Of a stretch of 64,000 nt of DNA, positions 1 through 64,000 are shown in pieces (within the stretch, counting starts at the first letter, position 1; each line of letters starts with the position of its first letter). The stretch covers positions 62,001 through 126,000 of the forward strand of contig NC_013131.1 of assembly GCF_000024025.1 (NCBI RefSeq). Direction: 5' to 3'. The translations under genes and the position numbers were made by a program. Source of the stretch: Catenulispora acidiphila DSM 44928. GTDB taxonomy: Bacteria; Actinomycetota; Actinomycetes; Streptomycetales; Catenulisporaceae. Under the pieces are notes generated by a model. The model ran no database searches. It was not told the origin of the DNA and saw nothing but the letters and a program-made list of their open reading frames with translations.

Positions 1-2
1 CA

Positions 3-908
3 GTACTTCCGGCGAGCGTGGGTGGCGGCGGTACTGGATTGCCGGGCATGGTGCGCTTGCTGTCCGATGCCGGAGCCGCACTCGCGCGGCTGCCTCTGGT
101 GGAGACGTTCGTCGCGGTCTCGGTCATCGATGAGAAGCACTTGCCGGCCGTGCTGTCGGGGGAACTGGTCATCACCGCGGCGCTCGCCGAGCATCCCTCG
201 ACGATCACCGCGCCATTGCGGCTGACCGGTCAGCGGCTCAACGGGATCACGCAACTGGTGCCGTACCCCCTCAGCTCCGACCTGGTGCTCGTCCCGGCGC
301 TCCGCGAGGACGATACGGAAGTGCTGGCGCTGGTCTCCCTGTCGACGGCGCGCGTCGGCGACCAGGTGACGACCACCGGCGAGCCGTTGGGCGTCCTGGA
401 GTTCATCGACGCCGAAGTCATGGAGCTCTGCGACGCGGTCGGCGAGGCCCGCGCCCTGGCTGCGCTGTTCTCCTCCGCGACGCTCTGCGGGATCGCAGCG
501 CGGGCGTTGGCGATGACGGCCGAGTACGTCGGCGGACGCGTCCAGTTCGGGCATCCGCTCGCGACGTTCCAAGGCGTGGCCCTGTCCGCTGCGGACCGCT
601 ATATCGATTCCCGCGCTATGCAAGCCGCACTGTGGGATGCCGTATACGCGATCGCAGAGAACGGCATCAGCTCGCCCCGGGCCCGGTACGCGATCGCCAC
701 CGCCAGGGTCTGGGCCGCCGACGGCGCGCGCCGGGTCGTCGGATCGGCGCAGCACCTGCACGGCGGTTTTGGCGTGGACGTCACCTATCCCTTGCACCGC
801 TATCACGCGTGGGCTCGCTACTGGGAGCTCTACGGAGGCTCCGCCGAAGCCTGGTCCGGCGACCTCGGCGAGCTCATCGCCGCTCACCCCATAGAGGAGG
901 ATCAATGA
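3..908 (+). CDS. Acyl-CoA dehydrogenase, 3' part (5' end outside window)
   Basis: Flavin-dependent acyl-CoA dehydrogenase that would introduce a 2,3 double bond into a CoA thioester. The frame is open to the left edge and begins with a glycine-rich stretch (VGGGGTGLPG) typical of the helical N-terminal domain, so the start is missing and only about 300 residues remain. The C-terminal helical domain is visible, with the FAD/substrate segment AQHLHGGFGVDVTYPLHRY near the end. The stop overlaps the ATG of the next gene (ATGA), followed by a ChsH1-like hydratase and an Ltp2-like aldolase. In mycobacterial igr operons the partner dehydrogenases (FadE28/FadE29, ChsE1/ChsE2) form alpha2beta2 heterotetramers acting on the 3-carbon steroid side chain. 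By context this is probably one of those two subunits; which one cannot be decided here. Confidence 0.85.
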   Translation, partial: VLPASVGGGGTGLPGMVRLLSDAGAALARLPLVETFVAVSVIDEKHLPAVLSGELVITAALAEHPSTITAPLRLTGQRLNGITQLVPYPLSSDLVLVPALREDDTEVLALVSLSTARVGDQVTTTGEPLGVLEFIDAEVMELCDAVGEARALAALFSSATLCGIAARALAMTAEYVGGRVQFGHPLATFQGVALSAADRYIDSRAMQAALWDAVYAIAENGISSPRARYAIATARVWAADGARRVVGSAQHLHGGFGVDVTYPLHRYHAWARYWELYGGSAEAWSGDLGELIAAHPIEEDQ

Positions 909-1306
909 GCGCACTGCCCAAGGTCGGGGAGGCGTTGCCGGAGCTGATCATCCCGATCACCCCGACCCGGATCGTCTCCGGCGCCATCGCCTCCCGCGAC
1001 TACCAGGACGTGCACCACGACGTCCCGGCAGCCCGCGAGAAGGGCTCCCCCGACATCTTCATGAACATCCTCACCACCAACGGACTCGTCGGACGCTACG
1101 TGACCGACTGGGCCGGCGCGGAGGCCCGGATCCTGAAGATCGCGATCCGCCTCGGCGTGCCGAACTATCCCGGCGACACGATGACCCTCACCGGGTCCGT
1201 GGCGAGTGTCGGGGAGGACGGCGCCGTCGAGGTCGCGATCCGCGGCGCGAACCAGCTCGGCAACCACGTCACCGGAACCGTGACCCTGAAAGGCCTCGGT
1301 GAGTGA
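905..1306 (+). CDS. chsH1: MaoC-like enoyl-CoA hydratase subunit, ChsH1-like
   Basis: A 133-residue single hotdog-fold protein closely resembling mycobacterial Rv3541c (ChsH1), which pairs with ChsH2 to hydrate the steroid 17-(2-propenoyl)-CoA side chain. Diagnostic segments are SRDYQDVHHD (residues about 29-38; the catalytic Asp/His of MaoC hydratases), DIFMNILTTNGLVGRYVTDW and RLGVPNYPGDT. From remembered family sequences the resemblance runs the whole length. The start is the ATG that overlaps the upstream stop by 4 bp, and its own stop overlaps the GTG of the aldolase gene, so the three genes are translationally coupled. A ChsH2 partner (MaoC plus DUF35) is not seen and would have to lie upstream, as in the igr gene order. 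Confidence 0.85.
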   Translation: MSALPKVGEALPELIIPITPTRIVSGAIASRDYQDVHHDVPAAREKGSPDIFMNILTTNGLVGRYVTDWAGAEARILKIAIRLGVPNYPGDTMTLTGSVASVGEDGAVEVAIRGANQLGNHVTGTVTLKGLGE

Positions 1307-2481
1307 GCATGTCCCTGGCGGGCGAAGCAGCGATCGTCGGTATCGGTGCCACGGAGTTCTCCAAGGAGTCCGGACGCAGTGAACTCCAGCTCTGCCTGGA
1401 GGCTTGCAAGGCCGCACTGGACGACGCCGGGATCGCGCCGCGCGACGTCGACGGTCTGGTGACGTTCTCCATGGACTCCAGCCCTTCGATCATGGTGGGT
1501 CGCGGACTGGGCGTCGCCGAGCTGCGGCACTTCTCCCTCGTCGACTATGGAGGCGGCGCCGCCTGTGCGACCGTCGCGCACGCAGCTGCCGCGATCACAG
1601 CTGGCCTCGCCGACGTCGTGGTCTGCTACCGCGCCTTCAACGAGCGCTCCGGTCGGCGGTTCGGCTCCGGGGACGCCGCGATCCAGGCTCGTGGCGAATC
1701 CCCGATGGCACAGCACTTCGGCTACTACTCGCCCTATGGGCTCATCACTCCTGCAGCCTGGGTCGCGATGGCCGCACGCCGCTATATGCACAAGTACGGA
1801 GCCACATCGGAGGACTTCGGGCGTGTCGCGGTGGCGGCGCGGACTCACGCCGCCACAAACCCCGCAGCGTGGTTCTACGAGCGCCCCATCACCTTGGCTG
1901 ACCACCAGAGCTCGAAGCTTATCGCCGACCCGGTGCGGCTGCTGGACTGCTGCCAGGAGTCAGACGGCGGAGTCGCCCTGGTAGTCGTTTCCGCGGAGCG
2001 CGCGCGTGACCTCCCTGGGAAGGAAGTCCTTATAGCGGGCGCCGCACAGGGTTCGGCGCATGACCAACAGATGATGACCAGCTACTACCGCGAGGACATA
2101 TCCGGACTCCCCGAGATGGGCACTGTCGCGCGGCAACTGTGGAACCAATCCGGGCTGGGACCGGACGACATCCAGACCGCCGTCATCTACGACCACTTCA
2201 CTCCGTTCGTCCTGACGCAGCTGGAGGAATTCGGCTTCTGCGGGCGCGGCGAGGCGCGCGACTTCATCCGCGACGGCGCCATCCACATCGGCGGACGGCT
2301 TCCGCTCAACACTCACGGCGGCCAGCTCGGCGAGGCCTACATCCACGGCATGAACGGCATCGCCGAGGCGGTCCGCCAGGCCCGGGGAACGGCCGTGAAC
2401 CAGGTCCCGGACGTCCATAACGTGCTGGTCACAGCAGGTACCGGCGTCCCGACGTCCGGGCTCGTGCTCAGTGCGGTCTGA
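1303..2481 (+). CDS. ltp2: Thiolase-fold steroid side-chain aldolase, Ltp2-like
   Basis: A 392-residue thiolase-superfamily protein of the lipid-transfer type, matching mycobacterial Ltp2 (Rv3540c) end to end: N-terminal GEAAIVGIGATEFSKESGRS, central YGGGAACATV and AYRAFNERSG-like CYRAFNERSG, C-terminal THGGQLGEAYIHGMNG and TAGTGVPTSG. Ltp2 performs the retro-aldol step that releases propionyl-CoA from the hydrated C22 side chain and needs the DUF35 domain of ChsH2. Two tyrosines reported as essential in characterised Ltp2 proteins seem to correspond to Y296 (VIYDHF) and Y346 (EAYIHG). The start is GTG overlapping the upstream stop; an ATG two codons later is an alternative. It is the last gene of the operon. 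Confidence 0.88.
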   Translation: MSMSLAGEAAIVGIGATEFSKESGRSELQLCLEACKAALDDAGIAPRDVDGLVTFSMDSSPSIMVGRGLGVAELRHFSLVDYGGGAACATVAHAAAAITAGLADVVVCYRAFNERSGRRFGSGDAAIQARGESPMAQHFGYYSPYGLITPAAWVAMAARRYMHKYGATSEDFGRVAVAARTHAATNPAAWFYERPITLADHQSSKLIADPVRLLDCCQESDGGVALVVVSAERARDLPGKEVLIAGAAQGSAHDQQMMTSYYREDISGLPEMGTVARQLWNQSGLGPDDIQTAVIYDHFTPFVLTQLEEFGFCGRGEARDFIRDGAIHIGGRLPLNTHGGQLGEAYIHGMNGIAEAVRQARGTAVNQVPDVHNVLVTAGTGVPTSGLVLSAV

Positions 2482-2583
2482 CTGCCGCCGAGCCGTGTCC
2501 GGCGACGCCGATCCGACCGGTCTGAGCAGCACCGCCGCCACCGCCCGTAACCCGGTGTTCCGTTGGGCGTCGGAACGATCAGT

Positions 2584-2589
2584 TAATCT
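2584..2589 (+). promoter_or_regulatory. Candidate -10 hexamer TAATCT of the HAD gene
   Basis: TAATCT ends 7 nt before the ATG at 2597, so transcription would begin at or next to the start codon, giving a leaderless mRNA. No convincing -35 element is visible. Confidence 0.5.
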
Positions 2590-2596
2590 CGGAGCC

Positions 2597-3247
2597 ATGC
2601 CCCGTCTCGCGCTCTTCGACCTGGACGACACCCTGATCTCCTCCAAGGGCGCCTTCATCGCCTGGACCGAGGAGCTGGTCGCGGCCCACAGCTCCCCGGC
2701 TGACGTGCGCTGGTTCATCGACAACGAGCACATCTTCTGGACCGGATCGCCGGACGACGCCTTCCGCGGCCTGGTCGAGCACTTCGGCCTGGCCGCGGAC
2801 CCGGCCGAGCTGCTGGCCGACTACCAATTCCGCATGGTCGACCTGCTCAAGCCCTTCGACGGCGTGCTGGACGGCCTGGAGGCGCTGCGCGACGCCGGCT
2901 GGCGGATCGGCATCGTCACCAACGGGTTCGGCGACTTCCAGAACGCCAAGATCGACGCGGTCGGGCTGCGCGCCTACGTGGACGTCGTCTGCATCTCCGA
3001 CGTCGAGGGCAGTTGGAAGCCCGAGTCGAAGATCTTCCAACTGGCCTCCGAACGTGCCGGGGCACCTCTGGAAGGCGGCTGGATGGTCGGCGACTCCCTG
3101 AGCTCGGACATCGCCGGCGGCAACGGCGTGGGCCTGCACACCGCCTGGATCCGGCACGGCCGCACGCTGGGCAGCATGGACCCGCAGCCGGAGCAGGTCG
3201 TCGAGACCACGACCGAGGCTTTTCAGCTGATCCTCAGCCGGCCCTGA
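2597..3247 (+). CDS. HAD-superfamily hydrolase (YjjG/HAD-IA type)
   Basis: A 216-residue haloacid-dehalogenase-fold phosphatase, probably acting on a small phosphorylated metabolite. All four HAD motifs are visible: motif I FDLDDT (residues 6-11, nucleophile D and acid/base D), motif II IVTNG near residue 108, motif III lysine in SWKPESKIF, and motif IV VGDSLSSDIAGG. The cap is the helical C1 type between motifs I and II. I use the ATG at 2597 because MPRLALFDLDDT starts right at motif I and a TAATCT -10 lies 7 nt upstream; longer upstream starts would add residues unlike the family. It stands alone after the aldolase operon. The substrate cannot be told from sequence. Confidence 0.85.
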   Translation: MPRLALFDLDDTLISSKGAFIAWTEELVAAHSSPADVRWFIDNEHIFWTGSPDDAFRGLVEHFGLAADPAELLADYQFRMVDLLKPFDGVLDGLEALRDAGWRIGIVTNGFGDFQNAKIDAVGLRAYVDVVCISDVEGSWKPESKIFQLASERAGAPLEGGWMVGDSLSSDIAGGNGVGLHTAWIRHGRTLGSMDPQPEQVVETTTEAFQLILSRP

Positions 3248-3254
3248 ATCCGGC

Positions 3255-3285
3255 TTGACCTTGTCGTAACGGAAGCTTCTACCTT
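3255..3285 (+). promoter_or_regulatory. MerR-type promoter with 19-bp spacer
   Basis: TTGACC (3255-3260) and TACCTT (3280-3285) are separated by 19 bp, the long spacer that MerR-family activators act on by twisting the DNA. The spacer contains the palindrome GAAGCTTC (3272-3279). It precedes the tipA-like merR gene by about 100 bp, which suggests autoregulation. Confidence 0.6.
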
Positions 3286-3384
3286 CGAGAATGTGGCCGG
3301 AAAGTCCGGCCGCACCCAGATGGTCTGCGACGCGTAGCGTCTCCATAACGGGTGGCGGTGGGCGACGGGAGGGCGGGAACCGCT

Positions 3385-4143
3385 ATGAGCTGGTCGATCG
3401 CGCAGGTGGCGCGGATGTCCGGGGTCACCGCCCGAACTCTGCGCCACTACGACGACATCGGGCTTCTCAAGCCCGACCACGTCGGCGCCAACGGCTACCG
3501 CTACTACGAGGAGGCGCAGCTGCTGCGCCTGCAGCAGATCCTCGTCCTGCGCGAGCTGGGACTCGGCCTGTCCGAGATCGCCGAGGCGATCGATTCCGAA
3601 CCGGACACGATCGTGGCCCTGCGCCGGCAGTACGGCCGGCTGCTCGTCGAGCGCGACCGGCTCTCGCGGGTCGCCGAGACCGTGCGGCGGACCATCGCCG
3701 AGCTGGAAGGGAAGCCACAGATGTCCGTGCACATCAACCGGCCGGAGAACCTCTTCGAGGGGTTCGAGGAGTCGCAGTACGAGGACGAGGCGCGCGAGCG
3801 CTGGCCCGAGGAGTTCGAGCAGGCCCAGGCCAAGCGCGCCACCATGACCGAGGAGGACCTCGAGCGCTGGCAGCGCGAGGCGACCGCCGCGATGATCCGG
3901 ATGGCGGAGTTCATGGCCGCCGGGACACCGGTCGACGACCCGGCGGTGCAGGACGAGGTCCACCAGCACTACCAGGGCATCTGCATCTGGTGGACGCCGA
4001 ACCGCAGCGCGTACAAGTGCGTCGGCCAGATGTACGTCGACGACGAACGCTTCAAGGCGAACTATCTGAAGATCGCCGAAGGGCTCGCGGAGTACCAGGC
4101 GGCTGCGATGGCCGCCTATGCGGACGCGCGCCTGACCGACTAG
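3385..4143 (+). CDS. MerR regulator with TipAS effector domain (TipAL-like)
   Basis: A 252-residue transcription regulator. Residues 4-70 form a MerR winged helix-turn-helix (AQVARMSGVTARTLRHYDDIG, shown here in two parts: AQVARMSGVTA and RTLRHYDDIG), followed by a dimerising coiled coil (about 75-110). Residues about 115-250 match the TipAS domain (NLFEGFEESQYEDEARERW), which in Streptomyces TipAL binds thiopeptide and other cyclic antibiotics. The C-terminal part has the aromatic-rich IWWTPNRSAYKCVGQMY segment. ATG at 3385 places the HTH directly at the N terminus. A 19-bp-spacer promoter lies upstream. An internal start giving a free effector domain (TipAS) may exist at the ATG in QMSVHINRPE, as in Streptomyces lividans tipA. 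Confidence 0.88.
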   Translation: MSWSIAQVARMSGVTARTLRHYDDIGLLKPDHVGANGYRYYEEAQLLRLQQILVLRELGLGLSEIAEAIDSEPDTIVALRRQYGRLLVERDRLSRVAETVRRTIAELEGKPQMSVHINRPENLFEGFEESQYEDEARERWPEEFEQAQAKRATMTEEDLERWQREATAAMIRMAEFMAAGTPVDDPAVQDEVHQHYQGICIWWTPNRSAYKCVGQMYVDDERFKANYLKIAEGLAEYQAAAMAAYADARLTD

Positions 4144-4171
4144 TACGGATTCGCTGAGCGAATCCCGACAA

Positions 4172-4205
4172 GCGTCCCCCTCCACGGCCAGTGTGGAGGG
4201 GACGC
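4172..4205. terminator. Bidirectional terminator hairpin between merR and nhaA
   Basis: GCGTCCCCCTCCAC (4172-4185) pairs with GTGGAGGGGACGC (4193-4205) with one bulged C. A second smaller perfect hairpin (GGATTCGCT/AGCGAATCC, 4147-4165) precedes it. Both lie between the convergent stops of the merR-type gene and nhaA. Confidence 0.7.
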
Positions 4206-4208
4206 CGC

Positions 4209-5510
4209 CTATTCTCGCCCGAGCACCAGTTCTGAGTCTTCCGACTCCTCGGCAGTGCACAGTTGGTCGTAGAAGCGATCCCTCCGGCGCAGGAGTACTA
4301 CAGCGAAGAGGGCGGATGCCAGTGAACCCAGTAGTACTCCGCCCTTAGCGAGATTCAGGACATCCGGACTGTCGGAGAAGCCGAGTTCGGCGATCAGGAG
4401 CGAGACGGTGAACCCGACGCCGGTGAGCGCGGACACCGCCGCGATGTCGCGCCACTGCAGTTCGTCGGACAACTCGGCACGGGTGAAGCGCGCAGTCAGA
4501 TAAGCACCGCCGAACACCCCGACCGCCTTGCCGATGAACAAGCCCGCGGCGATGGCCAGCGGAATCTGGTCGCTGACCAGGCTGCCCAGCGTCTTGCCGC
4601 CGACGTAGACCCCCGCGGACATGATCGCGAAGACCGGGACGCAAAAGCCCGCGGAGAACGGCTGCAACCGCCACTGCACCTTCTCGGCAGGCGACTGGAG
4701 TTCGTCGTCGTGGTCCTCATCGCTGTCTCCGTGACGTCGGCCGCGCAGCATCAAACCGATTGCCACGCCGGCCACCGTCGCGTGGACGCCGCTGGCGTGC
4801 ACCGCGATCCAGATGGCCAGCCCCAGCGGCACGTTGAGCCACAAGCTGGTGATGCGCATCCGCTGCACCACATAGAAGGCGAGGAGCAGGACCGCCGCGA
4901 TGACCAGCGCCCCGGTGTCGATGCTGTCCGTGTACGCGATCGCGATGATGATGATCGCACCGAGGTCGTCCACGACCGCGAGGGTCAGCAGGAAGGCACG
5001 GAGCGCCGACGGCAGGTTCTGCCCGACGACGGCCAGCACCGCCAGCGCGAACGCGATGTCCGTGGCGGTGGGCACGGCCCAGCCCTCGCCGGCGTTCGTG
5101 TGTCCGGCGCTGACCGCGAGGTAGACCCCGATCGGCACGATCATGCCGCACAGCGCCGAGACGACCGGCAATGCCGCGGCACGCGGGTTCGACAGCTCGC
5201 CGGCTTGCAGCTCGTGCTTGAGCTCGATCCCGGCGACCAGGAAGAAGAACGCGAGCAGGAAGTCCGCAGCCCAGTCCGCCAGCGACAGGTCCAGATGCCA
5301 TAGGTGCGGTCCGACGACGGTGTTCTTGACGGTGTCGTAGGAGGCGCGCCACGGAGAGTTCGCCCACAGCAGCCCGAGAAGCGCGAAGGCGATCAGCAAC
5401 GCGCCGCCGACGGTCTCGGTCCGGAGCACTGCCGCCACATGCCTGCGCTCTATGCGCTTCAGGCGCGCGAAGACGCGCGACGGGGAGGCGGGGCGGTCCG
5501 GGGGCGTCAT
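4209..5510 (-). CDS. nhaA: Na+/H+ antiporter NhaA
   Basis: Electrogenic sodium/proton antiporter of the cytoplasmic membrane. The protein has the long runs of hydrophobic segments of NhaA, with family markers such as LLWANSPW near the N terminus, FFLVAGIELKHELQAGEL, the TAT[DI] region PTATDIAFALAVLAVVG containing the ion-binding aspartate, AVVDDLGAIIIIAIAYT with the adjacent DD pair, and GVGFTVSLLIAEL near the C terminus. I choose the ATG at 5510 (433 residues) because AAGGA lies 7 nt upstream and MTPPDRP leads directly into the conserved region; an in-frame ATG at 5633 would add 41 unsupported residues. It lies next to acsA; I recall a similar acs-nhaA neighbourhood in Streptomyces. Confidence 0.92.
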   Translation of the reverse strand: MTPPDRPASPSRVFARLKRIERRHVAAVLRTETVGGALLIAFALLGLLWANSPWRASYDTVKNTVVGPHLWHLDLSLADWAADFLLAFFFLVAGIELKHELQAGELSNPRAAALPVVSALCGMIVPIGVYLAVSAGHTNAGEGWAVPTATDIAFALAVLAVVGQNLPSALRAFLLTLAVVDDLGAIIIIAIAYTDSIDTGALVIAAVLLLAFYVVQRMRITSLWLNVPLGLAIWIAVHASGVHATVAGVAIGLMLRGRRHGDSDEDHDDELQSPAEKVQWRLQPFSAGFCVPVFAIMSAGVYVGGKTLGSLVSDQIPLAIAAGLFIGKAVGVFGGAYLTARFTRAELSDELQWRDIAAVSALTGVGFTVSLLIAELGFSDSPDVLNLAKGGVLLGSLASALFAVVLLRRRDRFYDQLCTAEESEDSELVLGRE

Positions 5511-5660
5511 CAAGGCGTCCTTGTGGCTCGAGCTCAGCTGCGGACGGGTGGTGATCGAAAGACCACTACCCATGCCGACCAGACTTCCCGGCGCTCCTAA
5601 GCCGTTCAGGTTACCGATCCATGAGGAACCCATGTGCGAGTGCCCGGCTCCTGAGAAAAG

Positions 5661-5708
5661 CAGACCGCCGAGTGTGCGGACTCTGAGGTCGGCACACCCG
5701 GCGGTCTG
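5661..5708 (-). terminator. Terminator of acsA
   Basis: Arms 5661-5677 (CAGACCGCCGAGTGTGC) and 5692-5708 pair over 17 bp with one mismatch around a 14-nt loop. On the minus strand the hairpin is followed by CTTTTCTC, a short U tract. Confidence 0.8.
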
Positions 5709-5728
5709 TCACGCCGAGCGGGAGGGGA

Positions 5729-7684
5729 TCAGTCCTCGTTGGCGTGCGGCAGCTTCGCCTTGATCAGATCCATGACCGTGGAGTCGGCCAGGGTGGTGGT
5801 GTCGCCGACGACGCGGTCCTCGGCGACGTCCTTGAGCAGGCGCCGCATGATCTTGCCGGAGCGCGTCTTGGGCAGTTCGGGCACGATCTGGATCTGCTTG
5901 GGCTTGGCGATCGGGCCGATCTCCTTGGAGACGTGCGCCTTCAGTGCCGCGTCCAAGCCCTCGGTCTCCTCCTGGCCGGCGCGCAGGATGACGAAGGCGA
6001 CGATGCGCTGTCCGGTGGTCTCGTCCTTGGCGCCGACCACCGCGGCCTCAGCCACAGCCGGGTAGGACACGAGGGCGGATTCGACTTCGGTGGTGGAGAT
6101 GTTGTGGCCGGAGACGAGCATGATGTCGTCGACGCGGCCCAGCAGCCACAGGTCGCCGTCCTCGTCCTTTTTGGCGCCGTCGCCGGCGAAGTAGTAGCCC
6201 TGCTCGGCGAAGCGGGCCCAGTAGGTGTCGATGAAGCGCTGCTGGTCGCCCCAGATGCCGCGGGCCATGGAGGGCCAGGGCTTGTCCAGGACCAGCAGCC
6301 CGCCGTGGCCGTTGCCGACGATGTTGCCGTCCTTGTCCACGACGTTGGCTGAGATGCCCGGCAACGGCCGCATCGCCGAGCCCGGCTTGGCCTCGGTGAC
6401 ACCCGGCAGCGGGGAGATCATGATCGCCCCGGTCTCGGTCTGCCACCAGGTGTCGACCACCGGAGTGCGGTCGCCGCCGATGTTCTTCCGGTACCAGATC
6501 CATGCCTCGGGGTTGATCGGCTCGCCGACCGAGCCCAGCAGGCGCAGCGAGGAGAGGTCGAACTTCGCCGGGATGTCGTCGCCCCACTTGGCGAACATGC
6601 GGATCGCGGTGGGGGCGGTGTACAGGAGGCTGACCTTGTACTTCTGGATGATCTCCCAGAAGCGGCCCTGATGCGGGGTGTCGGGGGTGCCCTCGTACAT
6701 GACCTCGGTCACGCCGTTGGAGAGCGGCCCGTAGACGATGTAGGAGTGCCCGGTGACCCAACCGACGTCGGCGGTGCACCAGTACACATCGGATTCCGGC
6801 TTCAAGTCGAACACCGCGTGGTGCGTGTACGAAGCCTGCGTCAGGTAGCCGCCGGTCGTGTGCAGGATGCCCTTGGGCTTACCCGTGGTCCCGGACGTGT
6901 AGAGGATGAACAGCGGGTTCTCGCTGTCGAAGGCCTCAGGGGTGTGCTCGGTGGACGCCCCGCCCACCGCGTCGTGCCACCAGACGTCCTTATCGCCCCA
7001 GGCGACGTCCGCGCCGGTGCGCTTCACGACCAGCACGTTCTCGATGGTCTCGGCGCCGTTCACGGCCTCGTCGGCGTTCGCCTTCAGGTTCACCGTGCCG
7101 CCGCGGCGGTGGTAGCCGTCGGCGGTGATCAGCAGCTTGGCGCCGGCGTCCTCGATGCGCGCGCGCAGCGCGTCGGGGGAGAACGCTGCGAACACCACGG
7201 AGTGCACCGCACCGATGCGCGCACAGGCGAGCATCGCTACAGCGGTTTCCGGGATCATCGGCATGTAGATCGCGACGCGGTCGCCCTGGCGCACACCGAG
7301 CTCGGTCAGCGCGTTGGCGGCCTTGGAGACCTCGTCCTTGAGTTCGGCATAGGTGATGGCGCGGGAGTCGCCGGGCTCGCCCTCGAAGTGGATGGCCACG
7401 CGGTCGCCGTTGCCGGCCTCCACATGGCGGTCCACGCAGTTGTAGGCGACGTTCAGCTTCCCGCCGACGAACCACTTGGCGACCGGCATACCCGACCAGT
7501 CCAGTGTTTCGCTCCAGGGCGTGTCCCAGGACAGGCGCGAGGCCTGTGTGTCCCAGAACGCCAGCCGGTCTGCCTCAGCCGCGGCGTACGCGTCGGCCTT
7601 GACGTTCGCGTCGGCGGCGAAGGCCGCGGACGGCGCGAACCGGCGGTCCTCACGGAGCAGGTTGGAAAGGGCCTCGTTCGACAC
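5729..7684 (-). CDS. acsA: Acetyl-CoA synthetase (AMP-forming)
   Basis: A 651-residue ligase converting acetate, ATP and CoA to acetyl-CoA via acetyl-AMP. The adenylate-forming core motif YTSGTTGKPKGI is near residues 270-281, followed by TADVGWVTGHSYIVYGPL and DTWWQTETG. The C-terminal lid carries PKTRSGKIMRRLL, whose lysine is the site that is acetylated to switch the enzyme off in other bacteria. Length is typical of Acs. Start is GTG at 7684 (MSNEALSNLL) with GAGGAGAG 4-5 nt upstream. The upstream region has a CRP-like palindrome overlapping a CATAAT -10 and a GntR/DasR-like half palindrome, so carbon control is likely. Confidence 0.95.
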   Translation of the reverse strand: MSNEALSNLLREDRRFAPSAAFAADANVKADAYAAAEADRLAFWDTQASRLSWDTPWSETLDWSGMPVAKWFVGGKLNVAYNCVDRHVEAGNGDRVAIHFEGEPGDSRAITYAELKDEVSKAANALTELGVRQGDRVAIYMPMIPETAVAMLACARIGAVHSVVFAAFSPDALRARIEDAGAKLLITADGYHRRGGTVNLKANADEAVNGAETIENVLVVKRTGADVAWGDKDVWWHDAVGGASTEHTPEAFDSENPLFILYTSGTTGKPKGILHTTGGYLTQASYTHHAVFDLKPESDVYWCTADVGWVTGHSYIVYGPLSNGVTEVMYEGTPDTPHQGRFWEIIQKYKVSLLYTAPTAIRMFAKWGDDIPAKFDLSSLRLLGSVGEPINPEAWIWYRKNIGGDRTPVVDTWWQTETGAIMISPLPGVTEAKPGSAMRPLPGISANVVDKDGNIVGNGHGGLLVLDKPWPSMARGIWGDQQRFIDTYWARFAEQGYYFAGDGAKKDEDGDLWLLGRVDDIMLVSGHNISTTEVESALVSYPAVAEAAVVGAKDETTGQRIVAFVILRAGQEETEGLDAALKAHVSKEIGPIAKPKQIQIVPELPKTRSGKIMRRLLKDVAEDRVVGDTTTLADSTVMDLIKAKLPHANED

Positions 7685-7704
7685 CGTCTCTCCTCGTTCG
7701 ATGC

Positions 7705-7722
7705 ATTATGACAGCGGTCACA
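7705..7722 (-). promoter_or_regulatory. CRP-like site overlapping -10 of acsA
   Basis: On the minus strand TGTGA-CCGCTG-TCATA (7707-7722) matches 9 of 10 positions of the CRP palindrome TGTGA-N6-TCACA. Its distal half overlaps a CATAAT -10 hexamer (7705-7710), 20 nt upstream of the acsA GTG. Occupancy there would be expected to repress this promoter unless another start point is used. Confidence 0.5.
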
Positions 7723-7781
7723 CTTTATCCAGGCAGTAGCACACCAAGGGAGGGTCCGGAGCACAAGGGTTTCGGATCAAT

Positions 7782-7793
7782 TGGTATAGACCT
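7782..7793. promoter_or_regulatory. GntR/DasR-like operator upstream of acsA
   Basis: TGGTATAGACCT matches the DasR/HutC-type GntR operator TGGTNTAGACCA at all but one specified position. It lies about 100 bp upstream of acsA in a lower-GC stretch. Which GntR protein would bind is unknown; none is encoded nearby. Confidence 0.35.
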
Positions 7794-7822
7794 TTTACCT
7801 GGACGGCGCCCGGAGACGCCAG

Positions 7823-7859
7823 ACGCCGCCCACCAGGACCCGATTTCGGTGGGCGGCGT
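7823..7859 (-). terminator. Hairpin in the 378-bp gap between the LytR-type gene and acsA
   Basis: Perfect 12-bp stem ACGCCGCCCACC (7823-7834) / GGTGGGCGGCGT (7848-7859) with a 13-nt loop. It probably ends minus-strand transcription from the response-regulator gene, although no T tract follows. The rest of the gap (7860-8062) shows nothing else that I recognise. Confidence 0.5.
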
Positions 7860-8062
7860 GCTCAACGTGCCGCGTGGTGATGAACGCCCGATTGACGGGT
7901 GATCACCGCGGCGGGACCAGGTCGGCAGTACCCGCGTCCTGGAGCCACCGTAAGTGATCACCCGCGAATCATGACAGAGCGGATAAGGATTCGATCTACG
8001 GACGGTCCACGCGAAGCGTTCAACGGCTGACCAACGGAAGGTCAGCGGTCGAGGTGGCGCGA

Positions 8063-8797
8063 TCAGCGGTGACTGAGCCGTTCGCGCACTTCACGGGTGT
8101 GCCGACGCGCCACGGGGATGGGGACTCCGCCGACGATGACGGTCAGGTGGCCGCTCTCCCACCGCGCCTCGGAGACGGCGTCGACACGAACCAGGAAACG
8201 GCGATGCGTCCGCGCGAAGCCGGCGCCGGACCAGTGCTCCTCCAGGACCGCCAAGGGGATGCGGACCAGGTGGCTGCTGCTGGCTGTGTACAAGCGCACG
8301 TAATCGCCTTGCGCTTCCGCATAGGAGACCTCTTGGCGCGGGATGAAGCGTGTGACGCCGGCCAGCTCCACAGGGATGACGTCGTAGGGCCCCGCTTCGG
8401 GGGCCCTAGGTGGTGCGGATGCCGGTGTCATCCGGCGGAGAGCTTCCGCGAGGCGTTCGGCGCGTACCGGTTTGAGGATGTAGTCGGAGGCGTGGAGGTC
8501 GAACGCCTCCAGAGCGAACTCCTCATGTGCGGTCACGAAGACGATCTGTGGCGGAGTGGCGAACTGGTTCAGGAGCGCCGCTATCTCCAGACCGTCCAGG
8601 CCGGGCATACGGATGTCGAGGAACAGTGCGTCTACAGGAGAGTTCTTCAGGACCCGCAGTGCGTCCTCTCCGTCGGTAGCGGTCCGTACGGAGGAGACGC
8701 GAGGGTCGCGGGACAGGAGGTAGGCGAGTTCGGCGACGGCTGGGGGTTCGTCATCGACGACCAGCACGCGCAGGCCGGTCGGCGTTGCGATCGTCAT
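8063..8797 (-). CDS. LytTR-family response regulator
   Basis: A 244-residue two-component regulator. Residues 9-125 are a receiver domain with the acidic pair VVDDEP, the phospho-accepting aspartate in FLDIRMPGLDG (about residue 61), the conserved threonine in IVFVTAHEE and lysine in YILKPV. Residues about 140-244 are a LytTR DNA-binding domain with the typical AEAQGDYVRLYT and FARTHRRFLVRVDAV segments. The gene sits 22 bp downstream of the LytS-type kinase gene on the same strand, so the two form a cognate pair. Targets are unknown; in other bacteria such pairs sense cell-wall state or carboxylates. Confidence 0.9.
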   Translation of the reverse strand: MTIATPTGLRVLVVDDEPPAVAELAYLLSRDPRVSSVRTATDGEDALRVLKNSPVDALFLDIRMPGLDGLEIAALLNQFATPPQIVFVTAHEEFALEAFDLHASDYILKPVRAERLAEALRRMTPASAPPRAPEAGPYDVIPVELAGVTRFIPRQEVSYAEAQGDYVRLYTASSSHLVRIPLAVLEEHWSGAGFARTHRRFLVRVDAVSEARWESGHLTVIVGGVPIPVARRHTREVRERLSHR

Positions 8798-8819
8798 GCG
8801 CTCTGCCCTCTGGTTGGTG

Positions 8820-10022
8820 CTACTTCTTGGGGACCCGGATCACCACTGTGGTACCCGCTCCGGGTTCTGATTCGATCGCCAAGCCGTATGCGGTTCCGTA
8901 GACCGCGCGGAGCCTTTCGTGGACGTTGGACAGTCCGACCGAGGTCCGCGTGCCGGGCTCCGCGGGTGCGAGGGCGTCGCGCAGGATGTCCGGGGTGATC
9001 CCGACGCCGTCGTCCGCGACGGTGATGCGGTAGTCGTGGCGCGTCGGTTCGGCGGTGATGGTGACGTGTCCGGGACCGGGCTTGCCTTCCAAGCCGTGCC
9101 GTACTGCGTTCTCCACTATGGGCTGAACGCATAGGAAGGGAACCTCTACCGGGAGCACCTCAGGAGCGATGCGCAGTGCCACCTGGAGGCGTTCGCCGAA
9201 GCGCGCTCGTTCCAGCAACAGGTAGCGGTCCACACAGCGCAGCTCCTCGGCGAGCGTCGTGAATTCGCCGTGTGCGCGGAACGAGTAGCGGGTGAAGTCC
9301 GCAAACTCCAGGAGGAGTTCCCTGGCGCGCTGCGGGTCTGTGCGCGTAAAGGAGGCGATGGCGGTGAGCGAGTTGTAGATGAAGTGCGGAGAGATCTGCG
9401 CGCGCAGTGCTCTGAGCTCGGTCTCCATGAGGAGGGTCCGTGAGCGGTCGAGTTCCGCGAGTTCTATCTGCGTGGCGACCCAGTACGCGACTTCGCCGAC
9501 GGCCCGTACGAGGGCCACGGAGGTGCTGGAGCTGTACACGGACAGCGTCCCGATGGCCGTACTGCCACCGTCCGCGCGGATTCCTCCGATGCTGCTGGGC
9601 GGGATGATCGGAGCCACGACCGCGTGACGGATCATGCAGGAGTCGCTGCCGCAGTGCACTTCTTCCGGACCGAGTACGGACACGCTTCCGGACTTGAGCG
9701 CAGTGGTGGAGAGCTCATAGGAGTCCTGAGAATGCCGATGCTGTCCGGCGCCGTCCCAGGTGAGGGTTCGCTCGGTGTCGTTGAACGCCAGCGCCGCAGT
9801 GCCGAGCAACGGCCGCAGATGGCGTGCGGCGCGGCGAGTGGCGTCCGGCGTCAGGCCGCCGCGCAGCGGAGGCCCGGCGAGGGCGACGGCGTGCATCGCG
9901 GCATAGGCGGCGCGCTCGGCCGACGTACCGGCGAGGCGGTGCCGCTGGACCGCGCGGGACACCGCGACCGCCGGGGCGACCAAAGCGGCCACGATGCCGA
10001 CGGTGGCGGGGTTGGATGCCAC
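8820..10022 (-). CDS. LytS-type sensor histidine kinase
   Basis: A 400-residue kinase. The N terminus has one membrane segment (about residues 5-27), then a GAF-like region (about 40-190), a histidine-kinase domain with the phospho-acceptor in LRAQISPHFIYNSLTAIASF (about 220), an N box in PIVENAVRHGLEGK and a G box in VADDGVGITPD. The GTG at 10022 is my choice because the membrane segment follows at once and GGGG lies 5-8 nt upstream; upstream codons run into the divergent tetR promoter. It lacks the multi-span N terminus of classical LytS. It is co-transcribed with the LytTR regulator and divergent from tetR. Confidence 0.85.
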   Translation of the reverse strand: MASNPATVGIVAALVAPAVAVSRAVQRHRLAGTSAERAAYAAMHAVALAGPPLRGGLTPDATRRAARHLRPLLGTAALAFNDTERTLTWDGAGQHRHSQDSYELSTTALKSGSVSVLGPEEVHCGSDSCMIRHAVVAPIIPPSSIGGIRADGGSTAIGTLSVYSSSTSVALVRAVGEVAYWVATQIELAELDRSRTLLMETELRALRAQISPHFIYNSLTAIASFTRTDPQRARELLLEFADFTRYSFRAHGEFTTLAEELRCVDRYLLLERARFGERLQVALRIAPEVLPVEVPFLCVQPIVENAVRHGLEGKPGPGHVTITAEPTRHDYRITVADDGVGITPDILRDALAPAEPGTRTSVGLSNVHERLRAVYGTAYGLAIESEPGAGTTVVIRVPKK

Positions 10023-10114
10023 ATGCCCCAGTGTGATCGGGTCAGGACACGAAGTCGAGGGCCCGAACGGCTTGATGTCGCCGAATGTTACCGGTCGCCT
10101 GAGTCGCGCTCGAT

Positions 10115-10133
10115 GAACGGTCGTGCTATTTTT
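10115..10133. promoter_or_regulatory. Candidate TetR operator in the tetR promoter
   Basis: GAACGGTCGTGCTATTTTT lies just before the GTG start of tetR at 10140. The same sequence with one change recurs in reverse orientation inside the start of the next gene (10766-10783), where it forms a full palindrome. This makes an autoregulatory operator plausible. Confidence 0.4.
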
Positions 10134-10139
10134 CTCCGT

Positions 10140-10721
10140 GTGAGCAAGGGTGAGGAAACCCGCAGGCAGGTCCTGGAAGCCGCGGTCGAGGTCGCGGCCT
10201 CCACCGGGCTGGCCTCGCTCACCATCGGCTCGCTCGCCGAGCGCGCCGGGATGTCCAAGAGCGGGCTGTTCGCGCACTTCAAGTCCAAGGAGACGCTCCA
10301 GGTCCAGGTCCTGGAATTCGCCAGCGAGGCGTTCGTCGAGGACGTCGTCCGGCCGGCGCTGTCCGCCCCGCGCGGCGAGAAGCGGATCACGACGCTGTTC
10401 GAGAGCTGGCTGGCGGTGTCGCGCGACGGCACCGCCGAGTGCCTGTTCGTCTCCGCGGCCTGGGAGTACGACGATCAGCCGGGTCCGGTGCGCGACCGGC
10501 TGGTCCGCATGCACCTGGACTTCAACGACTCGGTGGCGCAGATGTTCCGGACCGGGATCGCCGAGGGCTTCTTCGCCGCGGACGCCGATCCGGAGCAGTT
10601 CGCTCACGACCTGCACGGGATCATGCTCATCTTTTTCCAGGCGCACCGGCTGCTCGGCGACGCCAGGGCCGAGGAACGGGCGCGCAGCGCGTTCTCCCGA
10701 TTGATCGAATCCAACCGCTAG
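10140..10721 (+). CDS. TetR-family transcriptional regulator
   Basis: A 193-residue one-component repressor. Residues 5-50 hold the TetR helix-turn-helix (VAASTGLASLTIGSLAERAG, then MSKSGLFAHFKSKETL). The rest is an all-helical ligand-binding and dimerisation domain. The GTG at 10140 is preferred (MSKGEETRRQVLEAA is the classic N terminus), although an ATG 27 nt upstream is in frame. The alpha/beta-hydrolase gene follows 14 nt later and is probably co-transcribed and controlled by it. A repeated GAACGGTCGTGCT element at both genes may be its operator. Ligand unknown. Confidence 0.88.
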   Translation: MSKGEETRRQVLEAAVEVAASTGLASLTIGSLAERAGMSKSGLFAHFKSKETLQVQVLEFASEAFVEDVVRPALSAPRGEKRITTLFESWLAVSRDGTAECLFVSAAWEYDDQPGPVRDRLVRMHLDFNDSVAQMFRTGIAEGFFAADADPEQFAHDLHGIMLIFFQAHRLLGDARAEERARSAFSRLIESNR

Positions 10722-10735
10722 AAGGGGTCATCCAG

Positions 10736-11662
10736 ATGGCCGTGTCGTCGTCGTCAGGCAAAAAAAGCACGACCGTTCGTGCTAAAAAGGCGCTCGGGAT
10801 CGGTACCGTGCGGACCGCGTTCAAGGTGCTGGAAGTCGTCGCGCCGGGTCCGGGTGCGCGCTGGGCCGAGCGGCTCTGGCTCACCGTCCCCAAGAAACCG
10901 TGGCGGCCGAGGACGCCGATCGCCGTATCCGCCGGCGAGCCCTTCACCGTGACCGTGCGGCGCAGCACGGTGCACGGAACCGTCTGGGGCGCGGATGGAC
11001 CGCTTGTCTACCTCATGCACGGATGGGGCGGTGTCGCCGCGCAGCTCGACGCCTTCGTGGAACCGCTACTGGCGGCCGGATACCGAGTGGTGTCGTTCGA
11101 CGCGCCCGGCCATGGCAGGTCGACGGAGAGCTTTGCCGGACCGGGACTCGCCACACTGCCGGAGTTCTCAGAGGCGCTGTCCAGCGCCGTGGACCGTTTC
11201 GGAGAAGCGCACGCGGTGATCGCGCACTCCTTCGGTGCGGCGGCAGCCGTCCTGTCCGTCCTTGACGGACTCCCCGTAGGGAGGCTGGTAGTGGTGGCGC
11301 CAGTAAGTGACCCGATCGGGTTCTCTTATGAGTTCGCGAAGATGCTCGGCTTCAGAGAACGGATACGTACTGGCTTCCTCAGGGTCCTGGAGAAGCGCGT
11401 AGGCGTATCCATGGACAGGTTCGACATCCCGCAACGGATGCGCGACGCGGACCTGACCACGCTGCCACCGCTGCTGATCGTCCACGACCTCGGCGACCGC
11501 GAAGTCCCGGTGGCGAGCGGCGACCGCCTGGCCGCGCTGTGGCCCGGAGCCGAACTCGACACCTGGACCAGCCTCGGCCATTTCCGGATCCTGACCGACC
11601 CGGACGTGGTGCGGAAGGTGACGGCGTTCAGCTCTGTGCCGCGAACGCTTCCGGTCCCATGA
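10736..11662 (+). CDS. Alpha/beta hydrolase
   Basis: A 308-residue serine hydrolase of unknown substrate. The oxyanion-hole region VYLMHGWGG (about residue 92), the strand SFDAPGHGRS and the nucleophile elbow AHSFGAAAAV (serine about 165) are clear; the acid is probably in VHDLGDREVPV and the catalytic histidine in SLGHFRI near the C terminus. It starts with a basic, Lys/Ser-rich N terminus (MAVSSSSGKK) that is not a signal peptide. ATG at 10736 follows GAAGGGG by 9 nt. The 3' end overlaps the convergent ATPase gene by 35 bp. It is linked to the upstream TetR gene. Confidence 0.85.
   Translation: MAVSSSSGKKSTTVRAKKALGIGTVRTAFKVLEVVAPGPGARWAERLWLTVPKKPWRPRTPIAVSAGEPFTVTVRRSTVHGTVWGADGPLVYLMHGWGGVAAQLDAFVEPLLAAGYRVVSFDAPGHGRSTESFAGPGLATLPEFSEALSSAVDRFGEAHAVIAHSFGAAAAVLSVLDGLPVGRLVVVAPVSDPIGFSYEFAKMLGFRERIRTGFLRVLEKRVGVSMDRFDIPQRMRDADLTTLPPLLIVHDLGDREVPVASGDRLAALWPGAELDTWTSLGHFRILTDPDVVRKVTAFSSVPRTLPVP
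10766..10783. promoter_or_regulatory. Palindrome inside the 5' end of the hydrolase gene
   Basis: AGCACGA-CCGT-TCGTGCT is a perfect 7-bp inverted repeat flanked by A7 and A5 runs. Its reverse complement shares GAACGGTCGTGCT with the tetR promoter element. It could be a second TetR operator acting as an intragenic roadblock; on the minus strand it also resembles a small hairpin followed by a T tract. Confidence 0.4.
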
Positions 11663-12605
11663 CGAAGTCCGGGTCGACCTGAGCGCCGAGGTCGACACCG
11701 GTCGCGCGGTCGCCCCAGGCGTGCGCGTTCTTCAGATGGAAGTGGACCGCCTGCCGGGTGAACTTGGCCCAGTCCTGCGGCACGGCGTCCACTTCCAGCT
11801 GAAGGCGCGCCAGAGCGGTGCGGTTGGCCGGCTCGAGGGTGTCGAAGCCCTTGTCCCGGCCCTGCTCCTGCGCTCGGACGTAGTGCGAGGCGCTGAGGCA
11901 GGCCACGAGGTCGGCGCCAGTGTGCTCGCGCAGGTAAGCGACGTCGTCCGGGCCGGTCACCTTGTTGCCGACCACGCGGATCGTGACGTCGTACTCCTTG
12001 GCGTACTCGCGGTACTGCTGGTAGACGGACACTGACTTGCGCGTCGGCTCCACCACGAGGCAGGTCAGGTCGAAGCGCGTGAACAGTCCGGAGGCGAAGG
12101 CGTCCGCGCCCGCGGTCATGTCCATCACCAGGTACTCGTCGGGGCCGTCCACCAAGTGGTTCAGGTAGAGCTCGGCGGCGCCGATCTTGGAGTGATAGCA
12201 GGAGACGCCGAGGTCCTTCTCCTCGAAGCCGCCGGTCACCATCAGCCGGACGTTCTCCATGTCCCCGGGCAGCCGCGTCGCGCACAGGCTGTGGACGGCG
12301 TTCTCCTCCTCCAGCCGCAGCAGGCGCGAGCCGCGTCCCGGCGGCGTGGTCTTCACCATGGCCTCGGTGCCGGAGATCAGCGGGTTCTCGCCGCGCAGAT
12401 AGTCCTTGATCGCCGGCAGATGCGCCGCCATCGGGCTCAGCGCGGCGGCTTGCTCCTCGGAAAGGCCGAGCGCTCCGCCGAGGTGCTGGTTGATGTCGGC
12501 GTCCACGGCGAGCACCGGACGGCCGCCGGCGGCCAGGTGCCGGATCAGGAGGGCCGAGACCGTGGTCTTGCCGCTGCCGCCTTTGCCGACCAGGGCGATG
12601 CGCAT
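11628..12605 (-). CDS. CooC/MinD-like P-loop ATPase
   Basis: A 325-residue cytoplasmic ATPase of the SIMIBI class. The deviant Walker A motif KGGSGKTTV starts at residue 8, the next signature is DADINQHLGG, and VMDMTAGADAF provides the Walker B-like aspartate. This layout matches CooC-type maturation ATPases, which load metal into enzymes, better than chromosome-partition ParA. The ATG at 12605 is decided by AAGGAGGT 6 nt upstream; an upstream in-frame start would run into that site. No metalloenzyme or carbon monoxide dehydrogenase gene is next to it. A Fur-family-like palindrome lies 70-90 bp upstream. Its client is unknown. Confidence 0.8.
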   Translation of the reverse strand: MRIALVGKGGSGKTTVSALLIRHLAAGGRPVLAVDADINQHLGGALGLSEEQAAALSPMAAHLPAIKDYLRGENPLISGTEAMVKTTPPGRGSRLLRLEEENAVHSLCATRLPGDMENVRLMVTGGFEEKDLGVSCYHSKIGAAELYLNHLVDGPDEYLVMDMTAGADAFASGLFTRFDLTCLVVEPTRKSVSVYQQYREYAKEYDVTIRVVGNKVTGPDDVAYLREHTGADLVACLSASHYVRAQEQGRDKGFDTLEPANRTALARLQLEVDAVPQDWAKFTRQAVHFHLKNAHAWGDRATGVDLGAQVDPDFVMGPEAFAAQS

Positions 12606-12672
12606 GCCGGGACCTCCTTGCGCTGGGAGCTGGAGTGGGTCGCGGACCTCCACCGGGGAGGTCCGCGCTTGA

Positions 12673-12697
12673 TGACAACCGTTTTCATTAAAACGGT
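12673..12697. promoter_or_regulatory. Zur/Fur-like palindrome
   Basis: TGACAACCGTTTTCA (12673-12687) is a 7-1-7 dyad with one mismatch, close to the actinobacterial Zur box type TGAnAAnnnTTnTCA. It overlaps a second perfect dyad ACCGTTTT-CATT-AAAACGGT (12678-12697). Both sit in an AT-rich patch between the ATPase gene and the divergent Fic-like gene. Confidence 0.45.
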
Positions 12698-12781
12698 ACG
12701 CGCCGAGTCTCGACCGCCGCGGCTCGGCGCGTCAACCATGCGTCCTCCGATCGGGTGGCAGCCCCGCTACCGGGCGGTAGG

Positions 12782-12787
12782 TAGAGT
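12782..12787 (+). promoter_or_regulatory. Candidate -10 hexamer TAGAGT, leaderless
   Basis: TAGAGT ends 7 nt before the ATG of the Fic-like gene at 12795. A preceding TAGGTA offers an alternative register. Confidence 0.45.
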
Positions 12788-12794
12788 CCCGGGC

Positions 12795-13577
12795 ATGGAC
12801 ACCCGCTCCCCGATCCAGCGCCTGGCCGCCGCTCCGAACGCCGCCGAGGCGGCGGACACCGCCCGCGAGGCCGTGGACCGCGTGCGCCGGCACAAGGTCC
12901 TGCGCAGCCAGTCGGCGCGCGTCACCGCCGAGTCGCAGCTGCGCGGCGCCCGCGCTTCGGCCGCCCTCGGCTCGCTGAGCGAGGCCGGTACCGACTGGCC
13001 GCTGGAGGAGGTGCGCCGCCGCACCGACCTCGGCGACGAGGACGGTTCCGGACTCCTGCGCGGCGCGCTGCGGATCTCCGGCGAGCTCGGCACGCTCGCC
13101 CCGGTCTGGAAGCGCTCCCCGATCCAGGCGCTGTCGCGGATGCACCTGCTCGCCGCCGCCGGTCACCTTGACCAGGACCGGGTCGGACGGCCGAGCGGCC
13201 CGGAGGCCGCGGTCACCTTGACCACCCTCGCCAACGAGCTGCGCGACCCGGCCGCCGCCGAGGTGCCGGCCGTGGTGGTCGCGGCGGCGGTACACGCCGA
13301 GCTGCTGGTGAACGAGCCGTTCGGCTGGGGCGACGGCCTGCTGGCCCGCGCGGCGTCCCGGCTGATCCTCGCCGACCGCGGCCTGGACCCGCAGTCGCTG
13401 GCGGTGGTCGAGGCCGGGCATGTGGACGTCGGCGTCGAGAAGTATCTGGACGCCGCGCGCGACTACGCGACCGGCACCGAGGAGGGGTTGGCGACCTGGC
13501 TCGGGCTGTATGCGGAAGCGGTCGAGCTCGGCGCGCGCGAGTCGCTGGCGGTGTGCGAAGCGATCATGCGCGGCTGA
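12795..13577 (+). CDS. Degenerate Fic-fold protein (Rv3662c/SCO3559-like)
   Basis: A 260-residue protein of a conserved actinobacterial family often named oxidoreductase or Fic family protein. The region VHAELLVNEPFGWGDGLLAR (about residues 171-190) occupies the place of the Fic motif HPFxDGNGRxxR, but the catalytic His is Glu, the Asn is Asp and the first Arg is Leu, so AMP-transfer is unlikely. N-terminal VTAESQLRGARASAALG and the segment WPLEEVRRRTD are the other conserved blocks. From memory the family includes Rv3662c and SCO3559, whose neighbourhood carries the Ms1/scr3559 RNA. ATG at 12795 is preceded by a -10 at leaderless spacing. Function unknown. Confidence 0.7.
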   Translation: MDTRSPIQRLAAAPNAAEAADTAREAVDRVRRHKVLRSQSARVTAESQLRGARASAALGSLSEAGTDWPLEEVRRRTDLGDEDGSGLLRGALRISGELGTLAPVWKRSPIQALSRMHLLAAAGHLDQDRVGRPSGPEAAVTLTTLANELRDPAAAEVPAVVVAAAVHAELLVNEPFGWGDGLLARAASRLILADRGLDPQSLAVVEAGHVDVGVEKYLDAARDYATGTEEGLATWLGLYAEAVELGARESLAVCEAIMRG

Positions 13578-13610
13578 CCGGAAGCCGCTCCGGGTAACGG
13601 AAAAGCCGAC

Positions 13611-13641
13611 ACGGCGGGGCGCGCCGGACGCGCCCCGCCGT
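13611..13641. terminator. Terminator between convergent Fic-like and SDR genes
   Basis: A perfect 13-bp stem with arms at 13611-13623 (ACGGCGGGGCGCG) and 13629-13641 around a 5-nt loop, followed by TCGTGTTCT on the plus strand. Confidence 0.8.
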
Positions 13642-13653
13642 TCGTGTTCTGCG

Positions 13654-14394
13654 TCAGCCCCTGGCCAGCGTGGTCCCGCCGTTCACGTCCAGTACCACGC
13701 CGGTCGTGAAGCCGTTCCCGGCCAGGAACAGCACCGCTTCGGCGATGTCCTGCGGCTGCCCGACGCGTCCCACAGGGGTCGCGGCAGCCTGCTGCTCCAT
13801 GAACCCGTCGCGGTTCTCACCCAGCGGGTGCCACCAGGCGGTGTCGATCACGCCGGGGGAGACCGCGTTCACCCGAACCGGTGCCAGCTCCGCAGCCAGC
13901 GGGCGGACCGCGGCGTCCAGCGCGCCGTTGGCTGCCGCCAAGGCGGTGGTGCCCGGGAACGCGGCGCGCGAGCTGCCGGCGCCGATGAAGGTCACCGAGG
14001 CGTCCGGGGCGAGGTGCGGCAGCGCCGCCTTCAGTACCCTGAACTGCGCGAACACCTTGCTCTCGAAGCCTTCGCGCAGCGCCTCGTCGGTGAGCTCGGC
14101 CAGCGGGCCCAGCCCGGCCATGCCGCCGCTGACCGCCAGGACGAGGTGGTCGATCTTCGTGTCCGCCGCGGCGAACAGCGCGTCCACGTCCTCCTGGCGG
14201 GTCGCGTCGGACTGGACCACCCGCACCGGGTGGCCGATCCGCTCGGCGGCGGCGTCGAGGCGCTCCTTGGCGCGGCCGGTGATCAGGACATCGGCACCTC
14301 CGCCGGCGAACGCGGCGGCGATCCCCTCGCCGATGCCGTGGCTGGCGCCGATGACGTAAACGGTCTTACCGGTGAACTTCCCCTGGGCGGACAT
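13654..14394 (-). CDS. Atypical SDR-family protein without the catalytic Tyr-Lys pair
   Basis: A 246-residue Rossmann-fold protein of the short-chain dehydrogenase family. The cofactor motif GASHGIGEG is at residues 16-24, and LAVSGGMAG replaces the NNAG motif. At the normal YxxxK position the sequence reads LAAAN (in TTALAAANGAL), so both the tyrosine and lysine needed for proton transfer are absent. The C-terminal RVNAVSPGVIDTAWW block is intact. Other actinobacterial and proteobacterial SDRs with this NGAL variant are known to me, so it is a real subgroup rather than a pseudogene. It is divergent from a TetR gene with two shared operators, which likely controls it. Confidence 0.82.
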   Translation of the reverse strand: MSAQGKFTGKTVYVIGASHGIGEGIAAAFAGGGADVLITGRAKERLDAAAERIGHPVRVVQSDATRQEDVDALFAAADTKIDHLVLAVSGGMAGLGPLAELTDEALREGFESKVFAQFRVLKAALPHLAPDASVTFIGAGSSRAAFPGTTALAAANGALDAAVRPLAAELAPVRVNAVSPGVIDTAWWHPLGENRDGFMEQQAAATPVGRVGQPQDIAEAVLFLAGNGFTTGVVLDVNGGTTLARG

Positions 14395-14420
14395 ACCCGT
14401 CCCCTCCGTGATGGTTCTTT

Positions 14421-14469
14421 GTCGAAACGATCCGTCTCGACAATTATTACCGAGACGCCGCGTCTAGAC
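14421..14469. promoter_or_regulatory. Two TetR operators between SDR and tetR genes
   Basis: Site 1 (14421-14441) is GTCGAAACG-ATC-CGTCTCGAC, an 8-of-9 dyad. Site 2 (14451-14469) contains CGAGACG-CCG-CGTCTAGAC, a weaker dyad of the same half-site CGTCT. They lie in an AT-richer divergent promoter region. Confidence 0.6.
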
Positions 14470-14477
14470 AACTCCGC

Positions 14478-14483
14478 TAGGCT
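14478..14483 (+). promoter_or_regulatory. Candidate -10 hexamer TAGGCT of tetR, leaderless
   Basis: TAGGCT ends 7 nt before the ATG at 14491, just downstream of the second operator. Confidence 0.5.
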
Positions 14484-14490
14484 GCTCGGC

Positions 14491-15075
14491 ATGGAGCGCC
14501 CCCACACCGGAAGACGCCGCAACGAGGCGGCCCGTGAGGCGATCATCGACGCCGCGATCGGTCTGCTGCAGGAGGTCGGCTACGAGGGCTTCACGATCGA
14601 GCGCCTGGCCCGCGACGCGGGAGTCGGCAAGCAGACCGTCTACCGCTGGTGGCCCTCGAAGGCCGCGGTCATCGCCGAGGCGGTGGGGACGCGCGCGCAG
14701 CACACCATCCCGCTGCCCGACACCGGTACGCTGGCGGCCGATTTGCGGGAGTTCTTCGAGACCACCTTCCGGCAGTCCGAGGACCCGAAGGTGATCAGTG
14801 AGCTGAAAAGCATGATGGTCGCCTCGATCGAGAATCCCGAGTCGGCGCGCCCCTTCCACGACTTCCTGGCCAGCCGCCGCGCGACCCTGCGGGTCCTGCT
14901 GGAACGCGGGTCGGCCCGCGCCGAGGTCGCCGCCGACGCGGATCTCGACTTCCTCACGGATCTGGCCTACGGCCTGCTCTGGTATCGCGGTCTGGTCGGC
15001 CATCGGCCACTTGACGACGACGCGGCGCGCAAACTCGCCGGCGCACTTGTGGCAGCCGCTGCGGAATCGCAGTAA
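14491..15075 (+). CDS. TetR/AcrR-family regulator
   Basis: A 194-residue repressor. The HTH covers residues 12-58 (AIGLLQEVGYEGFTIERLAR then DAGVGKQTVYRWWPSKAAVI). The C-terminal domain matches the TetR_C_11-like set with HDFLASRRATLRVLLERG. It is divergent from the atypical SDR gene and flanked by two dyads that share the half-site CGTCTCGA, so autoregulation with control of the SDR is the simplest reading. The ATG at 14491 lies at leaderless distance from TAGGCT. A strong perfect hairpin follows the stop. Confidence 0.88.
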   Translation: MERPHTGRRRNEAAREAIIDAAIGLLQEVGYEGFTIERLARDAGVGKQTVYRWWPSKAAVIAEAVGTRAQHTIPLPDTGTLAADLREFFETTFRQSEDPKVISELKSMMVASIENPESARPFHDFLASRRATLRVLLERGSARAEVAADADLDFLTDLAYGLLWYRGLVGHRPLDDDAARKLAGALVAAAAESQ

Positions 15076-15094
15076 TCCCCGCGGAGAATAGGTC

Positions 15095-15123
15095 AGCGGT
15101 GCCGCTGCGCAAGCGGCACCGCT
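15095..15123 (+). terminator. Terminator after tetR
   Basis: Perfect 12-bp stem AGCGGTGCCGCT (15095-15106) / AGCGGCACCGCT (15112-15123) with a 5-nt loop, 20 bp after the tetR stop. Confidence 0.8.
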
Positions 15124-15178
15124 GTTATGAGGGACACCGGGATCGGGTTAACAAGCGTCTGTTTTCCGTAGTCGCCTT

Positions 15179-15380
15179 CCAGGTCCTAGCTGTTACTCTC
15201 CGTCTGCCTGGCTGGCTGGCCCCTTAAGGGGTCGGTCTTTGCGTGGGTTCCCAAAACGATGTCGAGGTCGAGCGGCCTTGTGCCAAACCATTCCTTCTCT
15301 TTGAGTTGGGAGGTCGCCGGGCCTTGCTTTCTTTCTACGACCGATAAAGGGCGATGCCAAGGGCTACTGGCCGGTTTTTA
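15179..15380 (+). ncRNA. Candidate structured non-coding RNA, possibly Ms1/scr3559 (6S-like)
   Basis: The 440-bp gap 15076-15515 holds no convincing gene and is clearly less GC-rich than its surroundings. Within it, CCAG (15179-15182) and TAGC (15187-15190) can pair with CTGG (15367-15370) and GCTA (15363-15366), closing a roughly 190-nt fold with an internal CCCCTTAAGGGG hairpin (15220-15231). The 3' side is followed by CCGG then TTTTT (15375-15379), like a terminator. TTAACA (15148) and TAGTCG (15169) could be its promoter, with a start near 15180. The family of the Fic-like gene 1.6 kb away neighbours the 6S-like Ms1 RNA in mycobacteria and scr3559 in Streptomyces, so that identity is possible. 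Strand and identity are inferences. Confidence 0.35.
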
Positions 15381-15503
15381 CTCGCTGTCGACCGAATGGG
15401 GGATCTACGGCGCCTCACTCTGCACAGGGGTCTCAGCGGTGGTCATCGGTACCGCCCGGAGCCGCTCTGCGGGCTCGATCCACCTCTTGCTCACAGGTCT
15501 CGC

Positions 15504-15509
15504 TAGGGT
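15504..15509 (+). promoter_or_regulatory. Candidate -10 hexamer TAGGGT of the quinone oxidoreductase gene
   Basis: TAGGGT ends 6 nt before the ATG at 15516; no Shine-Dalgarno sequence is present, so the mRNA is predicted to be leaderless. Confidence 0.55.
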
Positions 15510-15515
15510 GAAGTC

Positions 15516-16517
15516 ATGCGCGCCATCACGATCGCCGAGCCGGGCGGACCGGAGCAGTTGGTGTGGACCGAGGTGCCCGATCCGGTCGTCGCGGCCGGCG
15601 AGGTGCTGATCCAGGTCGCCGCGACCGCGGTGAACCGCGCGGACATCTTGCAGCGCAGAGGTTTCTACACGCCCCCTCCGGGAGCCTCGTCCTATCCAGG
15701 GCTGGAGTGCTCCGGACGGGTCGTCGAGGTCGGCGCCGGAGTGAGCGGGTTCGTGCCGGGCGACGAGGTCGTGGCGCTGCTGACCGGCGGCGGGTACGCC
15801 GAGCTGGTCGCGGTGCCCGCCGGGCAGGTCGCGCCGCTGCCGAAGGGCCTGAGCGCGCTGGCCGCCGGCGGTCTGATGGAGACGGTGTGCACCGTCTGGT
15901 CGAACGTCTTCATGCTCGCCGGGCTCCAAGCCGGGCAGACGCTGCTGGTCCACGGCGGCTCCAGCGGCATCGGGACCACCGCGATCCAGCTCGCGCACCA
16001 GCTCGGGGCACGGGTGATCGTCACCGCCGGCACCGCGGCCAAGCTCCGCGCCTGCCGGGACCTCGGCGCCGACGTCGGGGTGAACTACCGCGACGAGGAT
16101 TTCGTGGAGAGGGTTGCCGAGGTCACCGACGGCCAAGGCGTGGATGTGATCCTCGACAACATGGGCGCCGTCTACCTGGACCGCAACGTCCAGGCGCTGG
16201 CGGTGGACGGCCGGCTGGTGATCATCGGTTTGCAGGGCGGGGTCACCGGCGAGGTGAATCTGAACACCCTGCTGCGCAAGCGGGCCGGCATCAGTGCAAC
16301 CACACTGCGTGCGCGGCCGTCAGAAGAGAAGGCGCGGATCGTCGCGGCGGCGCGGGACGCCGTGTGGCCGCTGATCGAACAGGGCCGCTTCCGGGTGGTC
16401 GTGGACCGGGTGCTGCCGGTCGACCGGGCGGCCGAGGCCCACCGGGTGGTCGAGGACAGCGGGCACGTCGGCAAGGTCGTGCTCGACGTGGCGACGGTAC
16501 GCGGCAGCAGCAGCTAA
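15516..16517 (+). CDS. NADPH:quinone oxidoreductase (PIG3-type, zinc-free MDR)
   Basis: A 333-residue medium-chain dehydrogenase/reductase. It has the GroES-like fold followed by a Rossmann domain with HGGSSGIGTTAIQLAHQLGA (residues about 148-167). Segments typical of the PIG3/TP53I3 group are AVNRADILQRRGFY and YPGLECSGRVVEVG. The GHE zinc motif and structural zinc cysteines of alcohol dehydrogenases are absent, consistent with zinc-free quinone reduction. The start is the ATG at 15516 at leaderless spacing from TAGGGT. The Bpa gene follows after 15 nt on the same strand. Confidence 0.9.
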   Translation: MRAITIAEPGGPEQLVWTEVPDPVVAAGEVLIQVAATAVNRADILQRRGFYTPPPGASSYPGLECSGRVVEVGAGVSGFVPGDEVVALLTGGGYAELVAVPAGQVAPLPKGLSALAAGGLMETVCTVWSNVFMLAGLQAGQTLLVHGGSSGIGTTAIQLAHQLGARVIVTAGTAAKLRACRDLGADVGVNYRDEDFVERVAEVTDGQGVDVILDNMGAVYLDRNVQALAVDGRLVIIGLQGGVTGEVNLNTLLRKRAGISATTLRARPSEEKARIVAAARDAVWPLIEQGRFRVVVDRVLPVDRAAEAHRVVEDSGHVGKVVLDVATVRGSSS

Positions 16518-16532
16518 TCGAGGGACGGATAC

Positions 16533-17129
16533 ATGACGGGATTGAACGGCGACATCTTCGGAGCCATGAACATGAGCCTGAACAACGACCCCGACGCCGA
16601 TCACGACGGCGATCTGGCCGGCCGGGTCATCGTGGTGCCGGCCGACGCCGCCGGCGCGCGCGGGGACGACGAGTCCGGCGAGAACCCGATGAACGTCGCC
16701 GAGATGGTCGAGCAGCCCGCCAAGGTGATGCGCATCGGCTCGATGATCAAGCAGCTGCTGGAGGAAGTGCGGGCGGCGCCTCTGGACGAGGCCTCCCGGG
16801 CCCGCCTGCGCGAGATCCACCGCTCCTCGATCGCCGAGCTGGAGAAGGGTCTGGCGCCGGAACTGGTCGCGGAGCTGGAGCGGCTGTCGCTCCCGTTCGC
16901 CGAGGACGAGGTCCCCAGCGAGTCCGAGCTGCGCATCGCCCAGGCGCAGTTAGTCGGCTGGCTGGAAGGGCTGTTCCACGGCATCCAGACCGCTCTGTTC
17001 GCGCAGCAGATGGCGGCGCGGGCGCAGCTGGAGCAGATCCGGCGCGCTTTGCCGCCCGGCTCTGTGCCGCCCGGCATGGCCGACGGCGAGCAGCCGGGCC
17101 GGATCAGCGGCGCGGGACCGTACCTGTAG
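16533..17129 (+). CDS. bpa: Bacterial proteasome activator (Bpa/PafE family)
   Basis: A 198-residue ring-forming, ATP-independent activator that opens the 20S proteasome gate and delivers unfolded substrates. Residues about 50-175 match the family (MRIGSMIKQLLEEVRAAPLD, LREIHRSSIAELEKGL, LVGWLEGLFHGIQTALFAQQ), an all-helical bundle. The protein ends in GPYL, the place of the C-terminal GQYL (HbYX-like) motif that docks into proteasome alpha-ring pockets. The acidic, disordered N-terminal 50 residues are usual. The ATG at 16533 follows AGGGA by 7 nt. No proteasome genes are in the window. The last 26 bp overlap the convergent phosphotransferase gene. Confidence 0.92.
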   Translation: MTGLNGDIFGAMNMSLNNDPDADHDGDLAGRVIVVPADAAGARGDDESGENPMNVAEMVEQPAKVMRIGSMIKQLLEEVRAAPLDEASRARLREIHRSSIAELEKGLAPELVAELERLSLPFAEDEVPSESELRIAQAQLVGWLEGLFHGIQTALFAQQMAARAQLEQIRRALPPGSVPPGMADGEQPGRISGAGPYL

Positions 17130-18204
17130 CCGCCGCGGCGCCTTCCAGGAAGGCGTCCAAGACCTTTGCGTAGTTCTCCGTCCACCACGGCACCAGTGCC
17201 GCGGTGGCGGGGAACAGCGAGTCCGCGCGGTGGTCGGCGTGGTGGTAGTGCCACGTCAGGATCCAGAAGTCGGTGAGGCGTTCCCACCAGACGCGGCGTA
17301 CGGAGTCTGCGAGCTCCTGCTCGGAGAATTGCGGACGGGCCGCGGCGTAGCCACCGATGAACGCACGCACCAGATCCAGGTCGAGCTGACCTGAGTAGTC
17401 CCCGGTGAAGAACACCAAAGCGGTGCTCACTACTTCGTCCCCACACGGCGCGACGGCCGTCTTCTCCCAGTCGACGATCGCTGTCACCCGGCTTCCGGGC
17501 TCCAGGGCCGACCACATGACGTTCCCGGCGTGGAAGTCGCCGTGGATGTAGCCGACAGTCGCGACGGCGTCCGGCGCGGGCCGGAGGTGCGCGACTTCGG
17601 GGATGAGCGCTAAGCGCTCCCGTAATCGGTGTGCGGAGAGCAAGTCCATCTCGTCCCGGCCCGGACCGCTGTCGACCACCGCGAGCAGCTGCTCGGCCTC
17701 GGCGACGGCGCGGCGCTCGGAGGCAGTGGGGACGAACAGCGGCTGCGGGACTTGGGGGAGAACGCGCGCCAGTCCGGTGTGGACGTCGGCGAGCGTGGTG
17801 CCCAAGCAGCGCGCGTCGATATCGTGCATATGTCTGCCGTGACGGTGCACGCCGTCGTTCCAGGGGAATACTGCAAAAGGGCGTCCCCGCACATAGGCGA
17901 CCGTACGGCCGTGCACATCCCTGAGCGGGGCGACTGCGGGGAGACCCGCCGCCTGTAATCGGATCACGGCTTCGTGTTGCCACCGGAGTGTCTGCGCTGC
18001 GGAGCGCCTGCGACCGTACGCGTCCGGGAGTCCGGAGCCGATTCCGCGCCAGGGCAGATAGTGCTTCAGGAAGTAGCGGCGATCGGCGGAAGTGATCTGA
18101 TATGACCGATTGAGAAGTCCGCTGTCGACAGGCCGGAAAGCGGTCGGTGCCGGCAGTCCGAACCGCAGAAACAGCGCCTGGAGTGGCCCCGATGTCCCGG
18201 GCAT
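17104..18204 (-). CDS. Phosphotransferase of the aminoglycoside/choline kinase-like family
   Basis: A 366-residue protein kinase-like fold enzyme that would phosphorylate a small molecule. Catalytic loop GYIHGDFHAGNVMW (aspartate and asparagine) lies about residues 223-236 and the metal-binding DxD-like IVDWEKT follows 18 residues later. The N-terminal nucleotide region is SGLLNRSYQI, with the lysine in YFLKHYLP. It resembles APH-family and HomoSerK/CotS-like proteins; the substrate cannot be predicted and resistance should not be assumed. ATG at 18204; a TAGAGT hexamer ends 4 nt upstream. It is convergent with bpa and overlaps its 3' end. Confidence 0.85.
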   Translation of the reverse strand: MPGTSGPLQALFLRFGLPAPTAFRPVDSGLLNRSYQITSADRRYFLKHYLPWRGIGSGLPDAYGRRRSAAQTLRWQHEAVIRLQAAGLPAVAPLRDVHGRTVAYVRGRPFAVFPWNDGVHRHGRHMHDIDARCLGTTLADVHTGLARVLPQVPQPLFVPTASERRAVAEAEQLLAVVDSGPGRDEMDLLSAHRLRERLALIPEVAHLRPAPDAVATVGYIHGDFHAGNVMWSALEPGSRVTAIVDWEKTAVAPCGDEVVSTALVFFTGDYSGQLDLDLVRAFIGGYAAARPQFSEQELADSVRRVWWERLTDFWILTWHYHHADHRADSLFPATAALVPWWTENYAKVLDAFLEGAAAATGTVPRR

Positions 18205-18354
18205 GCGCGCACTCTACATTGCCGATCATCCTTAACCTGCGCTTTATGTGGACTGACTAGCCTCGAATGAACCAGTGGACATCCGGTGTGTCGCCCGTCA
18301 GGGGGACAAGACGCGACAGCGCTGCAGCGCGGGGCGCGGGGAGGCGGACGGGTT

Positions 18355-19437
18355 ATGGCGGCGAGCGCGAGAGGCCATCGTCGCGCGCCCAAACGCAGCC
18401 GGCGTTCGCCTTTGCGGGCTGTCGCCCTGTTCGTCATAAGCACCGCCCTGGTCGTGGGCTCCGGCGTGGCGTTCGGCTATGCCACCCACCACCTCGGCAA
18501 GCACCAGGTCACCGACGACGCCAGCGTGGTCGCTCCGCCAACCGGTCCGCTGTCCGACGCCACCGACGACCCGTCGGCCACCACCAACTCGGCGCCCGGC
18601 GGGAAGCCGAGCGTGCCGGCCAGCCCGCGTCCGTCGCTGCCCAAGGCCACCGGGCCGGGCAAGGTCACCGAGCTGAAGGTGGCGTCGTCGGACGACGACT
18701 GGCCCTCGCGCCCGGTCTTCGTCTACCGGCCCGCGGTGCCGGCGAACGTCGTGCTGCCGGTGGTCTACCTCCTACACGGGGTGCCCGGTGAGCCGGACCG
18801 CATCATGGACGCGGTCAAGGCTGTGCTGGACAAGGCGTTCACCAGCGGCGGTGAGCAGCCGTTCATCGTGGCGGCGCCGACCGGCGAGGGCACCGCGCAC
18901 AACGACACCGAGTGGGCCGACGCCGTGGACGGCAAGGACATGGTCGAAACCTACATGATCAAGGACGTGATCCCGGCGGTCGAGGGCAAGACGCCGCGGC
19001 CGGCCGGCATGCGCGCCATCGTCGGGTTCTCGATGGGCGGCTACGGCGCGGCCAACCTGACCCTGCGGCATCCGGACCTGTTCGACCAGTTCGCCTCGAT
19101 GGCCGGCTACTTCCGTGTCGACGACCCGGACGGGATGTTCGGCTCCGACAGCAAGATCGAGGCCGCCAACACGCCGGACGACATGGTCCAGAAGGCGGCC
19201 GGCAAGCGCGTGCTGCTGCTGGAGGACCAGCAAGATCCCGACCCGCTGATCCAGGGTGAGGCGTCCGAGTTCGCTAAGCGTCTCGACGACTGCAACTGCG
19301 GCGTGGACCTGTCCTGGCACCTCGAACCCGGCGGGCACACCTACGACTTCGTGACCGACTCTTTCCCGAAGGTGATCACCTTCCTGAACCAGGGCTTCAC
19401 CGCGCCGGCGGGTACGACTCCGTCAGCCGCCGGGTGA
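18355..19437 (+). CDS. Membrane-anchored esterase, esterase-D/antigen-85 fold
   Basis: A 360-residue extracytoplasmic esterase. A basic N terminus and one membrane segment (about residues 20-42, AVALFVISTALVVGSGVAFG) act as uncleaved anchor. A Ser/Thr/Pro-rich linker runs to about 105. The catalytic domain has VVYLLHGVPG, the nucleophile elbow GFSMGGYGA (serine near 225) and a C-terminal histidine in EPGGHTYDF. Two cysteines (DDCNCG) near the C terminus could form a disulphide. The ATG at 18355 follows GGGGAGG by 10 nt. Substrate unknown; the family includes mycolyltransferases and feruloyl esterases. Confidence 0.85.
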   Translation: MAASARGHRRAPKRSRRSPLRAVALFVISTALVVGSGVAFGYATHHLGKHQVTDDASVVAPPTGPLSDATDDPSATTNSAPGGKPSVPASPRPSLPKATGPGKVTELKVASSDDDWPSRPVFVYRPAVPANVVLPVVYLLHGVPGEPDRIMDAVKAVLDKAFTSGGEQPFIVAAPTGEGTAHNDTEWADAVDGKDMVETYMIKDVIPAVEGKTPRPAGMRAIVGFSMGGYGAANLTLRHPDLFDQFASMAGYFRVDDPDGMFGSDSKIEAANTPDDMVQKAAGKRVLLLEDQQDPDPLIQGEASEFAKRLDDCNCGVDLSWHLEPGGHTYDFVTDSFPKVITFLNQGFTAPAGTTPSAAG

Positions 19438-19448
19438 GGCTCCGGCGC

Positions 19449-19464
19449 GGTTTCCCGTGAAACA
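19449..19464. other. parS-like palindrome
   Basis: GGTTTCCCGTGAAACA matches the ParB-binding consensus TGTTTCACGTGAAACA at 14 of 16 positions. It lies in the short gap between two convergent genes. One site alone does not prove a centromere function. Confidence 0.3.
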
Positions 19465-19500
19465 TCGCTCAGACGTGCGCTGGAGCCACGAGCGACATTC

Positions 19501-20199
19501 CTAGTTCTGCTTCTTGGGCTCCGCGGAGGCGTCCTCGTCCAGGCCGAGCATCTGGCGCTCCTCCTTGCTGAGCCGCTCCGTGCCGGTGCGTTCGGACGCT
19601 GTGGGCGCCGCGGAGGCCGACGTCTGAGCGGGCGTCGCAGCCGGAGCCGCAGCCGGCGGCACCGGGTTCTTGTCCGCCGGGGCGGTCGTCGTGATCGCCG
19701 GCGGCGCCGACGTCGTCGCGGCCGTGCCGTACATGGCTTGGTCCGCTGTCTTCGTCCTTGCCGGCTCAGCCACCACGGTCCGCCTCGTGCGGCCGGTCAT
19801 CATCAGCGAGCCGATGATCATCAACAGTCCGCCGCCGAACGCGTAGGCCACGCCGGAGCCCAGCCCGCGGTTGTTGGCGCCGGTGACGGTCAGCTCGCCG
19901 GCGGCCTGTCCCTGGCGCACCATCCACAGGATGGTGAAGCCGAACGCGATCACGCCGGCGGCACCCACCAGGGCCCGCGAGCGCAGCACGACCCCGGCTA
20001 CCGCCAGCACCGCCGTGATGAGGAAGACCAGGAAGACCGAGTCCATGATCCCGGACCCGGAAAGCGTCACGCCGGATCCGAAGACCTCGTAGAACTTGTA
20101 GCTGCTGCCGTGCCGGTTGTTGTACCAGGCCTGCCAGGGACTGACGAGGGTGGCCGCCGCGCCGATGATCGCGAGCAGGCTGCCGAGCAGGTTCCGCAT
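19501..20199 (-). CDS. Four-span membrane protein of unknown function
   Basis: A 232-residue protein with four predicted membrane segments: about residues 4-24, 50-72, 76-95 and 115-136. The region between spans 1 and 2 (SPWQAWYNNRHGSSYKFYEVF) is probably extracytoplasmic and carries conserved aromatic residues. Residues 140-232 form a cytoplasmic Ala/Pro/Thr-rich tail ending in a short charged helix (ERLSKEERQMLGLDEDASA). I do not recognise a named family. It is divergent from the dnaK promoter and convergent with the esterase gene. Confidence 0.75.
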   Translation of the reverse strand: MRNLLGSLLAIIGAAATLVSPWQAWYNNRHGSSYKFYEVFGSGVTLSGSGIMDSVFLVFLITAVLAVAGVVLRSRALVGAAGVIAFGFTILWMVRQGQAAGELTVTGANNRGLGSGVAYAFGGGLLMIIGSLMMTGRTRRTVVAEPARTKTADQAMYGTAATTSAPPAITTTAPADKNPVPPAAAPAATPAQTSASAAPTASERTGTERLSKEERQMLGLDEDASAEPKKQN

Positions 20200-20339
20200 G
20201 TTTCAGGCTCCTTCCACCGCCCCCCTATGCCGACGGTAAGACGCCGCTCGGTACTGTGCACCTTGACGGGCCGCTCGCACGGCCGTCCGGGCGGCGCGGG
20301 ACCTTGAGCATTTTGTCGACATCCGCGCAGGTCACCCGC

Positions 20340-20356
20340 ACTTTGCGCAGCAAAGT
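20340..20356. repeat. Inverted repeat in the dnaK upstream region
   Basis: ACTTTGC-GCA-GCAAAGT is a perfect 7-bp dyad 23 bp before the dnaK -35 element. The rest of the 307-bp gap 20200-20506 holds the dnaK promoter and HAIR site. Confidence 0.5.
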
Positions 20357-20378
20357 TGAGCGGGGTCCGCGCAACCTT

Positions 20379-20427
20379 TTGACTTCGAGTGCCCTCACCG
20401 TGCATCATTGAGCGAACTCGACTCAAC
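20379..20427 (+). promoter_or_regulatory. dnaK promoter with HAIR operator (HspR site)
   Basis: TTGACT (20379-20384) and CATCAT (20403-20408), spacer 18 bp, are a plausible promoter. Overlapping the -10 is ATTGAGC-N7-ACTCAAC (20407-20427), which fits the HspR-associated inverted repeat CTTGAGT-N7-ACTCAAG in both arm cores (TTGAG/CTCAA) and exact spacing. HspR, encoded four genes downstream, binds such sites as repressor with DnaK as corepressor in Streptomyces. Confidence 0.8.
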
Positions 20428-20506
20428 CTGCCGCGGGCCTCCCCACCGCACAACGCATTCGGACACGTGGCAGCGACAACGAAACGTCTTTCGCGGAGGA
20501 ATCCCC

Positions 20507-22381
<1,875 letters not shown>

Positions 22382-22467
22382 GCCGGACCCCCTGCCAGAA
22401 GTAGGGCCGCCTCCGCCGCGGGTTCCACCTGACGAGCGAGAAGAACGACGGCTAGACGGCGCCGTGC

Positions 22468-22498
22468 GGGGCAGGATCATCAGCGGATGATCCGCCCC
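22468..22498 (+). other. Strong hairpin between dnaK and grpE
   Basis: GGGGC plus GGATCATC (22468-22481, one bulged A) pairs with GATGATCC plus GCCCC (22486-22498) around a 4-nt loop. No T tract follows. It may be a partial terminator or a processing/stability element setting DnaK above GrpE. Confidence 0.6.
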
Positions 22499-22576
22499 GC
22501 CCCGGTGCGGCGCCACCCCCAGCGAGACTGAAGTCTTCCCGACCTTGGGGAAGCGGCGGGTTCAGGAGGACCTTTC

Positions 22577-23245
22577 GTGAGCGACGAGTACGCGGCCGAG
22601 CGGGAAGGCGAGGGCGAGCGCGCCAACCTCGCGGTGACCGAGCTGCTGGCCAAACTCGCCGAGCGGACCAACGAGCTGCAGGGCGTGCAGGCCGAGTTGT
22701 CCGAGCGCACCAACGACCTGCAGCGGCTGCAGGCCGAGTTCAGCAACTACAAGAAGCGGGTCGAGCGGGACCGGCAGGTGGTCAAGGAGACCGCCGTGGC
22801 CGGCGCGCTGTCCGAGCTGCTCCCGGTGCTGGACGACATCGGCCGGGCGCGCGAGCACGGCGAGCTGGAAGGCGGGTTCCGCCAGGTCGGCGAGGCCTTC
22901 GAGGCCGTGGTGGCCAAACTGGGCCTGGCCCGGTTCGGCGCGGCCGGGGAGCTCTTCGACCCGAACCTGCACGAGGCCCTGCTGAGCACCACGTCCCCGG
23001 ACGTGGACGAGGTGACCGTGGCGGTGCTGTTCCGCCCCGGCTACCGGATCGGCGAGCGCGTGGTCCGCGCGGCGCAGGTGCAGGTCGCCGAGCCCGGACC
23101 GGCTTTGGAGACCGAGCCGGCACCCGAGCCGGCGCCCAAGCCCAAGCCCGCGGCACCGGCCGCGAAGCGTGCGCCGGGCGGAGCCGGCAAGACGGCGGCC
23201 GAGCCGGCCGCCGAGGTCGACGACGACGACGATTCGGGACTGTGA
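22577..23245 (+). CDS. grpE: Nucleotide exchange factor GrpE
   Basis: A 222-residue cofactor that releases ADP from DnaK. A long coiled coil (about residues 25-75, with LQRLQAEFSNYKKRVERD) is followed by the four-helix and beta-wing part with VLDDIGRAREHGE and EAFEAVVAKLGL, then GELFDPNLHEALL. The C terminus extends as a Pro/Ala/Glu-rich tail of about 45 residues ending in an aspartate run (EVDDDDDSGL), longer than in most GrpE proteins. Start is GTG at 22577 with AGGAGGA 7 nt upstream. The gap to dnaK is 195 bp with a hairpin; dnaJ follows 68 bp later. Confidence 0.95.
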   Translation: MSDEYAAEREGEGERANLAVTELLAKLAERTNELQGVQAELSERTNDLQRLQAEFSNYKKRVERDRQVVKETAVAGALSELLPVLDDIGRAREHGELEGGFRQVGEAFEAVVAKLGLARFGAAGELFDPNLHEALLSTTSPDVDEVTVAVLFRPGYRIGERVVRAAQVQVAEPGPALETEPAPEPAPKPKPAAPAAKRAPGGAGKTAAEPAAEVDDDDDSGL

Positions 23246-23313
23246 TCGCCGGGCTCCGGCGCAGGCGAGACGTGAACGACATGGCACAACCCGGACGGGA
23301 GGCGTGGGTTTAG

Positions 23314-24438
23314 GTGGCCGTCAACAAGGACTACTACAAGATCCTCGGTGTCCCCAAGGACGCGCCGGCTGCCGACATCAAGAAGGCCTACCGGAAGCTG
23401 GCGCGCCAGTACCACCCCGATGCGAACAAGGGCGACGCGGCGTCCGAGGAGAAGTTCAAGGAGATCTCCGAGGCCTACGACGTCCTGTCCGACGACAAAC
23501 GGCGCAAGGAGTACGACGACTCGCGCTCGGTCTTCGGCAACGGCGGCTTCCGGGCCCCCGGCGGCGGCGCCCCCGGCGGGTTCAACTTCGACCTCGGCGA
23601 CCTGCTCGGCGGGCTGTTCAACCGGACCGGCGGCCCGACGACCGGGACCAGCACGACCGGCCGCACCACCCAGGCGCGGCGCGGCTCGGACGTGGAGTCG
23701 GAGGTGACGCTGAAGTTCAGCGACTCCATCGACGGCGCCACGGTCTCGCTGCGGCTGACCTCGGACACCCCGTGCTCGGCGTGCTCGGGCACCGGCGCCA
23801 AGGCCGGCACCACCCCGCGGGTGTGCCCGACCTGTTCGGGCACCGGCCAGGTGAGCCGGAACCAGGGCGGCTTCGCCTTCTCCGAGCCCTGCCGGGACTG
23901 CAAGGGCCGCGGCCTGCTGGTCGACGACCCCTGCCCGGTGTGCCACGGCTCCGGCCGGGCCGCCAGCTCCCGCACGATCCAGGCCCGCATCCCGGCGGGC
24001 GTCCGCGACGGCCAGCGCATCCGGCTCAAGGGCAAGGGTGCCTCCGGCGAGCGCGGCGGCCCGGCCGGCGACCTGTATGTGGTGGTCCATGTGAGCCCGC
24101 ACCCCGTCTTCGGACGCGAGGACGACAACCTGACCGTGACCGTGCCCGTCACCTTCCCCGAGGCGGTGCTCGGCGCGGACATCCAGGTCCCGACCCTGGG
24201 CGGCATGCCGGTGACGGTGAAGCTGCCGGCCAACTCGCAGAACGGCCGGGTGCTGCGCGTGCGCGGCCGCGGCGTGGCGCGCAAGGACGGGACCAAGGGC
24301 GACCTGCTGGTGCGTTTCGAGATCGCGGTCCCGGCCGAGATCGGCGACGACGCGCGGGCGGCGCTGCAGAAGTTCCAGGAAGCGACCGGCAACCACCACC
24401 CGCGGGCGGAGTTGCTGGACTCCGCGAAGGGAGAGTGA
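23314..24438 (+). CDS. dnaJ: Co-chaperone DnaJ (Hsp40)
   Basis: A 374-residue type I J protein. The J domain (residues 4-70) has the HPD motif in QYHPDANKG. A Gly/Phe-rich region follows (FGNGGFRAPGGG, FNFDLGDLLGG). Four CxxCxGxG zinc repeats lie at about 148-210 (CSACSGTG, CPTCSGTG, CRDCKGRG, CPVCHGSG). The C-terminal substrate domains include PAGVRDGQRIRLKGKG. Start is GTG at 23314 (VAVNKDYYKILGV). The hspR gene begins 7 bp after its stop. Confidence 0.97.
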   Translation: MAVNKDYYKILGVPKDAPAADIKKAYRKLARQYHPDANKGDAASEEKFKEISEAYDVLSDDKRRKEYDDSRSVFGNGGFRAPGGGAPGGFNFDLGDLLGGLFNRTGGPTTGTSTTGRTTQARRGSDVESEVTLKFSDSIDGATVSLRLTSDTPCSACSGTGAKAGTTPRVCPTCSGTGQVSRNQGGFAFSEPCRDCKGRGLLVDDPCPVCHGSGRAASSRTIQARIPAGVRDGQRIRLKGKGASGERGGPAGDLYVVVHVSPHPVFGREDDNLTVTVPVTFPEAVLGADIQVPTLGGMPVTVKLPANSQNGRVLRVRGRGVARKDGTKGDLLVRFEIAVPAEIGDDARAALQKFQEATGNHHPRAELLDSAKGE

Positions 24439-24445
24439 CGCCACG

Positions 24446-24916
24446 ATGGCTTCCAAGAATCCGTTCCTGCCGCTCACCGAGGAAACTCCCGTCTACGTCA
24501 TCTCCGTGGCCGCGCAGCTGGCCGGGATGCATCCGCAGACCCTGCGGCAGTACGACCGGCTCGGCATCGTGTGCCCGGAGCGCACCGGCGGCGGTGGCCG
24601 CCGGTACTCCGCGCGGGACATCGACACGCTGCGCGAGGTGCAGCGGCTGTCCCAGGACGAAGGCGTGAACCTGGCCGGGATCAAGCGCATCCGCGAGCTC
24701 GAGGAGCAGGTCGCGGCGCTGTCCCGGCGGGTGGCCGAACTCGAGGCCGTGACGCTGTACCCGACGGCCAAGGGCACGGTCCCGGTCGCGGCGCCGATCG
24801 CGCCGCCGGTCTCGCCGCTGCCGCCGGCTCCGCCCGGCTACCGCGGCGACCTGCTGCCGGCCCTGCCCGCGACGTTCACCACTGCTCTGGCGGTCTGGAA
24901 GCCCCAGGGCAAGTGA
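24446..24916 (+). CDS. hspR: Heat-shock repressor HspR (MerR family)
   Basis: A 156-residue repressor of the chaperone genes. Residues 14-85 form a MerR-type winged HTH (VYVISVAAQLAGMHPQTLRQ, then YDRLGIVCPERTGGGGRRYS), followed by a coiled coil (REL EEQVAALSRRVAELEAV) and a Pro-rich C-terminal segment whose end (TALAVWKPQGK) matches the hydrophobic tail reported to contact DnaK in other HspR proteins. It closes the dnaK cluster. It is expected to act on the HAIR site before dnaK; a clear HAIR before clpB was not seen. Confidence 0.95.
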   Translation: MASKNPFLPLTEETPVYVISVAAQLAGMHPQTLRQYDRLGIVCPERTGGGGRRYSARDIDTLREVQRLSQDEGVNLAGIKRIRELEEQVAALSRRVAELEAVTLYPTAKGTVPVAAPIAPPVSPLPPAPPGYRGDLLPALPATFTTALAVWKPQGK

Positions 24917-24943
24917 GCGTCCGCCGGTTGCGCGGCGTTCCCG

Positions 24944-24969
24944 ACCACTGAGCGTCCAACCACTGAGCG
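24944..24969 (+). repeat. Direct repeat before clpB
   Basis: ACCACTGAGCG occurs at 24944-24954 and 24959-24969 (15-bp period) in the 106-bp hspR-clpB gap; a related TGAGCGTCC lies at 24914. The half-site TGAGC resembles the left arm of the HAIR, but in direct rather than inverted order. Confidence 0.4.
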
Positions 24970-25022
24970 CCGCGCCCGGGGAAGCGCACACAACTGATCT
25001 TTAAAGTCGTGGAGGTTTCACC

Positions 25023-27641
<2,619 letters not shown>

Positions 27642-27667
27642 GGATGATCAAAGGTCGGCGGTGCGTC

Positions 27668-27673
27668 TAGCGT
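27668..27673 (+). promoter_or_regulatory. Candidate -10 hexamer TAGCGT, leaderless
   Basis: TAGCGT ends 7 nt before the ATG of the HipA-like gene at 27681; no ribosome binding site is seen. Confidence 0.5.
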
Positions 27674-27680
27674 GGTGTCC

Positions 27681-28544
27681 ATGCCTGCCGCTCTGCCGAC
27701 CGTCATCGCCACCCGGTACGTGACCGCGCTCCGCGAGGGCGGTTCGCTGCCCGGACTGGTCGAGGCCGCGGACCTCGGGACGTACGTGGTGAAGTTCCGC
27801 TCGGCCGGCCAGGGTCGCAAGGCTCTGGTCGCCGAGGTGATCGCCGGGGAACTGGCCCGAGCCCTGGCTCTGCTGGTGCCAGCGCTGGTCGGCATCGAGC
27901 TGGATCCGATCATCGGTGCCGCCGAGCCGGACCAGGAGATCCAGGAACTCCTTAAGGGGAGCAAGGGACTGAACCTCGGTATGGACTATCTGCCGGGTTC
28001 GCTGGGATATGACCCCTTGGCGTTTCCCGTGGAGCCCGAACTGGCGAGCCGCGTTGTGTGGTTCGACGCCTTGGTGCGGAACGTGGACCGGTCGTGGCGG
28101 AACCCGAACCTCTTGCTGTGGCATCGCAAGCTCTATCTGATCGACCATGGAGCCTCGCTGATCTTCCACCACAACTGGCCCGGCGCACAGAAGGGCGCGC
28201 TGGCTCCCTTTGACGCGAACGACCATGTCCTCGCCTCCTATGCGAAGGACATGCCCGGCGCCGACGCCGCGCTCGCGCCGCTCGTCACCGAGGAGTTGTT
28301 GCGGTCCGTGGTGGCGGTCGTGCCGGACGAGTGGCTGGTCGACGAGCCCGGGTTCGACTCTGCTGACGCGGTTCGCGAGGCGTACGTCAGTTACCTGCTG
28401 ACCCGCGTCGTCGGACCGCGCGAGTGGTTTCCACAGGTTGTGGATAGTTCCGCGCAGGAGGCCGCACGGGCTCATGAGGGCTCGGATCTCAAGGCGCGCC
28501 TCAAGGCGAAGCACCCGAACTGGATGCAGGGACGGGTGAAATGA
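27681..28544 (+). CDS. HipA-like kinase
   Basis: A 287-residue protein related to the catalytic core of HipA kinases but without the HipA N-terminal subdomain. The ATP lysine is probably in TYVVKFRSAGQG (about residue 36). The catalytic loop reads VRNVDRSWRNPNLLLW, matching the HipA NxDRHxxN pattern with His replaced by Ser, and LIDHGASLIF fits the metal-binding DxG position. It overlaps the next gene (DUF3037) by 4 bp, a pairing I know from many soil bacteria. HipA toxins phosphorylate GltX, but no such target or HipB-like antitoxin is seen here. Function unknown. Confidence 0.8.
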   Translation: MPAALPTVIATRYVTALREGGSLPGLVEAADLGTYVVKFRSAGQGRKALVAEVIAGELARALALLVPALVGIELDPIIGAAEPDQEIQELLKGSKGLNLGMDYLPGSLGYDPLAFPVEPELASRVVWFDALVRNVDRSWRNPNLLLWHRKLYLIDHGASLIFHHNWPGAQKGALAPFDANDHVLASYAKDMPGADAALAPLVTEELLRSVVAVVPDEWLVDEPGFDSADAVREAYVSYLLTRVVGPREWFPQVVDSSAQEAARAHEGSDLKARLKAKHPNWMQGRVK

Positions 28545-28918
28545 GCGTTCAGCCCTACGAGTACTCCGTGCTGCGCGCGGTTCCCCGTGTGGAGCGCGGC
28601 GAGTACGTCAACGTCGGTGTCGTGCTCTACTGCCAGCAGCTCGACTTCCTCGGATGCGCCACGCAGTTGGATTCAGTGCGGGTGCGCGCACTCGATCCCA
28701 CAGCGGACGTTGAGGGGATCGAGGCGCTGCTCGGCGCGGTCTCGAAGGTGTGCTGTGGCGGACCGGACTCCGGCCCTGCCGGTCAGGACGCCATGGGCCG
28801 GCGGTTCCGGTGGCTGATCGCGCCGCGCTCCACCGTGGTGCAGCCCGGTCCTGTGCACACCGGTCTTACCGCTGATCCTGCGGCAGCTCTCGACCGACTG
28901 GCTGGATCGCTTCTTTAG
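28541..28918 (+). CDS. DUF3037 family protein
   Basis: A 125-residue protein that begins with YEYSVLRAVPRVERGEYVNV GVVLYC (conserved DUF3037 N terminus, shown here in two pieces). Most of the length is predicted alpha/beta; two cysteines (VCCGG) sit in the middle. The family is nearly always next to a HipA-like kinase, and here the ATG overlaps the kinase stop (ATGA), so the two are made together. It may be a substrate, regulator or antitoxin-like partner; this is inference. Its last 53 bp overlap the convergent SDR gene. Confidence 0.78.
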   Translation: MSVQPYEYSVLRAVPRVERGEYVNVGVVLYCQQLDFLGCATQLDSVRVRALDPTADVEGIEALLGAVSKVCCGGPDSGPAGQDAMGRRFRWLIAPRSTVVQPGPVHTGLTADPAAALDRLAGSLL

Positions 28919-29813
28919 CCGCCTGCGCGGCTGCTCCGCCAGGACCGGTCAGCCGCGAAGACGCTTCGACGCCGCGCTTCTCGATGTCCGCGATCATCTC
29001 GCGGTCGGCGCGGGCGGTCGCTCGGGCGTTGGCCTTCTCCACGATGGCAGGCAGCATCCCGTGGAAGCGGCGTAGCTGGTTGACCCAGGAGGGAACGCAG
29101 ATAACGCGGCTGCGCTTAGCGATTCCGTCGGCGACCGCCTGGCCGACCTTCTCCAAGGGATACACACGGGACGCCGGACCGGGAGCGCTTGTACGGAACT
29201 TGCCCAGGACGGGATGCGCGTCCGCACTCGTCACCAAGTCCGTCTTGATCCAGGAGAAGTAGGCGACACCGACATCAACGCCTAGGTGTTTCACTTCTGC
29301 GCGCAGACTGTCGCCGAACGCTTCTGCGCCGGCCTTAGACGCCGTATAAGCGGCCAACGCAGGGGGATGGATCAAGGCCGCCGCAGAGGAGACCACGAGT
29401 ACATAGCCCTTGTTCTTGATGATGTGCGGCAGCGCGGTGCGTACCGTCCGCCAGACACCGAGCAGGTTGATCTCGATGGTGCGCTCGAACGCCGACGGGT
29501 CGATGGAGCGGATGAACCCGGTCGGGGCGACGCCGGCGTTGGCCACGACGACGTCGATCCCGCCGTAGTGGTCGACGATGCCGTCGATCGCCGCACCGAG
29601 CTGCTCCCAGGAGGTCACGTCGGCGTCCCACGCGGTGGCGTCGGGTCCGCAGGACTCCGCGGTCTTGCGCAGCTCCTCCGGCTCCAGCCCGATCAGCGCG
29701 ACCTTCGCTCCGCGGCGGGCCAGGCGCCGTGCGGCGTCCGCGCCGATTCCGCGTGCCGCACCGGTGATGACCACGACTTTTCCACTGACGCCTTGCGGTC
29801 CCCAGGTTCCCAT
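28866..29813 (-). CDS. Short-chain dehydrogenase/reductase with C-terminal extension
   Basis: A 315-residue classical SDR. NAD(P) motif TGAARGIGAD at residues 17-26, NAG in VVANAGVAP, catalytic serine in VVSSAAAL and YTASK (tyrosine and lysine) near 157-161. After the core, about 60 extra residues carry an amphipathic helical region (VNQLRRFHGMLPAIVEKANA) of a type found in SDRs that act on lipid substrates. The ATG at 29813 is preferred over an in-frame TTG two codons upstream because a TAGGGT -10 ends 6 nt before it. An 8-bp inverted repeat surrounds the promoter. Substrate unknown. Confidence 0.86.
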   Translation of the reverse strand: MGTWGPQGVSGKVVVITGAARGIGADAARRLARRGAKVALIGLEPEELRKTAESCGPDATAWDADVTSWEQLGAAIDGIVDHYGGIDVVVANAGVAPTGFIRSIDPSAFERTIEINLLGVWRTVRTALPHIIKNKGYVLVVSSAAALIHPPALAAYTASKAGAEAFGDSLRAEVKHLGVDVGVAYFSWIKTDLVTSADAHPVLGKFRTSAPGPASRVYPLEKVGQAVADGIAKRSRVICVPSWVNQLRRFHGMLPAIVEKANARATARADREMIADIEKRGVEASSRLTGPGGAAAQAAKEAIQPVGRELPQDQR

Positions 29814-29819
29814 GACCAA

Positions 29820-29851
29820 ACCCTACCGCCGGTAACTTACTGAGCGGTAGG
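29820..29851 (-). promoter_or_regulatory. Leaderless -10 (TAGGGT) and inverted repeat of the SDR gene
   Basis: On the minus strand TAGGGT (29820-29825) ends 6 nt before the ATG. CCTACCGC (29822-29829) and GCGGTAGG (29844-29851) form a perfect 8-bp dyad with a 14-bp spacer over the promoter, a candidate operator. Confidence 0.45.
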
Positions 29852-29863
29852 GGCGCGCCGGAC

Positions 29864-31606
29864 TCATCCGCCGCTGCTTACCTGGCCGAACGAGTTCACG
29901 CAGTACATCGGGCTCGGGTAGAAAGCCGAGGAGCCGTACTGGTTGACCGTCCGGACTTGGAGGCACGTCGTCCCGTCAGCCGGGATTTGGTAGGAGTAGC
30001 TGGTACCCGAGACCGGCACGGTCTGGTCGCTGTTGGTCGCCGTTCCCTTGACCGTGTAGTGGATGGCGTAGCTCGTGGCGTCGGAGTGCGCCTTCCAAGA
30101 GACGTTCACCGTGGCCGCGCCGACCCAGTTCGGGATCAGCACGCTGATGTCGCCCGCAACCATCGGGCCAGGCGGGTTGTGGGTCGGCGGCGGGGGTGGA
30201 GCTGCGGACGTCGTGTGTGCCGACGAAGGATGTGTCGTCGGGTGCGAGGAGGTCGGAGCGGGCTTCTGACTGCTTCCTCCATTGCCCTGGGTAATCGGAA
30301 CGGAGACGGTGACCAGCTGGGAGCTGCCTTGCGGCGGCGCTGTGCTGCCGGCGCCGCCGCCGGGAGGCACTGGCGCTCCCGATGCTTGTGACGGCGGAGG
30401 TGGACTGCTACTCGTCGGCGTCGTCTGCCCGCTGGAACTGGTGCTGCCGGAGGAGGTGTCGGTAGACGGGAAAGCGCCTCCGTTCTGCTGAGAGCTGGAC
30501 GTCGGACCGCCGGTGCGCGCGGTGTCCGCCGCTGTGTTCCCCTTGCCGCCGCCGCTCGCCTCGACGACCGCGATGGTGGCCAGGATGAGCGCGGCGACCG
30601 TGGCCGCGGAGATCACCGCGACCCGCTTGGTGCCGCGCTTCGGCGCGATGGCCACCGTCGGCAGGTCGGCCGCGTCGCCGGCGGTGAGCGGCAGCCCGAC
30701 GCCGAGCGGCGGCTGCTGCCAGGCGACGCCGGTGAGCGGCTGCCAACCGATCGCGCCGAACGTGTCCTTGATCTGCTGCGGGGAGGGCCGGTCCTCGGGC
30801 TCCTTGCACAGACAGCCCTCGATGACGCCGCGCAGTACTTCGTCGTCTTCGGCGACGCCGGAGAGGTCCGGATCGTTGTTGACGACACGGTGCAGGATTG
30901 CCAGAGGTGCGCCGTCGCCGAATGCTAGGCGTCCGGTCGCGGCGAAGACTAGTAGCGAGCCCAATGCGAACACGTCGGAGGCGCTCTCTACAGCGCGTCC
31001 GTCGGCTTGCTCAGGGGACATATACGCCGGAGTTCCTAGCGTTTGGCCTGTATTGGTCAACAGCGAAGCGTCCAGAGCTCGCGCCACGCCGAAGTCGATG
31101 ACCTTGGGTCCGTCGGGACCGAGCAACACGTTCGCCGGCTTGAGGTCGCGGTGGACGACCTCGGCGGCGTGGATGACCTCAAGCGCCTCCGCGATGGCGA
31201 CCGCCAGAGCCCGCAGATGCTCGTTGTCGAAGGCGCCGCCCTGCTCCACCGCGTCCTGCAACGTCGGGCCGGGCACGTACTCCGTCGCCAGCCACGGCCG
31301 CTTGCCCTCGGTCTGCGCGTCGTAGATCTCGGCGACGCGCGGGCTGTGGACGCGCTCTGCGACGTTCAACTCCCGCGAGAAGCGCTTACGGAACGCCGGG
31401 ATGTCCGCCAAGTCGGAGCGGACCACCTTGACCGCGGCCTGCCGACCGGTCGAGTCCGTCCCGAGGAACACGCGCCCCATGGCGCCGGATCCGAGTTGAG
31501 TGACGAGCAGGTACGGTCCCAGTCGGTCGGTCGCCGGAGAACCCCCCTTGTGTACGTCGCTGTTCATATCCAACGTCATGCCTCCCCTGTACGGCGTCCC
31601 GGCCAT
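29864..31606 (-). CDS. Membrane Ser/Thr protein kinase with fibronectin-like ectodomain
   Basis: A 580-residue eukaryotic-like kinase. The kinase domain (about 28-285) has the glycine loop LGSGAMGRVFLG, ATP lysine in AAVKVV, HRDLKPANVLL and DFGVARALD. A membrane span lies near 330-350 (VAVISAATVAALILATIAVV). The outside part is a long Ser/Thr/Gly/Pro linker (about 355-475) and a C-terminal fibronectin type III-like domain (VNVSWKAHSDATSYAIHYTV, CLQVRTVNQYGSSAFYPSP). PASTA repeats are absent, so it is not a PknB orthologue. The start is unsure: ATG at 31606, 31579 or 31567, the last with GGGGAGG 13 nt upstream. Confidence 0.88.
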   Translation of the reverse strand: MAGTPYRGGMTLDMNSDVHKGGSPATDRLGPYLLVTQLGSGAMGRVFLGTDSTGRQAAVKVVRSDLADIPAFRKRFSRELNVAERVHSPRVAEIYDAQTEGKRPWLATEYVPGPTLQDAVEQGGAFDNEHLRALAVAIAEALEVIHAAEVVHRDLKPANVLLGPDGPKVIDFGVARALDASLLTNTGQTLGTPAYMSPEQADGRAVESASDVFALGSLLVFAATGRLAFGDGAPLAILHRVVNNDPDLSGVAEDDEVLRGVIEGCLCKEPEDRPSPQQIKDTFGAIGWQPLTGVAWQQPPLGVGLPLTAGDAADLPTVAIAPKRGTKRVAVISAATVAALILATIAVVEASGGGKGNTAADTARTGGPTSSSQQNGGAFPSTDTSSGSTSSSGQTTPTSSSPPPPSQASGAPVPPGGGAGSTAPPQGSSQLVTVSVPITQGNGGSSQKPAPTSSHPTTHPSSAHTTSAAPPPPPTHNPPGPMVAGDISVLIPNWVGAATVNVSWKAHSDATSYAIHYTVKGTATNSDQTVPVSGTSYSYQIPADGTTCLQVRTVNQYGSSAFYPSPMYCVNSFGQVSSGG

Positions 31607-31642
31607 TATGGGGCAGCAGATCGAATCGAGGTGCCCCGAGCC

Positions 31643-32437
31643 TCAGCGCAGGCGGCGGTCGTTGAGAACTGGCAACGCGCTCCGAGTCTGGGCCACCAGT
31701 GCCGGATCGACGTCCACCCGCAGGACCTCTTCACCGGTACCGGCTTCGGCGACGACATTTCCCCAGGGATCGATGACGGCGGAACGCCCGCCGAGAGCCA
31801 CGCCTCCGTTCGTCCCCACACAGTTCGTGGCGAAGACGAACACCTGGTTCTCGATCGCGCGGGCCTTAAGGAGAACCCGCCAGTGCTCGATTCGCTTAGC
31901 GGGCCACGCAGAGCACATCACCATGTGCTCCATGCCCTGATTCAGGAGGCGACGGAACAGCTCCGGGAAGCGGAGGTCGTAACAGGTGGCCAGCCCCAGG
32001 GTTCCCCATGGGGAGGAGACGGTGACGATGTCCTTCCCGGGTCCCATCAGGGTCACTTCGCCTTCGCTGAAGCCGAACCGATGGATCTTCCGATACTGCG
32101 CCTGCTTGCCGTCGGGTCCGCGGAACACCGCGGTGTTATAGAGAATCCCCTCAGGTGTGCGCTCTACGTAAGAACCGAAGTGCAGCCACATCTCAGGGCC
32201 CGAACCGTCGTGGGTGCGCACCTTCTCCAACGCGGCGATCGGCTGGCTGTCGGCGATCGGTTCGGCATGACCGGTCCAGCTCTTGTAGTCGAACCCGCCG
32301 GTGACCCAGAGTTCGGGCAGGACGACCAGCTCCGCGCCGGTCTCCCGTTCGGCTTCGACCAGCTTCACCACACGGGTCCAGCGGTCCTCCGGCGCTTCCG
32401 CGTCGTCGACGGCGAGCTGCATGAGCGATACGCGCAT
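31643..32437 (-). CDS. Carbon-nitrogen hydrolase (nitrilase/omega-amidase family)
   Basis: A 264-residue amidase-fold enzyme hydrolysing a carbon-nitrogen bond. The Glu-Lys-Cys triad is visible: glutamate in VVLPELW (about 41), lysine in YRKIHRFGF (about 115) and cysteine in LATCYDLRFPELFR (about 150). The length and the CYDLRFPE motif fit the omega-amidase / deaminated-glutathione amidase group; the exact substrate is uncertain. ATG at 32437. It lies between the kinase gene and the 2-oxoacid dehydrogenase operon, all on the minus strand but separated from the latter by a strong hairpin. Confidence 0.88.
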   Translation of the reverse strand: MRVSLMQLAVDDAEAPEDRWTRVVKLVEAERETGAELVVLPELWVTGGFDYKSWTGHAEPIADSQPIAALEKVRTHDGSGPEMWLHFGSYVERTPEGILYNTAVFRGPDGKQAQYRKIHRFGFSEGEVTLMGPGKDIVTVSSPWGTLGLATCYDLRFPELFRRLLNQGMEHMVMCSAWPAKRIEHWRVLLKARAIENQVFVFATNCVGTNGGVALGGRSAVIDPWGNVVAEAGTGEEVLRVDVDPALVAQTRSALPVLNDRRLR

Positions 32438-32451
32438 ACTGCCGATCGTGC

Positions 32452-32488
32452 CAGAGGCGCACCGGTTCTGAGAACCGGTGCGCCTCTG
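32452..32488 (-). terminator. Long hairpin terminating the bkd operon
   Basis: An 18-bp perfect inverted repeat (32452-32469 and 32471-32488, arm start CAGAGGCGCACCGGTTCT) with a single central base. No T tract follows, as is common in high-GC genomes. Confidence 0.75.
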
Positions 32489-32494
32489 CGCGGT

Positions 32495-32508
32495 ATCGCT
32501 ATAGCGAT
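32495..32508. repeat. 14-bp perfect palindrome ATCGCTATAGCGAT
   Basis: It lies between the bkdC stop and the terminator hairpin. It may be part of the transcript end structure or a protein site. Confidence 0.4.
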
Positions 32509-32533
32509 CCCTAGGAGCGATTTTCTTAGGAGA

Positions 32534-34027
32534 TCAGCTCCAGGCGAGCGCGGTCAGCGGGTCCGCGAGGACCGCACCGATGTCCCGCAGCACCTTCGAA
32601 CCCAGCTCGCCGTCGACCAGGCGGTGGTCGAAGGACAGCGCGAGCGTGGTCACCTGGCGCGGCTTCACCTTGCCCTTGTGCATCCACGGCTGTTCCCGCA
32701 CCGCGCCGAACGCCAGGATCGACGCCTCGCCGGGGTTGAGGATCGGGGTGCCGGTGTCCACACCGAAGACGCCGACGTTGGTGATCGTCGCCGTGGCGCC
32801 GGTCATGTCCGCCAGCGAGGTCTTGCCCTCGCGTGCCACGTCGGTGAGCTTGTTGAGCGCGCGGCCCAGCTCCACCAGCGGCAGCAGGTCGGCGCCCTTG
32901 ACGTTCGGCACCAGCAGCCCGCGCGGCGTGGCCGCCGCGATGCCCAAGGTGACGTGGTCGAAGTAGACGATCTCGCCGGCCGCCTCGTCCCAGCGCGCGT
33001 TGATCTCCGGGTTCCGCGCCATCGCCACCAGGAACGCCTTGGCGACCAGCAGCAGCGGCGACACCCGCACGCCCTTGAAGTCCGGCATCTCCTTGAGGCG
33101 CTGCACGAACTTCATGGTCGGGGTGACGTCGACCGTCAGGAACTCGGTGACGTGCGGCGCGGTGAACGCCGACTGCACCATCGCCGTGGCGGTCGCCTTG
33201 CGCACGCCCTTGATCGGGACGCGGCGCTCGCCGTTGACGAAGGGCGCGGCGGCCGGGGCAGTGCCGTTGGCGGCAGCCGGCGCCGCAGCGGCGGTCGACG
33301 TCCCGGAGGCCGCCGCGTGGACGTCCTCCCGGGTCACCGTGCCGTTGGTACCGGTCGCGACCACCAGTGCCAGATCGACGCCGAGGTCCTTGGCCAGCTT
33401 GCGGACCGGCGGCTTGGCCAGCGGCTTCGCGCCGGTCGGTGCGGCCGGTGCGGCCGTGGTGTCCGGCGTGCGGGTCTGGACCGCCGGAGCGGCCGCCTCC
33501 CGCGCCGCGGACTGGCCGTAGTAGGCCGGAGCCGGGACCTCGTCGGCGACTGGCTCCTCGCGGACCGTGGCACCCATGACGTCGGCTGCCGACGGCGCCG
33601 CCGCCGTCTTGCGCGGACGGCGGCTGGAGGCGCCCTGCTTCACGCCGTAGCCGACCAGGACCGGCTCGCGCTTGGCTTCCTTGGGCTCCTTGGCGGCGGC
33701 CGGCGCGGCCTTCGCCTCGGCGGTGGCCGCGACGCCGGCGGTCATGTCGTCCCCGCCCGCGCCGCCGGTGCTCGGCGTGCTCGGGTCGGTGTCGATCCCG
33801 ATGATCGGGGTGCCGACGTCGACCGTCTGCCCCTCGTCCACCAGCAGCTCGACGATCTTGCCGGCCCACGGCGAGGGCAGCTCGACGGCCGCCTTCGCGG
33901 TCTCGATCTCGACCAGGACCTGGTTGACCTTGACCAGGTCGCCGACCTTCACCGACCAGGCCAGGATCTCGGCCTCGGTCAGGCCTTCGCCGACGTCCGG
34001 GAGGTTGAATCTCTTGATCTCACCCAT
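32534..34027 (-). CDS. bkdC: Dihydrolipoamide acyltransferase (E2) of 2-oxoacid dehydrogenase complex
   Basis: A 497-residue core subunit. The lipoyl domain (residues 4-80) carries the lipoylated lysine in IETAKAAVELPSP. An Ala/Pro linker follows, then the E3-binding domain (about 218-252, VRKLAKDLGVDLALVVATG). The catalytic domain (about 270-497) ends with the SFDHRLVDGELGSKVL motif containing HxxxDG. A single lipoyl domain and the neighbouring alpha2beta2 E1 favour a branched-chain complex, but a pyruvate-type role is not excluded. ATG at 34027, 18 nt after the E1beta stop. No E3 gene is nearby, so a shared Lpd is expected. Confidence 0.92.
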   Translation of the reverse strand: MGEIKRFNLPDVGEGLTEAEILAWSVKVGDLVKVNQVLVEIETAKAAVELPSPWAGKIVELLVDEGQTVDVGTPIIGIDTDPSTPSTGGAGGDDMTAGVAATAEAKAAPAAAKEPKEAKREPVLVGYGVKQGASSRRPRKTAAAPSAADVMGATVREEPVADEVPAPAYYGQSAAREAAAPAVQTRTPDTTAAPAAPTGAKPLAKPPVRKLAKDLGVDLALVVATGTNGTVTREDVHAAASGTSTAAAAPAAANGTAPAAAPFVNGERRVPIKGVRKATATAMVQSAFTAPHVTEFLTVDVTPTMKFVQRLKEMPDFKGVRVSPLLLVAKAFLVAMARNPEINARWDEAAGEIVYFDHVTLGIAAATPRGLLVPNVKGADLLPLVELGRALNKLTDVAREGKTSLADMTGATATITNVGVFGVDTGTPILNPGEASILAFGAVREQPWMHKGKVKPRQVTTLALSFDHRLVDGELGSKVLRDIGAVLADPLTALAWS

Positions 34028-34045
34028 GATGTGCTCCCCGAATCC

Positions 34046-35041
34046 TCAGAACGCGAACGCGCGGTCGACGGCGTCCAGCACTCGGTCCAGGTCCGGCAGG
34101 AACTCCTCCTCGACCCGCGATGGCGGATACGGGGTGTGCGGGGCGCCGACGCGCAGGACCGGTGCCTCCAGGGAGTAGAAGCACTTCTCGGTGACCTTCG
34201 CCGCGACCTCGGCGCCCATCCCCATGAAGACCGAGGCCTCGTGCACGGTGATGAGGCGACCGGTCTTGCGCACCGAGGCGTAGACCGGCTCCAGGTCCAG
34301 CGGGGACAGCGTGCGCAGGTCGATGACCTCCAGCGAGCGGCCCTCCTCCGCGGCTGCCGCGGCGGCCTCCAGGCAGGTCTTCACCATCGGGCCGTAGGCG
34401 ACCAGCGTCGCGTCCGTCCCCTCGCGCACGACGCGGGAGGCGTAGAGCGGGTACGGGGTCGCGGCCGGGTCCAGCTCGGCCTTGTCCCAGTAGCGGCGCT
34501 TGGGCTCGAAGAACACGACCGGGTCGTCGGAGGCGATGGCCTGCTGGATCATCCAGTAGGCGTCCACCGGGTTGGACGCGGCGACCACGCGCAGCCCGGC
34601 GGTCATGGCGAAGTACCCCTCGGGGGACTCCGAGTGGTGCTCGACCGCGCCGATGCCGCCGCCGAACGGGATGCGGATCACGATCGGCATGCTGACCGTG
34701 CCCAGCGCGCGGGCGCGCATCTTGGCGACCTGGGTGACGATCTGGTCGAAGGCCGGGTAGACGAAGCCGTCGAACTGGATCTCCACCACCGGCCGGTAGC
34801 CGGACAGGGCCAGGCCGACCGCGGTGCCCACGATGCCGGACTCGGCCAGCGGGGTGTCGATGACCCGCGAGTCGCCGAAGTCCTTCTGCAGGCCGTCGGT
34901 GACGCGGAAGACGCCGCCGAGCTTGCCGATGTCCTCGCCCATGAGCAGGACCTTCGGGTCGTCCTCCAGGGCCCGGCGAAGGCCCAGGTTCAAGCCCTTG
35001 CCGAGGCTGATCTGCTGTGTCTTGGAAGTCGACTCTGCCAT
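34046..35041 (-). CDS. bkdB: 2-oxoacid dehydrogenase E1 beta subunit
   Basis: A 331-residue partner of E1alpha in thiamine-diphosphate-dependent decarboxylation. It has the family blocks LMGEDIGKLGGVFRVTDGL, DTPLAESGIVGTAVG, EIQFDGFVYPAFDQI and GIGAVEHHSESPEGYF, the last with the histidine near the lipoyl entry. The ATG at 35041 (MAESTSKT) is used; a GTG at 35053 would overlap the E1alpha gene end. The GAGGGTG about 10 nt upstream is the best ribosome site. Transcribed with E1alpha and E2. Confidence 0.92.
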   Translation of the reverse strand: MAESTSKTQQISLGKGLNLGLRRALEDDPKVLLMGEDIGKLGGVFRVTDGLQKDFGDSRVIDTPLAESGIVGTAVGLALSGYRPVVEIQFDGFVYPAFDQIVTQVAKMRARALGTVSMPIVIRIPFGGGIGAVEHHSESPEGYFAMTAGLRVVAASNPVDAYWMIQQAIASDDPVVFFEPKRRYWDKAELDPAATPYPLYASRVVREGTDATLVAYGPMVKTCLEAAAAAAEEGRSLEVIDLRTLSPLDLEPVYASVRKTGRLITVHEASVFMGMGAEVAAKVTEKCFYSLEAPVLRVGAPHTPYPPSRVEEEFLPDLDRVLDAVDRAFAF

Positions 35042-35042
35042 G

Positions 35043-36170
35043 TCAGTGAGCACCCTCGAAAGATTCCCAGTAAGCCCCGTACTCTGCGCGTTCCTCGTCC
35101 ATCAGGGGGTGCGGCTCGGCGTAGACGTGGTCGAAGATCGAGATCGGCTTCGGGTCCGGCATCGTGACGCAGCGCTCGCGGATGTCGGCCGCGACGGTGT
35201 CCGCCTCGGTGTCGACCTCCTTGAAGAACGCCTCGTCGGCGTACTTGCTCTTCTCCAGGAACGCCCGCATACGCAGGATCGGGTCCTTGGCCTTCCACTC
35301 CTCCAGCTCGTCGGAGCTGCGGTAGCGGGTCGGGTCGTCGGAGGTGGTGTGCGCCCCCATGCGGTAGGTGAACGCCTCGACCAGCATCGGGCCGTTGCCG
35401 GTCCGGGCGCGTTCCAGGGCGGCCCTGGTGACGGCCAGGCACGCCAGGACGTCGTTGCCGTCCACGCGGACACCCGGGAAGCCGAAGCCGGCGGCGCGCT
35501 GGTACAGCGGCACGCGGAACTGGCGCTCGTTGGGCTCGGAGATGGCCCACTGGTTGTTCTGGCAGAAGAACACCACAGGCGCGTTGTTCACGCTGGCGAA
35601 GACGAACGCCTCGTTGACGTCGCCCTGCGAGGACGCGCCGTCGCCGAAGTACGCGATCACCGCGGCCTCGCGGCCGTCGCGCTGCATGCCCATGGCGTAG
35701 CCGGTGGCGTGCAGCGTCTGGGAGCCGATCACGATCGTGTAGAGGTGGAAGTTCTTCTCGTTCGGGTCCCAGCCGCCGTTGTTCACGCCGCGGAACATCC
35801 CGAGCAGGTTCACCGGGTCCACGTCGCGGCACCAGGCCACACCGTGCTCGCGGTAGGTGGGGAAGGCATAGTCCTCGGCGGTCTGCGCGCGGCCGGAGCC
35901 GACCTGCGCGGCCTCCTGGCCCAGCAGCGGGGCCCACAGCCCCAGCTCGCCCTGGCGCTGCAGCGCCGTGCCTTCGGCGTCGATGCGGCGGACCAGGACC
36001 ATGTCCCGGTACAGGCCGCGATACTCCTCGGGCGTCAGGTCGATCGAGTACTCGGGGTGCTCGACCAGATCCCCGTCGGGTGTCAGCAGCTGCACGAGGT
36101 CCGGGTCCGCGGGACCGGCCTTCTTCTTAGCAGCGGTCTTTCCACCCGCGCCCTTGCGTGAGGTCACCAC
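35043..36170 (-). CDS. bkdA: 2-oxoacid dehydrogenase E1 alpha subunit
   Basis: A 375-residue thiamine-diphosphate-binding subunit. The cofactor motif GDGASSQGDVNEAF and NNAPVVFFCQNNQWAIS match the GDG-N27-NN signature (about residues 174-206). The loop TYRMGAHTTSDDPTRYR contains the serine/threonine region that is phosphorylated in eukaryotic BCKDH. A Lys/Ala-rich N-terminal extension of about 20 residues is present. Start is GTG at 36170 with GAGGAG 7 nt upstream. First gene of the E1alpha-E1beta-E2 operon, divergent from an orphan LuxR-type response regulator; I recall the same arrangement in Streptomyces. Confidence 0.93.
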   Translation of the reverse strand: MVTSRKGAGGKTAAKKKAGPADPDLVQLLTPDGDLVEHPEYSIDLTPEEYRGLYRDMVLVRRIDAEGTALQRQGELGLWAPLLGQEAAQVGSGRAQTAEDYAFPTYREHGVAWCRDVDPVNLLGMFRGVNNGGWDPNEKNFHLYTIVIGSQTLHATGYAMGMQRDGREAAVIAYFGDGASSQGDVNEAFVFASVNNAPVVFFCQNNQWAISEPNERQFRVPLYQRAAGFGFPGVRVDGNDVLACLAVTRAALERARTGNGPMLVEAFTYRMGAHTTSDDPTRYRSSDELEEWKAKDPILRMRAFLEKSKYADEAFFKEVDTEADTVAADIRERCVTMPDPKPISIFDHVYAEPHPLMDEERAEYGAYWESFEGAH

Positions 36171-36365
36171 TACATGTCTCCTCTACACGTAACTCAGACG
36201 GACGTACGGCGGGATCGCCGCCGCGGTCAGTGAGGTGCTGCGGCGGCCGTGGAGTTCGGGTCGGGGTGTGACGTGGATCCCCCTCGGCCGTGCAGAGGCC
36301 ACGTTACAGTGCCGAATGCGTGGGCGATGCCCCGCACCAAACACGCGAAAGCGCTCGAGCATGGC

Positions 36366-36371
36366 TATGTT
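36366..36371 (+). promoter_or_regulatory. Candidate -10 hexamer TATGTT, leaderless
   Basis: TATGTT ends 6 nt before the GTG at 36378, which supports this short start for the response regulator over longer upstream ones. Confidence 0.5.
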
Positions 36372-36377
36372 GTCGGT

Positions 36378-37079
36378 GTGCACTCTGATGCGGGGAAACC
36401 GGGCATACCGGACTCGATCCGGGTCTTCCTGCTGGACGACCACGAGTTGGTGCGGCGCGGGGTCGCCGAAATGCTGAGCGCCGAGCCCGACATCGACGTG
36501 ACCGGTCAGGCCGGCAGTGTGGCGCAGACGGTGGCCGCGGCCGAGGCGGCGCGGCCGGACGTCGCCCTGCTGGACGTGCGGCTTCCCGACGGATCGGGCA
36601 TCGAGGTCTGCCGCGAGCTGAAGTCGCGGATGCCCGGTCTGGGCTGCCTGATGCTGACCTCTTTCTCCGACGACGACGCGCTGTTCGGCGCGATCATGGC
36701 CGGCGCCGCGGGCTACGTGTTGAAGGACATCCGGGGCTCGGCGCTCGTCGACGCGGTCCGGACGGTGGCGCGCGGTGGCTCATTGCTGGACCCGACCGCC
36801 ACGGAGAAGCTGCTGAGCAGGCTGCGCGTCGGGATCGTGCCCGGGGAGGCCGATCGCGAGGCAGCGGCGTCGAAACTGGCGACGCTGACGGTGTCGGAGA
36901 AGCGGATTCTGGAGCTGATCGCCGAGGGTCTCACCAACCGCCAGATCGGCGAGCGGCTGAACCTGGCCGAGAAGACGGTGAAGAACTACATCACCGGGAT
37001 CTTGGCGAAGCTGGCGATGCAGCGGCGCACTCAGGCTGCCGCGTTCGCTGTACGACATCTTCCTGGGCGTTCGCAGTAG
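36378..37079 (+). CDS. LuxR/NarL-family response regulator (DevR-like)
   Basis: A 233-residue regulator. The receiver domain (about 13-130) has VFLLDDHE, phospho-acceptor aspartate in ALLDVRLPDGSG, the threonine in LMLTSFSDDD and lysine in GYVLKDIRG. The LuxR HTH is at about 165-228 (LTVSEKRILELIAEGLTNRQ, then IGERLNLAEKTVKNYITGIL). The overall pattern and ILAKLAMQRRTQAAAF C terminus resemble DevR/DosR. GTG at 36378 is chosen from the -10 spacing; no histidine kinase is adjacent, so it is an orphan. It diverges from the bkd operon and could control it. Confidence 0.88.
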   Translation: MHSDAGKPGIPDSIRVFLLDDHELVRRGVAEMLSAEPDIDVTGQAGSVAQTVAAAEAARPDVALLDVRLPDGSGIEVCRELKSRMPGLGCLMLTSFSDDDALFGAIMAGAAGYVLKDIRGSALVDAVRTVARGGSLLDPTATEKLLSRLRVGIVPGEADREAAASKLATLTVSEKRILELIAEGLTNRQIGERLNLAEKTVKNYITGILAKLAMQRRTQAAAFAVRHLPGRSQ

Positions 37080-37126
37080 GAGTTCTGCCTCTGTAGCCCT
37101 TGGCGGCGCGTCCTATTGCGGTTTCT

Positions 37127-37723
37127 CTATGGCGAGGGCTCCATGAGCATTCCCCTAAAGAGCTCCAGGAGGTCATCGCGGATCTCCTCTTGGGTCGGGA
37201 CTTTTCGGCTGCCGGCGCCGGCGACCGAGTCGAACAGGATCCCTTCGCTGAACGCGATGAAGCTGCGGCCGGCTCGGTCCGGGTCGGTGGCGCCGAGAGC
37301 CGCCATGAGGCCTCGTGCGGGCTCTCGGAAGGTCGCTCCCGCGGTGTCGTAGATGGCGCGCAGTTCGGGGCGCCTGGTCGCCTCCAGAGCCAGCTCGAAG
37401 CGCGCCAGCGCCTGCTCCCGGCGGTGCGTGAGGGTGTCGTGGAGCTGAGCGGCCACCAGATCGGCGGCGGTCTCCGGCGTCAGCGTCGCCAGAGCGAGCA
37501 GGCCGCCGGGGTTCGCCGCGTCCTCGAAGATCTCGGCTTCCAAGCGGCACAGCCGGGCGAACGTCGTCTCCAATAGGGCGCTGCGGGTCCGGGCGTGGTT
37601 GGAGGTGGAGCCGGGCGGCAGGCCCGCGGCCTCATCGACGGCGCGGTGGGTGAGCCCGCGCAGTCCCCGCTCGGCGAGCAGGGCGATCGCGGTGTCTCCG
37701 ATGAGGTCGGGACGGGAGGTCAT
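37127..37723 (-). CDS. TetR-family regulator controlling the FAD monooxygenase
   Basis: A 198-residue repressor. The HTH spans residues 5-50 (IALLAERGLRGLTHRAVDEA then AGLPPGSTSNHARTRSALLE), with the SNHARTR variant of the recognition-helix end that is common in actinobacterial TetR_C_6-type proteins. The remainder is the helical ligand-binding domain. The gene is divergent from a flavin monooxygenase gene across an 88-bp region that holds three copies of the same palindrome, so mutual regulation is strongly suggested. ATG at 37723. Ligand unknown, possibly the monooxygenase substrate. Confidence 0.87.
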   Translation of the reverse strand: MTSRPDLIGDTAIALLAERGLRGLTHRAVDEAAGLPPGSTSNHARTRSALLETTFARLCRLEAEIFEDAANPGGLLALATLTPETAADLVAAQLHDTLTHRREQALARFELALEATRRPELRAIYDTAGATFREPARGLMAALGATDPDRAGRSFIAFSEGILFDSVAGAGSRKVPTQEEIRDDLLELFRGMLMEPSP

Positions 37724-37746
37724 GGCCGAGACCCTAGCAGTTGACG

Positions 37747-37800
37747 ACTACGGCTGTAGTGGCGTAGAACTACGGCTGTAGTAACAACTACGGGTGTAGT
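37747..37800. promoter_or_regulatory. Three tandem TetR operators
   Basis: ACTACGGCTGTAGT occurs at 37747-37760 and 37769-37782, and ACTACGGGTGTAGT at 37787-37800. Each is an ACTAC-N4-GTAGT palindrome; spacing between centres is 22 and 18 bp. Confidence 0.85.
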
Positions 37801-37811
37801 GAGGAGCGGTC

Positions 37812-38978
37812 ATGGAAGCGATCGTGGTGGGGGCGGGGTTCGGCGGGCTCACTGCGGCGGTGGGGCTGTTCCAGCGCGGGTGGGACGTCACGGTGGTCGA
37901 GCGCGCCACGGAGCTGCGACCTGTGGGTTCCGGCCTGGCTGTTGCGCCGAACGGGTTGCGGGCGCTGGACACGCTGGGGGTCGGCGACGCGGTGCGGAAA
38001 CTGGCGGCGTTTCAGGGGGACGCCACGGTGACCCGCCCCGACGGCCGGGTGATCGCGCGCACGGCGAGCAAGGCCATCGTCCGCCGGTTCGGCGATGCGG
38101 TGATCCCGGCGACGCGGTCTTCCGTCATGGACGTGCTCACGGCGTTAGTACCTGCGGACGTGTTCCGACTTGGAGTCGCGGCTCAGGGGGTCGAGGCCGG
38201 AAGTGCTTCTCAGCGGCCGTGCCTGCTGACGGATTCCGGTCGCCTCGAAGCGGACATGATCGTTGCGGCCGACGGAGTGAACTCCGTACTGCGCAGGGCT
38301 CTGTTCCCGGAACATCCAGGAGCCGTCTATAGCGGCATCACCGCGTGGCGGCTCCTCGTACCGACTCCTGCGGGTGACTTCCTGCCTGGCGAGGTCTGGG
38401 GAGGTGGCCGGGTCTTCGGGATCACGCCGCTGGCCGATGGCCGTACCTATGCCTACGGCGCCGATCACGCGGAACCCGGAATCACCTACCCGGATGAGAA
38501 GGCCGAGCTGCTGCGGCGCTTTGGTGATTGGCACTTCCCGATCCCGGCGTTGATCTCCGGTGCGGATCCCGAAACGGTCCTGCATAACGACATCTACGAG
38601 ATCGCCGAAGCGTTGCCCGCCTATCACCGAGGGTCGGTCGCGATCCTGGGCGATGCCGCGCACGCCATGACGCCGCACCTAGGTCAGGGAGCGAATCAGG
38701 CCATGGAGGATGGCGTCACGCTGGCGGCTCTAGTGGGACCGGCTAAGGACTCTGAGGAGATCGCCAGTGCGCTCGCGCGGTACACCGCACTGCGGGCACT
38801 GCGAGGTGCGGACATGGTGCGCCGGTCGCATCGCATGGGCGCGCTGACCCAGAGCACATCACGGTCCAAGACGGCACTGCGAAACCTGGGGATGAGCCTC
38901 GTCGGACGGCTTGTGCCGGACCTGGCACTGCGAGCGATGGAGCCGGTGGTCGCGTGGCGGCCACCGGAGGGACCGTAG
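37812..38978 (+). CDS. FAD-dependent monooxygenase (PHBH-like)
   Basis: A 388-residue flavoprotein that hydroxylates or oxygenates an aromatic or polyketide-like substrate. GxGxxG FAD motif in VVGAGFGGLTAAVGL (residues 5-19), the DG motif VAADGVNSVLRRAL (about 150) and the GDAAHAMTPHLGQGANQAME motif (about 280-299) are all intact. ATG at 37812 has GAGGAG 5-6 nt upstream. Three TetR operators sit directly upstream, so it is inducible. It resembles enzymes that inactivate antibiotics or degrade aromatics; the substrate cannot be named. Confidence 0.9.
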   Translation: MEAIVVGAGFGGLTAAVGLFQRGWDVTVVERATELRPVGSGLAVAPNGLRALDTLGVGDAVRKLAAFQGDATVTRPDGRVIARTASKAIVRRFGDAVIPATRSSVMDVLTALVPADVFRLGVAAQGVEAGSASQRPCLLTDSGRLEADMIVAADGVNSVLRRALFPEHPGAVYSGITAWRLLVPTPAGDFLPGEVWGGGRVFGITPLADGRTYAYGADHAEPGITYPDEKAELLRRFGDWHFPIPALISGADPETVLHNDIYEIAEALPAYHRGSVAILGDAAHAMTPHLGQGANQAMEDGVTLAALVGPAKDSEEIASALARYTALRALRGADMVRRSHRMGALTQSTSRSKTALRNLGMSLVGRLVPDLALRAMEPVVAWRPPEGP

Positions 38979-38981
38979 GCT
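38976..38981 (+). promoter_or_regulatory. Candidate -10 hexamer TAGGCT of pheA, leaderless
   Basis: TAGGCT overlaps the stop of the monooxygenase gene and ends 7 nt before the pheA ATG at 38989. Confidence 0.5.
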
Positions 38982-38988
38982 AGGTGGC

Positions 38989-39933
38989 ATGACCGATACT
39001 GCGTCGCCTCGCGTCCCCACTCGCTACGGCTTCCTGGGCCCGGCGGGGACGTTTACGGAGGCGGCGCTTCTTAGCGTTCCCGGCGCGCGGGACGCGGAGC
39101 GGGTTCCATATGAGTCCGTGCCGGCAGCGCTGGACGCGGTGCGGCGTGACGAGGTGGCGGGCGCGGTTGTCGCGTTCGAGAACTCCGTCGAGGGCGCAGT
39201 GCCGGCAACGCTTGACGATCTCTCCACTGAGGAACCGCCGCTGCACATCGTGCGCGAGATCCTGTTGCCGGTGGAGTTCGCGCTCATGGGGCGCCCGGAC
39301 ACGGCGCTCGCCGACATCAAGACCGTCTCCAGCCATCCGCACGCCTATCCGCAGTGCCGGCGGTGGCTGGCCGAGAATCTGCCGGACGCGCGGTGGGTCG
39401 CGGCGTCGTCCAACGCGGACGCGGCGCGGCTGGTCTCCGAGGGCGTGCACGACGCCGCCCTGGCGGGGTCCTTCGCGGCGCCGTTCTACCGGCTCACGCT
39501 GCTCGCCGAGAACATCCACGACGTCAGCGGGGCGGTCACCCGGTTCGTGATGGTCGTGCCGCCCGGCCCGCCGCCGGCCCGGACCGGCGCCGACAAGACG
39601 TCCCTGGCCGTGGTGCTGCGGGACAACCACCCGGGCGCGCTCCTGGAGATCCTTGAGGAGTTCGCGGTCCGGGGCGTGGACCTGATGCGCATCGAGTCGC
39701 GCCCGACGCGGTCGAAGCTGGGGACCTACTGGTTCTCCATCGACTGCGAAGGGCACCTGGAGGACGCGCGGGTCGGGGAAGTCCTGACCGGCCTGCGGCG
39801 GGTCGCCGCCGAGGTCCGGTACCTCGGCAGCTACCCGCGTGCCGACGGGCGCGCCGCGGAGATCCGCAAAGGGACCTCCGACGAGGACTTCCACGAGGCG
39901 GCCGAATGGCTGGCCGGCCTCAGGAACCGATGA
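38989..39933 (+). CDS. pheA: Prephenate dehydratase
   Basis: A 314-residue enzyme converting prephenate to phenylpyruvate for phenylalanine synthesis. The catalytic half has [38 protein letters not shown] and the essential TRF motif in [10 protein letters not shown] (about residue 188). An ACT regulatory domain (about 210-290) includes [13 protein letters not shown] and [17 protein letters not shown], the latter matching the ESRP phenylalanine-binding motif for feedback inhibition. No chorismate mutase domain is fused. ATG at 38989. It has its own predicted promoter; the 3' end overlaps the convergent gene by 14 bp. Confidence 0.94.
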
Positions 39934-40750
39934 GCGCGTTCAGCAGGGTCTCCCGCTCGGCGATCGCCGTGTAGAGCTGCTCGGAGATCGAGCGCAGCGC
40001 CGTCAGCGAGTCGTACTGGTAGGCCGCGAGCACGTCCGCCATGGGGTTCTCCATCAGCGTCTGGCGCTCCAGTGCCAGCTCTGCCTGCTTCACGCGCAGC
40101 CAGATCAGGCGGTGCTGGAGCCACATCTCGCGCTGCGGACTGTCCACCGCCGGGCCCGAGGAGGTCAGCGACCATTCTTCGCTGAGCTTCTGGAGCGCCG
40201 GCAGGTCGTCCTTCTCGTAGGCGGCGTTGACGCGGGTGATGAACGCCGAGCGGCGGGCGATCTCGGCCTGGTCCTGGACGAGGTCCGGGTGCGACCGGCG
40301 CGCCAGCTCGCGGTAGAGCCGCTGCGCGGTCTTGCTCGGGCGCACCGGGACGTCCGGGTCGGGGGTCGGGGCCGCCTCCTCGCGAGGACGCGGCGGCTTC
40401 TGCTCGTGCTCGGAGCCGCCCTCCCCGTCGTCCTCGAGCAGCCCGGCGTTCGCGGCGGCGAACAGCATCGGGTCCTCGCCATCGACCCGCGCCCGGGCCT
40501 CCACCGCACGGCGGATGGCCTCGGGGTCGCCGGTCATGGCGGCTTCGGTCTCGGCGGTGAGCGCGTCCAGCTCGTCCAGCCGGCCGTACAGGGGGCCCAG
40601 TTGGATCTGGTGCAGCCGGGTGAACTGGTCCAACTCGGCACGCAGCGACTCGACGGCCACCTGCGTGTCCAGCAGGGCCGTCTCGGCCACCACGACGGCG
40701 TCTTCCAGATTCTGGAACAACGGCTCACTCATTGCCTGGGCAGTCTCCAC
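39920..40750 (-). CDS. J-domain-like protein with coiled coil
   Basis: A 276-residue cytoplasmic protein. Residues 10-70 form a predicted coiled coil ([19 protein letters not shown]). A Pro/Glu-rich disordered part follows (about 115-140). Residues about 140-185 look like a J domain: [20 protein letters not shown] with an HPD motif and then [13 protein letters not shown]. The remaining helices are Leu/Glu-rich. It could be a DnaK co-chaperone, but the spacing is shorter than in classical J domains. GTG at 40750 is supported by GAGGA 6 nt upstream; ATG at 40732 is the alternative. It is convergent with pheA and divergent from pxpA. Confidence 0.75.
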
Positions 40751-40849
40751 GGTTGGTCCTCACAGATTTACTCAGGGCACTGCGGCAGAGAGGGTACAGG
40801 AGCGACAAGGGGTGACGGCTCCGTCTTCGGGCGTACTGTGGTGCGCAGG

Positions 40850-41614
40850 ATGATCGACCTTAACGCAGATCTGGGCGAAGGTTTCGGGCGTTGGCGACTA
40901 GGCGACGACGACGCTCTCCTGGAACTGGTCACCAGTGCCAACGTCGCCTGCGGCTTCCACGCCGGCGATCCCTCCACCATGCGCCGGGTCTGTGCGGCGG
41001 CTGTCAGCCGCGGAGTACGGGTCGGAGCCCAGGTCGGCTACCGTGACCTGGCCGGATTCGGCCGCCGCGACATCGAGTACGACCCCCACGAACTGGCCGA
41101 CGACGTCCTCTTCCAGATCGGAGCCCTGGACGCCTTCGCCAGAGCGGCCGGTGACCGCGTCCGCTACGTGAAACCGCACGGGGCTCTGTACAACCGTATC
41201 GTGCATGACGCCGTACAGGCGGAGGCGGTGGTGCGAGCGGTGGTCACATTCGCTTCAGTGTACGACGTCCAAGTCCCTGTGTTGGGACTTCCCGGATCCG
41301 TCTTTCTGGAATTGGCGACCACGGCAGGCCTGTCGGTCATCCCCGAAGCCTTCGCCGACCGCGCCTACACGCCCCAGGGGACCCTGGTCTCGCGCTCCAA
41401 GCCCGGCGCGGTACTGACGACACCGGAGGAAGTCGCGGGGCGCGCGGTGGAGATGGCCGTGTCCGGCACGGTCCGCGCGATCGACGGAACGCTGGTGAAC
41501 GTGTCGGCGCGGTCTTTGTGCGTCCACGGGGACTCGCCGTCCGCGGTGGCCATGGCGGCTGCGGTGCGCGACGGGCTGCGGTCGGTGGGAGTCGAGGTCG
41601 GGGCGTTCGCGTGA
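40850..41614 (+). CDS. pxpA: 5-oxoprolinase subunit A (LamB/YcsF family)
   Basis: A 254-residue subunit of ATP-dependent 5-oxoprolinase, which opens the lactam of L-5-oxoproline (pyroglutamate) to glutamate. Family signatures: [15 protein letters not shown] at the N terminus, [42 protein letters not shown] and [12 protein letters not shown] at 40850 begins exactly with the conserved [10 protein letters not shown]; two GTG codons just upstream are in frame but unlikely. The stop overlaps the GTG of the fused pxpBC gene, so the subunits are coupled. Confidence 0.92.
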
Positions 41615-43341
41615 GCGGGGGTTCTGGGGCTGGTCAAGCGCCCCGAGTGTTACCCGCGGGCCCATTCGGGGTACTGCTCGAGTTCGATTCTTTGGACAAA
41701 GTTCAGCGCTGCTTCGCATGGGTCGAGCGCTGGCGCACGGCGCGGCCGGGAGTGCTGGTCGATGTGGTGCCCGCCGAGCAGACGCTGATGGCCATCGCGA
41801 CGTTCGACGACGCGGGGCAGCGCGGGTTGCGGGAGTTCGTCGCGGCGGTCGGGGCTGTGGACTGGGCTGATGCCGGTACGGACGATGACGCGGCACCTGC
41901 CGCAGACGCCGAGACTGTCGAACTCCCGGTGACGTACGACGGCCCAGATCTGGACGATGTGACCCGCCTGACCGGGCTTGCCGCAAACGAGATCGTTTCG
42001 TTGCACACGGAAGCCGAATTCACCGTCGCGTTCACAGGTTTCGCGCCGGGCTTCGCGTACCTGACCGGCTTGCCGGACGCGCTACGCGTGCCCCGCCGCG
42101 ATGCGCCGCGCACCCGCGTGCCGACCGGAGCGGTGGCATTGGGTGGGCCGTACAGCGGCGTCTATCCGCGCGAATCCCCGGGCGGCTGGCAGCTGATCGG
42201 GCAACTGGCGCCATGGGCCCCGACACTGTGGGACGAGACGCGGGAATCGCCGGCCCTGCTGCGGCCAGGCACACGGGTCCGGTTCGTCGACGCAGCCGGG
42301 CAAAGCGCTCCGGACAGCAGCGCTCCCGCCAAGCTGACGCAGGCCACCGCGGCAGCCACGGAACCCGGCCTGCGGGTGGTCCGCGCCGGACCACTGACGA
42401 CCGTGCAGGACCTCGGCCGACCGGGCTTCGCGCACCTCGGCGTGCCACGCTCAGGAGCGGTCGACCGGACATCGCTGAAGCTCGCCAACCGCTTGGTGGG
42501 CAACGAAGAGGGCGCCGCAGCCCTCGAGCTGACACTTGGCGGCGGAGCGGTGCAGCTCGAAGTCGGACGCTGGGTCGCGGTTACCGGGGCACGGTGCGAG
42601 ATCACGATGACGGTGCCGGCACCCGAGTCGGCGCTTGAGCCTGCCGCCGCTCGCGAGGTCGGCCCTGATCGAAAGTCCGCACCCGCAGCCGGGCCCTCCC
42701 ACCGGCCGATTGTTATGCGAACTGTGCCAGGCACTGCTTTTTATGCGCCTGAGGGCGCCGTGGTTGAGGTGGGGCCGGCGGTGGCGGGGGTGCGCGCTTA
42801 CCTTGCCATGGCCGGTGGGGTGGGGGGTTTTGAGGTGTTGGGGAGTCGGTCCGTTGATCTCCTTTCGGGGGTTGGGGGGCGGGCTCTGGGGGGCGGGGCG
42901 CGGGTCGGTGTGGGCGTGCCGGTGGGGTTGCCGCCGGATATCCCGGGGTTGGGGATGGCACCGGTGCGGGATGTGGGGGATCCGGTGGTGGTGCGGTTGG
43001 TTTTGGGGCCCCGGAGTGAGTGGTTCACGGATGACGCGGTGCGGGATCTGGTTGCGGCGCGGTGGACGGTGGGAGTGGAGTCGAATCGGACCGCGGTGCG
43101 GTTGGACGGGCCTTCGTTGGCGCGGGCGCGTGATGGGGAGCCCGCCAGCGAGCCTTTGGTCGTGGGGGCTGTGCAGGTGCCTCGGGATGGGCGGCCGCTG
43201 CTGTTCTTGGCCGACCATCCGGTGACCGGGGGGTATCCGGTGATCGCGTGTGCCCATCCGGCGGATGTGGATGCCGCGGGGCAGGCGCGACCGGGGACGG
43301 GGATCCGGTTCCGGATGGTCGGTGGGCTGGCTTCGCGGTGA
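41611..43341 (+). CDS. pxpBC: Fused 5-oxoprolinase subunits B and C (KipI-KipA fusion)
   Basis: A 576-residue fusion. Residues 1-225 are KipI/PxpB-like ([57 protein letters not shown]). Residues about 250-576 are KipA/PxpC-like ([78 protein letters not shown]). Between the homology blocks of PxpC (about 340-375) there is a variable Ala/Pro insert. GTG start overlaps the pxpA stop by 4 bp. From about 42710 to the end codon choice changes from C-ending to G/T-ending, matching a wider strand-skew block. Confidence 0.9.
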
Positions 43342-44470
43342 GGTGGTGTCAGCTGGTAGGTGGCAGTCAGGCAGTCAGGCGTCAGGTCGGGCTGGACGCC
43401 GGGTCTGATTGGCCGCGTGGCGGGTTCATGTACGCCCCGAGTGTGGCGCGGGCCAGTGAGGACTGTGCGCGGGACAGGAAGCGTGTGCCGGGGCTGGGAG
43501 TGGCGCCTGGGCTGTCGCCGGTGTCGGGATCAGAGTCCTGCGAAGAGGTGCCGCCCGGGTCTGGGCCGGGGTGGGGCTCGGTGGTGGGACCGGTTCGCTG
43601 GCGGGGGACGCGCGGGGGGATTCGTGGTCGGTCCGGCTGTGCGACGGCGCTGTGGGACACGGGAGTCGCTGCCGCGTGAGCGGGCGTTGGGGCGGCCTCT
43701 GACCCCGTGAAGATCAGGGGGGTGGGGGCGTGTGGGGCGGCGGGCGAGTGCATGGGGATCGCGGGGGATTCGGCACCCGGGGTGGAATCGGAGGCAGCGC
43801 CCGAAGTGGAATCTGAGACCGAATTCGAGGCAGCGACCGATGCAGTGGCCGAGGTGGAATCCGAGGCGGCGACCGAGAGTGGGTGGCTGTCGTTCGTTGA
43901 TGGCGCTGCGTGGTCTGCGGGCGCTGCGGGCGCTGCGGGGGCTGCGGCGGTGTCGGGGATCGGGGCGGCTGCTTCGAGTAAGAGTTCTGGTGTCGGTTGC
44001 AGGGTTTCGGGGTCCAGCCAGCCTTGTTTGACGGCTTCCTGCTGACAGCCCGAGCGGGAGCGGCCGTGGGCGTGGGAGATGGTCTTCCAGCTGTGGCCGG
44101 TGCTGAGGTGGCGGCGGAGGTCCGCTCTTTCCTCGTCGGTCCAGCGGGTGCCGTGGTTGGGCCATTGGGCCTTGCGGCGGGCTGTTTCGGGGTTGGGCTG
44201 TCTGGCGAACCAGGTGATGGAGCGGAGCTGGCCCTGGGCGGCCACGTAGACGATGTCGCCTTGGTGGTGGAAGACGAGTTGGTCGTCGTGGAACTCCACG
44301 CCGTCGGCCGGGATCATCAGCTGGGCGCCGGGGGTGGTTTCGGGGGCGGCTATGAGTTCCGCTCGGAGCCAGGGTTGGGTTTGGGTGGGCATTGTTTCCC
44401 CCTCAGTGGCGGGTTTTGGTCTGGTTTTTCCAGAGTGACAGAGGGGTCTGACAGGTTTTGGGGTTTTTGA
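42710..44470. other. Block with strong G-over-C skew on the plus strand
   Basis: From about 42710 the plus strand becomes rich in G runs (GGTGGGG, TTGGGG, GGGGG) and poor in C. The change starts inside pxpBC and continues through the minus-strand gene at 43382-44392 to about 44470, so it does not follow coding direction. Flanking genes show balanced G and C at third positions. The cause is unknown. Confidence 0.6.
43382..44392 (-). CDS. Myb/SANT-like protein with long low-complexity tail
   Basis: A 336-residue protein I cannot assign to a named family. Residues 1-65 are a beta-rich domain (FHDDQLVFHHQGDIVYVAAQ, SITWFARQPNP). Residues about 78-126 look like a Myb/SANT or GcrA-like tri-helix (HGTRWTDEERADLRRHL, SWKTISHAHGRSRSGCQQEA), suggesting DNA binding. 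The last 200 residues are Ala/Ser/Pro/Thr-rich with degenerate SDSTS/ASNSV repeats and are probably disordered. It lies wholly in the G-skew block. GAGGGGG lies 5 nt before the ATG at 44392. A role in nucleoid or gene control is a guess. Confidence 0.65.
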   Translation of the reverse strand: MPTQTQPWLRAELIAAPETTPGAQLMIPADGVEFHDDQLVFHHQGDIVYVAAQGQLRSITWFARQPNPETARRKAQWPNHGTRWTDEERADLRRHLSTGHSWKTISHAHGRSRSGCQQEAVKQGWLDPETLQPTPELLLEAAAPIPDTAAAPAAPAAPADHAAPSTNDSHPLSVAASDSTSATASVAASNSVSDSTSGAASDSTPGAESPAIPMHSPAAPHAPTPLIFTGSEAAPTPAHAAATPVSHSAVAQPDRPRIPPRVPRQRTGPTTEPHPGPDPGGTSSQDSDPDTGDSPGATPSPGTRFLSRAQSSLARATLGAYMNPPRGQSDPASSPT

Positions 44471-44480
44471 GTTATTGGGG

Positions 44481-44494
44481 ATAAGACGTCTTAT
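44481..44494. repeat. 14-bp palindrome ATAAGACGTCTTAT
   Basis: A perfect AT-rich palindrome in a very GC-rich region, one base after the stop of the LapA-like gene. It may be an operator for the neighbouring minus-strand SANT-like gene's downstream region or a transcript end; nothing else marks it. Confidence 0.45.
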
Positions 44495-44495
44495 A

Positions 44496-44774
44496 TTATT
44501 GCGGCTGCTTCTGGCGCTTGCGAGTGCGGGTGCGGGTCAGCAGGAGGCTGGTCAGCATGCCGGCGAGGAAGGTGCCGGCGAGGGTGAGCCACATGGGGCT
44601 GGTCACTGTGACGATCCAGAAGGTGATGCTGGCCTTGCGGGTGTTGGCCAGGATGAACCAGATGGCCACCACCGCGATGACGATGGCGCCGATCATGCGC
44701 GAGCGCTGGGCCTTGTCGGCCGCGGTGCGCGGGGGTTGCGAGGCCGGCGGGGGCTGGGGCGCTTGGGTCGTCAT
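44496..44774 (-). CDS. Small LapA-domain-like membrane protein
   Basis: A 92-residue protein with two membrane segments (about residues 27-45 IGAIVIAVVAIWFILANT and 58-80 SPMWLTLAGTFLAGMLTSLL) separated by a short loop, and a basic C terminus (RTRTRKRQKQPQ). The ILANT plus LTLAGTFLAGML pattern is that of LapA/DUF1049 proteins, which in enterobacteria help assemble lipopolysaccharide; in this Gram-positive lineage the role is not known. The Pro/Gln-rich N terminus is cytoplasmic. The next upstream gene (FHA protein) is 69 bp away on the same strand. Confidence 0.75.
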   Translation of the reverse strand: MTTQAPQPPPASQPPRTAADKAQRSRMIGAIVIAVVAIWFILANTRKASITFWIVTVTSPMWLTLAGTFLAGMLTSLLLTRTRTRKRQKQPQ

Positions 44775-44843
44775 GCCCCGCCTGTTGCCGCCGGTGGACC
44801 CTGGAAACTTTCGTTGCCCCGAACAGGGGAACGGCGGTGAGGG

Positions 44844-45413
44844 TCAGCGGCCGTTCAGGGAGAAGACCACTGAGCCGAAGGAGACCTCGTCGCCGGGTTG
44901 CACGGCGGTGGGAGCGGTGATGCGCCAGCCGTTGACCCGGGTGCCGTTGGTGGAGCCCAGGTCCACCAGGAACCAGCCGTTCTGGGAGCGGCGGAACTCG
45001 GCGTGGTAGCGGGACACCGTGGTGTCGAACAGCTGCAGGTCGCATTCGGGCATGCGGCCGATGCGGAGGGTGACCTGCGGGCCGCCGGGGAGGGACAGGC
45101 GGGGCAGGGAAGGTCCGCGCCAGGCTGCCTTGACCTTGAAGCGGAAGTGCGCGACGGCCGAGACCGCGTTCACCACGCGCTGGCCGAAGCCCGGCTGGTC
45201 GGCCGGGATCGGCAGGTCGGAGACGAGCTGGGTCAGCTCGCTGTGTGACTGCACCGCCAGGGCCTGGTCCAGGCGGTGCGAAAAGGTGTCGCTGGACAGG
45301 CGGCCGGCTTCGGCGCCGGCCGACAGCGCGTCGATGGCGTTGTCGCGCTCGGCGTCCGACGGCCGAAAGTCCGGCGGCTGCCATCCGGCGTTCCCGAACG
45401 AAGGACCTCCCAT
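44844..45413 (-). CDS. DUF1707 and FHA domain protein
   Basis: A 189-residue signalling protein. Residues about 15-70 match DUF1707 (FRPSDAERDNAIDALSAGAE, GRLSSDTFSHRLDQALAV), a short helical module common in actinobacteria. Residues about 105-188 are an FHA domain with the phosphothreonine-binding residues in IGRMPECDLQL, TVSRYHAEF and VDLGSTNGTRVNG. Such proteins bind targets phosphorylated by Ser/Thr kinases; a membrane kinase is encoded 14 kb away. ATG at 45413; GACAAT ends 7 nt upstream, consistent with a leaderless start. Confidence 0.88.
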   Translation of the reverse strand: MGGPSFGNAGWQPPDFRPSDAERDNAIDALSAGAEAGRLSSDTFSHRLDQALAVQSHSELTQLVSDLPIPADQPGFGQRVVNAVSAVAHFRFKVKAAWRGPSLPRLSLPGGPQVTLRIGRMPECDLQLFDTTVSRYHAEFRRSQNGWFLVDLGSTNGTRVNGWRITAPTAVQPGDEVSFGSVVFSLNGR

Positions 45414-45481
45414 GGAAGAGATTGTCCAATGTCGGCCGACGGGGTGTCCAGCAAGACCGGGGGGTTCCATCGAGCCCTGTG

Positions 45482-46756
45482 TCAGCCGCGTGGGTCGCTC
45501 ACCTGGCCCAGGAACAGGATCTGGCCCGTCACGGTGTCCCTGATCAAGAAGAGGAAAGGCCGGTCGACGTGCATTTCCGCCGGCGGGGACTGCTGCGGCG
45601 CGGCGCCGGCGACGACGGTGACGCCCGAGGCCGCGGCCGCTGTGGTGCCGTCCTCGTCGACGGCGACGTGGGTCTTCTGCACGACGGCTCCGACGAACAG
45701 CGACTCGGGTTTGGCCGGGACCCCGCTCAGGTCCGCCGAGTTCGGGTCGAAGACAGTCTGCATGCCCAGGGACTCCAGCGGAGACTTCAGATCGCGGCTG
45801 GTGTCGAACGTGAACTTCGGCAGCTCGAGGTCGACCGGGGACGGCGTGGCCGAGGCGGTCATCGTGGCGAGGCTGTCGCCGGTGAGCGACTTGCGGAAGG
45901 TGTCGAAGGACCCGGATGCCGGGAGAAGGATGCCCATCGCCAGGTGATCTTGCTGGTACGGCAGCTCCGCGTACTGCCAGTCGGCGCCGTGGGCGTAGGC
46001 GAAGCTGTGCTCCTTGCCCATCGTCGGGACGTTCGCGGTGCTGCCGTTCGTCAGGTGGAACGGCTTGTCCGAGGTCGCGCTCTTGGCGAACGCGTCGGCC
46101 CACTTCGCCTTGAGATATAGGGAATCGGTGAGGGCGAGCCGGGTCGCGGGACTGATGGAGCCCGGACCGAAGAGGTCCTTGATGAGTCCGTTGGTCTGAT
46201 CCTCGACGGTCTTGTTGATCGTCTGGCGCGCGCTCTCGGAGTTCGTGAAGTCGGTCTCGCGGACGCCGGCGTCGAAGGCCGAGGCGAGGGTCTGGAGATA
46301 GGACGGCTGAATGTCGTATCCCTTCTGCGTCCACACGGTGTCGTACTGCTGCAGCTCTGCCTTGTCGGCGAGCTCGCGCTGCACGGTCGCCGAGTCCAGG
46401 GCGCCGAGCGCGTCGGCGAACTGGTCGGCGGTCATGGTGGTGTGCAGGGCCTTGGCCATCTGGGCCTCGGTCTGCCCCTTCGCGCCGGGCAGCAGCATCG
46501 TCAGCACCGTGGCCAGGCTGGTCGGCGAGATCATGACGTTGCCCTCGTCGCCGTCGGCGACGGAGTGGAAGACGTCGACGCCGAACGCGTTCACGCCGGC
46601 CGAGGCGGCGCTCAGATCGGCCTGCCCGACGGTCGCCCGCGCGGCGTTGACGCGCACCAGGGAGCCGCCCGCCGACGAAGAGCTTCCGGAGGACGAGCAC
46701 GCCGTCAGGGCGGCGAGGGATGCGGCGGTGATCGCGGCTATCTGCTTGCGTGGCAT
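45482..46756 (-). CDS. Lipoprotein serpin (serine protease inhibitor)
   Basis: A 424-residue secreted serpin. The N terminus is a lipoprotein signal with lipobox LTAC (cysteine 20), followed by a Ser/Gly spacer. Serpin core blocks include NVMISPTSLATVLTMLLPGA, ALTDSLYLKAKW, the reactive-loop hinge DEDGTTAAAASG and the signature VDRPFLFLIRDTVTGQILFL with GQVSDP at the end. The small-residue hinge predicts an inhibitory serpin; counting from hinge Gly as P15 puts P1 at Gly near VVAG-AAP, but this is uncertain. Serpins are uncommon in bacteria. Transcribed alone on the minus strand; the partner protease is unknown. Confidence 0.92.
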   Translation of the reverse strand: MPRKQIAAITAASLAALTACSSSGSSSSAGGSLVRVNAARATVGQADLSAASAGVNAFGVDVFHSVADGDEGNVMISPTSLATVLTMLLPGAKGQTEAQMAKALHTTMTADQFADALGALDSATVQRELADKAELQQYDTVWTQKGYDIQPSYLQTLASAFDAGVRETDFTNSESARQTINKTVEDQTNGLIKDLFGPGSISPATRLALTDSLYLKAKWADAFAKSATSDKPFHLTNGSTANVPTMGKEHSFAYAHGADWQYAELPYQQDHLAMGILLPASGSFDTFRKSLTGDSLATMTASATPSPVDLELPKFTFDTSRDLKSPLESLGMQTVFDPNSADLSGVPAKPESLFVGAVVQKTHVAVDEDGTTAAAASGVTVVAGAAPQQSPPAEMHVDRPFLFLIRDTVTGQILFLGQVSDPRG

Positions 46757-46836
46757 GCGGATTGGACGCAGGCGGGGGCGATCCGGTTTCCTCCGAGCGG
46801 GGGTGACCGTGTCCGGGGTCGATCGTTGAAGCCGTC

Positions 46837-47391
46837 ATGAACGCCATGACCGTGCCCCCGATGTCTTCCCCGGCGATGCCGCAGAACCAGGAACAGGAAG
46901 GACCCGGGGAAGCCGTTGACATCCCGCAGCAGCAGGACGCCGAACCGCGCCAGGAGGAAATGCCGGCGGTAACCGCTGCCGAGACGGAGCCGGGAGGCGG
47001 AGCCGGCGAGACCGGAGAGCCTGCCGCCGACGGGGACGAGGGCAAAGAGCCTGCTGCCGACGCCGGTGAGACCAGCGGGGACAGAGACGAGAAGGAAGAG
47101 AAGGAAGACAAGGACGAGAAGAAGACGGCGGCCAAGCCGAAGCGCAAGAGTGCTCCGCGCAAGACCGCCGGCGGCAGCAAGACCCTCGTCGTCCTGAAGG
47201 GCGGCCGGGTCCAGTACGCCGACACCGACGCGGTGGTCGTGGTGGACCTCGACGAGGCCGCCTCCCCCGACACCGACGTACACGACGTCCTGGACCGGCT
47301 CACGGAGCTGCGGGACGCGACCGAGTCGCCGGCCAAGACGGACGCCGTCAGAGCTCTGACAGACCTGATCCAGGAGAAGGCCCTGGGCTAG
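46837..47391 (+). CDS. Acidic low-complexity protein with conserved C-terminal domain
   Basis: A 184-residue protein of unknown function. Residues 1-105 are rich in Glu, Pro, Ala and Lys and end in a basic stretch (KKTAAKPKRKSAPRKTAGG). Residues about 113-184 form a compact region (KTLVVLKGGRVQYADTDAVV, DVHDVLDRLTELRDA, AVRALTDLIQEKALG) that could be a small alpha/beta fold. ATG at 46837; a second ATG lies three codons later. Its TAG stop sits inside the CTAG target of the MITE at 47388, and that stop would be kept with or without the insertion. Confidence 0.6.
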   Translation: MNAMTVPPMSSPAMPQNQEQEGPGEAVDIPQQQDAEPRQEEMPAVTAAETEPGGGAGETGEPAADGDEGKEPAADAGETSGDRDEKEEKEDKDEKKTAAKPKRKSAPRKTAGGSKTLVVLKGGRVQYADTDAVVVVDLDEAASPDTDVHDVLDRLTELRDATESPAKTDAVRALTDLIQEKALG

Positions 47392-47610
47392 TGTCCCGCG
47401 CCGGAGATCCGCTGCGAAAATCGACTCCAGGAGCGACCCTCGCGGCGCCGGTGCCCTGACCGCTGCGCGGCCAAGCTGACCAGCCACGACCAACCAGGTC
47501 GAGGCAGGTCATCCGACTTGCCAGGCCCGCCCCTGAAGCCGATTTTCATCACCTTGTGATGTCTCCTCACGTTTGTTCTTAGGCAACGGGTTTCCGGCGC
47601 GGGACACTAG
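47388..47610. mobile_element. MITE-like element, 223 bp, IS630/mariner-type ends
   Basis: Perfect 18-bp terminal inverted repeats (47388-47405 and 47593-47610, starting CTAGTGTCCCGCGCCGGA) enclose a stretch without any gene. Excluding CTAG/TA, the ends read GTGTCCCGCGCCGGA, and weaker inward similarity continues (left GATCCGCTGCGAAAATCG; right GAAACCCGTTGC, and GAAAATCGGCTTCAGG further in). CTAG at both ends fits insertion at a TA within CTAG, the target of IS630/Tc1-mariner transposases. The copy sits between two convergent genes whose stops would otherwise be about 3 bp apart. It has no transposase and would need one in trans. Confidence 0.75.
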
Positions 47611-47614
47611 TCCC

Positions 47615-48286
47615 TCAGGACTCGGGGGAGGGCTGCCACAGCGGCTCGTCGACGGTGAAGCCCACCGGCTCGCCCCAGCCGTTCCGGTACGCGACCTCGT
47701 GCGCGGGACGGCGCGGGGCGACGCCCCAGCGGCCGGTCGGGTAGCCGAAGGACACGCAGCAGGACTGGGTCCACTTCTCCTCGGCCGGCACGCCGAGGAT
47801 CTCCTTGACCTCTTGGTCATGGAAGCCGCCGAGGATCGAGGTCAGCGCGCTGCCGACGCCTTGGGCGCGGGCGGCCAGCTGCGCGTTCCAGACCGCCGGG
47901 AAGATCGAGCCGCCGGAGCGGTCGCGCTGGACGAACGCGAACAGGAACAGCGGGACCTGCTCGAAGTTCTCGCCGAGCCACCGGGAGGACTTCGTGACCT
48001 TCGCCATCTGGCGCGACTCGGGGCTGTCCGGGTCGGCGGCGATCGCGGCCAGCATCGGGGCGTAGACCGTCGTGTAGAGCTGGTCGAGGGCGTCGCGGTA
48101 GAGCGGGCCGAGGAGCTTCTTCTTCTCGGGGTCGTCGAGGAGCAGGAACCGCCAGTTCTGCCCGTTGCCGCCGGAGGGCGCGCGGATCGCGGCGTCCAGG
48201 ATGCGGGCCTGGACGGACTCCGGGATCGGGTCGGGCTTGACCCGGCGCATGGCCCGGGTGGTGTAGAGCGCTTCGTAAATGTCCAT
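47615..48286 (-). CDS. Nitroreductase-family flavoprotein
   Basis: A 223-residue FMN-dependent NAD(P)H oxidoreductase. The N-terminal FMN site YTTRAMRRVKPDPIPE and AIRAPSGGNGQNWRFLLLDD are typical, and the C-terminal CCVSFGYPTGRWGVAPRRP supplies the glycine-rich flavin loop. I use ATG at 48286 (MDIYEALYTTRAMRR); an in-frame start 13 codons upstream would add residues without family support. Substrate may be quinone, nitro-aromatic or deazaflavin-type compounds. It ends 4 bp from the MITE. The CpaB-like gene upstream is on the same strand, 47 bp away. Confidence 0.86.
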   Translation of the reverse strand: MDIYEALYTTRAMRRVKPDPIPESVQARILDAAIRAPSGGNGQNWRFLLLDDPEKKKLLGPLYRDALDQLYTTVYAPMLAAIAADPDSPESRQMAKVTKSSRWLGENFEQVPLFLFAFVQRDRSGGSIFPAVWNAQLAARAQGVGSALTSILGGFHDQEVKEILGVPAEEKWTQSCCVSFGYPTGRWGVAPRRPAHEVAYRNGWGEPVGFTVDEPLWQPSPES

Positions 48287-48333
48287 GATGATCCGCAGGG
48301 TAGGTTTCTTCCCCGGGTGGGGCAAGGCCGGGC

Positions 48334-48888
48334 TCAGCCATGGCGCAGCGCGTAGCTCAGGCGGTCCGCGACGGCGGCCCGGGCCAGCCGGGCGGCGGTC
48401 GCGTTGTCCACAGCCAGGAACACCAGACCGCCGTCGTCCGGGGCGGCGCGGGTGAGCGAACCGGGGTCCGCGGAGTGCGCGATCTCGAGGACTGAGACGT
48501 CGACGGCGACCGCGGTCTCACCCCGTGGCGGGTCGGCGCCGAGGCCGGGGATCGGGCCGGAGGAGGCCTCCGGCGGACCCGGCGGCCCGTCCGGACCGGC
48601 GTCGTGCGCGGCCAGCACGTCGATCCGGTCGCCCGGGCGCAGGTAGCCGGTGCTGCCGGCGTCGGCGAACCGCACCGGGACCGCGACCAGGCCGCTCATC
48701 AGGGATTCCGCGGCGAACCGGGGCGGACGGCGCGCTGGCGGGACGGAGTGCTCCGCGGTCAGCAGAGCCATCGAGACCCCGGCGAAGCCGGCGGCGCCGA
48801 TGACGCGCAGCCGCCGGGTGCGGGAGGTGTGGCGGCGGCCGGACAGCCGGGCGGCGAGCTTCGGGCGGGCGGTGGTGGCAGTGGGCAT
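48334..48888 (-). CDS. SAF/RcpC-domain protein (CpaB-like)
   Basis: A 184-residue membrane-anchored protein. A basic N terminus precedes one membrane span (about residues 27-45, LRVIGAAGFAGVSMALL). The region SGLVAVPVRFADAGSTGYLR and PGDRIDVLAAHD fits the SAF/RcpC domain of CpaB, the Flp pilus assembly protein. Usual tad genes (tadA-C, flp) are absent from the window, so it may be a stand-alone member as seen in Streptomyces. ATG at 48888. A perfect DnaA box (TTGTCCACA, 48404-48412) lies inside the gene. Confidence 0.72.
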   Translation of the reverse strand: MPTATTARPKLAARLSGRRHTSRTRRLRVIGAAGFAGVSMALLTAEHSVPPARRPPRFAAESLMSGLVAVPVRFADAGSTGYLRPGDRIDVLAAHDAGPDGPPGPPEASSGPIPGLGADPPRGETAVAVDVSVLEIAHSADPGSLTRAAPDDGGLVFLAVDNATAARLARAAVADRLSYALRHG

Positions 48889-48948
48889 TGCTCCCCCTCG
48901 CGTAGTCGGAACGCTTCGGAGAGCAATGATCCGAGAGGGTGCTCAAGC

Positions 48949-49014
48949 CTGTCCACCGGTCGCGGCGCGGCCTGTGGATAACTGGGGTGGTTCTGTGGAT
49001 AACGCGGTGGACAA
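48949..49014. promoter_or_regulatory. Cluster of DnaA boxes
   Basis: TGTGGATAA (perfect reverse DnaA box TTATCCACA) occurs at 48973-48981 and 48994-49002, GGTGGACAA at 49006-49014, and a weaker CTGTCCACC at 48949-48957; TGTGGACGA lies at 49035. A further perfect TTGTCCACA is at 48404. The cluster fills the 137-bp gap between the CpaB-like and FmdB-like genes. Confidence 0.6.
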
Positions 49015-49025
49015 CCGGGTCGGCG

Positions 49026-49460
49026 TCAGCTCTTTGTGGACGACGAAGAGCCCGAGCTTGACGAGGACGAGGACGACGTGCTCGACGAGGAGGACGACGA
49101 GCCGCCCTTGGAGGAGCCGCCTGAGCTGCCCGAGCCGCTGGAACCGCCCGACCCGCTCGAACTCCCCGACCCCGAAGAGCCAGAGCCAGAGCCGGAGCCG
49201 GAGTCGGAACTCGAACCGGAACCCGACCCGGACGAGCCGTTCGAGGACGACCCCGGCGGCGTCGACGAACTCGACGACGACCGGCTGTCGGTGCGGTAGA
49301 AACCGCTGCCCTTGAACACGATGCCCACGGCGGAGAAGACCTTGCGCAGGTCGCCCTGGCAGTTCGGGCACACGGTCAGCGCGTCGTCCGTGAACTTCTG
49401 CACGACCTCCAGCGCCTCACCGCAGTCTTTGCACTGGTACTGGTAAGTCGGCACGGGCAA
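49026..49460 (-). CDS. FmdB-family zinc ribbon protein with Ser/Gly tail
   Basis: A 144-residue protein. Residues 1-58 are the conserved FmdB/CxxC_CxxC zinc ribbon: PTYQYQCKDCGEALEVVQKF and CPNCQGDLRKVF, then GIVFKGSGFYRTDSR. The last 85 residues are almost only Ser and Gly with a few Thr, Asp and Lys (GSGSGSGSSGSGSS type), much longer than the usual tail. On the plus strand this repeat reads as an acidic Glu/Asp/Pro frame, but the zinc ribbon fixes the minus strand as coding. ATG at 49460. A CRP-like site lies about 90 bp upstream. Function of the family is poorly known. Confidence 0.85.
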   Translation of the reverse strand: MPVPTYQYQCKDCGEALEVVQKFTDDALTVCPNCQGDLRKVFSAVGIVFKGSGFYRTDSRSSSSSSTPPGSSSNGSSGSGSGSSSDSGSGSGSGSSGSGSSSGSGGSSGSGSSGGSSKGGSSSSSSSTSSSSSSSSGSSSSTKS

Positions 49461-49547
49461 ACTCCTTCATCGACCTGGCACTCTGGCCGCCAGACTGCCA
49501 ATTCTGCGGGATCGGCGCGGGCACTGTCCAATGCGGTGGGGCAGTAC

Positions 49548-49563
49548 TGTGACACACCTCACC
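49548..49563. promoter_or_regulatory. CRP-like site upstream of the fmdB-like gene
   Basis: TGTGA-CACACC-TCACC matches the CRP palindrome at 9 of 10 positions. It lies between the fmdB-like start and the convergent-side end of the phosphatase gene. Confidence 0.45.
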
Positions 49564-49608
49564 CCTCGGACCGGTCGGACAGGCCGCGATCCCAGCAAGA
49601 ACAGTAGG

Positions 49609-51996
49609 TCAGAACAGCGGGATCTCGAACCAGACGAACTTGCCCGCATCGGTGGGCCGCGCGCCCCACCGCGCCGACAGCGCGTCCACCAGATACAACC
49701 CGCGGCCGCCCTCATCTGTTTCCGCGGCCTGCCGGATGCGGGGCAGCCGCACGTCCGGGTCGTGCACCTCGATCCACAGCGCCCGCAGCCCGCGCCGCAG
49801 CACCAGGTCCAGCCGCCGCGAACCGCCGGGCGCGGCCAGGGTGCCGTCCAGCATCCCCAGCTCGTCCAGCAAGCCGGGCTCGGCGAGCAGGTCCAACTCG
49901 TTCTCCTCGTCCAGGGCGCCGAGGTGGTCGGCGTACTCCCGGACGGCCGCCAGCTCCATCATGTCCTCGGCCATGGGCGGCGGCTCGGGATCGGAGTACT
50001 GGTCGGAGTCGGAGAAGGACCACGGAGTCGGCCGCGGACCGCTCGCGTGCCGCACCGCGTTCGTGATCAGCTCGGAGACCAGCAGCTCGGCCAGCTCCGC
50101 GTGCTCGCTCAGACCCCACTCGCGCAGCACGGCCCGGGTGTGGTGCCGGGCGGCGAACGCCGCCTCCGGACGCGCCGGCAGCGCCAGACGCGACAGCGGG
50201 AGGTCGACAGTCGAGGTCGCCATGGCGAGCACAGCCTGGTCGTCGTGCGCCTCGCTACCGGCGGCCCGCAGAGCCGCCCGGCAGATCGCCCGAGGCTCGC
50301 GCACCACGCGCTCGATGGCCAGACACAGTGTGCGGACACCGGTGTCCACCGACTGGTCGCGCCGCTCCACGACCCCGTCCGTGTACATCACCAGTACGTC
50401 CCCAGGAGGGATGCTGAAGATGTGGTCCTCGAACTGCACGGCACCCTTGCCGCCGCCGGGACCCAGCGGACCGATGCCCAACGGGACGTCCGGCGGGACC
50501 TCCATCGGATAAGTCCCGTGCGCGGAAGCCAACAAGGGCGGCGGGTGTCCGGCGTTCGCTAGAGCGCAGCGCCGGGTGAAGGGGTCATAGATGGCATATA
50601 CACAGGTGACGAGGATCTCCTCGTTCAGCCCGCGGACCAACTCGTCCAGATACGACAGCAACTGTCCGGGCTGCACATCCAGCACTGCGTAGGCACGCAA
50701 GGCGGCGCGCAACTGTCCCATCACAGCGGCGGCGTGCGCACCGCGTCCCTGCACGTCCCCGATGACCACGCCGATCCGTCCGGCGGACAGCTCGACGACG
50801 TCATACAAGTCACCGCTGACTTCAGAGGCGGCACCCGGGGCATAGCCCACGCGGATGGAGACGCCGTCAGGGAGCGGCAAGTCGGTCGGCAGGAGCGACT
50901 TCTGCAACGCCAGCGCCAGAGTCCGCTGCCGGTCGAACATGGCCGCGTTCTCCAGGGCCAGCCCGGCCCGCGCCGCCAGCTCCTCGACAAGCTCCAGGTC
51001 CGCCGTGTCGTACCGGGGCGTCGGGTCGGCGTCCTCGGTAAGCGCGATGGCGAGGACTCCGCGCACTCCGCTAGGCGCCAGGAGCGGAACAGCGATCAGT
51101 GACTTCGCGTCCAGCAGGAGCGACTTGCGGTCGCACTCCTCGTCCTGGTCCAGCGCCTTGACTCGCGGTGCGCCCTGAATGAGAACCGGACGTCCGGTCC
51201 GCAGCGCGCGGTCACAAGGATGGCGCGCCGGGTAGTGGATCTCCGTACCCGAACGCATAGGAGGACACGGAGCAGTGTCCGTACTGTGCACCGTCACCAG
51301 GCGCTGCGCGACGCCGTTCTCATCCAGCAGGTCCACGACACAGGTGTCGGCGAACGCCGGAACCAAGATCTCCGCCAGCGCGGCGAGCGTCCGTCCGGTG
51401 TCCAGCGAGGTCCCCAGCTGCATCCCCGCGCGCGACAGCACCGCGGCGCGCACAGCGGCCCGTGCGGCGGCGCGCTGCTGGTCGTCGCGGCTGGCGTCGG
51501 AGCCGAACAGGTCGATCGCGGTCACCACGGTGCCGGTGATCATGCCGCCGGACATCATCGGCGCGGCGCGCACCCGGGCCAGCAGCGAGTCGCCGTTGCG
51601 CGTGGTGATCGGGAAGGAGCCCTCCCAGGTCCCGCCGCGCTGGACGGTCGACCCGATGGAGTCCAGGTGTGACAGAGCGTTGCCGTTGGTGCCGTCGGCG
51701 ACCACGAACTCGGTCCACGGCCGGCCCAGCACCTCTTCCCCGTACCAGCCGAAGAGCTCCTCGGCGGCGGGGTTCCAGCCGGTGATCTGTCCCCGGTGGT
51801 TCAGCACCACCACGGGGTCGGGCAGAGCCTCCAGCACCGAGATCGCCGAGGTCTGGGTGCTGTTCGCCGGGACGAGCTCGGCGGAGGGCTGCGGCCGGGC
51901 GTGCGGGAGCTGTTCCCCGGTCCCCGGCTGACGTCGCATGTGAGGTACCAACCGCTCTGCCGAACCCTGACGTTCTTTAAGCGCCGAGTCTGCCAC
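49609..51996 (-). CDS. PAS-GAF-SpoIIE phosphatase with C-terminal HATPase domain
   Basis: A 795-residue signalling protein. Order: disordered N terminus, PAS (about 50-165; LEALPDPVVVLNHRGQITGW), GAF (about 190-355), PP2C/SpoIIE phosphatase (about 370-590; EVSGDLYDVVEL, IGDVQGRGAHAAAVMGQL, VMYTDGVVE, DDQAVLAM) and an RsbW-like HATPase (about 600-795; LVSELITNAVRHA, HDPDVRLP, GRGLYLVDALSARWG). An acidic insert of about 80 residues lies between the N box and the next ATPase block. It would act in partner-switching control of a sigma factor. GTG at 51996 has GAGGGGA 6 nt upstream. No anti-sigma antagonist is adjacent. Confidence 0.9.
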   Translation of the reverse strand: MADSALKERQGSAERLVPHMRRQPGTGEQLPHARPQPSAELVPANSTQTSAISVLEALPDPVVVLNHRGQITGWNPAAEELFGWYGEEVLGRPWTEFVVADGTNGNALSHLDSIGSTVQRGGTWEGSFPITTRNGDSLLARVRAAPMMSGGMITGTVVTAIDLFGSDASRDDQQRAAARAAVRAAVLSRAGMQLGTSLDTGRTLAALAEILVPAFADTCVVDLLDENGVAQRLVTVHSTDTAPCPPMRSGTEIHYPARHPCDRALRTGRPVLIQGAPRVKALDQDEECDRKSLLLDAKSLIAVPLLAPSGVRGVLAIALTEDADPTPRYDTADLELVEELAARAGLALENAAMFDRQRTLALALQKSLLPTDLPLPDGVSIRVGYAPGAASEVSGDLYDVVELSAGRIGVVIGDVQGRGAHAAAVMGQLRAALRAYAVLDVQPGQLLSYLDELVRGLNEEILVTCVYAIYDPFTRRCALANAGHPPPLLASAHGTYPMEVPPDVPLGIGPLGPGGGKGAVQFEDHIFSIPPGDVLVMYTDGVVERRDQSVDTGVRTLCLAIERVVREPRAICRAALRAAGSEAHDDQAVLAMATSTVDLPLSRLALPARPEAAFAARHHTRAVLREWGLSEHAELAELLVSELITNAVRHASGPRPTPWSFSDSDQYSDPEPPPMAEDMMELAAVREYADHLGALDEENELDLLAEPGLLDELGMLDGTLAAPGGSRRLDLVLRRGLRALWIEVHDPDVRLPRIRQAAETDEGGRGLYLVDALSARWGARPTDAGKFVWFEIPLF

Positions 51997-52007
51997 TAGC
52001 GGTCCCC

Positions 52008-52655
52008 TCAGCGCGAGAGAACCCCGCCGGGAGATTCGTCCCAGTGGCGAACGCTTTCCCCGGCGACCGCCATGTCGACGGCGCGATCGTGCGGCTCGAC
52101 CGGGATGTCCACGCCGAGCTCGCCGGGGTAGAGCAGGGCCGCGACCCGGGGGCGCGCACCGCGCGGGGACGCCTCGATCCTGGTCAGCACCCGGTCGTAG
52201 CTGCCGCCGCCGCGTCCCATGCGGATCCCGGCGGGCGAGACGGCCAGGGCGGGGACCACGATCCAGGAGGCTGACAACACCGCGTCCAGACCCAGCGACT
52301 CGGCGGGCTCGGGGATCGGTCCGGGGGCGGAGCCGCCCGGAGGGATCCTTCGAACGAGTGAATCAGGGCCTGAGTACCGCCCCCACGACAGGTCCATGTC
52401 ATTCTCTAGAATAGGTAACAGGACGCGGATACCCCGCCCGCGCAATTCCGCCAGCAACGGGCCGGTGTCCGGCTCGGTGCCGAAGGAGGCGTAGGCGGCG
52501 ACCACGTCCGCCCCGCTCATCTGTCCCACCAGCACTTCGCACGCCGTCGCGGCCCACGCTGCGCGCAGCTCGGGGGCGTACGCGCGCCGAGCGGCCAGCA
52601 ACCGTGACCGGATCGTGCCCTTGGCAAGGCCCGGCTCGTTGAATTGATTCGTCAT
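52008..52655 (-). CDS. 5-formyltetrahydrofolate cyclo-ligase
   Basis: A 215-residue enzyme that uses ATP to convert 5-formyl-THF to 5,10-methenyl-THF. Family features are [15 protein letters not shown] near the N terminus, [31 protein letters not shown] and the C-terminal [20 protein letters not shown], where GxRxGxGxGYYD-type residues bind nucleotide (here SYDR). ATG at 52655 (MTNQFNEPG) is used; a longer start 13 codons upstream would overlap the divergent promoter. It diverges from the GGDEF gene with only 41 bp between starts. The phosphatase gene follows 12 bp downstream on the same strand. Confidence 0.88.
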
Positions 52656-52696
52656 GCTGTGCTCAAGAATGCCAGGCCGGGAGAGGAGCCCCACCG

Positions 52697-53383
52697 ATGT
52701 CTCTCACGGCGGTGGTCTTGGTGTTGCTGGCGGCGGCCGCGGTCGCCTTGGCCGGCATGAACCTGGCCCTGCGCCGGCGGCTGGAGCACCTGGAGGAGAC
52801 CACTCGCACGGCCCTGGCTCAGGCCGCCAGCGAGGTGACCGGGCTGGAGCAGGGCCGTGAGGACCTGGAGCGGCTGTCGGCGCTCGATCCGCTGACCGGA
52901 GTGTGGAACTACCGCTATCTGCAGGGCGCGCTGGGCCGGGAACTCGAGGCCGCTCGGGCCACCGGGATAGGCGGCGCGCTGCTGATGATCGACGTCGACG
53001 ACTTCCGCCGGGTCAACGCCGGATACGGACACCAGCGCGGCTCCGCCGTTCTCCGCGAGCTGGCGCAGCGTTTGGCGCTGGAAGTGCGACACGCCGACAC
53101 TTTCGCCAGATACGGCGGCGAGGAGTTCGTCCTCATCCTGCCGGGCACCAACGCCGACACCGCCGCGAAGGTGGCCGAGCGGCTCTGTTACGCCGTCCGC
53201 AAACTCACCTTCGACGCAGGTCCGGACACAGACTCCGAACAAGGCCCGTTCCAGCTGACGATCTCCGTCGGCGGTGTGATCTTCCCCGATCACGGGACGC
53301 ACGCCGCGACGCTGTTGCGCGTCGCTGATGAACAACTCATGGCAGCTAAACGAGACTCTCATGGAAGTTGGCGCATCACCTGA
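52697..53383 (+). CDS. Membrane-anchored diguanylate cyclase (GGDEF)
   Basis: A 228-residue protein with one N-terminal membrane segment (residues 3-22), a coiled coil (about 28-60) and a GGDEF domain (about 62-225). The active site reads RYGGEEF, a functional variant, and the RxxD product-inhibition site is present at the right spacing (RHAD then five residues to GGEEF). It should therefore make cyclic di-GMP and be feedback inhibited. ATG at 52697 with GAGAGGAG 8 nt upstream. The galU start lies 15 bp beyond its stop with its own -10-like TAGCGT (53384-53389). Confidence 0.9.
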
Positions 53384-53397
53384 TAGCGTCCCGATTC

Positions 53398-54318
53398 ATG
53401 GTGGAGGTTCGCAAAGCAGTCATCCCATCGGCGGGTCTGGGCACCAGATTCCTGCCGGCGACCAAGGCGACACCCAAGGAGATGCTCCCGGTCATCGACA
53501 AGCCGACGATCCAGTACGTCGTCGAGGAGGCCGTGACCGCGGGGCTGACCGACATCCTCATGGTGACCGGCCGCAACAAGCGGCCGTTGGAAGACCACTT
53601 CGACCGCGCCGCGGAGCTCGAGGAGGCGCTGGAGGCCAAGGGCGACAAAGTCCGGCTGCAGCAGGTCCGGGCGTCCGCGGAGATGGCAAACGTCCACTAT
53701 GTCCGGCAGGGCGACCCCAAGGGTCTGGGCCACGCCGTCCTGAAGGCCGAGTCCTATGTGCACGGCGAGCCGTTCGCCGTTCTGCTCGGCGACGACTTCA
53801 TCGACGAGCGCGACCCGCTGCTGCCGGCCATGATCGCCGTCCGGCAGCGCTACGGCGGTTCCGTGGTCGGCCTGATCGAGGTTCCCGAAGAGCAGATCCA
53901 CATGTACGGCTGCGCCGCGGTGAAGCCAGCGGTGGACGGACCAGACCTGGGCCACGATCACACCAGCCTGATCCAGATCACCGATCTGGTGGAGAAGCCC
54001 TCAGTCGCGCAGGCTCCGTCGAACCTCGCGGTGATCGGCCGCTATGTGCTGGACCCCGCCGTCATGGGCGTCCTGCGCGAGACCGCTCCGGGACGCGGCG
54101 GGGAGATCCAGCTGACCGACGCGCTGCGGACCCTGGCAGGCGACCCGGACATCGGCGGACCGGTCCACGGTGTGGTGTTCACCGGGCGCCGGTACGACAC
54201 CGGTAACCCGATCGACTACTTGAAGACCGTCGTGCAGCTCGCGGTCGACCGTCCCGACCTCGGTGGGGAATTCCGTGACTGGCTGTCGTCCTATGTGCGC
54301 GCGGGCTTCCACGACTGA
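53398..54318 (+). CDS. galU: UTP-glucose-1-phosphate uridylyltransferase
   Basis: A 306-residue nucleotidyltransferase making UDP-glucose for cell-envelope and trehalose/glycogen-related sugars. The N-terminal motif KAVIPSAGLGTRFLPATKAT with PKEMLPVIDKPTIQYVVEEA is diagnostic, followed by MVTGRNKRPLEDHFD, QGDPKGLGHAVL and VLLGDDFID (metal-binding region). The C terminus has GRRYDTGNPIDYLKTVVQLA. ATG at 53398; TAGCGT ends 8 nt upstream. The moeA gene begins 31 bp later on the same strand. Confidence 0.95.
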   Translation: MVEVRKAVIPSAGLGTRFLPATKATPKEMLPVIDKPTIQYVVEEAVTAGLTDILMVTGRNKRPLEDHFDRAAELEEALEAKGDKVRLQQVRASAEMANVHYVRQGDPKGLGHAVLKAESYVHGEPFAVLLGDDFIDERDPLLPAMIAVRQRYGGSVVGLIEVPEEQIHMYGCAAVKPAVDGPDLGHDHTSLIQITDLVEKPSVAQAPSNLAVIGRYVLDPAVMGVLRETAPGRGGEIQLTDALRTLAGDPDIGGPVHGVVFTGRRYDTGNPIDYLKTVVQLAVDRPDLGGEFRDWLSSYVRAGFHD

Positions 54319-54349
54319 GCACGTCAGCGGCATAAGGGATGATGGACGC

Positions 54350-55591
54350 ATGTCCGATTCCGAGAACGCGAGGATGCGCAGTGTCGACGACCACCTCAAG
54401 ACGGTCCTCGACACTGTGCAACTCCTCGCCCCGATGGAACTCCCGATCACCGATGTGAACGGGCTGGTGCTCGCCGAGGACGTCGTCTCGGCGATCTCGC
54501 TGCCGCCGTTCGACAACTCCTCGGTGGACGGCTACGCGGTGCGGCTGGCCGACCTGGAGGGCGCCGCCGAGGACAGCCCGGCGGAGCTGCGGGTGCTCGG
54601 CGACGTCGCGGCCGGCTCGGTCCACGAGGGCATCCTGGAGCCGGGGACGTGCCTGCGGATCATGACCGGCGCGATGGTGCCGCACGGCGCCGAAGCGGTC
54701 GTGCCGGTGGAGTGGACCGACGGCGGCACGGAGAGCGTGCGTATCACCCGGGTCCCGGAGCGCGACGAGCACATCCGCGTCCTCGGTTCGGACGTGGCGG
54801 CCGGCGACGTGGTGCTCAAGGCCGGCACCCGCCTCGGCCCGCGCCAGATCGGCCTGCTCGCCGCGATCGGCCAGGTCCACGCCCCGGTGCACCCGCACCC
54901 GCGGGTTGTGGTGCTGTCCACCGGCTCGGAGCTGGTCGAGCCCGGCACGCCGCTGGGCCCGGGCCAGATCAACGACGGCAACGGCCCGGCGCTGACCGCC
55001 GCGGTGAACGCCATGGGCGCGACCGGCATCCGGGTCGGCATCATCGGCGACGACCCGCAGGGTGTGCTCGACGCGATCGAGGACCAGCTGATCCGCGCCG
55101 ACATGGTGGTCACCACCGGCGGGGTCTCGGTCGGCGCCTACGACGTGGTGAAGGAGGTGCTCTCCACACTGGGCACCGTGGAGTTCACCAAGGTCGCGAT
55201 GCAGCCGGGGATGCCGCAGGGCTTCGGCACGGTCGGCGAGGACCGGATCCCGATCTTCACGCTGCCGGGCAACCCGGTCTCGGCCTACGTGTCCTTCGAG
55301 ATCTACATCCGCCCGGCGATCGAGAAGATGATGGGCATCGAGACCGGCCCGCGCGAGACCGTGACCGCGACCTGCTTCGGCGCCTTCACCTCGCCGAGCG
55401 GCAAGCGCCAGTTCGCGCGCGGGATCTACGACCCGCACGGGCTGAGCGTCCGGCCGGTCGGCGGCCACGGCTCGCACCTGGTCGGCGACCTGGCGCTGGC
55501 GAACGCGTTGATAGTGGTGCCCGAGTACGTGACCGAGGTCGTCGACGGCGACGACGTCGAGGTGATCGTGATGGAGGGCGGTCCCCGATGA
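54350..55591 (+). CDS. moeA: Molybdopterin molybdotransferase MoeA
   Basis: A 413-residue enzyme inserting molybdate into adenylylated molybdopterin. Typical blocks are LPPFDNSSVDGYAVR (residues about 52-66), RIMTGAMVPHGAEAVVPVEW, VVLSTGSELVEPG, INDGNGPALTAAVNAMGA and VVTTGGVSVGAYDVVKEVL, then TLPGNPVSAYVSFE, which place active-site residues in domain III. ATG at 54350; the weak AGGGA lies 10 nt upstream. The stop overlaps the moaC start (ATGA), so the two are translationally coupled. Confidence 0.94.
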   Translation: MSDSENARMRSVDDHLKTVLDTVQLLAPMELPITDVNGLVLAEDVVSAISLPPFDNSSVDGYAVRLADLEGAAEDSPAELRVLGDVAAGSVHEGILEPGTCLRIMTGAMVPHGAEAVVPVEWTDGGTESVRITRVPERDEHIRVLGSDVAAGDVVLKAGTRLGPRQIGLLAAIGQVHAPVHPHPRVVVLSTGSELVEPGTPLGPGQINDGNGPALTAAVNAMGATGIRVGIIGDDPQGVLDAIEDQLIRADMVVTTGGVSVGAYDVVKEVLSTLGTVEFTKVAMQPGMPQGFGTVGEDRIPIFTLPGNPVSAYVSFEIYIRPAIEKMMGIETGPRETVTATCFGAFTSPSGKRQFARGIYDPHGLSVRPVGGHGSHLVGDLALANALIVVPEYVTEVVDGDDVEVIVMEGGPR

Positions 55592-56124
55592 GCTCGGAGA
55601 CCTCCGGCACCGTCGAGACCTCCGGCGTCGCCGAGGCGCCCGGCGGCAAGTCCGACCGCCTGACCCACATCGACTCCACCGGCGACGCGCGCATGGTCGA
55701 CGTCACGGCGAAGCCGGTCTCCGCACGCCAGGCGCGGGCGACCGGCTTCGTGGAGGTCTCGCCGAAGGTGGTGGAGCTGCTGCGCGGCGAGGGCATGCCC
55801 AAGGGCGACGCCCTGTCGGTCGCGCGCATCGCCGGGATCATGGGCGCGAAGAAGACCCCCGACCTGGTCCCGCTCTGCCACCCGATCGCCATTAGCGGAG
55901 TGAAGGTGGCGCTGGAGGTCGAGGACTCCGGCGTCGCCATCGCCGCGACCGTGAAGACCGCGGACCGCACCGGCGTCGAGATGGAAGCGCTGACCGCGGT
56001 GGCGGTCGCCGGACTCACCGTCATCGACATGGTCAAGGCCGTCGACCCGGCCGCGGTGCTGACCCGGGTGCAGGTCGAGGCGAAATCCGGCGGTGTGTCA
56101 GGAGACTGGTCGCGCGAGGGGTAG
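55588..56124 (+). CDS. moaC: Cyclic pyranopterin monophosphate synthase MoaC
   Basis: A 178-residue enzyme making cPMP with MoaA, the first step of molybdopterin synthesis. Family signatures are LTHIDSTGDARMVDVTAKPV, GDALSVARIAGIMGAKKTPD, LVPLCHPIAISGVKV (catalytic region) and TADRTGVEMEALTAVAVAGL with DMVKAVDP. An N-terminal extension of about 22 residues (Ser/Thr/Glu-rich) precedes the core. ATG at 55588 overlaps the moeA stop. The pair moeA-moaC is common in actinobacteria; moaA is not in the window. Confidence 0.95.
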   Translation: MSSETSGTVETSGVAEAPGGKSDRLTHIDSTGDARMVDVTAKPVSARQARATGFVEVSPKVVELLRGEGMPKGDALSVARIAGIMGAKKTPDLVPLCHPIAISGVKVALEVEDSGVAIAATVKTADRTGVEMEALTAVAVAGLTVIDMVKAVDPAAVLTRVQVEAKSGGVSGDWSREG

Positions 56125-56185
56125 AACCCTCACTCGATAACTCTTGCGACTTGAAGGTCTCAGTGTCATGGTGCCCCGAACGCGG

Positions 56186-56205
56186 GCTGTGAGCCTCCTC
56201 ACAGC
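56186..56205. promoter_or_regulatory. Perfect CRP palindrome upstream of the MFS gene
   Basis: GCTGTGAG-CCTC-CTCACAGC is an 8-bp perfect dyad and contains TGTGA-N6-TCACA (56188-56203), matching the CRP consensus at all ten positions. It lies 50 bp before the MFS start in an otherwise featureless 131-bp gap. Confidence 0.65.
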
Positions 56206-56255
56206 TCAAGTTCGCAGGCCGATCAGACATCTCCCCGAGATCTCAAGGACGCGCC

Positions 56256-57920
56256 ATGACCGATACGAGCACAGCGGCCGCACCTCCGCCTGAGAACGAC
56301 ACGGGGCGCCTCGACGGTGCCTCCCGTGCGCGCATCTTCTCCGTCATCGTGGTCGTCGTGCTCTTCGCCGAGGTCGCGCCCTTGCAGTACACGATGGTCT
56401 CGCCGGCGGCGCAGCTGATCGGGCGCAGCTTCCCCGGCGTGGGCAGCAACATCGCGTGGATGACGATCATCTTCGGGCTGGTCGGCGGGGCGGCGACGCC
56501 GATCCTGGGCAAGCTGTCCGACTTGTACGGCAAGCGGAACATGCTGCTGGCGGTCGGGATCTCCTTCTTGATCGGGTCGCTGATCTGCGCCACCACCAGC
56601 AACTGGACCATGTTCCTGATCGGGCGGGCGTTCCAGGCGGTCGCCATCGCGGCGGCCACCGTCGCCTACGGGCTGATCAGGGACCTGATCCCGCGCAAGT
56701 ACGTGCCGCTGGCGATCGGGCTGGTGTCCACCGGGCTCGGGGTGTCCGGGGTCGGCGGGATCATGCTCTCCGGCGTGCTGACAGACACCGCCGGCTGGAG
56801 TTACAAGGCGCTGTTCTGGTTCCTGGTGATCTACACGCTCGTCACGCTGCCGCTGCTGTTCCTGGTGTGCCCGGAGACCAAGTTCCGCGCCCGCCAGAAG
56901 CTGGACCCGTTCGGCGCCCTGCTGCTGGCCGGCGGCGTCGGGTTCGCGCTGCTGTACGTGTCCAACGGCGCGAACGTCGGGTGGTCCGACCCGCTCTACC
57001 TGGGCTACCTGCTCCTCGGCGTGGTGCTCATGGCGGGGTTCGTCCTCCTGGAACGGAGGGTCAGCCAACCGATCATCGACCTGCGGCTGCTGTTCTCGCC
57101 GAAGGTCTCGGTGGTGCTGTTCATCGCCTTCTTCGCCGCGATCGTGGTCGGCATCCAGGCTTTTTCCATTCCCTACATGGTGTCCACGCCAAGTCACGAC
57201 GGCCTCATCGCGATGACCCAGCAGGGCGCCGCGGCGCGCTTCAAGGGACTGGTGCAGCCGAACCAGATCCCGGTGAAGGTGCTCGGCGACATCGGGTACG
57301 GGCTCGGGTTCACGTTGTTGGGCCTGGCGTTCCACGTCCAGGTGTGGGGCTCGTCGGTGTCGATGTTCTCCGGGGCGGCGTCCGGGCAGTTGTCAGGCAA
57401 GATCGGCGCACGTAAGCCGTTGCTGATCGGGATGCTCACGTTCGCCGCCACCAGCGGTATATACGCCGCCGCGCATCACGGCGCACTGACGCTGGCACTG
57501 GTCGGCATCGTCTTCGGTGTCGGATTCGGCGCGTACTACGCGACGACACCGAACCTGCTCGTGGAAGCCTCTCCACCGGAGCAACAGGGAATCACAGCGG
57601 GCATGCTCGGAGTGTCCAACTCCATAGGCACTGCTGTGGGAACCGCTATAGCGGCGGCCTTCCAGGCGGCGCACCCTGTGAGGCTGATTGTGGCCGGACA
57701 GACCGTTCTCGCAGGTACTCCCGATCCGAAGACCGGAGTAACGGAGCGCGCGGGAGTCTTCACCGACACTGCCTATACGCAGATCTTCATAGCGTGTGCG
57801 ATAGCCGGCTTCATCGCGCTGGCAGCTACGTTCTTCATGCGGTCTGGACGAACAGCTTCTACAGGTGGTCTCGGCTACCTGACCGACCCGGCGCCTGCGA
57901 AAGAGACCGCGCCTGCTTAA
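56256..57920 (+). CDS. MFS transporter, DHA2 (EmrB/QacA) type
   Basis: A 554-residue exporter with about 14 membrane segments. The loop between spans 2 and 3 (GKLSDLYGKRNM) is the MFS motif A, and motif C-like GLVSTGLGVSGVGGIMLSGV follows in span 5. The cytoplasmic N terminus is Pro/Thr-rich. Such proteins export drugs or dyes by proton antiport; the real substrate is unknown, and a resistance role is not shown. ATG at 56256 has AAGGA 6-7 nt upstream. A perfect CRP palindrome lies 50 bp upstream, so carbon-source control is possible. It is convergent with the MBL/Rieske gene. Confidence 0.9.
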   Translation: MTDTSTAAAPPPENDTGRLDGASRARIFSVIVVVVLFAEVAPLQYTMVSPAAQLIGRSFPGVGSNIAWMTIIFGLVGGAATPILGKLSDLYGKRNMLLAVGISFLIGSLICATTSNWTMFLIGRAFQAVAIAAATVAYGLIRDLIPRKYVPLAIGLVSTGLGVSGVGGIMLSGVLTDTAGWSYKALFWFLVIYTLVTLPLLFLVCPETKFRARQKLDPFGALLLAGGVGFALLYVSNGANVGWSDPLYLGYLLLGVVLMAGFVLLERRVSQPIIDLRLLFSPKVSVVLFIAFFAAIVVGIQAFSIPYMVSTPSHDGLIAMTQQGAAARFKGLVQPNQIPVKVLGDIGYGLGFTLLGLAFHVQVWGSSVSMFSGAASGQLSGKIGARKPLLIGMLTFAATSGIYAAAHHGALTLALVGIVFGVGFGAYYATTPNLLVEASPPEQQGITAGMLGVSNSIGTAVGTAIAAAFQAAHPVRLIVAGQTVLAGTPDPKTGVTERAGVFTDTAYTQIFIACAIAGFIALAATFFMRSGRTASTGGLGYLTDPAPAKETAPA

Positions 57921-57945
57921 GGCACATTGAGGCGCACAGAGAGCC

Positions 57946-59376
57946 TTAGACAGGCGCCGCCACCACGATGGGCTCGCACCGAGCGTTCAGACACAGTCCA
58001 GTGGTGAGTGAGAAGTCAAAGTTGTGCGCCAAGCAGCGCAGAACAAGACCTTCCGGCGCCTCGTCTATCACCGCACCCTCTGCGAGGTCTTCGCCGGAGT
58101 GGGGACAGTAGCGCGTCACCTCGAAGGTCCGGTCGCCGGACGTCAGGGTGACGGTGGAGTCCGGGTCGCGTTTGTCGTAGTCCTCTATAGCCTGCAACGC
58201 ATCCGCGTCCGCGTGCATAAGGAGACCGAACAAGTAAGAGCCGTCGGCTTCCGGAGCGTGCTCCACATGGATGCGTCGCGACAGGAGTAGATCCTCCCAG
58301 CGGATCTCTCCACCGAGAACAGCTTCCAACCACCGAGCTTCCACCCTGAACGTGTACTGCGCAGTCTCATCAGTGGTGCCGAGGTGTACGTCCCACACCC
58401 CGCCGTCAGCACCCGCGACCTTGAACCGGACCGTCATGGCGATCCGCTCCAAGAAGTACGGACTCATCCGTCCAAGGCGCACAAAGTGCTCCGCGAACCG
58501 ATCTTCCAGTCCTGAACCCGCATCAGGATCGGGATACGCCTCCCAGACATCGGCGATCTCCTGCGCACGCGAGGCTGCGTAGGTCTCCAGGTGATTCGCA
58601 ACAGCGACGGAGTCGCTATAAGCGAACCCCTCCCAGTGCGGATCTCTTACGCACTCATAGCTCGTCGGTGTTATACGAACGCTGTCCCCAGGGAGCAGCG
58701 TCAACGTCTCTGCGGGGAGTTCGCCAGGCGCGACAACGGCGTTGTGCTCCATAAGCTCCGGATCCAGGAAGCATCCCGGTCCGCCATACGGCATCACCAA
58801 GCGCGGCTTCACAGCGCGCACCAACCGCTTCACCGCTCTGAACCGCTCCTCGGAAGCGTCCAGCGCCAGCAGATCCAGCGGTCCGCCGACCTCGATCATC
58901 GCCCGCCGCGTCTGCGACAAAGACAGCCGGGCGTCATTGCAGTGCAGGACCGAAACCCCATCGGCGACGACGAGGAACGCCGCCCGATGCGCCATCGGCG
59001 ACTGCTCGGGAACGACCGTCAGCCAGTCGCCGCGATCGGTGAGCGGCACACGCTGCCAGCCTTCGACCTCGACGATGTTCTTCACTCCGGCCGCGCTCAA
59101 CCGGTCATGGAGAACAGACGAGGGATAGGCGGGGATGACCACCCGGACGCTCTCATCGAGCCCGGACAGGAACTCCACATCCATGTGGTCCGCCTGCGCG
59201 CTCGACACCGCGACCCATTCGGCCTCCAGCAGCCTGGGAACCGCGCGCAGATGGCTATTGTCCGGGAACGGAAACCGCGACCCGAGGAACGCTCCGCCCG
59301 GTGACACCCACGGATCGCACAACAGCCGCAGATCCGGTGTCTCGACGCGCAATCCGGCGTGTCCTGTCGAACTCAT
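57946..59376 (-). CDS. Metallo-beta-lactamase-like and Rieske 2Fe-2S fusion protein
   Basis: A 476-residue protein. The N-terminal half (about 1-235) looks like an UlaG/MBL fold (GHAGLRVETPDLRLLCDPWV), but the metal motif HxHxDH is changed to SAQADH, so two of the ligands are lost. A middle region (about 330-400) resembles an SCP2/ sterol-carrier type domain. The C terminus is a Rieske domain with CPHSGEDL and CLAHNFDF giving Cys-His/Cys-His cluster ligands. This is the reverse domain order of CMP-Neu5Ac hydroxylase. ATG at 59376 fits the N-terminal strand; GTG at 59415 is possible. Reaction unknown, perhaps an oxygenase-like electron-transfer enzyme. Confidence 0.75.
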   Translation of the reverse strand: MSSTGHAGLRVETPDLRLLCDPWVSPGGAFLGSRFPFPDNSHLRAVPRLLEAEWVAVSSAQADHMDVEFLSGLDESVRVVIPAYPSSVLHDRLSAAGVKNIVEVEGWQRVPLTDRGDWLTVVPEQSPMAHRAAFLVVADGVSVLHCNDARLSLSQTRRAMIEVGGPLDLLALDASEERFRAVKRLVRAVKPRLVMPYGGPGCFLDPELMEHNAVVAPGELPAETLTLLPGDSVRITPTSYECVRDPHWEGFAYSDSVAVANHLETYAASRAQEIADVWEAYPDPDAGSGLEDRFAEHFVRLGRMSPYFLERIAMTVRFKVAGADGGVWDVHLGTTDETAQYTFRVEARWLEAVLGGEIRWEDLLLSRRIHVEHAPEADGSYLFGLLMHADADALQAIEDYDKRDPDSTVTLTSGDRTFEVTRYCPHSGEDLAEGAVIDEAPEGLVLRCLAHNFDFSLTTGLCLNARCEPIVVAAPV

Positions 59377-59417
59377 GAGTGGACCGCGCACCGGCTCATC
59401 CTGCCGCACAAACACGG

Positions 59418-59449
59418 CCGGGGTCGACCTCGCAGTGAGGTGACCCCGG
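59418..59449 (-). terminator. Terminator of the GDSL esterase gene
   Basis: CCGGGGTC-ACCTC pairs with GAGGT-GACCCCGG (one bulged G, 5-nt loop), about 30 bp past the stop on the minus strand. Confidence 0.7.
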
Positions 59450-59479
59450 CTGACCTGCGTCGTTGAGGAGCGAGGTATG

Positions 59480-60364
59480 TCAGATGACTGCTTCGAAGGC
59501 CTTCGCCATCACCGTGTAACCCGCGTCGTTCGCGTGGATGTTGGGCCCGACCGGCGCCGGCGCGCACATCCACGTCCACTGGCAGATGCGCGCCACGTTC
59601 AGCGGCACGGTGACGCCGGGCTGCAGCGTCACCTGGTGGACGAAGTCGTTGCTGGAGAAGGCCGCGCTGACGTCGGCGACGCGCACCCCGTTCAGCGGGT
59701 ACTCGATCGCGAACACCGCGTTGAACAGGTTCAGGAACGCCGCGGACAGCTTGGCGTTGCTCTGGCCCGCGGACCCGGTGAGCCACGAGGCCAGGAACGG
59801 GTTGTAGTACGTCGACCCGACGAACTCCGTCTTGTGCCCCGCCGCCGCGCGCAGTGTCCTGAGGATCACCGGCAGGTCCTGCGAGGTCTGCTGGATCCCG
59901 GTCAGGCCGCACTGGATGTCCAGGCCGGTGGCGCTGGCGCAGCCGTCGACGTCGTTCGCGCCGATGTCCAGGGTCACCAGGACCCGGTCGCCCTTGTGCG
60001 CCTTCAGGAACGAGGCGGCGGCGTCGAGCTGGTTCTTGTACGGCTCCGGGTAGGGGCAGCCGCCGTGGATCATCGAGCCCGTGGTCTCGCCGGGGCACGC
60101 CAGGTTCACGTACTTGCCGCCCTGGAGCTTGAGCGAGGCGGCGATGTCGTCGGCGTAGCCGTGGCCGCTGATGTAGCCCTGGCCGGTCACCGCGTTCGGC
60201 TGCCAGCCGGCGCCGAGCGAGTCGCCGAGGGCGAGGTAGTAGTCGTACGGCTGGTGCTTCCAGCCGTCGGACGCGCTCGCCGGGCCGGCGCTCACCGCCA
60301 GGCCGCACAGCGCGGCGGCCGCGAGCGCGGCGGCCTTGCGCAGACCGAGTTTGGGAACGTGCAT
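59480..60364 (-). CDS. Secreted SGNH/GDSL esterase
   Basis: A 294-residue exported hydrolase. A signal peptide (residues 1-31) ends at ASA-SD, a signal peptidase I site. The block-I serine is in YYLALGDSLGAG (about residue 48), block III asparagine in LDIGANDVDG (about 140) and the Asp-His pair near the C terminus in PNIHANDAGY. The four cysteines can form two disulphides. This layout matches Streptomyces-type SGNH lipases/esterases. ATG at 60364; a weak GGGACC-rich leader. It is a single-gene unit with a hairpin after the stop; the protein product should be extracellular. Confidence 0.9.
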   Translation of the reverse strand: MHVPKLGLRKAAALAAAALCGLAVSAGPASASDGWKHQPYDYYLALGDSLGAGWQPNAVTGQGYISGHGYADDIAASLKLQGGKYVNLACPGETTGSMIHGGCPYPEPYKNQLDAAASFLKAHKGDRVLVTLDIGANDVDGCASATGLDIQCGLTGIQQTSQDLPVILRTLRAAAGHKTEFVGSTYYNPFLASWLTGSAGQSNAKLSAAFLNLFNAVFAIEYPLNGVRVADVSAAFSSNDFVHQVTLQPGVTVPLNVARICQWTWMCAPAPVGPNIHANDAGYTVMAKAFEAVI

Positions 60365-60529
60365 GCTTTCGGGTCCCCTCCCATGGAGATCGCGCCGCCG
60401 TCAGAGGCTTCATCGCACAGAGGTGCGGCGGCGAACATCTGGATGCTACTGGCAGGTAGACATCAGGGGTAGGGGGAGGGAATCCCTTTCGGACGGCGGG
60501 GAAAGCGCCGCCGGACCATAGGCGGAGAA

Positions 60530-60637
60530 GAGCCCGGTTTCGCCTGGAATCACGCCGGAATCAGGTCGAAATCGAGCCGGTGTCGCGCGGGAATGCGCCG
60601 GGAGTGCGCCGGTGTCGTGTCGTAAGCGCGCCGGTGT
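60530..60637 (-). repeat. Ten imperfect 11-bp tandem units after marR
   Basis: On the minus strand from 60637 to 60530 units of 10-11 bp follow each other: ACACCGGCGCG, CTTACGACACG, ACACCGGCGC, ACTCCCGGCGC, ATTCCCGCGCG, ACACCGGCTCG, ATTTCGACCTG, ATTCCGGCGTG, ATTCCAGGCG, AAACCGGGCTC. The consensus is about ATTCCGGCGCG. They start at the marR stop and fill the gap toward the esterase gene. GCCGGTGTC is repeated exactly at 60576, 60608 and 60630. Confidence 0.65.
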
Positions 60638-61221
60638 CAGTTGTCGAAGGGCAGGACCAGGGTCCGCAGCAGCGCGGCGAGCGTCGTGCGGTCGCCGGCG
60701 GAAAGCCCGCCGAGCAGCTCGCGCTCCTGCGCCAGCAGCCCTTCGAAGGCGCCGTCCACGCGCTCGCGGCCGGTGTCCGACAGCTGCACCAGCACCCCGC
60801 GCCGGTCGCCAGGATCGGGGAGGCGCTTGACCAGGTCCTTGGCCGCGAGCCGGTCGATGCGGTTGGTCATCGTGCCGCTGGTGACCAGGGTCTGCGTCAG
60901 CAGTTTGCTGGGAGTGAGCTGATACGGCGCGCCTGCGCGGCGCAGCGCGGAGAGCACGTCGAACTCCCACGGCTCCAGGTCGTGCTCGGCGAAGGCGGTG
61001 CGGCGTGCGCGGTCGAGGTGTCGGGCCAGGCGGGAGACCCGGGAGAGGACTTCCAGCGGCGCCACGTCCAGGTCGGGGCGCTCGTGCCGCCAGGCTTCGA
61101 CCAGGCGGTCCACCTCGTCGCGGCAGGCCTGCGGGTCTGAGGCGGCTGGGGCGGCCGGGGCGGGGGCGCCGTTGTCGGCGGGAGTCGCGGCGTCCAGGCC
61201 CTGTGTGTGTGGCGTCTCCAC
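60637..61221 (-). CDS. MarR-family transcriptional regulator
   Basis: A 194-residue repressor. An Ala/Pro-rich N terminus (about 30 residues) precedes the MarR winged helix domain: EFDVLSALRRAGAPYQLTPS, LLTQTLVTSGTMTNRIDRLA and the wing PDPGDRRGVLVQLSDTGR. Start is GTG at 61221 with GAGGAGAAGG 6-7 nt upstream. It is divergent from the methyltransferase gene, and two strong MarR palindromes lie in the 168-bp space between them, so it probably represses both itself and the tam gene. Effector unknown. Confidence 0.9.
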   Translation of the reverse strand: METPHTQGLDAATPADNGAPAPAAPAASDPQACRDEVDRLVEAWRHERPDLDVAPLEVLSRVSRLARHLDRARRTAFAEHDLEPWEFDVLSALRRAGAPYQLTPSKLLTQTLVTSGTMTNRIDRLAAKDLVKRLPDPGDRRGVLVQLSDTGRERVDGAFEGLLAQERELLGGLSAGDRTTLAALLRTLVLPFDN

Positions 61222-61283
61222 CGCGTACCTTCTCCTCGCCGATGATCCGAGACACCAGCCTAGCGGGAAGGTCGGCACCGAGC

Positions 61284-61342
61284 ATCTTGACATCGAGATT
61301 CTTGACCGGGCAGACTCTAAGTATCTCGACATCGAGATACTT
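61284..61342. promoter_or_regulatory. MarR operators and promoter of the tam gene
   Basis: ATCTTGA-CA-TCGAGAT (61284-61299, one mismatch) and an 11-2-11 perfect palindrome with arms AAGTATCTCGA (61319-61329) and TCGAGATACTT (61332-61342) share the core TCTCGA-N2-TCGAGA. A promoter TTGACA (61287-61292), 18-bp spacer, CAGACT (61311-61316) lies over the first site and points toward tam. Confidence 0.75.
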
Positions 61343-61389
61343 TGTGCCCAGCCGATCCCCCGATCACCACCGATCCACCAGGAGGCGTC

Positions 61390-62196
61390 ATGGCCGACGA
61401 CATCTGGAACGCCCAGCAGTACCTGCGGTTCGAGAACGACCGCCTCCGCCCCTTCCTGGACCTGGTCACCCAGCTCGACGCGGACGGCGACGTGCACACC
61501 GTCGTCGACCTGGGCTGCGGCCCGGGCAACGGGACCGCGCTGTTGGTCGACTGGTGGCCCGGCGCCCGGATCGTGGGCGTCGACTCCTCTCCGGCGATGA
61601 TCGAGGCAGCTCAGGAGCAGGCGATTCCCGGACAGGTCGAGTTCGAGCTCGGCGACCTGCGCCAGTGGCGCGCAGACGGCAAGGTGGACGTCCTGCTGGC
61701 CAACGCCGTGCTCCAGTGGGTCCCGGACCACCTGGACCTGCTCCCGGACCTGGCCGCGCAGCTCGCCCCCGGCGGCGTGCTCGGCTTCCAGGTCCCCGGC
61801 AACTTCGAGGCGCCCTCGCACCTGGCCCTCGCCGAGATGAAGCGCCGGTGGGCCGGCCGCGTCCCGGACGACCTGCAGAAGCCCGCGTCCCACGACCCGG
61901 CGGTCTACCTGGAGAAGCTGGCCGAGTCCGGGCTGGAGCCGGACGTGTGGGAGACCACGTACACCTACCTGGTCCCGGCTGACCCGGACCCGTCGGTGCC
62001 CTGCGGCGTGACGGAGTTCGTGCGCGGCAGTGCGCTGCGTCCGGCGATCAAGGCACTGAGCGAGTCCGACGCCGCCGACTTCGTGTCCGAATACGACACC
62101 CTGGCCCGCGCCGCCTACCCGGTCCGCGAACTCGGCGGGCACAGCGTGCAGCTGCTGCCGTACCGGCGGATCTTCGCCATCGGCCGGACGGTCTGA
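61390..62196 (+). CDS. tam: Trans-aconitate 2-methyltransferase
   Basis: A 268-residue class I SAM-dependent methyltransferase. The Tam family N terminus MADDIWNAQQYLRFENDRLR, PFLDLV, SAM motif VVDLGCGPGNGTALLVDWWP (residues about 37-56) and VDVLLANAVLQWVPDH, then FQVPGNFEAPSHLALAE, are all characteristic. It methyl-esterifies trans-aconitate, removing this aconitase inhibitor. ATG at 61390 with AGGAGG 4 nt upstream. It is divergent from marR and under its operators, which is unusual for a housekeeping repair enzyme. Confidence 0.92.
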   Translation: MADDIWNAQQYLRFENDRLRPFLDLVTQLDADGDVHTVVDLGCGPGNGTALLVDWWPGARIVGVDSSPAMIEAAQEQAIPGQVEFELGDLRQWRADGKVDVLLANAVLQWVPDHLDLLPDLAAQLAPGGVLGFQVPGNFEAPSHLALAEMKRRWAGRVPDDLQKPASHDPAVYLEKLAESGLEPDVWETTYTYLVPADPDPSVPCGVTEFVRGSALRPAIKALSESDAADFVSEYDTLARAAYPVRELGGHSVQLLPYRRIFAIGRTV

Positions 62197-62247
62197 GTGG
62201 CGCTGGGAAAAACGGATCAACAGAGCACCTCTGAGGGGAGAAAGACG

Positions 62248-62604
62248 ATGCTCGCAGCACTGCATCACGCACAGGTCGCCGTTCCGAAGGGCGCCGAGGA
62301 CGTCTCACGCGCCTACTATGTCGGCGTCCTGGGCATGACCGAGCTGCCCAAGCCGCCGGTCCTGGCCGCGCGCGGCGGCTGCTGGTTCGCCGCCGGCGGC
62401 CTGGAGATCCATACCGGCGTCGAAGAGCCGTTCATCCCGGCCCGCAAGGCGCATCCGGCGATCCTGGTGACTGACATCGACGAGCTGGCCGCCGCGCTCA
62501 CCGCGGCCGGGCACGAGGTCGCCTGGGACCAGACCATCCCGGACAAGCGCCGCCTGCATACCTTCGACCCGCACGGCAACCGGCTGGAGTTCATCCAGCA
62601 GTAG
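62248..62604 (+). CDS. Glyoxalase/bleomycin-resistance-fold (VOC) protein
   Basis: A 118-residue single-domain VOC protein. It has the metal-ligand histidine in LHHAQVAVP, the central GGLEIHTGVE (His/Glu region) and the closing FDPHGNRLEFIQ that is diagnostic of the family (glutamate ligand). ATG at 62248 is decided by GAGGGGAG about 8 nt upstream; a GTG right after the tam stop (62197) would add 17 residues. It follows tam in the same direction and is probably co-transcribed. Reaction unknown; bleomycin binding should not be assumed. Confidence 0.85.
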   Translation: MLAALHHAQVAVPKGAEDVSRAYYVGVLGMTELPKPPVLAARGGCWFAAGGLEIHTGVEEPFIPARKAHPAILVTDIDELAAALTAAGHEVAWDQTIPDKRRLHTFDPHGNRLEFIQQ

Positions 62605-62667
62605 CGCGTGGCAGGAGCGCCAGGACTATCGGCGCCTACAGGGCTATCGGCGTCACCAGGGGAGAAG

Positions 62668-63171
62668 CTACTCCCCGGAGTAATCCCGGCCGCGCTCGTC
62701 CAGTTCCTTGAGCAGGGACTGGAGTTCGCCGCGCACGTAGTCCCGGGTCGCGACCTCGCCGACCGCCATCCGCAGCGAGGCGATCTCCCGGGTCAGGTAC
62801 TCCATCGTCGCGAACGACAGCTCCTCGCGGGCCTTGTCCTCGGCGATCTGCACCTTGTCCCGCTCGGCCTGCCGGTTCTGCGCCAGCAGGATCAGCGGCG
62901 CGGCATACGCGGCCTGCGTGGAGAACGCCAGGTTCAGCAGGATGAAGGGGTAGGGGTCCCAGCGGATCGCCTTGGTGACCACCAGGATGTTCAGGGCGAT
63001 CCAGATCACGACGATCAGGGACTGGATGAACAGGTACCGCGCGGTGCCGAAGAAGCGCGCGATGGTCTCCGAGACCCGGCCGAAGGCGTCCGGGTCGAAC
63101 GACGGCTTCAGCGAGACCTGCCGGCGGCCGCGCGGCTGGTCCAGCCGCGGCGGGATGTATTCGCGTGCCAT
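62668..63171 (-). CDS. DUF1003 membrane protein
   Basis: A 167-residue protein with two predicted membrane segments (about residues 46-66 LFIQSLIVVIWIALNILVV and 76-96 PFILLNLAFSTQAAYAAPLI), flanked by the DUF1003 hallmark ARFFGTARYLF and ILLAQNRQAERDK, then a long coiled coil (about 100-160). In actinobacteria it often sits next to MgtE-N/CBS proteins, as here: its ATG follows directly after the neighbour's TAG stop (TAGATG). The pair may act in magnesium or membrane-related control; this is inference. Confidence 0.88.
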   Translation of the reverse strand: MAREYIPPRLDQPRGRRQVSLKPSFDPDAFGRVSETIARFFGTARYLFIQSLIVVIWIALNILVVTKAIRWDPYPFILLNLAFSTQAAYAAPLILLAQNRQAERDKVQIAEDKAREELSFATMEYLTREIASLRMAVGEVATRDYVRGELQSLLKELDERGRDYSGE

Positions 63172-64000
63172 CTATCCCTCCCCCGGCCCGGTGCGGATTG
63201 GGCTGGGCGCCCCGTCCGCGGCGTCCTGCCCCTCCAACAGCTCCACGACCTCGCGCGCCTCCGGCGGCAGCTCGTCGTGCGGGTGGCTGCCCGGAGGCCG
63301 CAGCCGCCAGTCGTCCGGCAGCAGGTGGTCCAGCACGTCGTCGACGGTGACGGCGCCCAGCAGCCGGTCGTCGGCGTCCACCACCGGCACGGCGACCAGG
63401 TTGTAGGTCGCCATGTACGCCGTGACCTCGTTCAGCATCGTGTCCGGCGCCAGCGGCTCCAGCTCGACGTCCACCGCCGCCGACACCAGCGCCATCGGCG
63501 GCTCGCGCAGCAGCCGCTGGATGTGCACGGCGCCCAGGTAGCGGCCGGTCGGGGTCTCCGTCGGCGCGCGGGTGACGAACACCAGCGAGGCGTTCGCCGG
63601 CGTCCGCTCCTCGTCCCGGACCAGCGCCAGCGCCTCGGCGACGGTCGCGTTCGGCAGCAGGATGATCGGGTCGGAGTTCATCAGACCGCCGGCGGTGTCC
63701 TCGCGGTAGGACAGCAGCCGCCGCACCGGGTTCGCGTCCTGCGGTTCCATCAGCGCCAGCAGCCGCTCGGCCTCGTCCGCGCTCAGCTCGCCGAGCAGGT
63801 CGGCGGCGTCGTCGGGGTCCATCGCCTCCAGCACGTCGGCGGCGCGCTCCGACTCCAGTTCGCCCAGGATCTCCACCTGGTCGTCCTCGGGCAGCTCCTC
63901 CATGACGTCGGCGAGGCGCTCGTCGTCCAGCGCCGCGGCGACCTCCCCGCGCCGCCGGGGCGACAGCTCGTGCATGACGTGCGCCAGGTCGGCGGCGTGC
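63172..64000 (-). CDS. MgtE-N/CBS domain protein, 3' part (start outside window)
   Basis: About 275 residues remain, with the frame open to the right edge ([20 protein letters not shown]). The visible part is the MgtE intracellular N domain (superhelical repeats: [39 protein letters not shown]) and two CBS domains ([53 protein letters not shown], split here). It ends soon after the CBS pair without any membrane segments, so it is not a full MgtE channel; related Streptomyces proteins lack the channel too. It probably senses magnesium or adenine nucleotides. Translated just before DUF1003. Confidence 0.85.

Follow-up and report, generated by a model that had tools for sequence, protein, structure and literature searches.

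A predicted Ms1-type RNA gene displaced from its usual neighbours in Catenulispora

Organization of the locus

The analysed stretch of DNA, referred to here as the window, is 64,000 nucleotides long and comprises bases 62001-126000 of one 10,467,782-base contig of Catenulispora acidiphila DSM 44928. The intergenic gap considered here (15076-15515) is flanked by a TetR-family regulator gene (14491-15075, plus strand) and a zinc-binding-dehydrogenase-type oxidoreductase gene (15516-16517, plus strand). A gene for the bacterial proteasome activator Bpa (PF10759) follows 15 bases after the oxidoreductase gene, and the pair spans 15516-17129. On the TetR side, a short-chain dehydrogenase (SDR) gene (13654-14394, minus strand) is preceded by a Fic-like gene of the SCO3559 type (12798-13577, plus strand), whose protein gave no Pfam match at 0.001. 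The gap is AT-richer than its surroundings, as originally noted, with a GC content of 0.585-0.625 in 200-base windows over 15000-15499 and of 0.66-0.77 in most neighbouring windows.

On the minus strand of this gap, at 15325-15094, an RNA of the Ms1 type and of about 232 nt is predicted from a profile (nhmmer) match, a covariance model match and an alignment of the genus. Its 5' end is an estimate, placed about 7 bases beyond the -10 element. The predicted RNA passes the lower bound of the interval proposed in the original prediction (15124) and ends well before the upper one (15515). It is convergent with the TetR gene and divergent from the oxidoreductase gene.

The putative promoter is sigma-70-like and consists of a -35 element TTGGCA (15355-15360, minus strand), the same in all ten members of the genus, and a -10 element TAGAAA (15332-15337, minus strand), present in nine of them and replaced by TAAAAA in the tenth. 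They are separated by a spacer of 17 bases, variable in sequence among genus members. At the other end, a hairpin resembling an intrinsic terminator, with a 13-pair stem and a weak T tail, occupies 15094-15124 (minus strand), with 18 bases between it and the TetR stop codon. Its stem co-varies among 31 sequences, and Streptomyces-type sequences likewise carry a terminator hairpin followed by a weak T tail. The core of the RNA comprises a 5' strand, GGGAACCCACGCA (15240-15252, minus strand), in which ACCCACGC is invariant in 31/31 sequences, and a 3' strand, GACGCTTGTTAACCCGAT (15142-15159, minus strand), which pairs with the ACCCACGC region. A genus-specific core of 22 bases was found exactly in six records, five of them from Catenulispora (C. 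rubra, C. pinistramenti and C. pinisilvae included) and one from a Catenulisporales bacterium.

A structured RNA gene had been expected in this gap, and the suspected Ms1/scr3559 kind is borne out by the profile and the covariance model; its strand and ends differ from the proposal, as do the promoter, the closing helix and the terminator. The promoter-like pair had been placed on the plus strand, while the promoter identified here reads on the minus strand, at 15332-15360. The strings suggested to close the structure do exist (CCAG at 15179, TAGC at 15187, GCTA at 15363 and CTGG at 15367), but their right arm lies upstream of the minus-strand promoter and thus outside the RNA. The same applies to the TTTTT run at 15375-15379, which is present but lies upstream of that promoter.

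Detection of the Ms1-type gene

According to PMC9130861, Ms1 sits between a HAD-IB hydrolase gene and a gene annotated as oxidoreductase, Fic or otherwise. We searched 41 genomes with the HAD-IB profile TIGR01490 and obtained loci from 30 of them, of which nine belong to the genus and 21 do not. All 21 non-genus loci have the HAD gene, then a gap, and then a convergent homologue of the Fic-like gene of the window; this homologue was not found in the nine genus HAD loci, which span up to about 1.5 kb per side. Sixteen aligned gaps, all from one genus (g4) and referred to here as Streptomyces-type, were used to build an nhmmer profile. In these sequences the distance from the end of the -10 element to the end of the hairpin is 224-234 nt, and about 228 nt separate the published ends of S. 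coelicolor Ms1 (PMC9130861). The published 5' RACE primer for S. coelicolor Ms1 matches one training sequence exactly (L041) and two loci with one mismatch (L030, L032), and no locus was matched by the 3' RACE primer with up to three mismatches allowed. Synteny, length and the 5' primer match support the view that the gaps used for training hold the published Ms1.

With this profile, the only match in the window (E <= 10) is at 15382-15094 on the minus strand, with an E value of 2.8e-9 and covering model positions 15-294 of 309. At E 1 the profile missed three of the ten genus loci (L008, L009 and L012), all of which were found by the covariance model. DNA similarity of the gap itself is confined to the genus (10/10 genus genomes, 0/31 outside), and only the profile built from syntenic gaps bridges the distance beyond it.

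For the covariance model, R1, we used 21 Ms1 sequences, none of them from the genus; the model has 231 positions. It matched the sequences of all ten genus members at full length with 48.6-63.0 bits, the match in the window being 15331-15096 on the minus strand (56.1 bits); the next-best matches in the same search scored 13.6 bits (locus L011) and 7.6 bits (window 63084-63166). The set of 41 whole genomes consists of the 21 that supplied the model, the ten of the genus and ten that are neither. R1 matched all 41, and each genus genome once, always at this locus. In the genome of the window the single match (E <= 0.1) lies at C1:77096-77331, minus strand, with an E value of 1.8e-11. Mean column identity of 94% among the ten genus sequences, combined with this single match in a 10.47-Mb genome by a model that contains no genus sequence, shows that the feature is beyond chance.

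A search of 98 genomes of the class with R1 at E 0.001, under stricter filters with which some genes may be missed, gave matches in 41, two of which (G016 and G018) are in the training set. Relative to the nearest listed HAD-IB gene, 26 of these 41 matches lie within 0.6 kb and five at 0.6-3 kb; at most five share its contig at a distance above 20 kb, the genome of the window included, and at most five are on another contig. R1 holds no information on HAD-IB, so the 26 matches near that gene support its use as an Ms1 detector. The remaining 15 of the 41, that of Catenulispora included, have the nearest listed HAD-IB gene farther off than 0.6 kb or on a different contig. In four genomes (G093, G123, G056 and G069) the closest HAD-IB gene listed for the same contig is 56-115 kb from the match, and these are perhaps further displaced Ms1 genes.

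Rfam gave no match at gathering scores over the whole window, and a permissive search of 14950-15650 returned two weak matches, both far under their gathering scores. The Ms1 sequences of two relatives (loci L016 and L018) were equally unmatched, and the silence of Rfam is thus uninformative on Ms1. The absence of a covariance hit, named in the original prediction as refuting, was observed for Rfam but carries no weight. A 6S-like RNA was also suggested for this gap. RF00013 was absent from 41/41 genomes, that of the window included, while four of 14 control genomes were matched (under stricter filters, with some weak matches lost), and this candidate was rejected.

Secondary structure

The alignment of 31 sequences supports a 34-pair structure made of a 6S-like rod, a small internal hairpin and the terminator. 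Of its 1049 cells 93.0% are paired, compared with 30-44% in slid versions of the same structure. Two-sided changes occur at 17 of the 34 pairs and in 107 cells, and none of 500 shuffles reached either value; eleven of the 34 pairs belong to the terminator, and the counted structure was picked from the same alignments, which favours it. One covariation measure, further pair types, was not above shuffles (32 against 31.7). Within the genus alone there is little variation, and two-sided change was seen at none of 60 pairs.

Folding of single sequences gives a different picture. The stretch 15165-15420 hardly folds better than its shuffles, if at all (z -0.58 on the plus strand, +1.34 on the minus strand). 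The whole RNA gave a z of -0.98 and its body without the terminator +1.81, compared with -2.58 for one Streptomyces-type body. In all ten genus sequences the conserved rod lies 7-19 kcal/mol above the minimum-energy fold. Of 31 pairs predicted from sequences outside the genus, four failed in 10/10 genus sequences, two of them among the six pairs of the 5' hairpin. The pair of alignment columns 113-260 forms in 4/8 and that of 114-259 in 2/10 of them.

Displacement from the HAD-IB neighbourhood

The Fic-like protein of the window is 41-57% identical to its homologues in 21 relatives (46% and 57% in two relatives), and protein comparison identifies its gene as a homologue of the gene flanking Ms1, which PMC9130861 describes as annotated "Fic" or "oxidoreductase". 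The original prediction had connected the two through the family of this nearby gene. The homology holds, but the genes do not adjoin: the Fic-like gene is about 1.5 kb from the predicted RNA, and the SDR and TetR genes intervene. The order Fic-like, SDR, TetR, Ms1 is kept in 9/9 genus genomes, the tenth, on a 3.2-kb contig, being left out. The HAD-IB gene is even farther, 21,273 bases away (DISPLACEMENT: HAD-IB gene C1:55221-55823, Ms1 C1:77096-77331, genome of the window). The Ms1 of Catenulispora thus lies outside the HAD-IB/Fic gap by which Ms1 is usually located. We treat this neighbourhood as a published search criterion rather than a defining property of Ms1, because 15 of the 41 class matches, this one included, are away from a listed HAD-IB gene. 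As in Streptomyces-type loci, Ms1 is convergent with the Fic-like gene.

PMC9130861 reports Catenulispora as having retained the neighbours of Ms1 while lacking any intergenic region able to contain it. Syntenous gaps are described there as too short in Catenulispora and other groups (20-100 nt outside its Corynebacterium example), and such absences are treated as possible losses. The short gaps agree with those seen here, about 84 bases behind the HAD gene and 76 behind the Fic-like one. In contrast, the predicted gene is present elsewhere in 10/10 genus genomes, so that by sequence comparison Ms1 is displaced, not lost. The absence given in PMC9130861 is corrected accordingly: a predicted conserved gene with one detectable copy per genome is found in Catenulispora. 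Among the literature matches listed, to which the supplementary tables of the survey do not belong, there was no report of Ms1 in this genus, and PMC9130861 was the only paper naming Catenulispora among the matches listed of one Ms1 search.

The position relative to dnaA (C1:553) was also considered. The predicted gene is 77 kb from it, on the minus strand, and would be transcribed towards it. Location near the origin and transcription towards it are reported for Mycobacterium, Nocardia and Rhodococcus in PMC9130861, and we count this agreement in favour of the Ms1 identity.

Evaluation of alternative readings

We compared the conservation of the RNA with that of its surroundings in nine genus members. 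Identity to the window is 0.916 in the RNA, 0.849 in the promoter stretch and 0.739 in the remaining gap, and 0.870, 0.864 and 0.887 in the TetR gene, the oxidoreductase gene and the covered part of the Bpa gene, respectively. The value of 0.675 for the SDR gene was set aside, since protein identity of 86-93% indicates that the alignment is unreliable at this end. The RNA is therefore conserved at least as well as the well-aligned neighbouring genes. These values bear on the reading that the sequence descends from Ms1 and lost its function after displacement. The unfavoured rod in single-sequence folding would fit such decay, as would the R1 scores, the ten genus genomes having the ten lowest best scores among the 41. 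Still, the RNA exceeds both the rest of the gap and the well-aligned adjacent genes in identity, promoter and terminator are kept in 10/10 genus members, and we consider loss of function quite improbable.

Even less probable is a leader or RNA on the plus strand that belongs to the oxidoreductase gene, although this gene starts at 15516, right at the end of the gap, and the plus strand is T-rich, with an AT skew of -0.25 to -0.30. The conserved block is over by about 15400, the stretch 15362-15515 has an identity of only 0.739, below that of the RNA and promoter, and both the profile and the model match the minus strand. A short coding gene on the plus strand (15259-15609) has the least chance of the three. 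Its frame of 116 amino acids is open in the window, but in three of the ten genus members in-frame stops interrupt it before 15515, and its second half, beyond about 15400, is less conserved; the earlier remark that the gap has no good reading frame stands. We thus favour an Ms1 (scr3559-type) RNA gene of Catenulispora at about 15325-15094 on the minus strand, with its own sigma-70-like promoter, a terminator hairpin and, by homology, binding to the RNA polymerase core, and we assign this reading a probability of about 0.93. The analysis shows homology, conserved pairing, the promoter and terminator, the single detectable copy per genome and the displaced position. The length of about 232 nt, the promoter and the terminator, all predicted sequence features, agree with those expected of Ms1 RNAs (230-300 nt).

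Comparison with known RNAs and proposed function

One of the closest known RNAs is S. coelicolor Ms1/scr3559 (PMC9130861), shared features being a near full-length profile match, similar length (about 228 vs about 232 nt), many common rod pairs, the layout of promoter and terminator, and convergence with the same flanking gene family. Differences are evident in the R1 scores, with at least 200 bits in 22 of 26 Streptomyces-type genomes (many of them training sequences) and 48.6-63.0 bits in Catenulispora, where the 5' hairpin is rebuilt, HAD-IB is not adjacent and the SDR and TetR genes separate Ms1 from the Fic-like gene. Four other members of family f1 (L014, L015, L018 and L042), which we take as the Actinospicaceae of PMC9130861, belong to the same family as Catenulispora but lie outside the genus, and in three of the four the Ms1 shares the core GGGAACCCACGC with that of Catenulispora. 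Unlike the Catenulispora gene, theirs remains within the usual HAD/Fic-like gap, on the strand opposite to HAD and inverted with respect to Streptomyces-type loci.

M. smegmatis Ms1 / MTS2823 (PMC4191392) is longer (about 300 nt vs about 232 nt predicted here) and was compared without alignment, the likeness being in the 6S-like rod and the proposed mechanism. It is reported there to bind sigma-free core polymerase, with a central bubble important for binding, and to rise about 130-fold in stationary phase. For S. coelicolor scr3559 in stationary phase, enrichment of about 1250-fold on RNA polymerase and about 45-fold on HrdB is given in PMC11077062. This source also describes CoRP RNA, a polymerase-bound RNA of Corynebacterium, a group reported without Ms1; it differs in being 516 nt long and adjoining tRNA genes, with close homologues reported only from Corynebacterium. 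6S RNA (RF00013) resembles Catenulispora Ms1 in its open-promoter-like rod, but binds the sigma holoenzyme, and Catenulispora Ms1 has no RF00013 match.

For transcription, polymerase binding and physiology of Catenulispora Ms1 we infer, by homology to M. smegmatis and S. coelicolor, the following course. Transcription would start at the gene's own sigma-70-like promoter and stop at the terminator hairpin, with which the convergent TetR gene ends as well. The RNA can adopt a structure of three elements: a 5' hairpin, a long 6S-like rod interrupted by unpaired stretches, and the hairpin of the terminator. In stationary phase it may hold the sigma-free polymerase core until displaced by sigma. 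A gene of this kind in Catenulispora fits the proposal, made in PMC11077062, that each bacterial species has one type of abundant polymerase-binding RNA. We also suggest, as a tentative scenario with the odds rather against it, that Ms1 left its ancestral neighbours, had its 5' hairpin rebuilt and came to lie in one divergent promoter region together with that of the oxidoreductase-Bpa pair, that it may have changed in timing or in the form of polymerase it prefers, and that "losses" elsewhere may be displacements too. The R1 model finds Ms1 without synteny, and since for 15 of the 41 class matches no listed HAD-IB gene occurs within 0.6 kb, other reported absences are now testable.

In addition, inspection of the HAD-IB loci revealed 6C RNA (RF01066) just upstream of the HAD-IB gene at two of them (L022, 1183-1258, and L018, 1131-1207, both on the minus strand). 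A third locus (L016, 1275-1351, minus strand) has it in the same place, with a score under the gathering value. 6C RNA is still beside the HAD-IB gene in the genome of the window, from which Ms1 has moved away.
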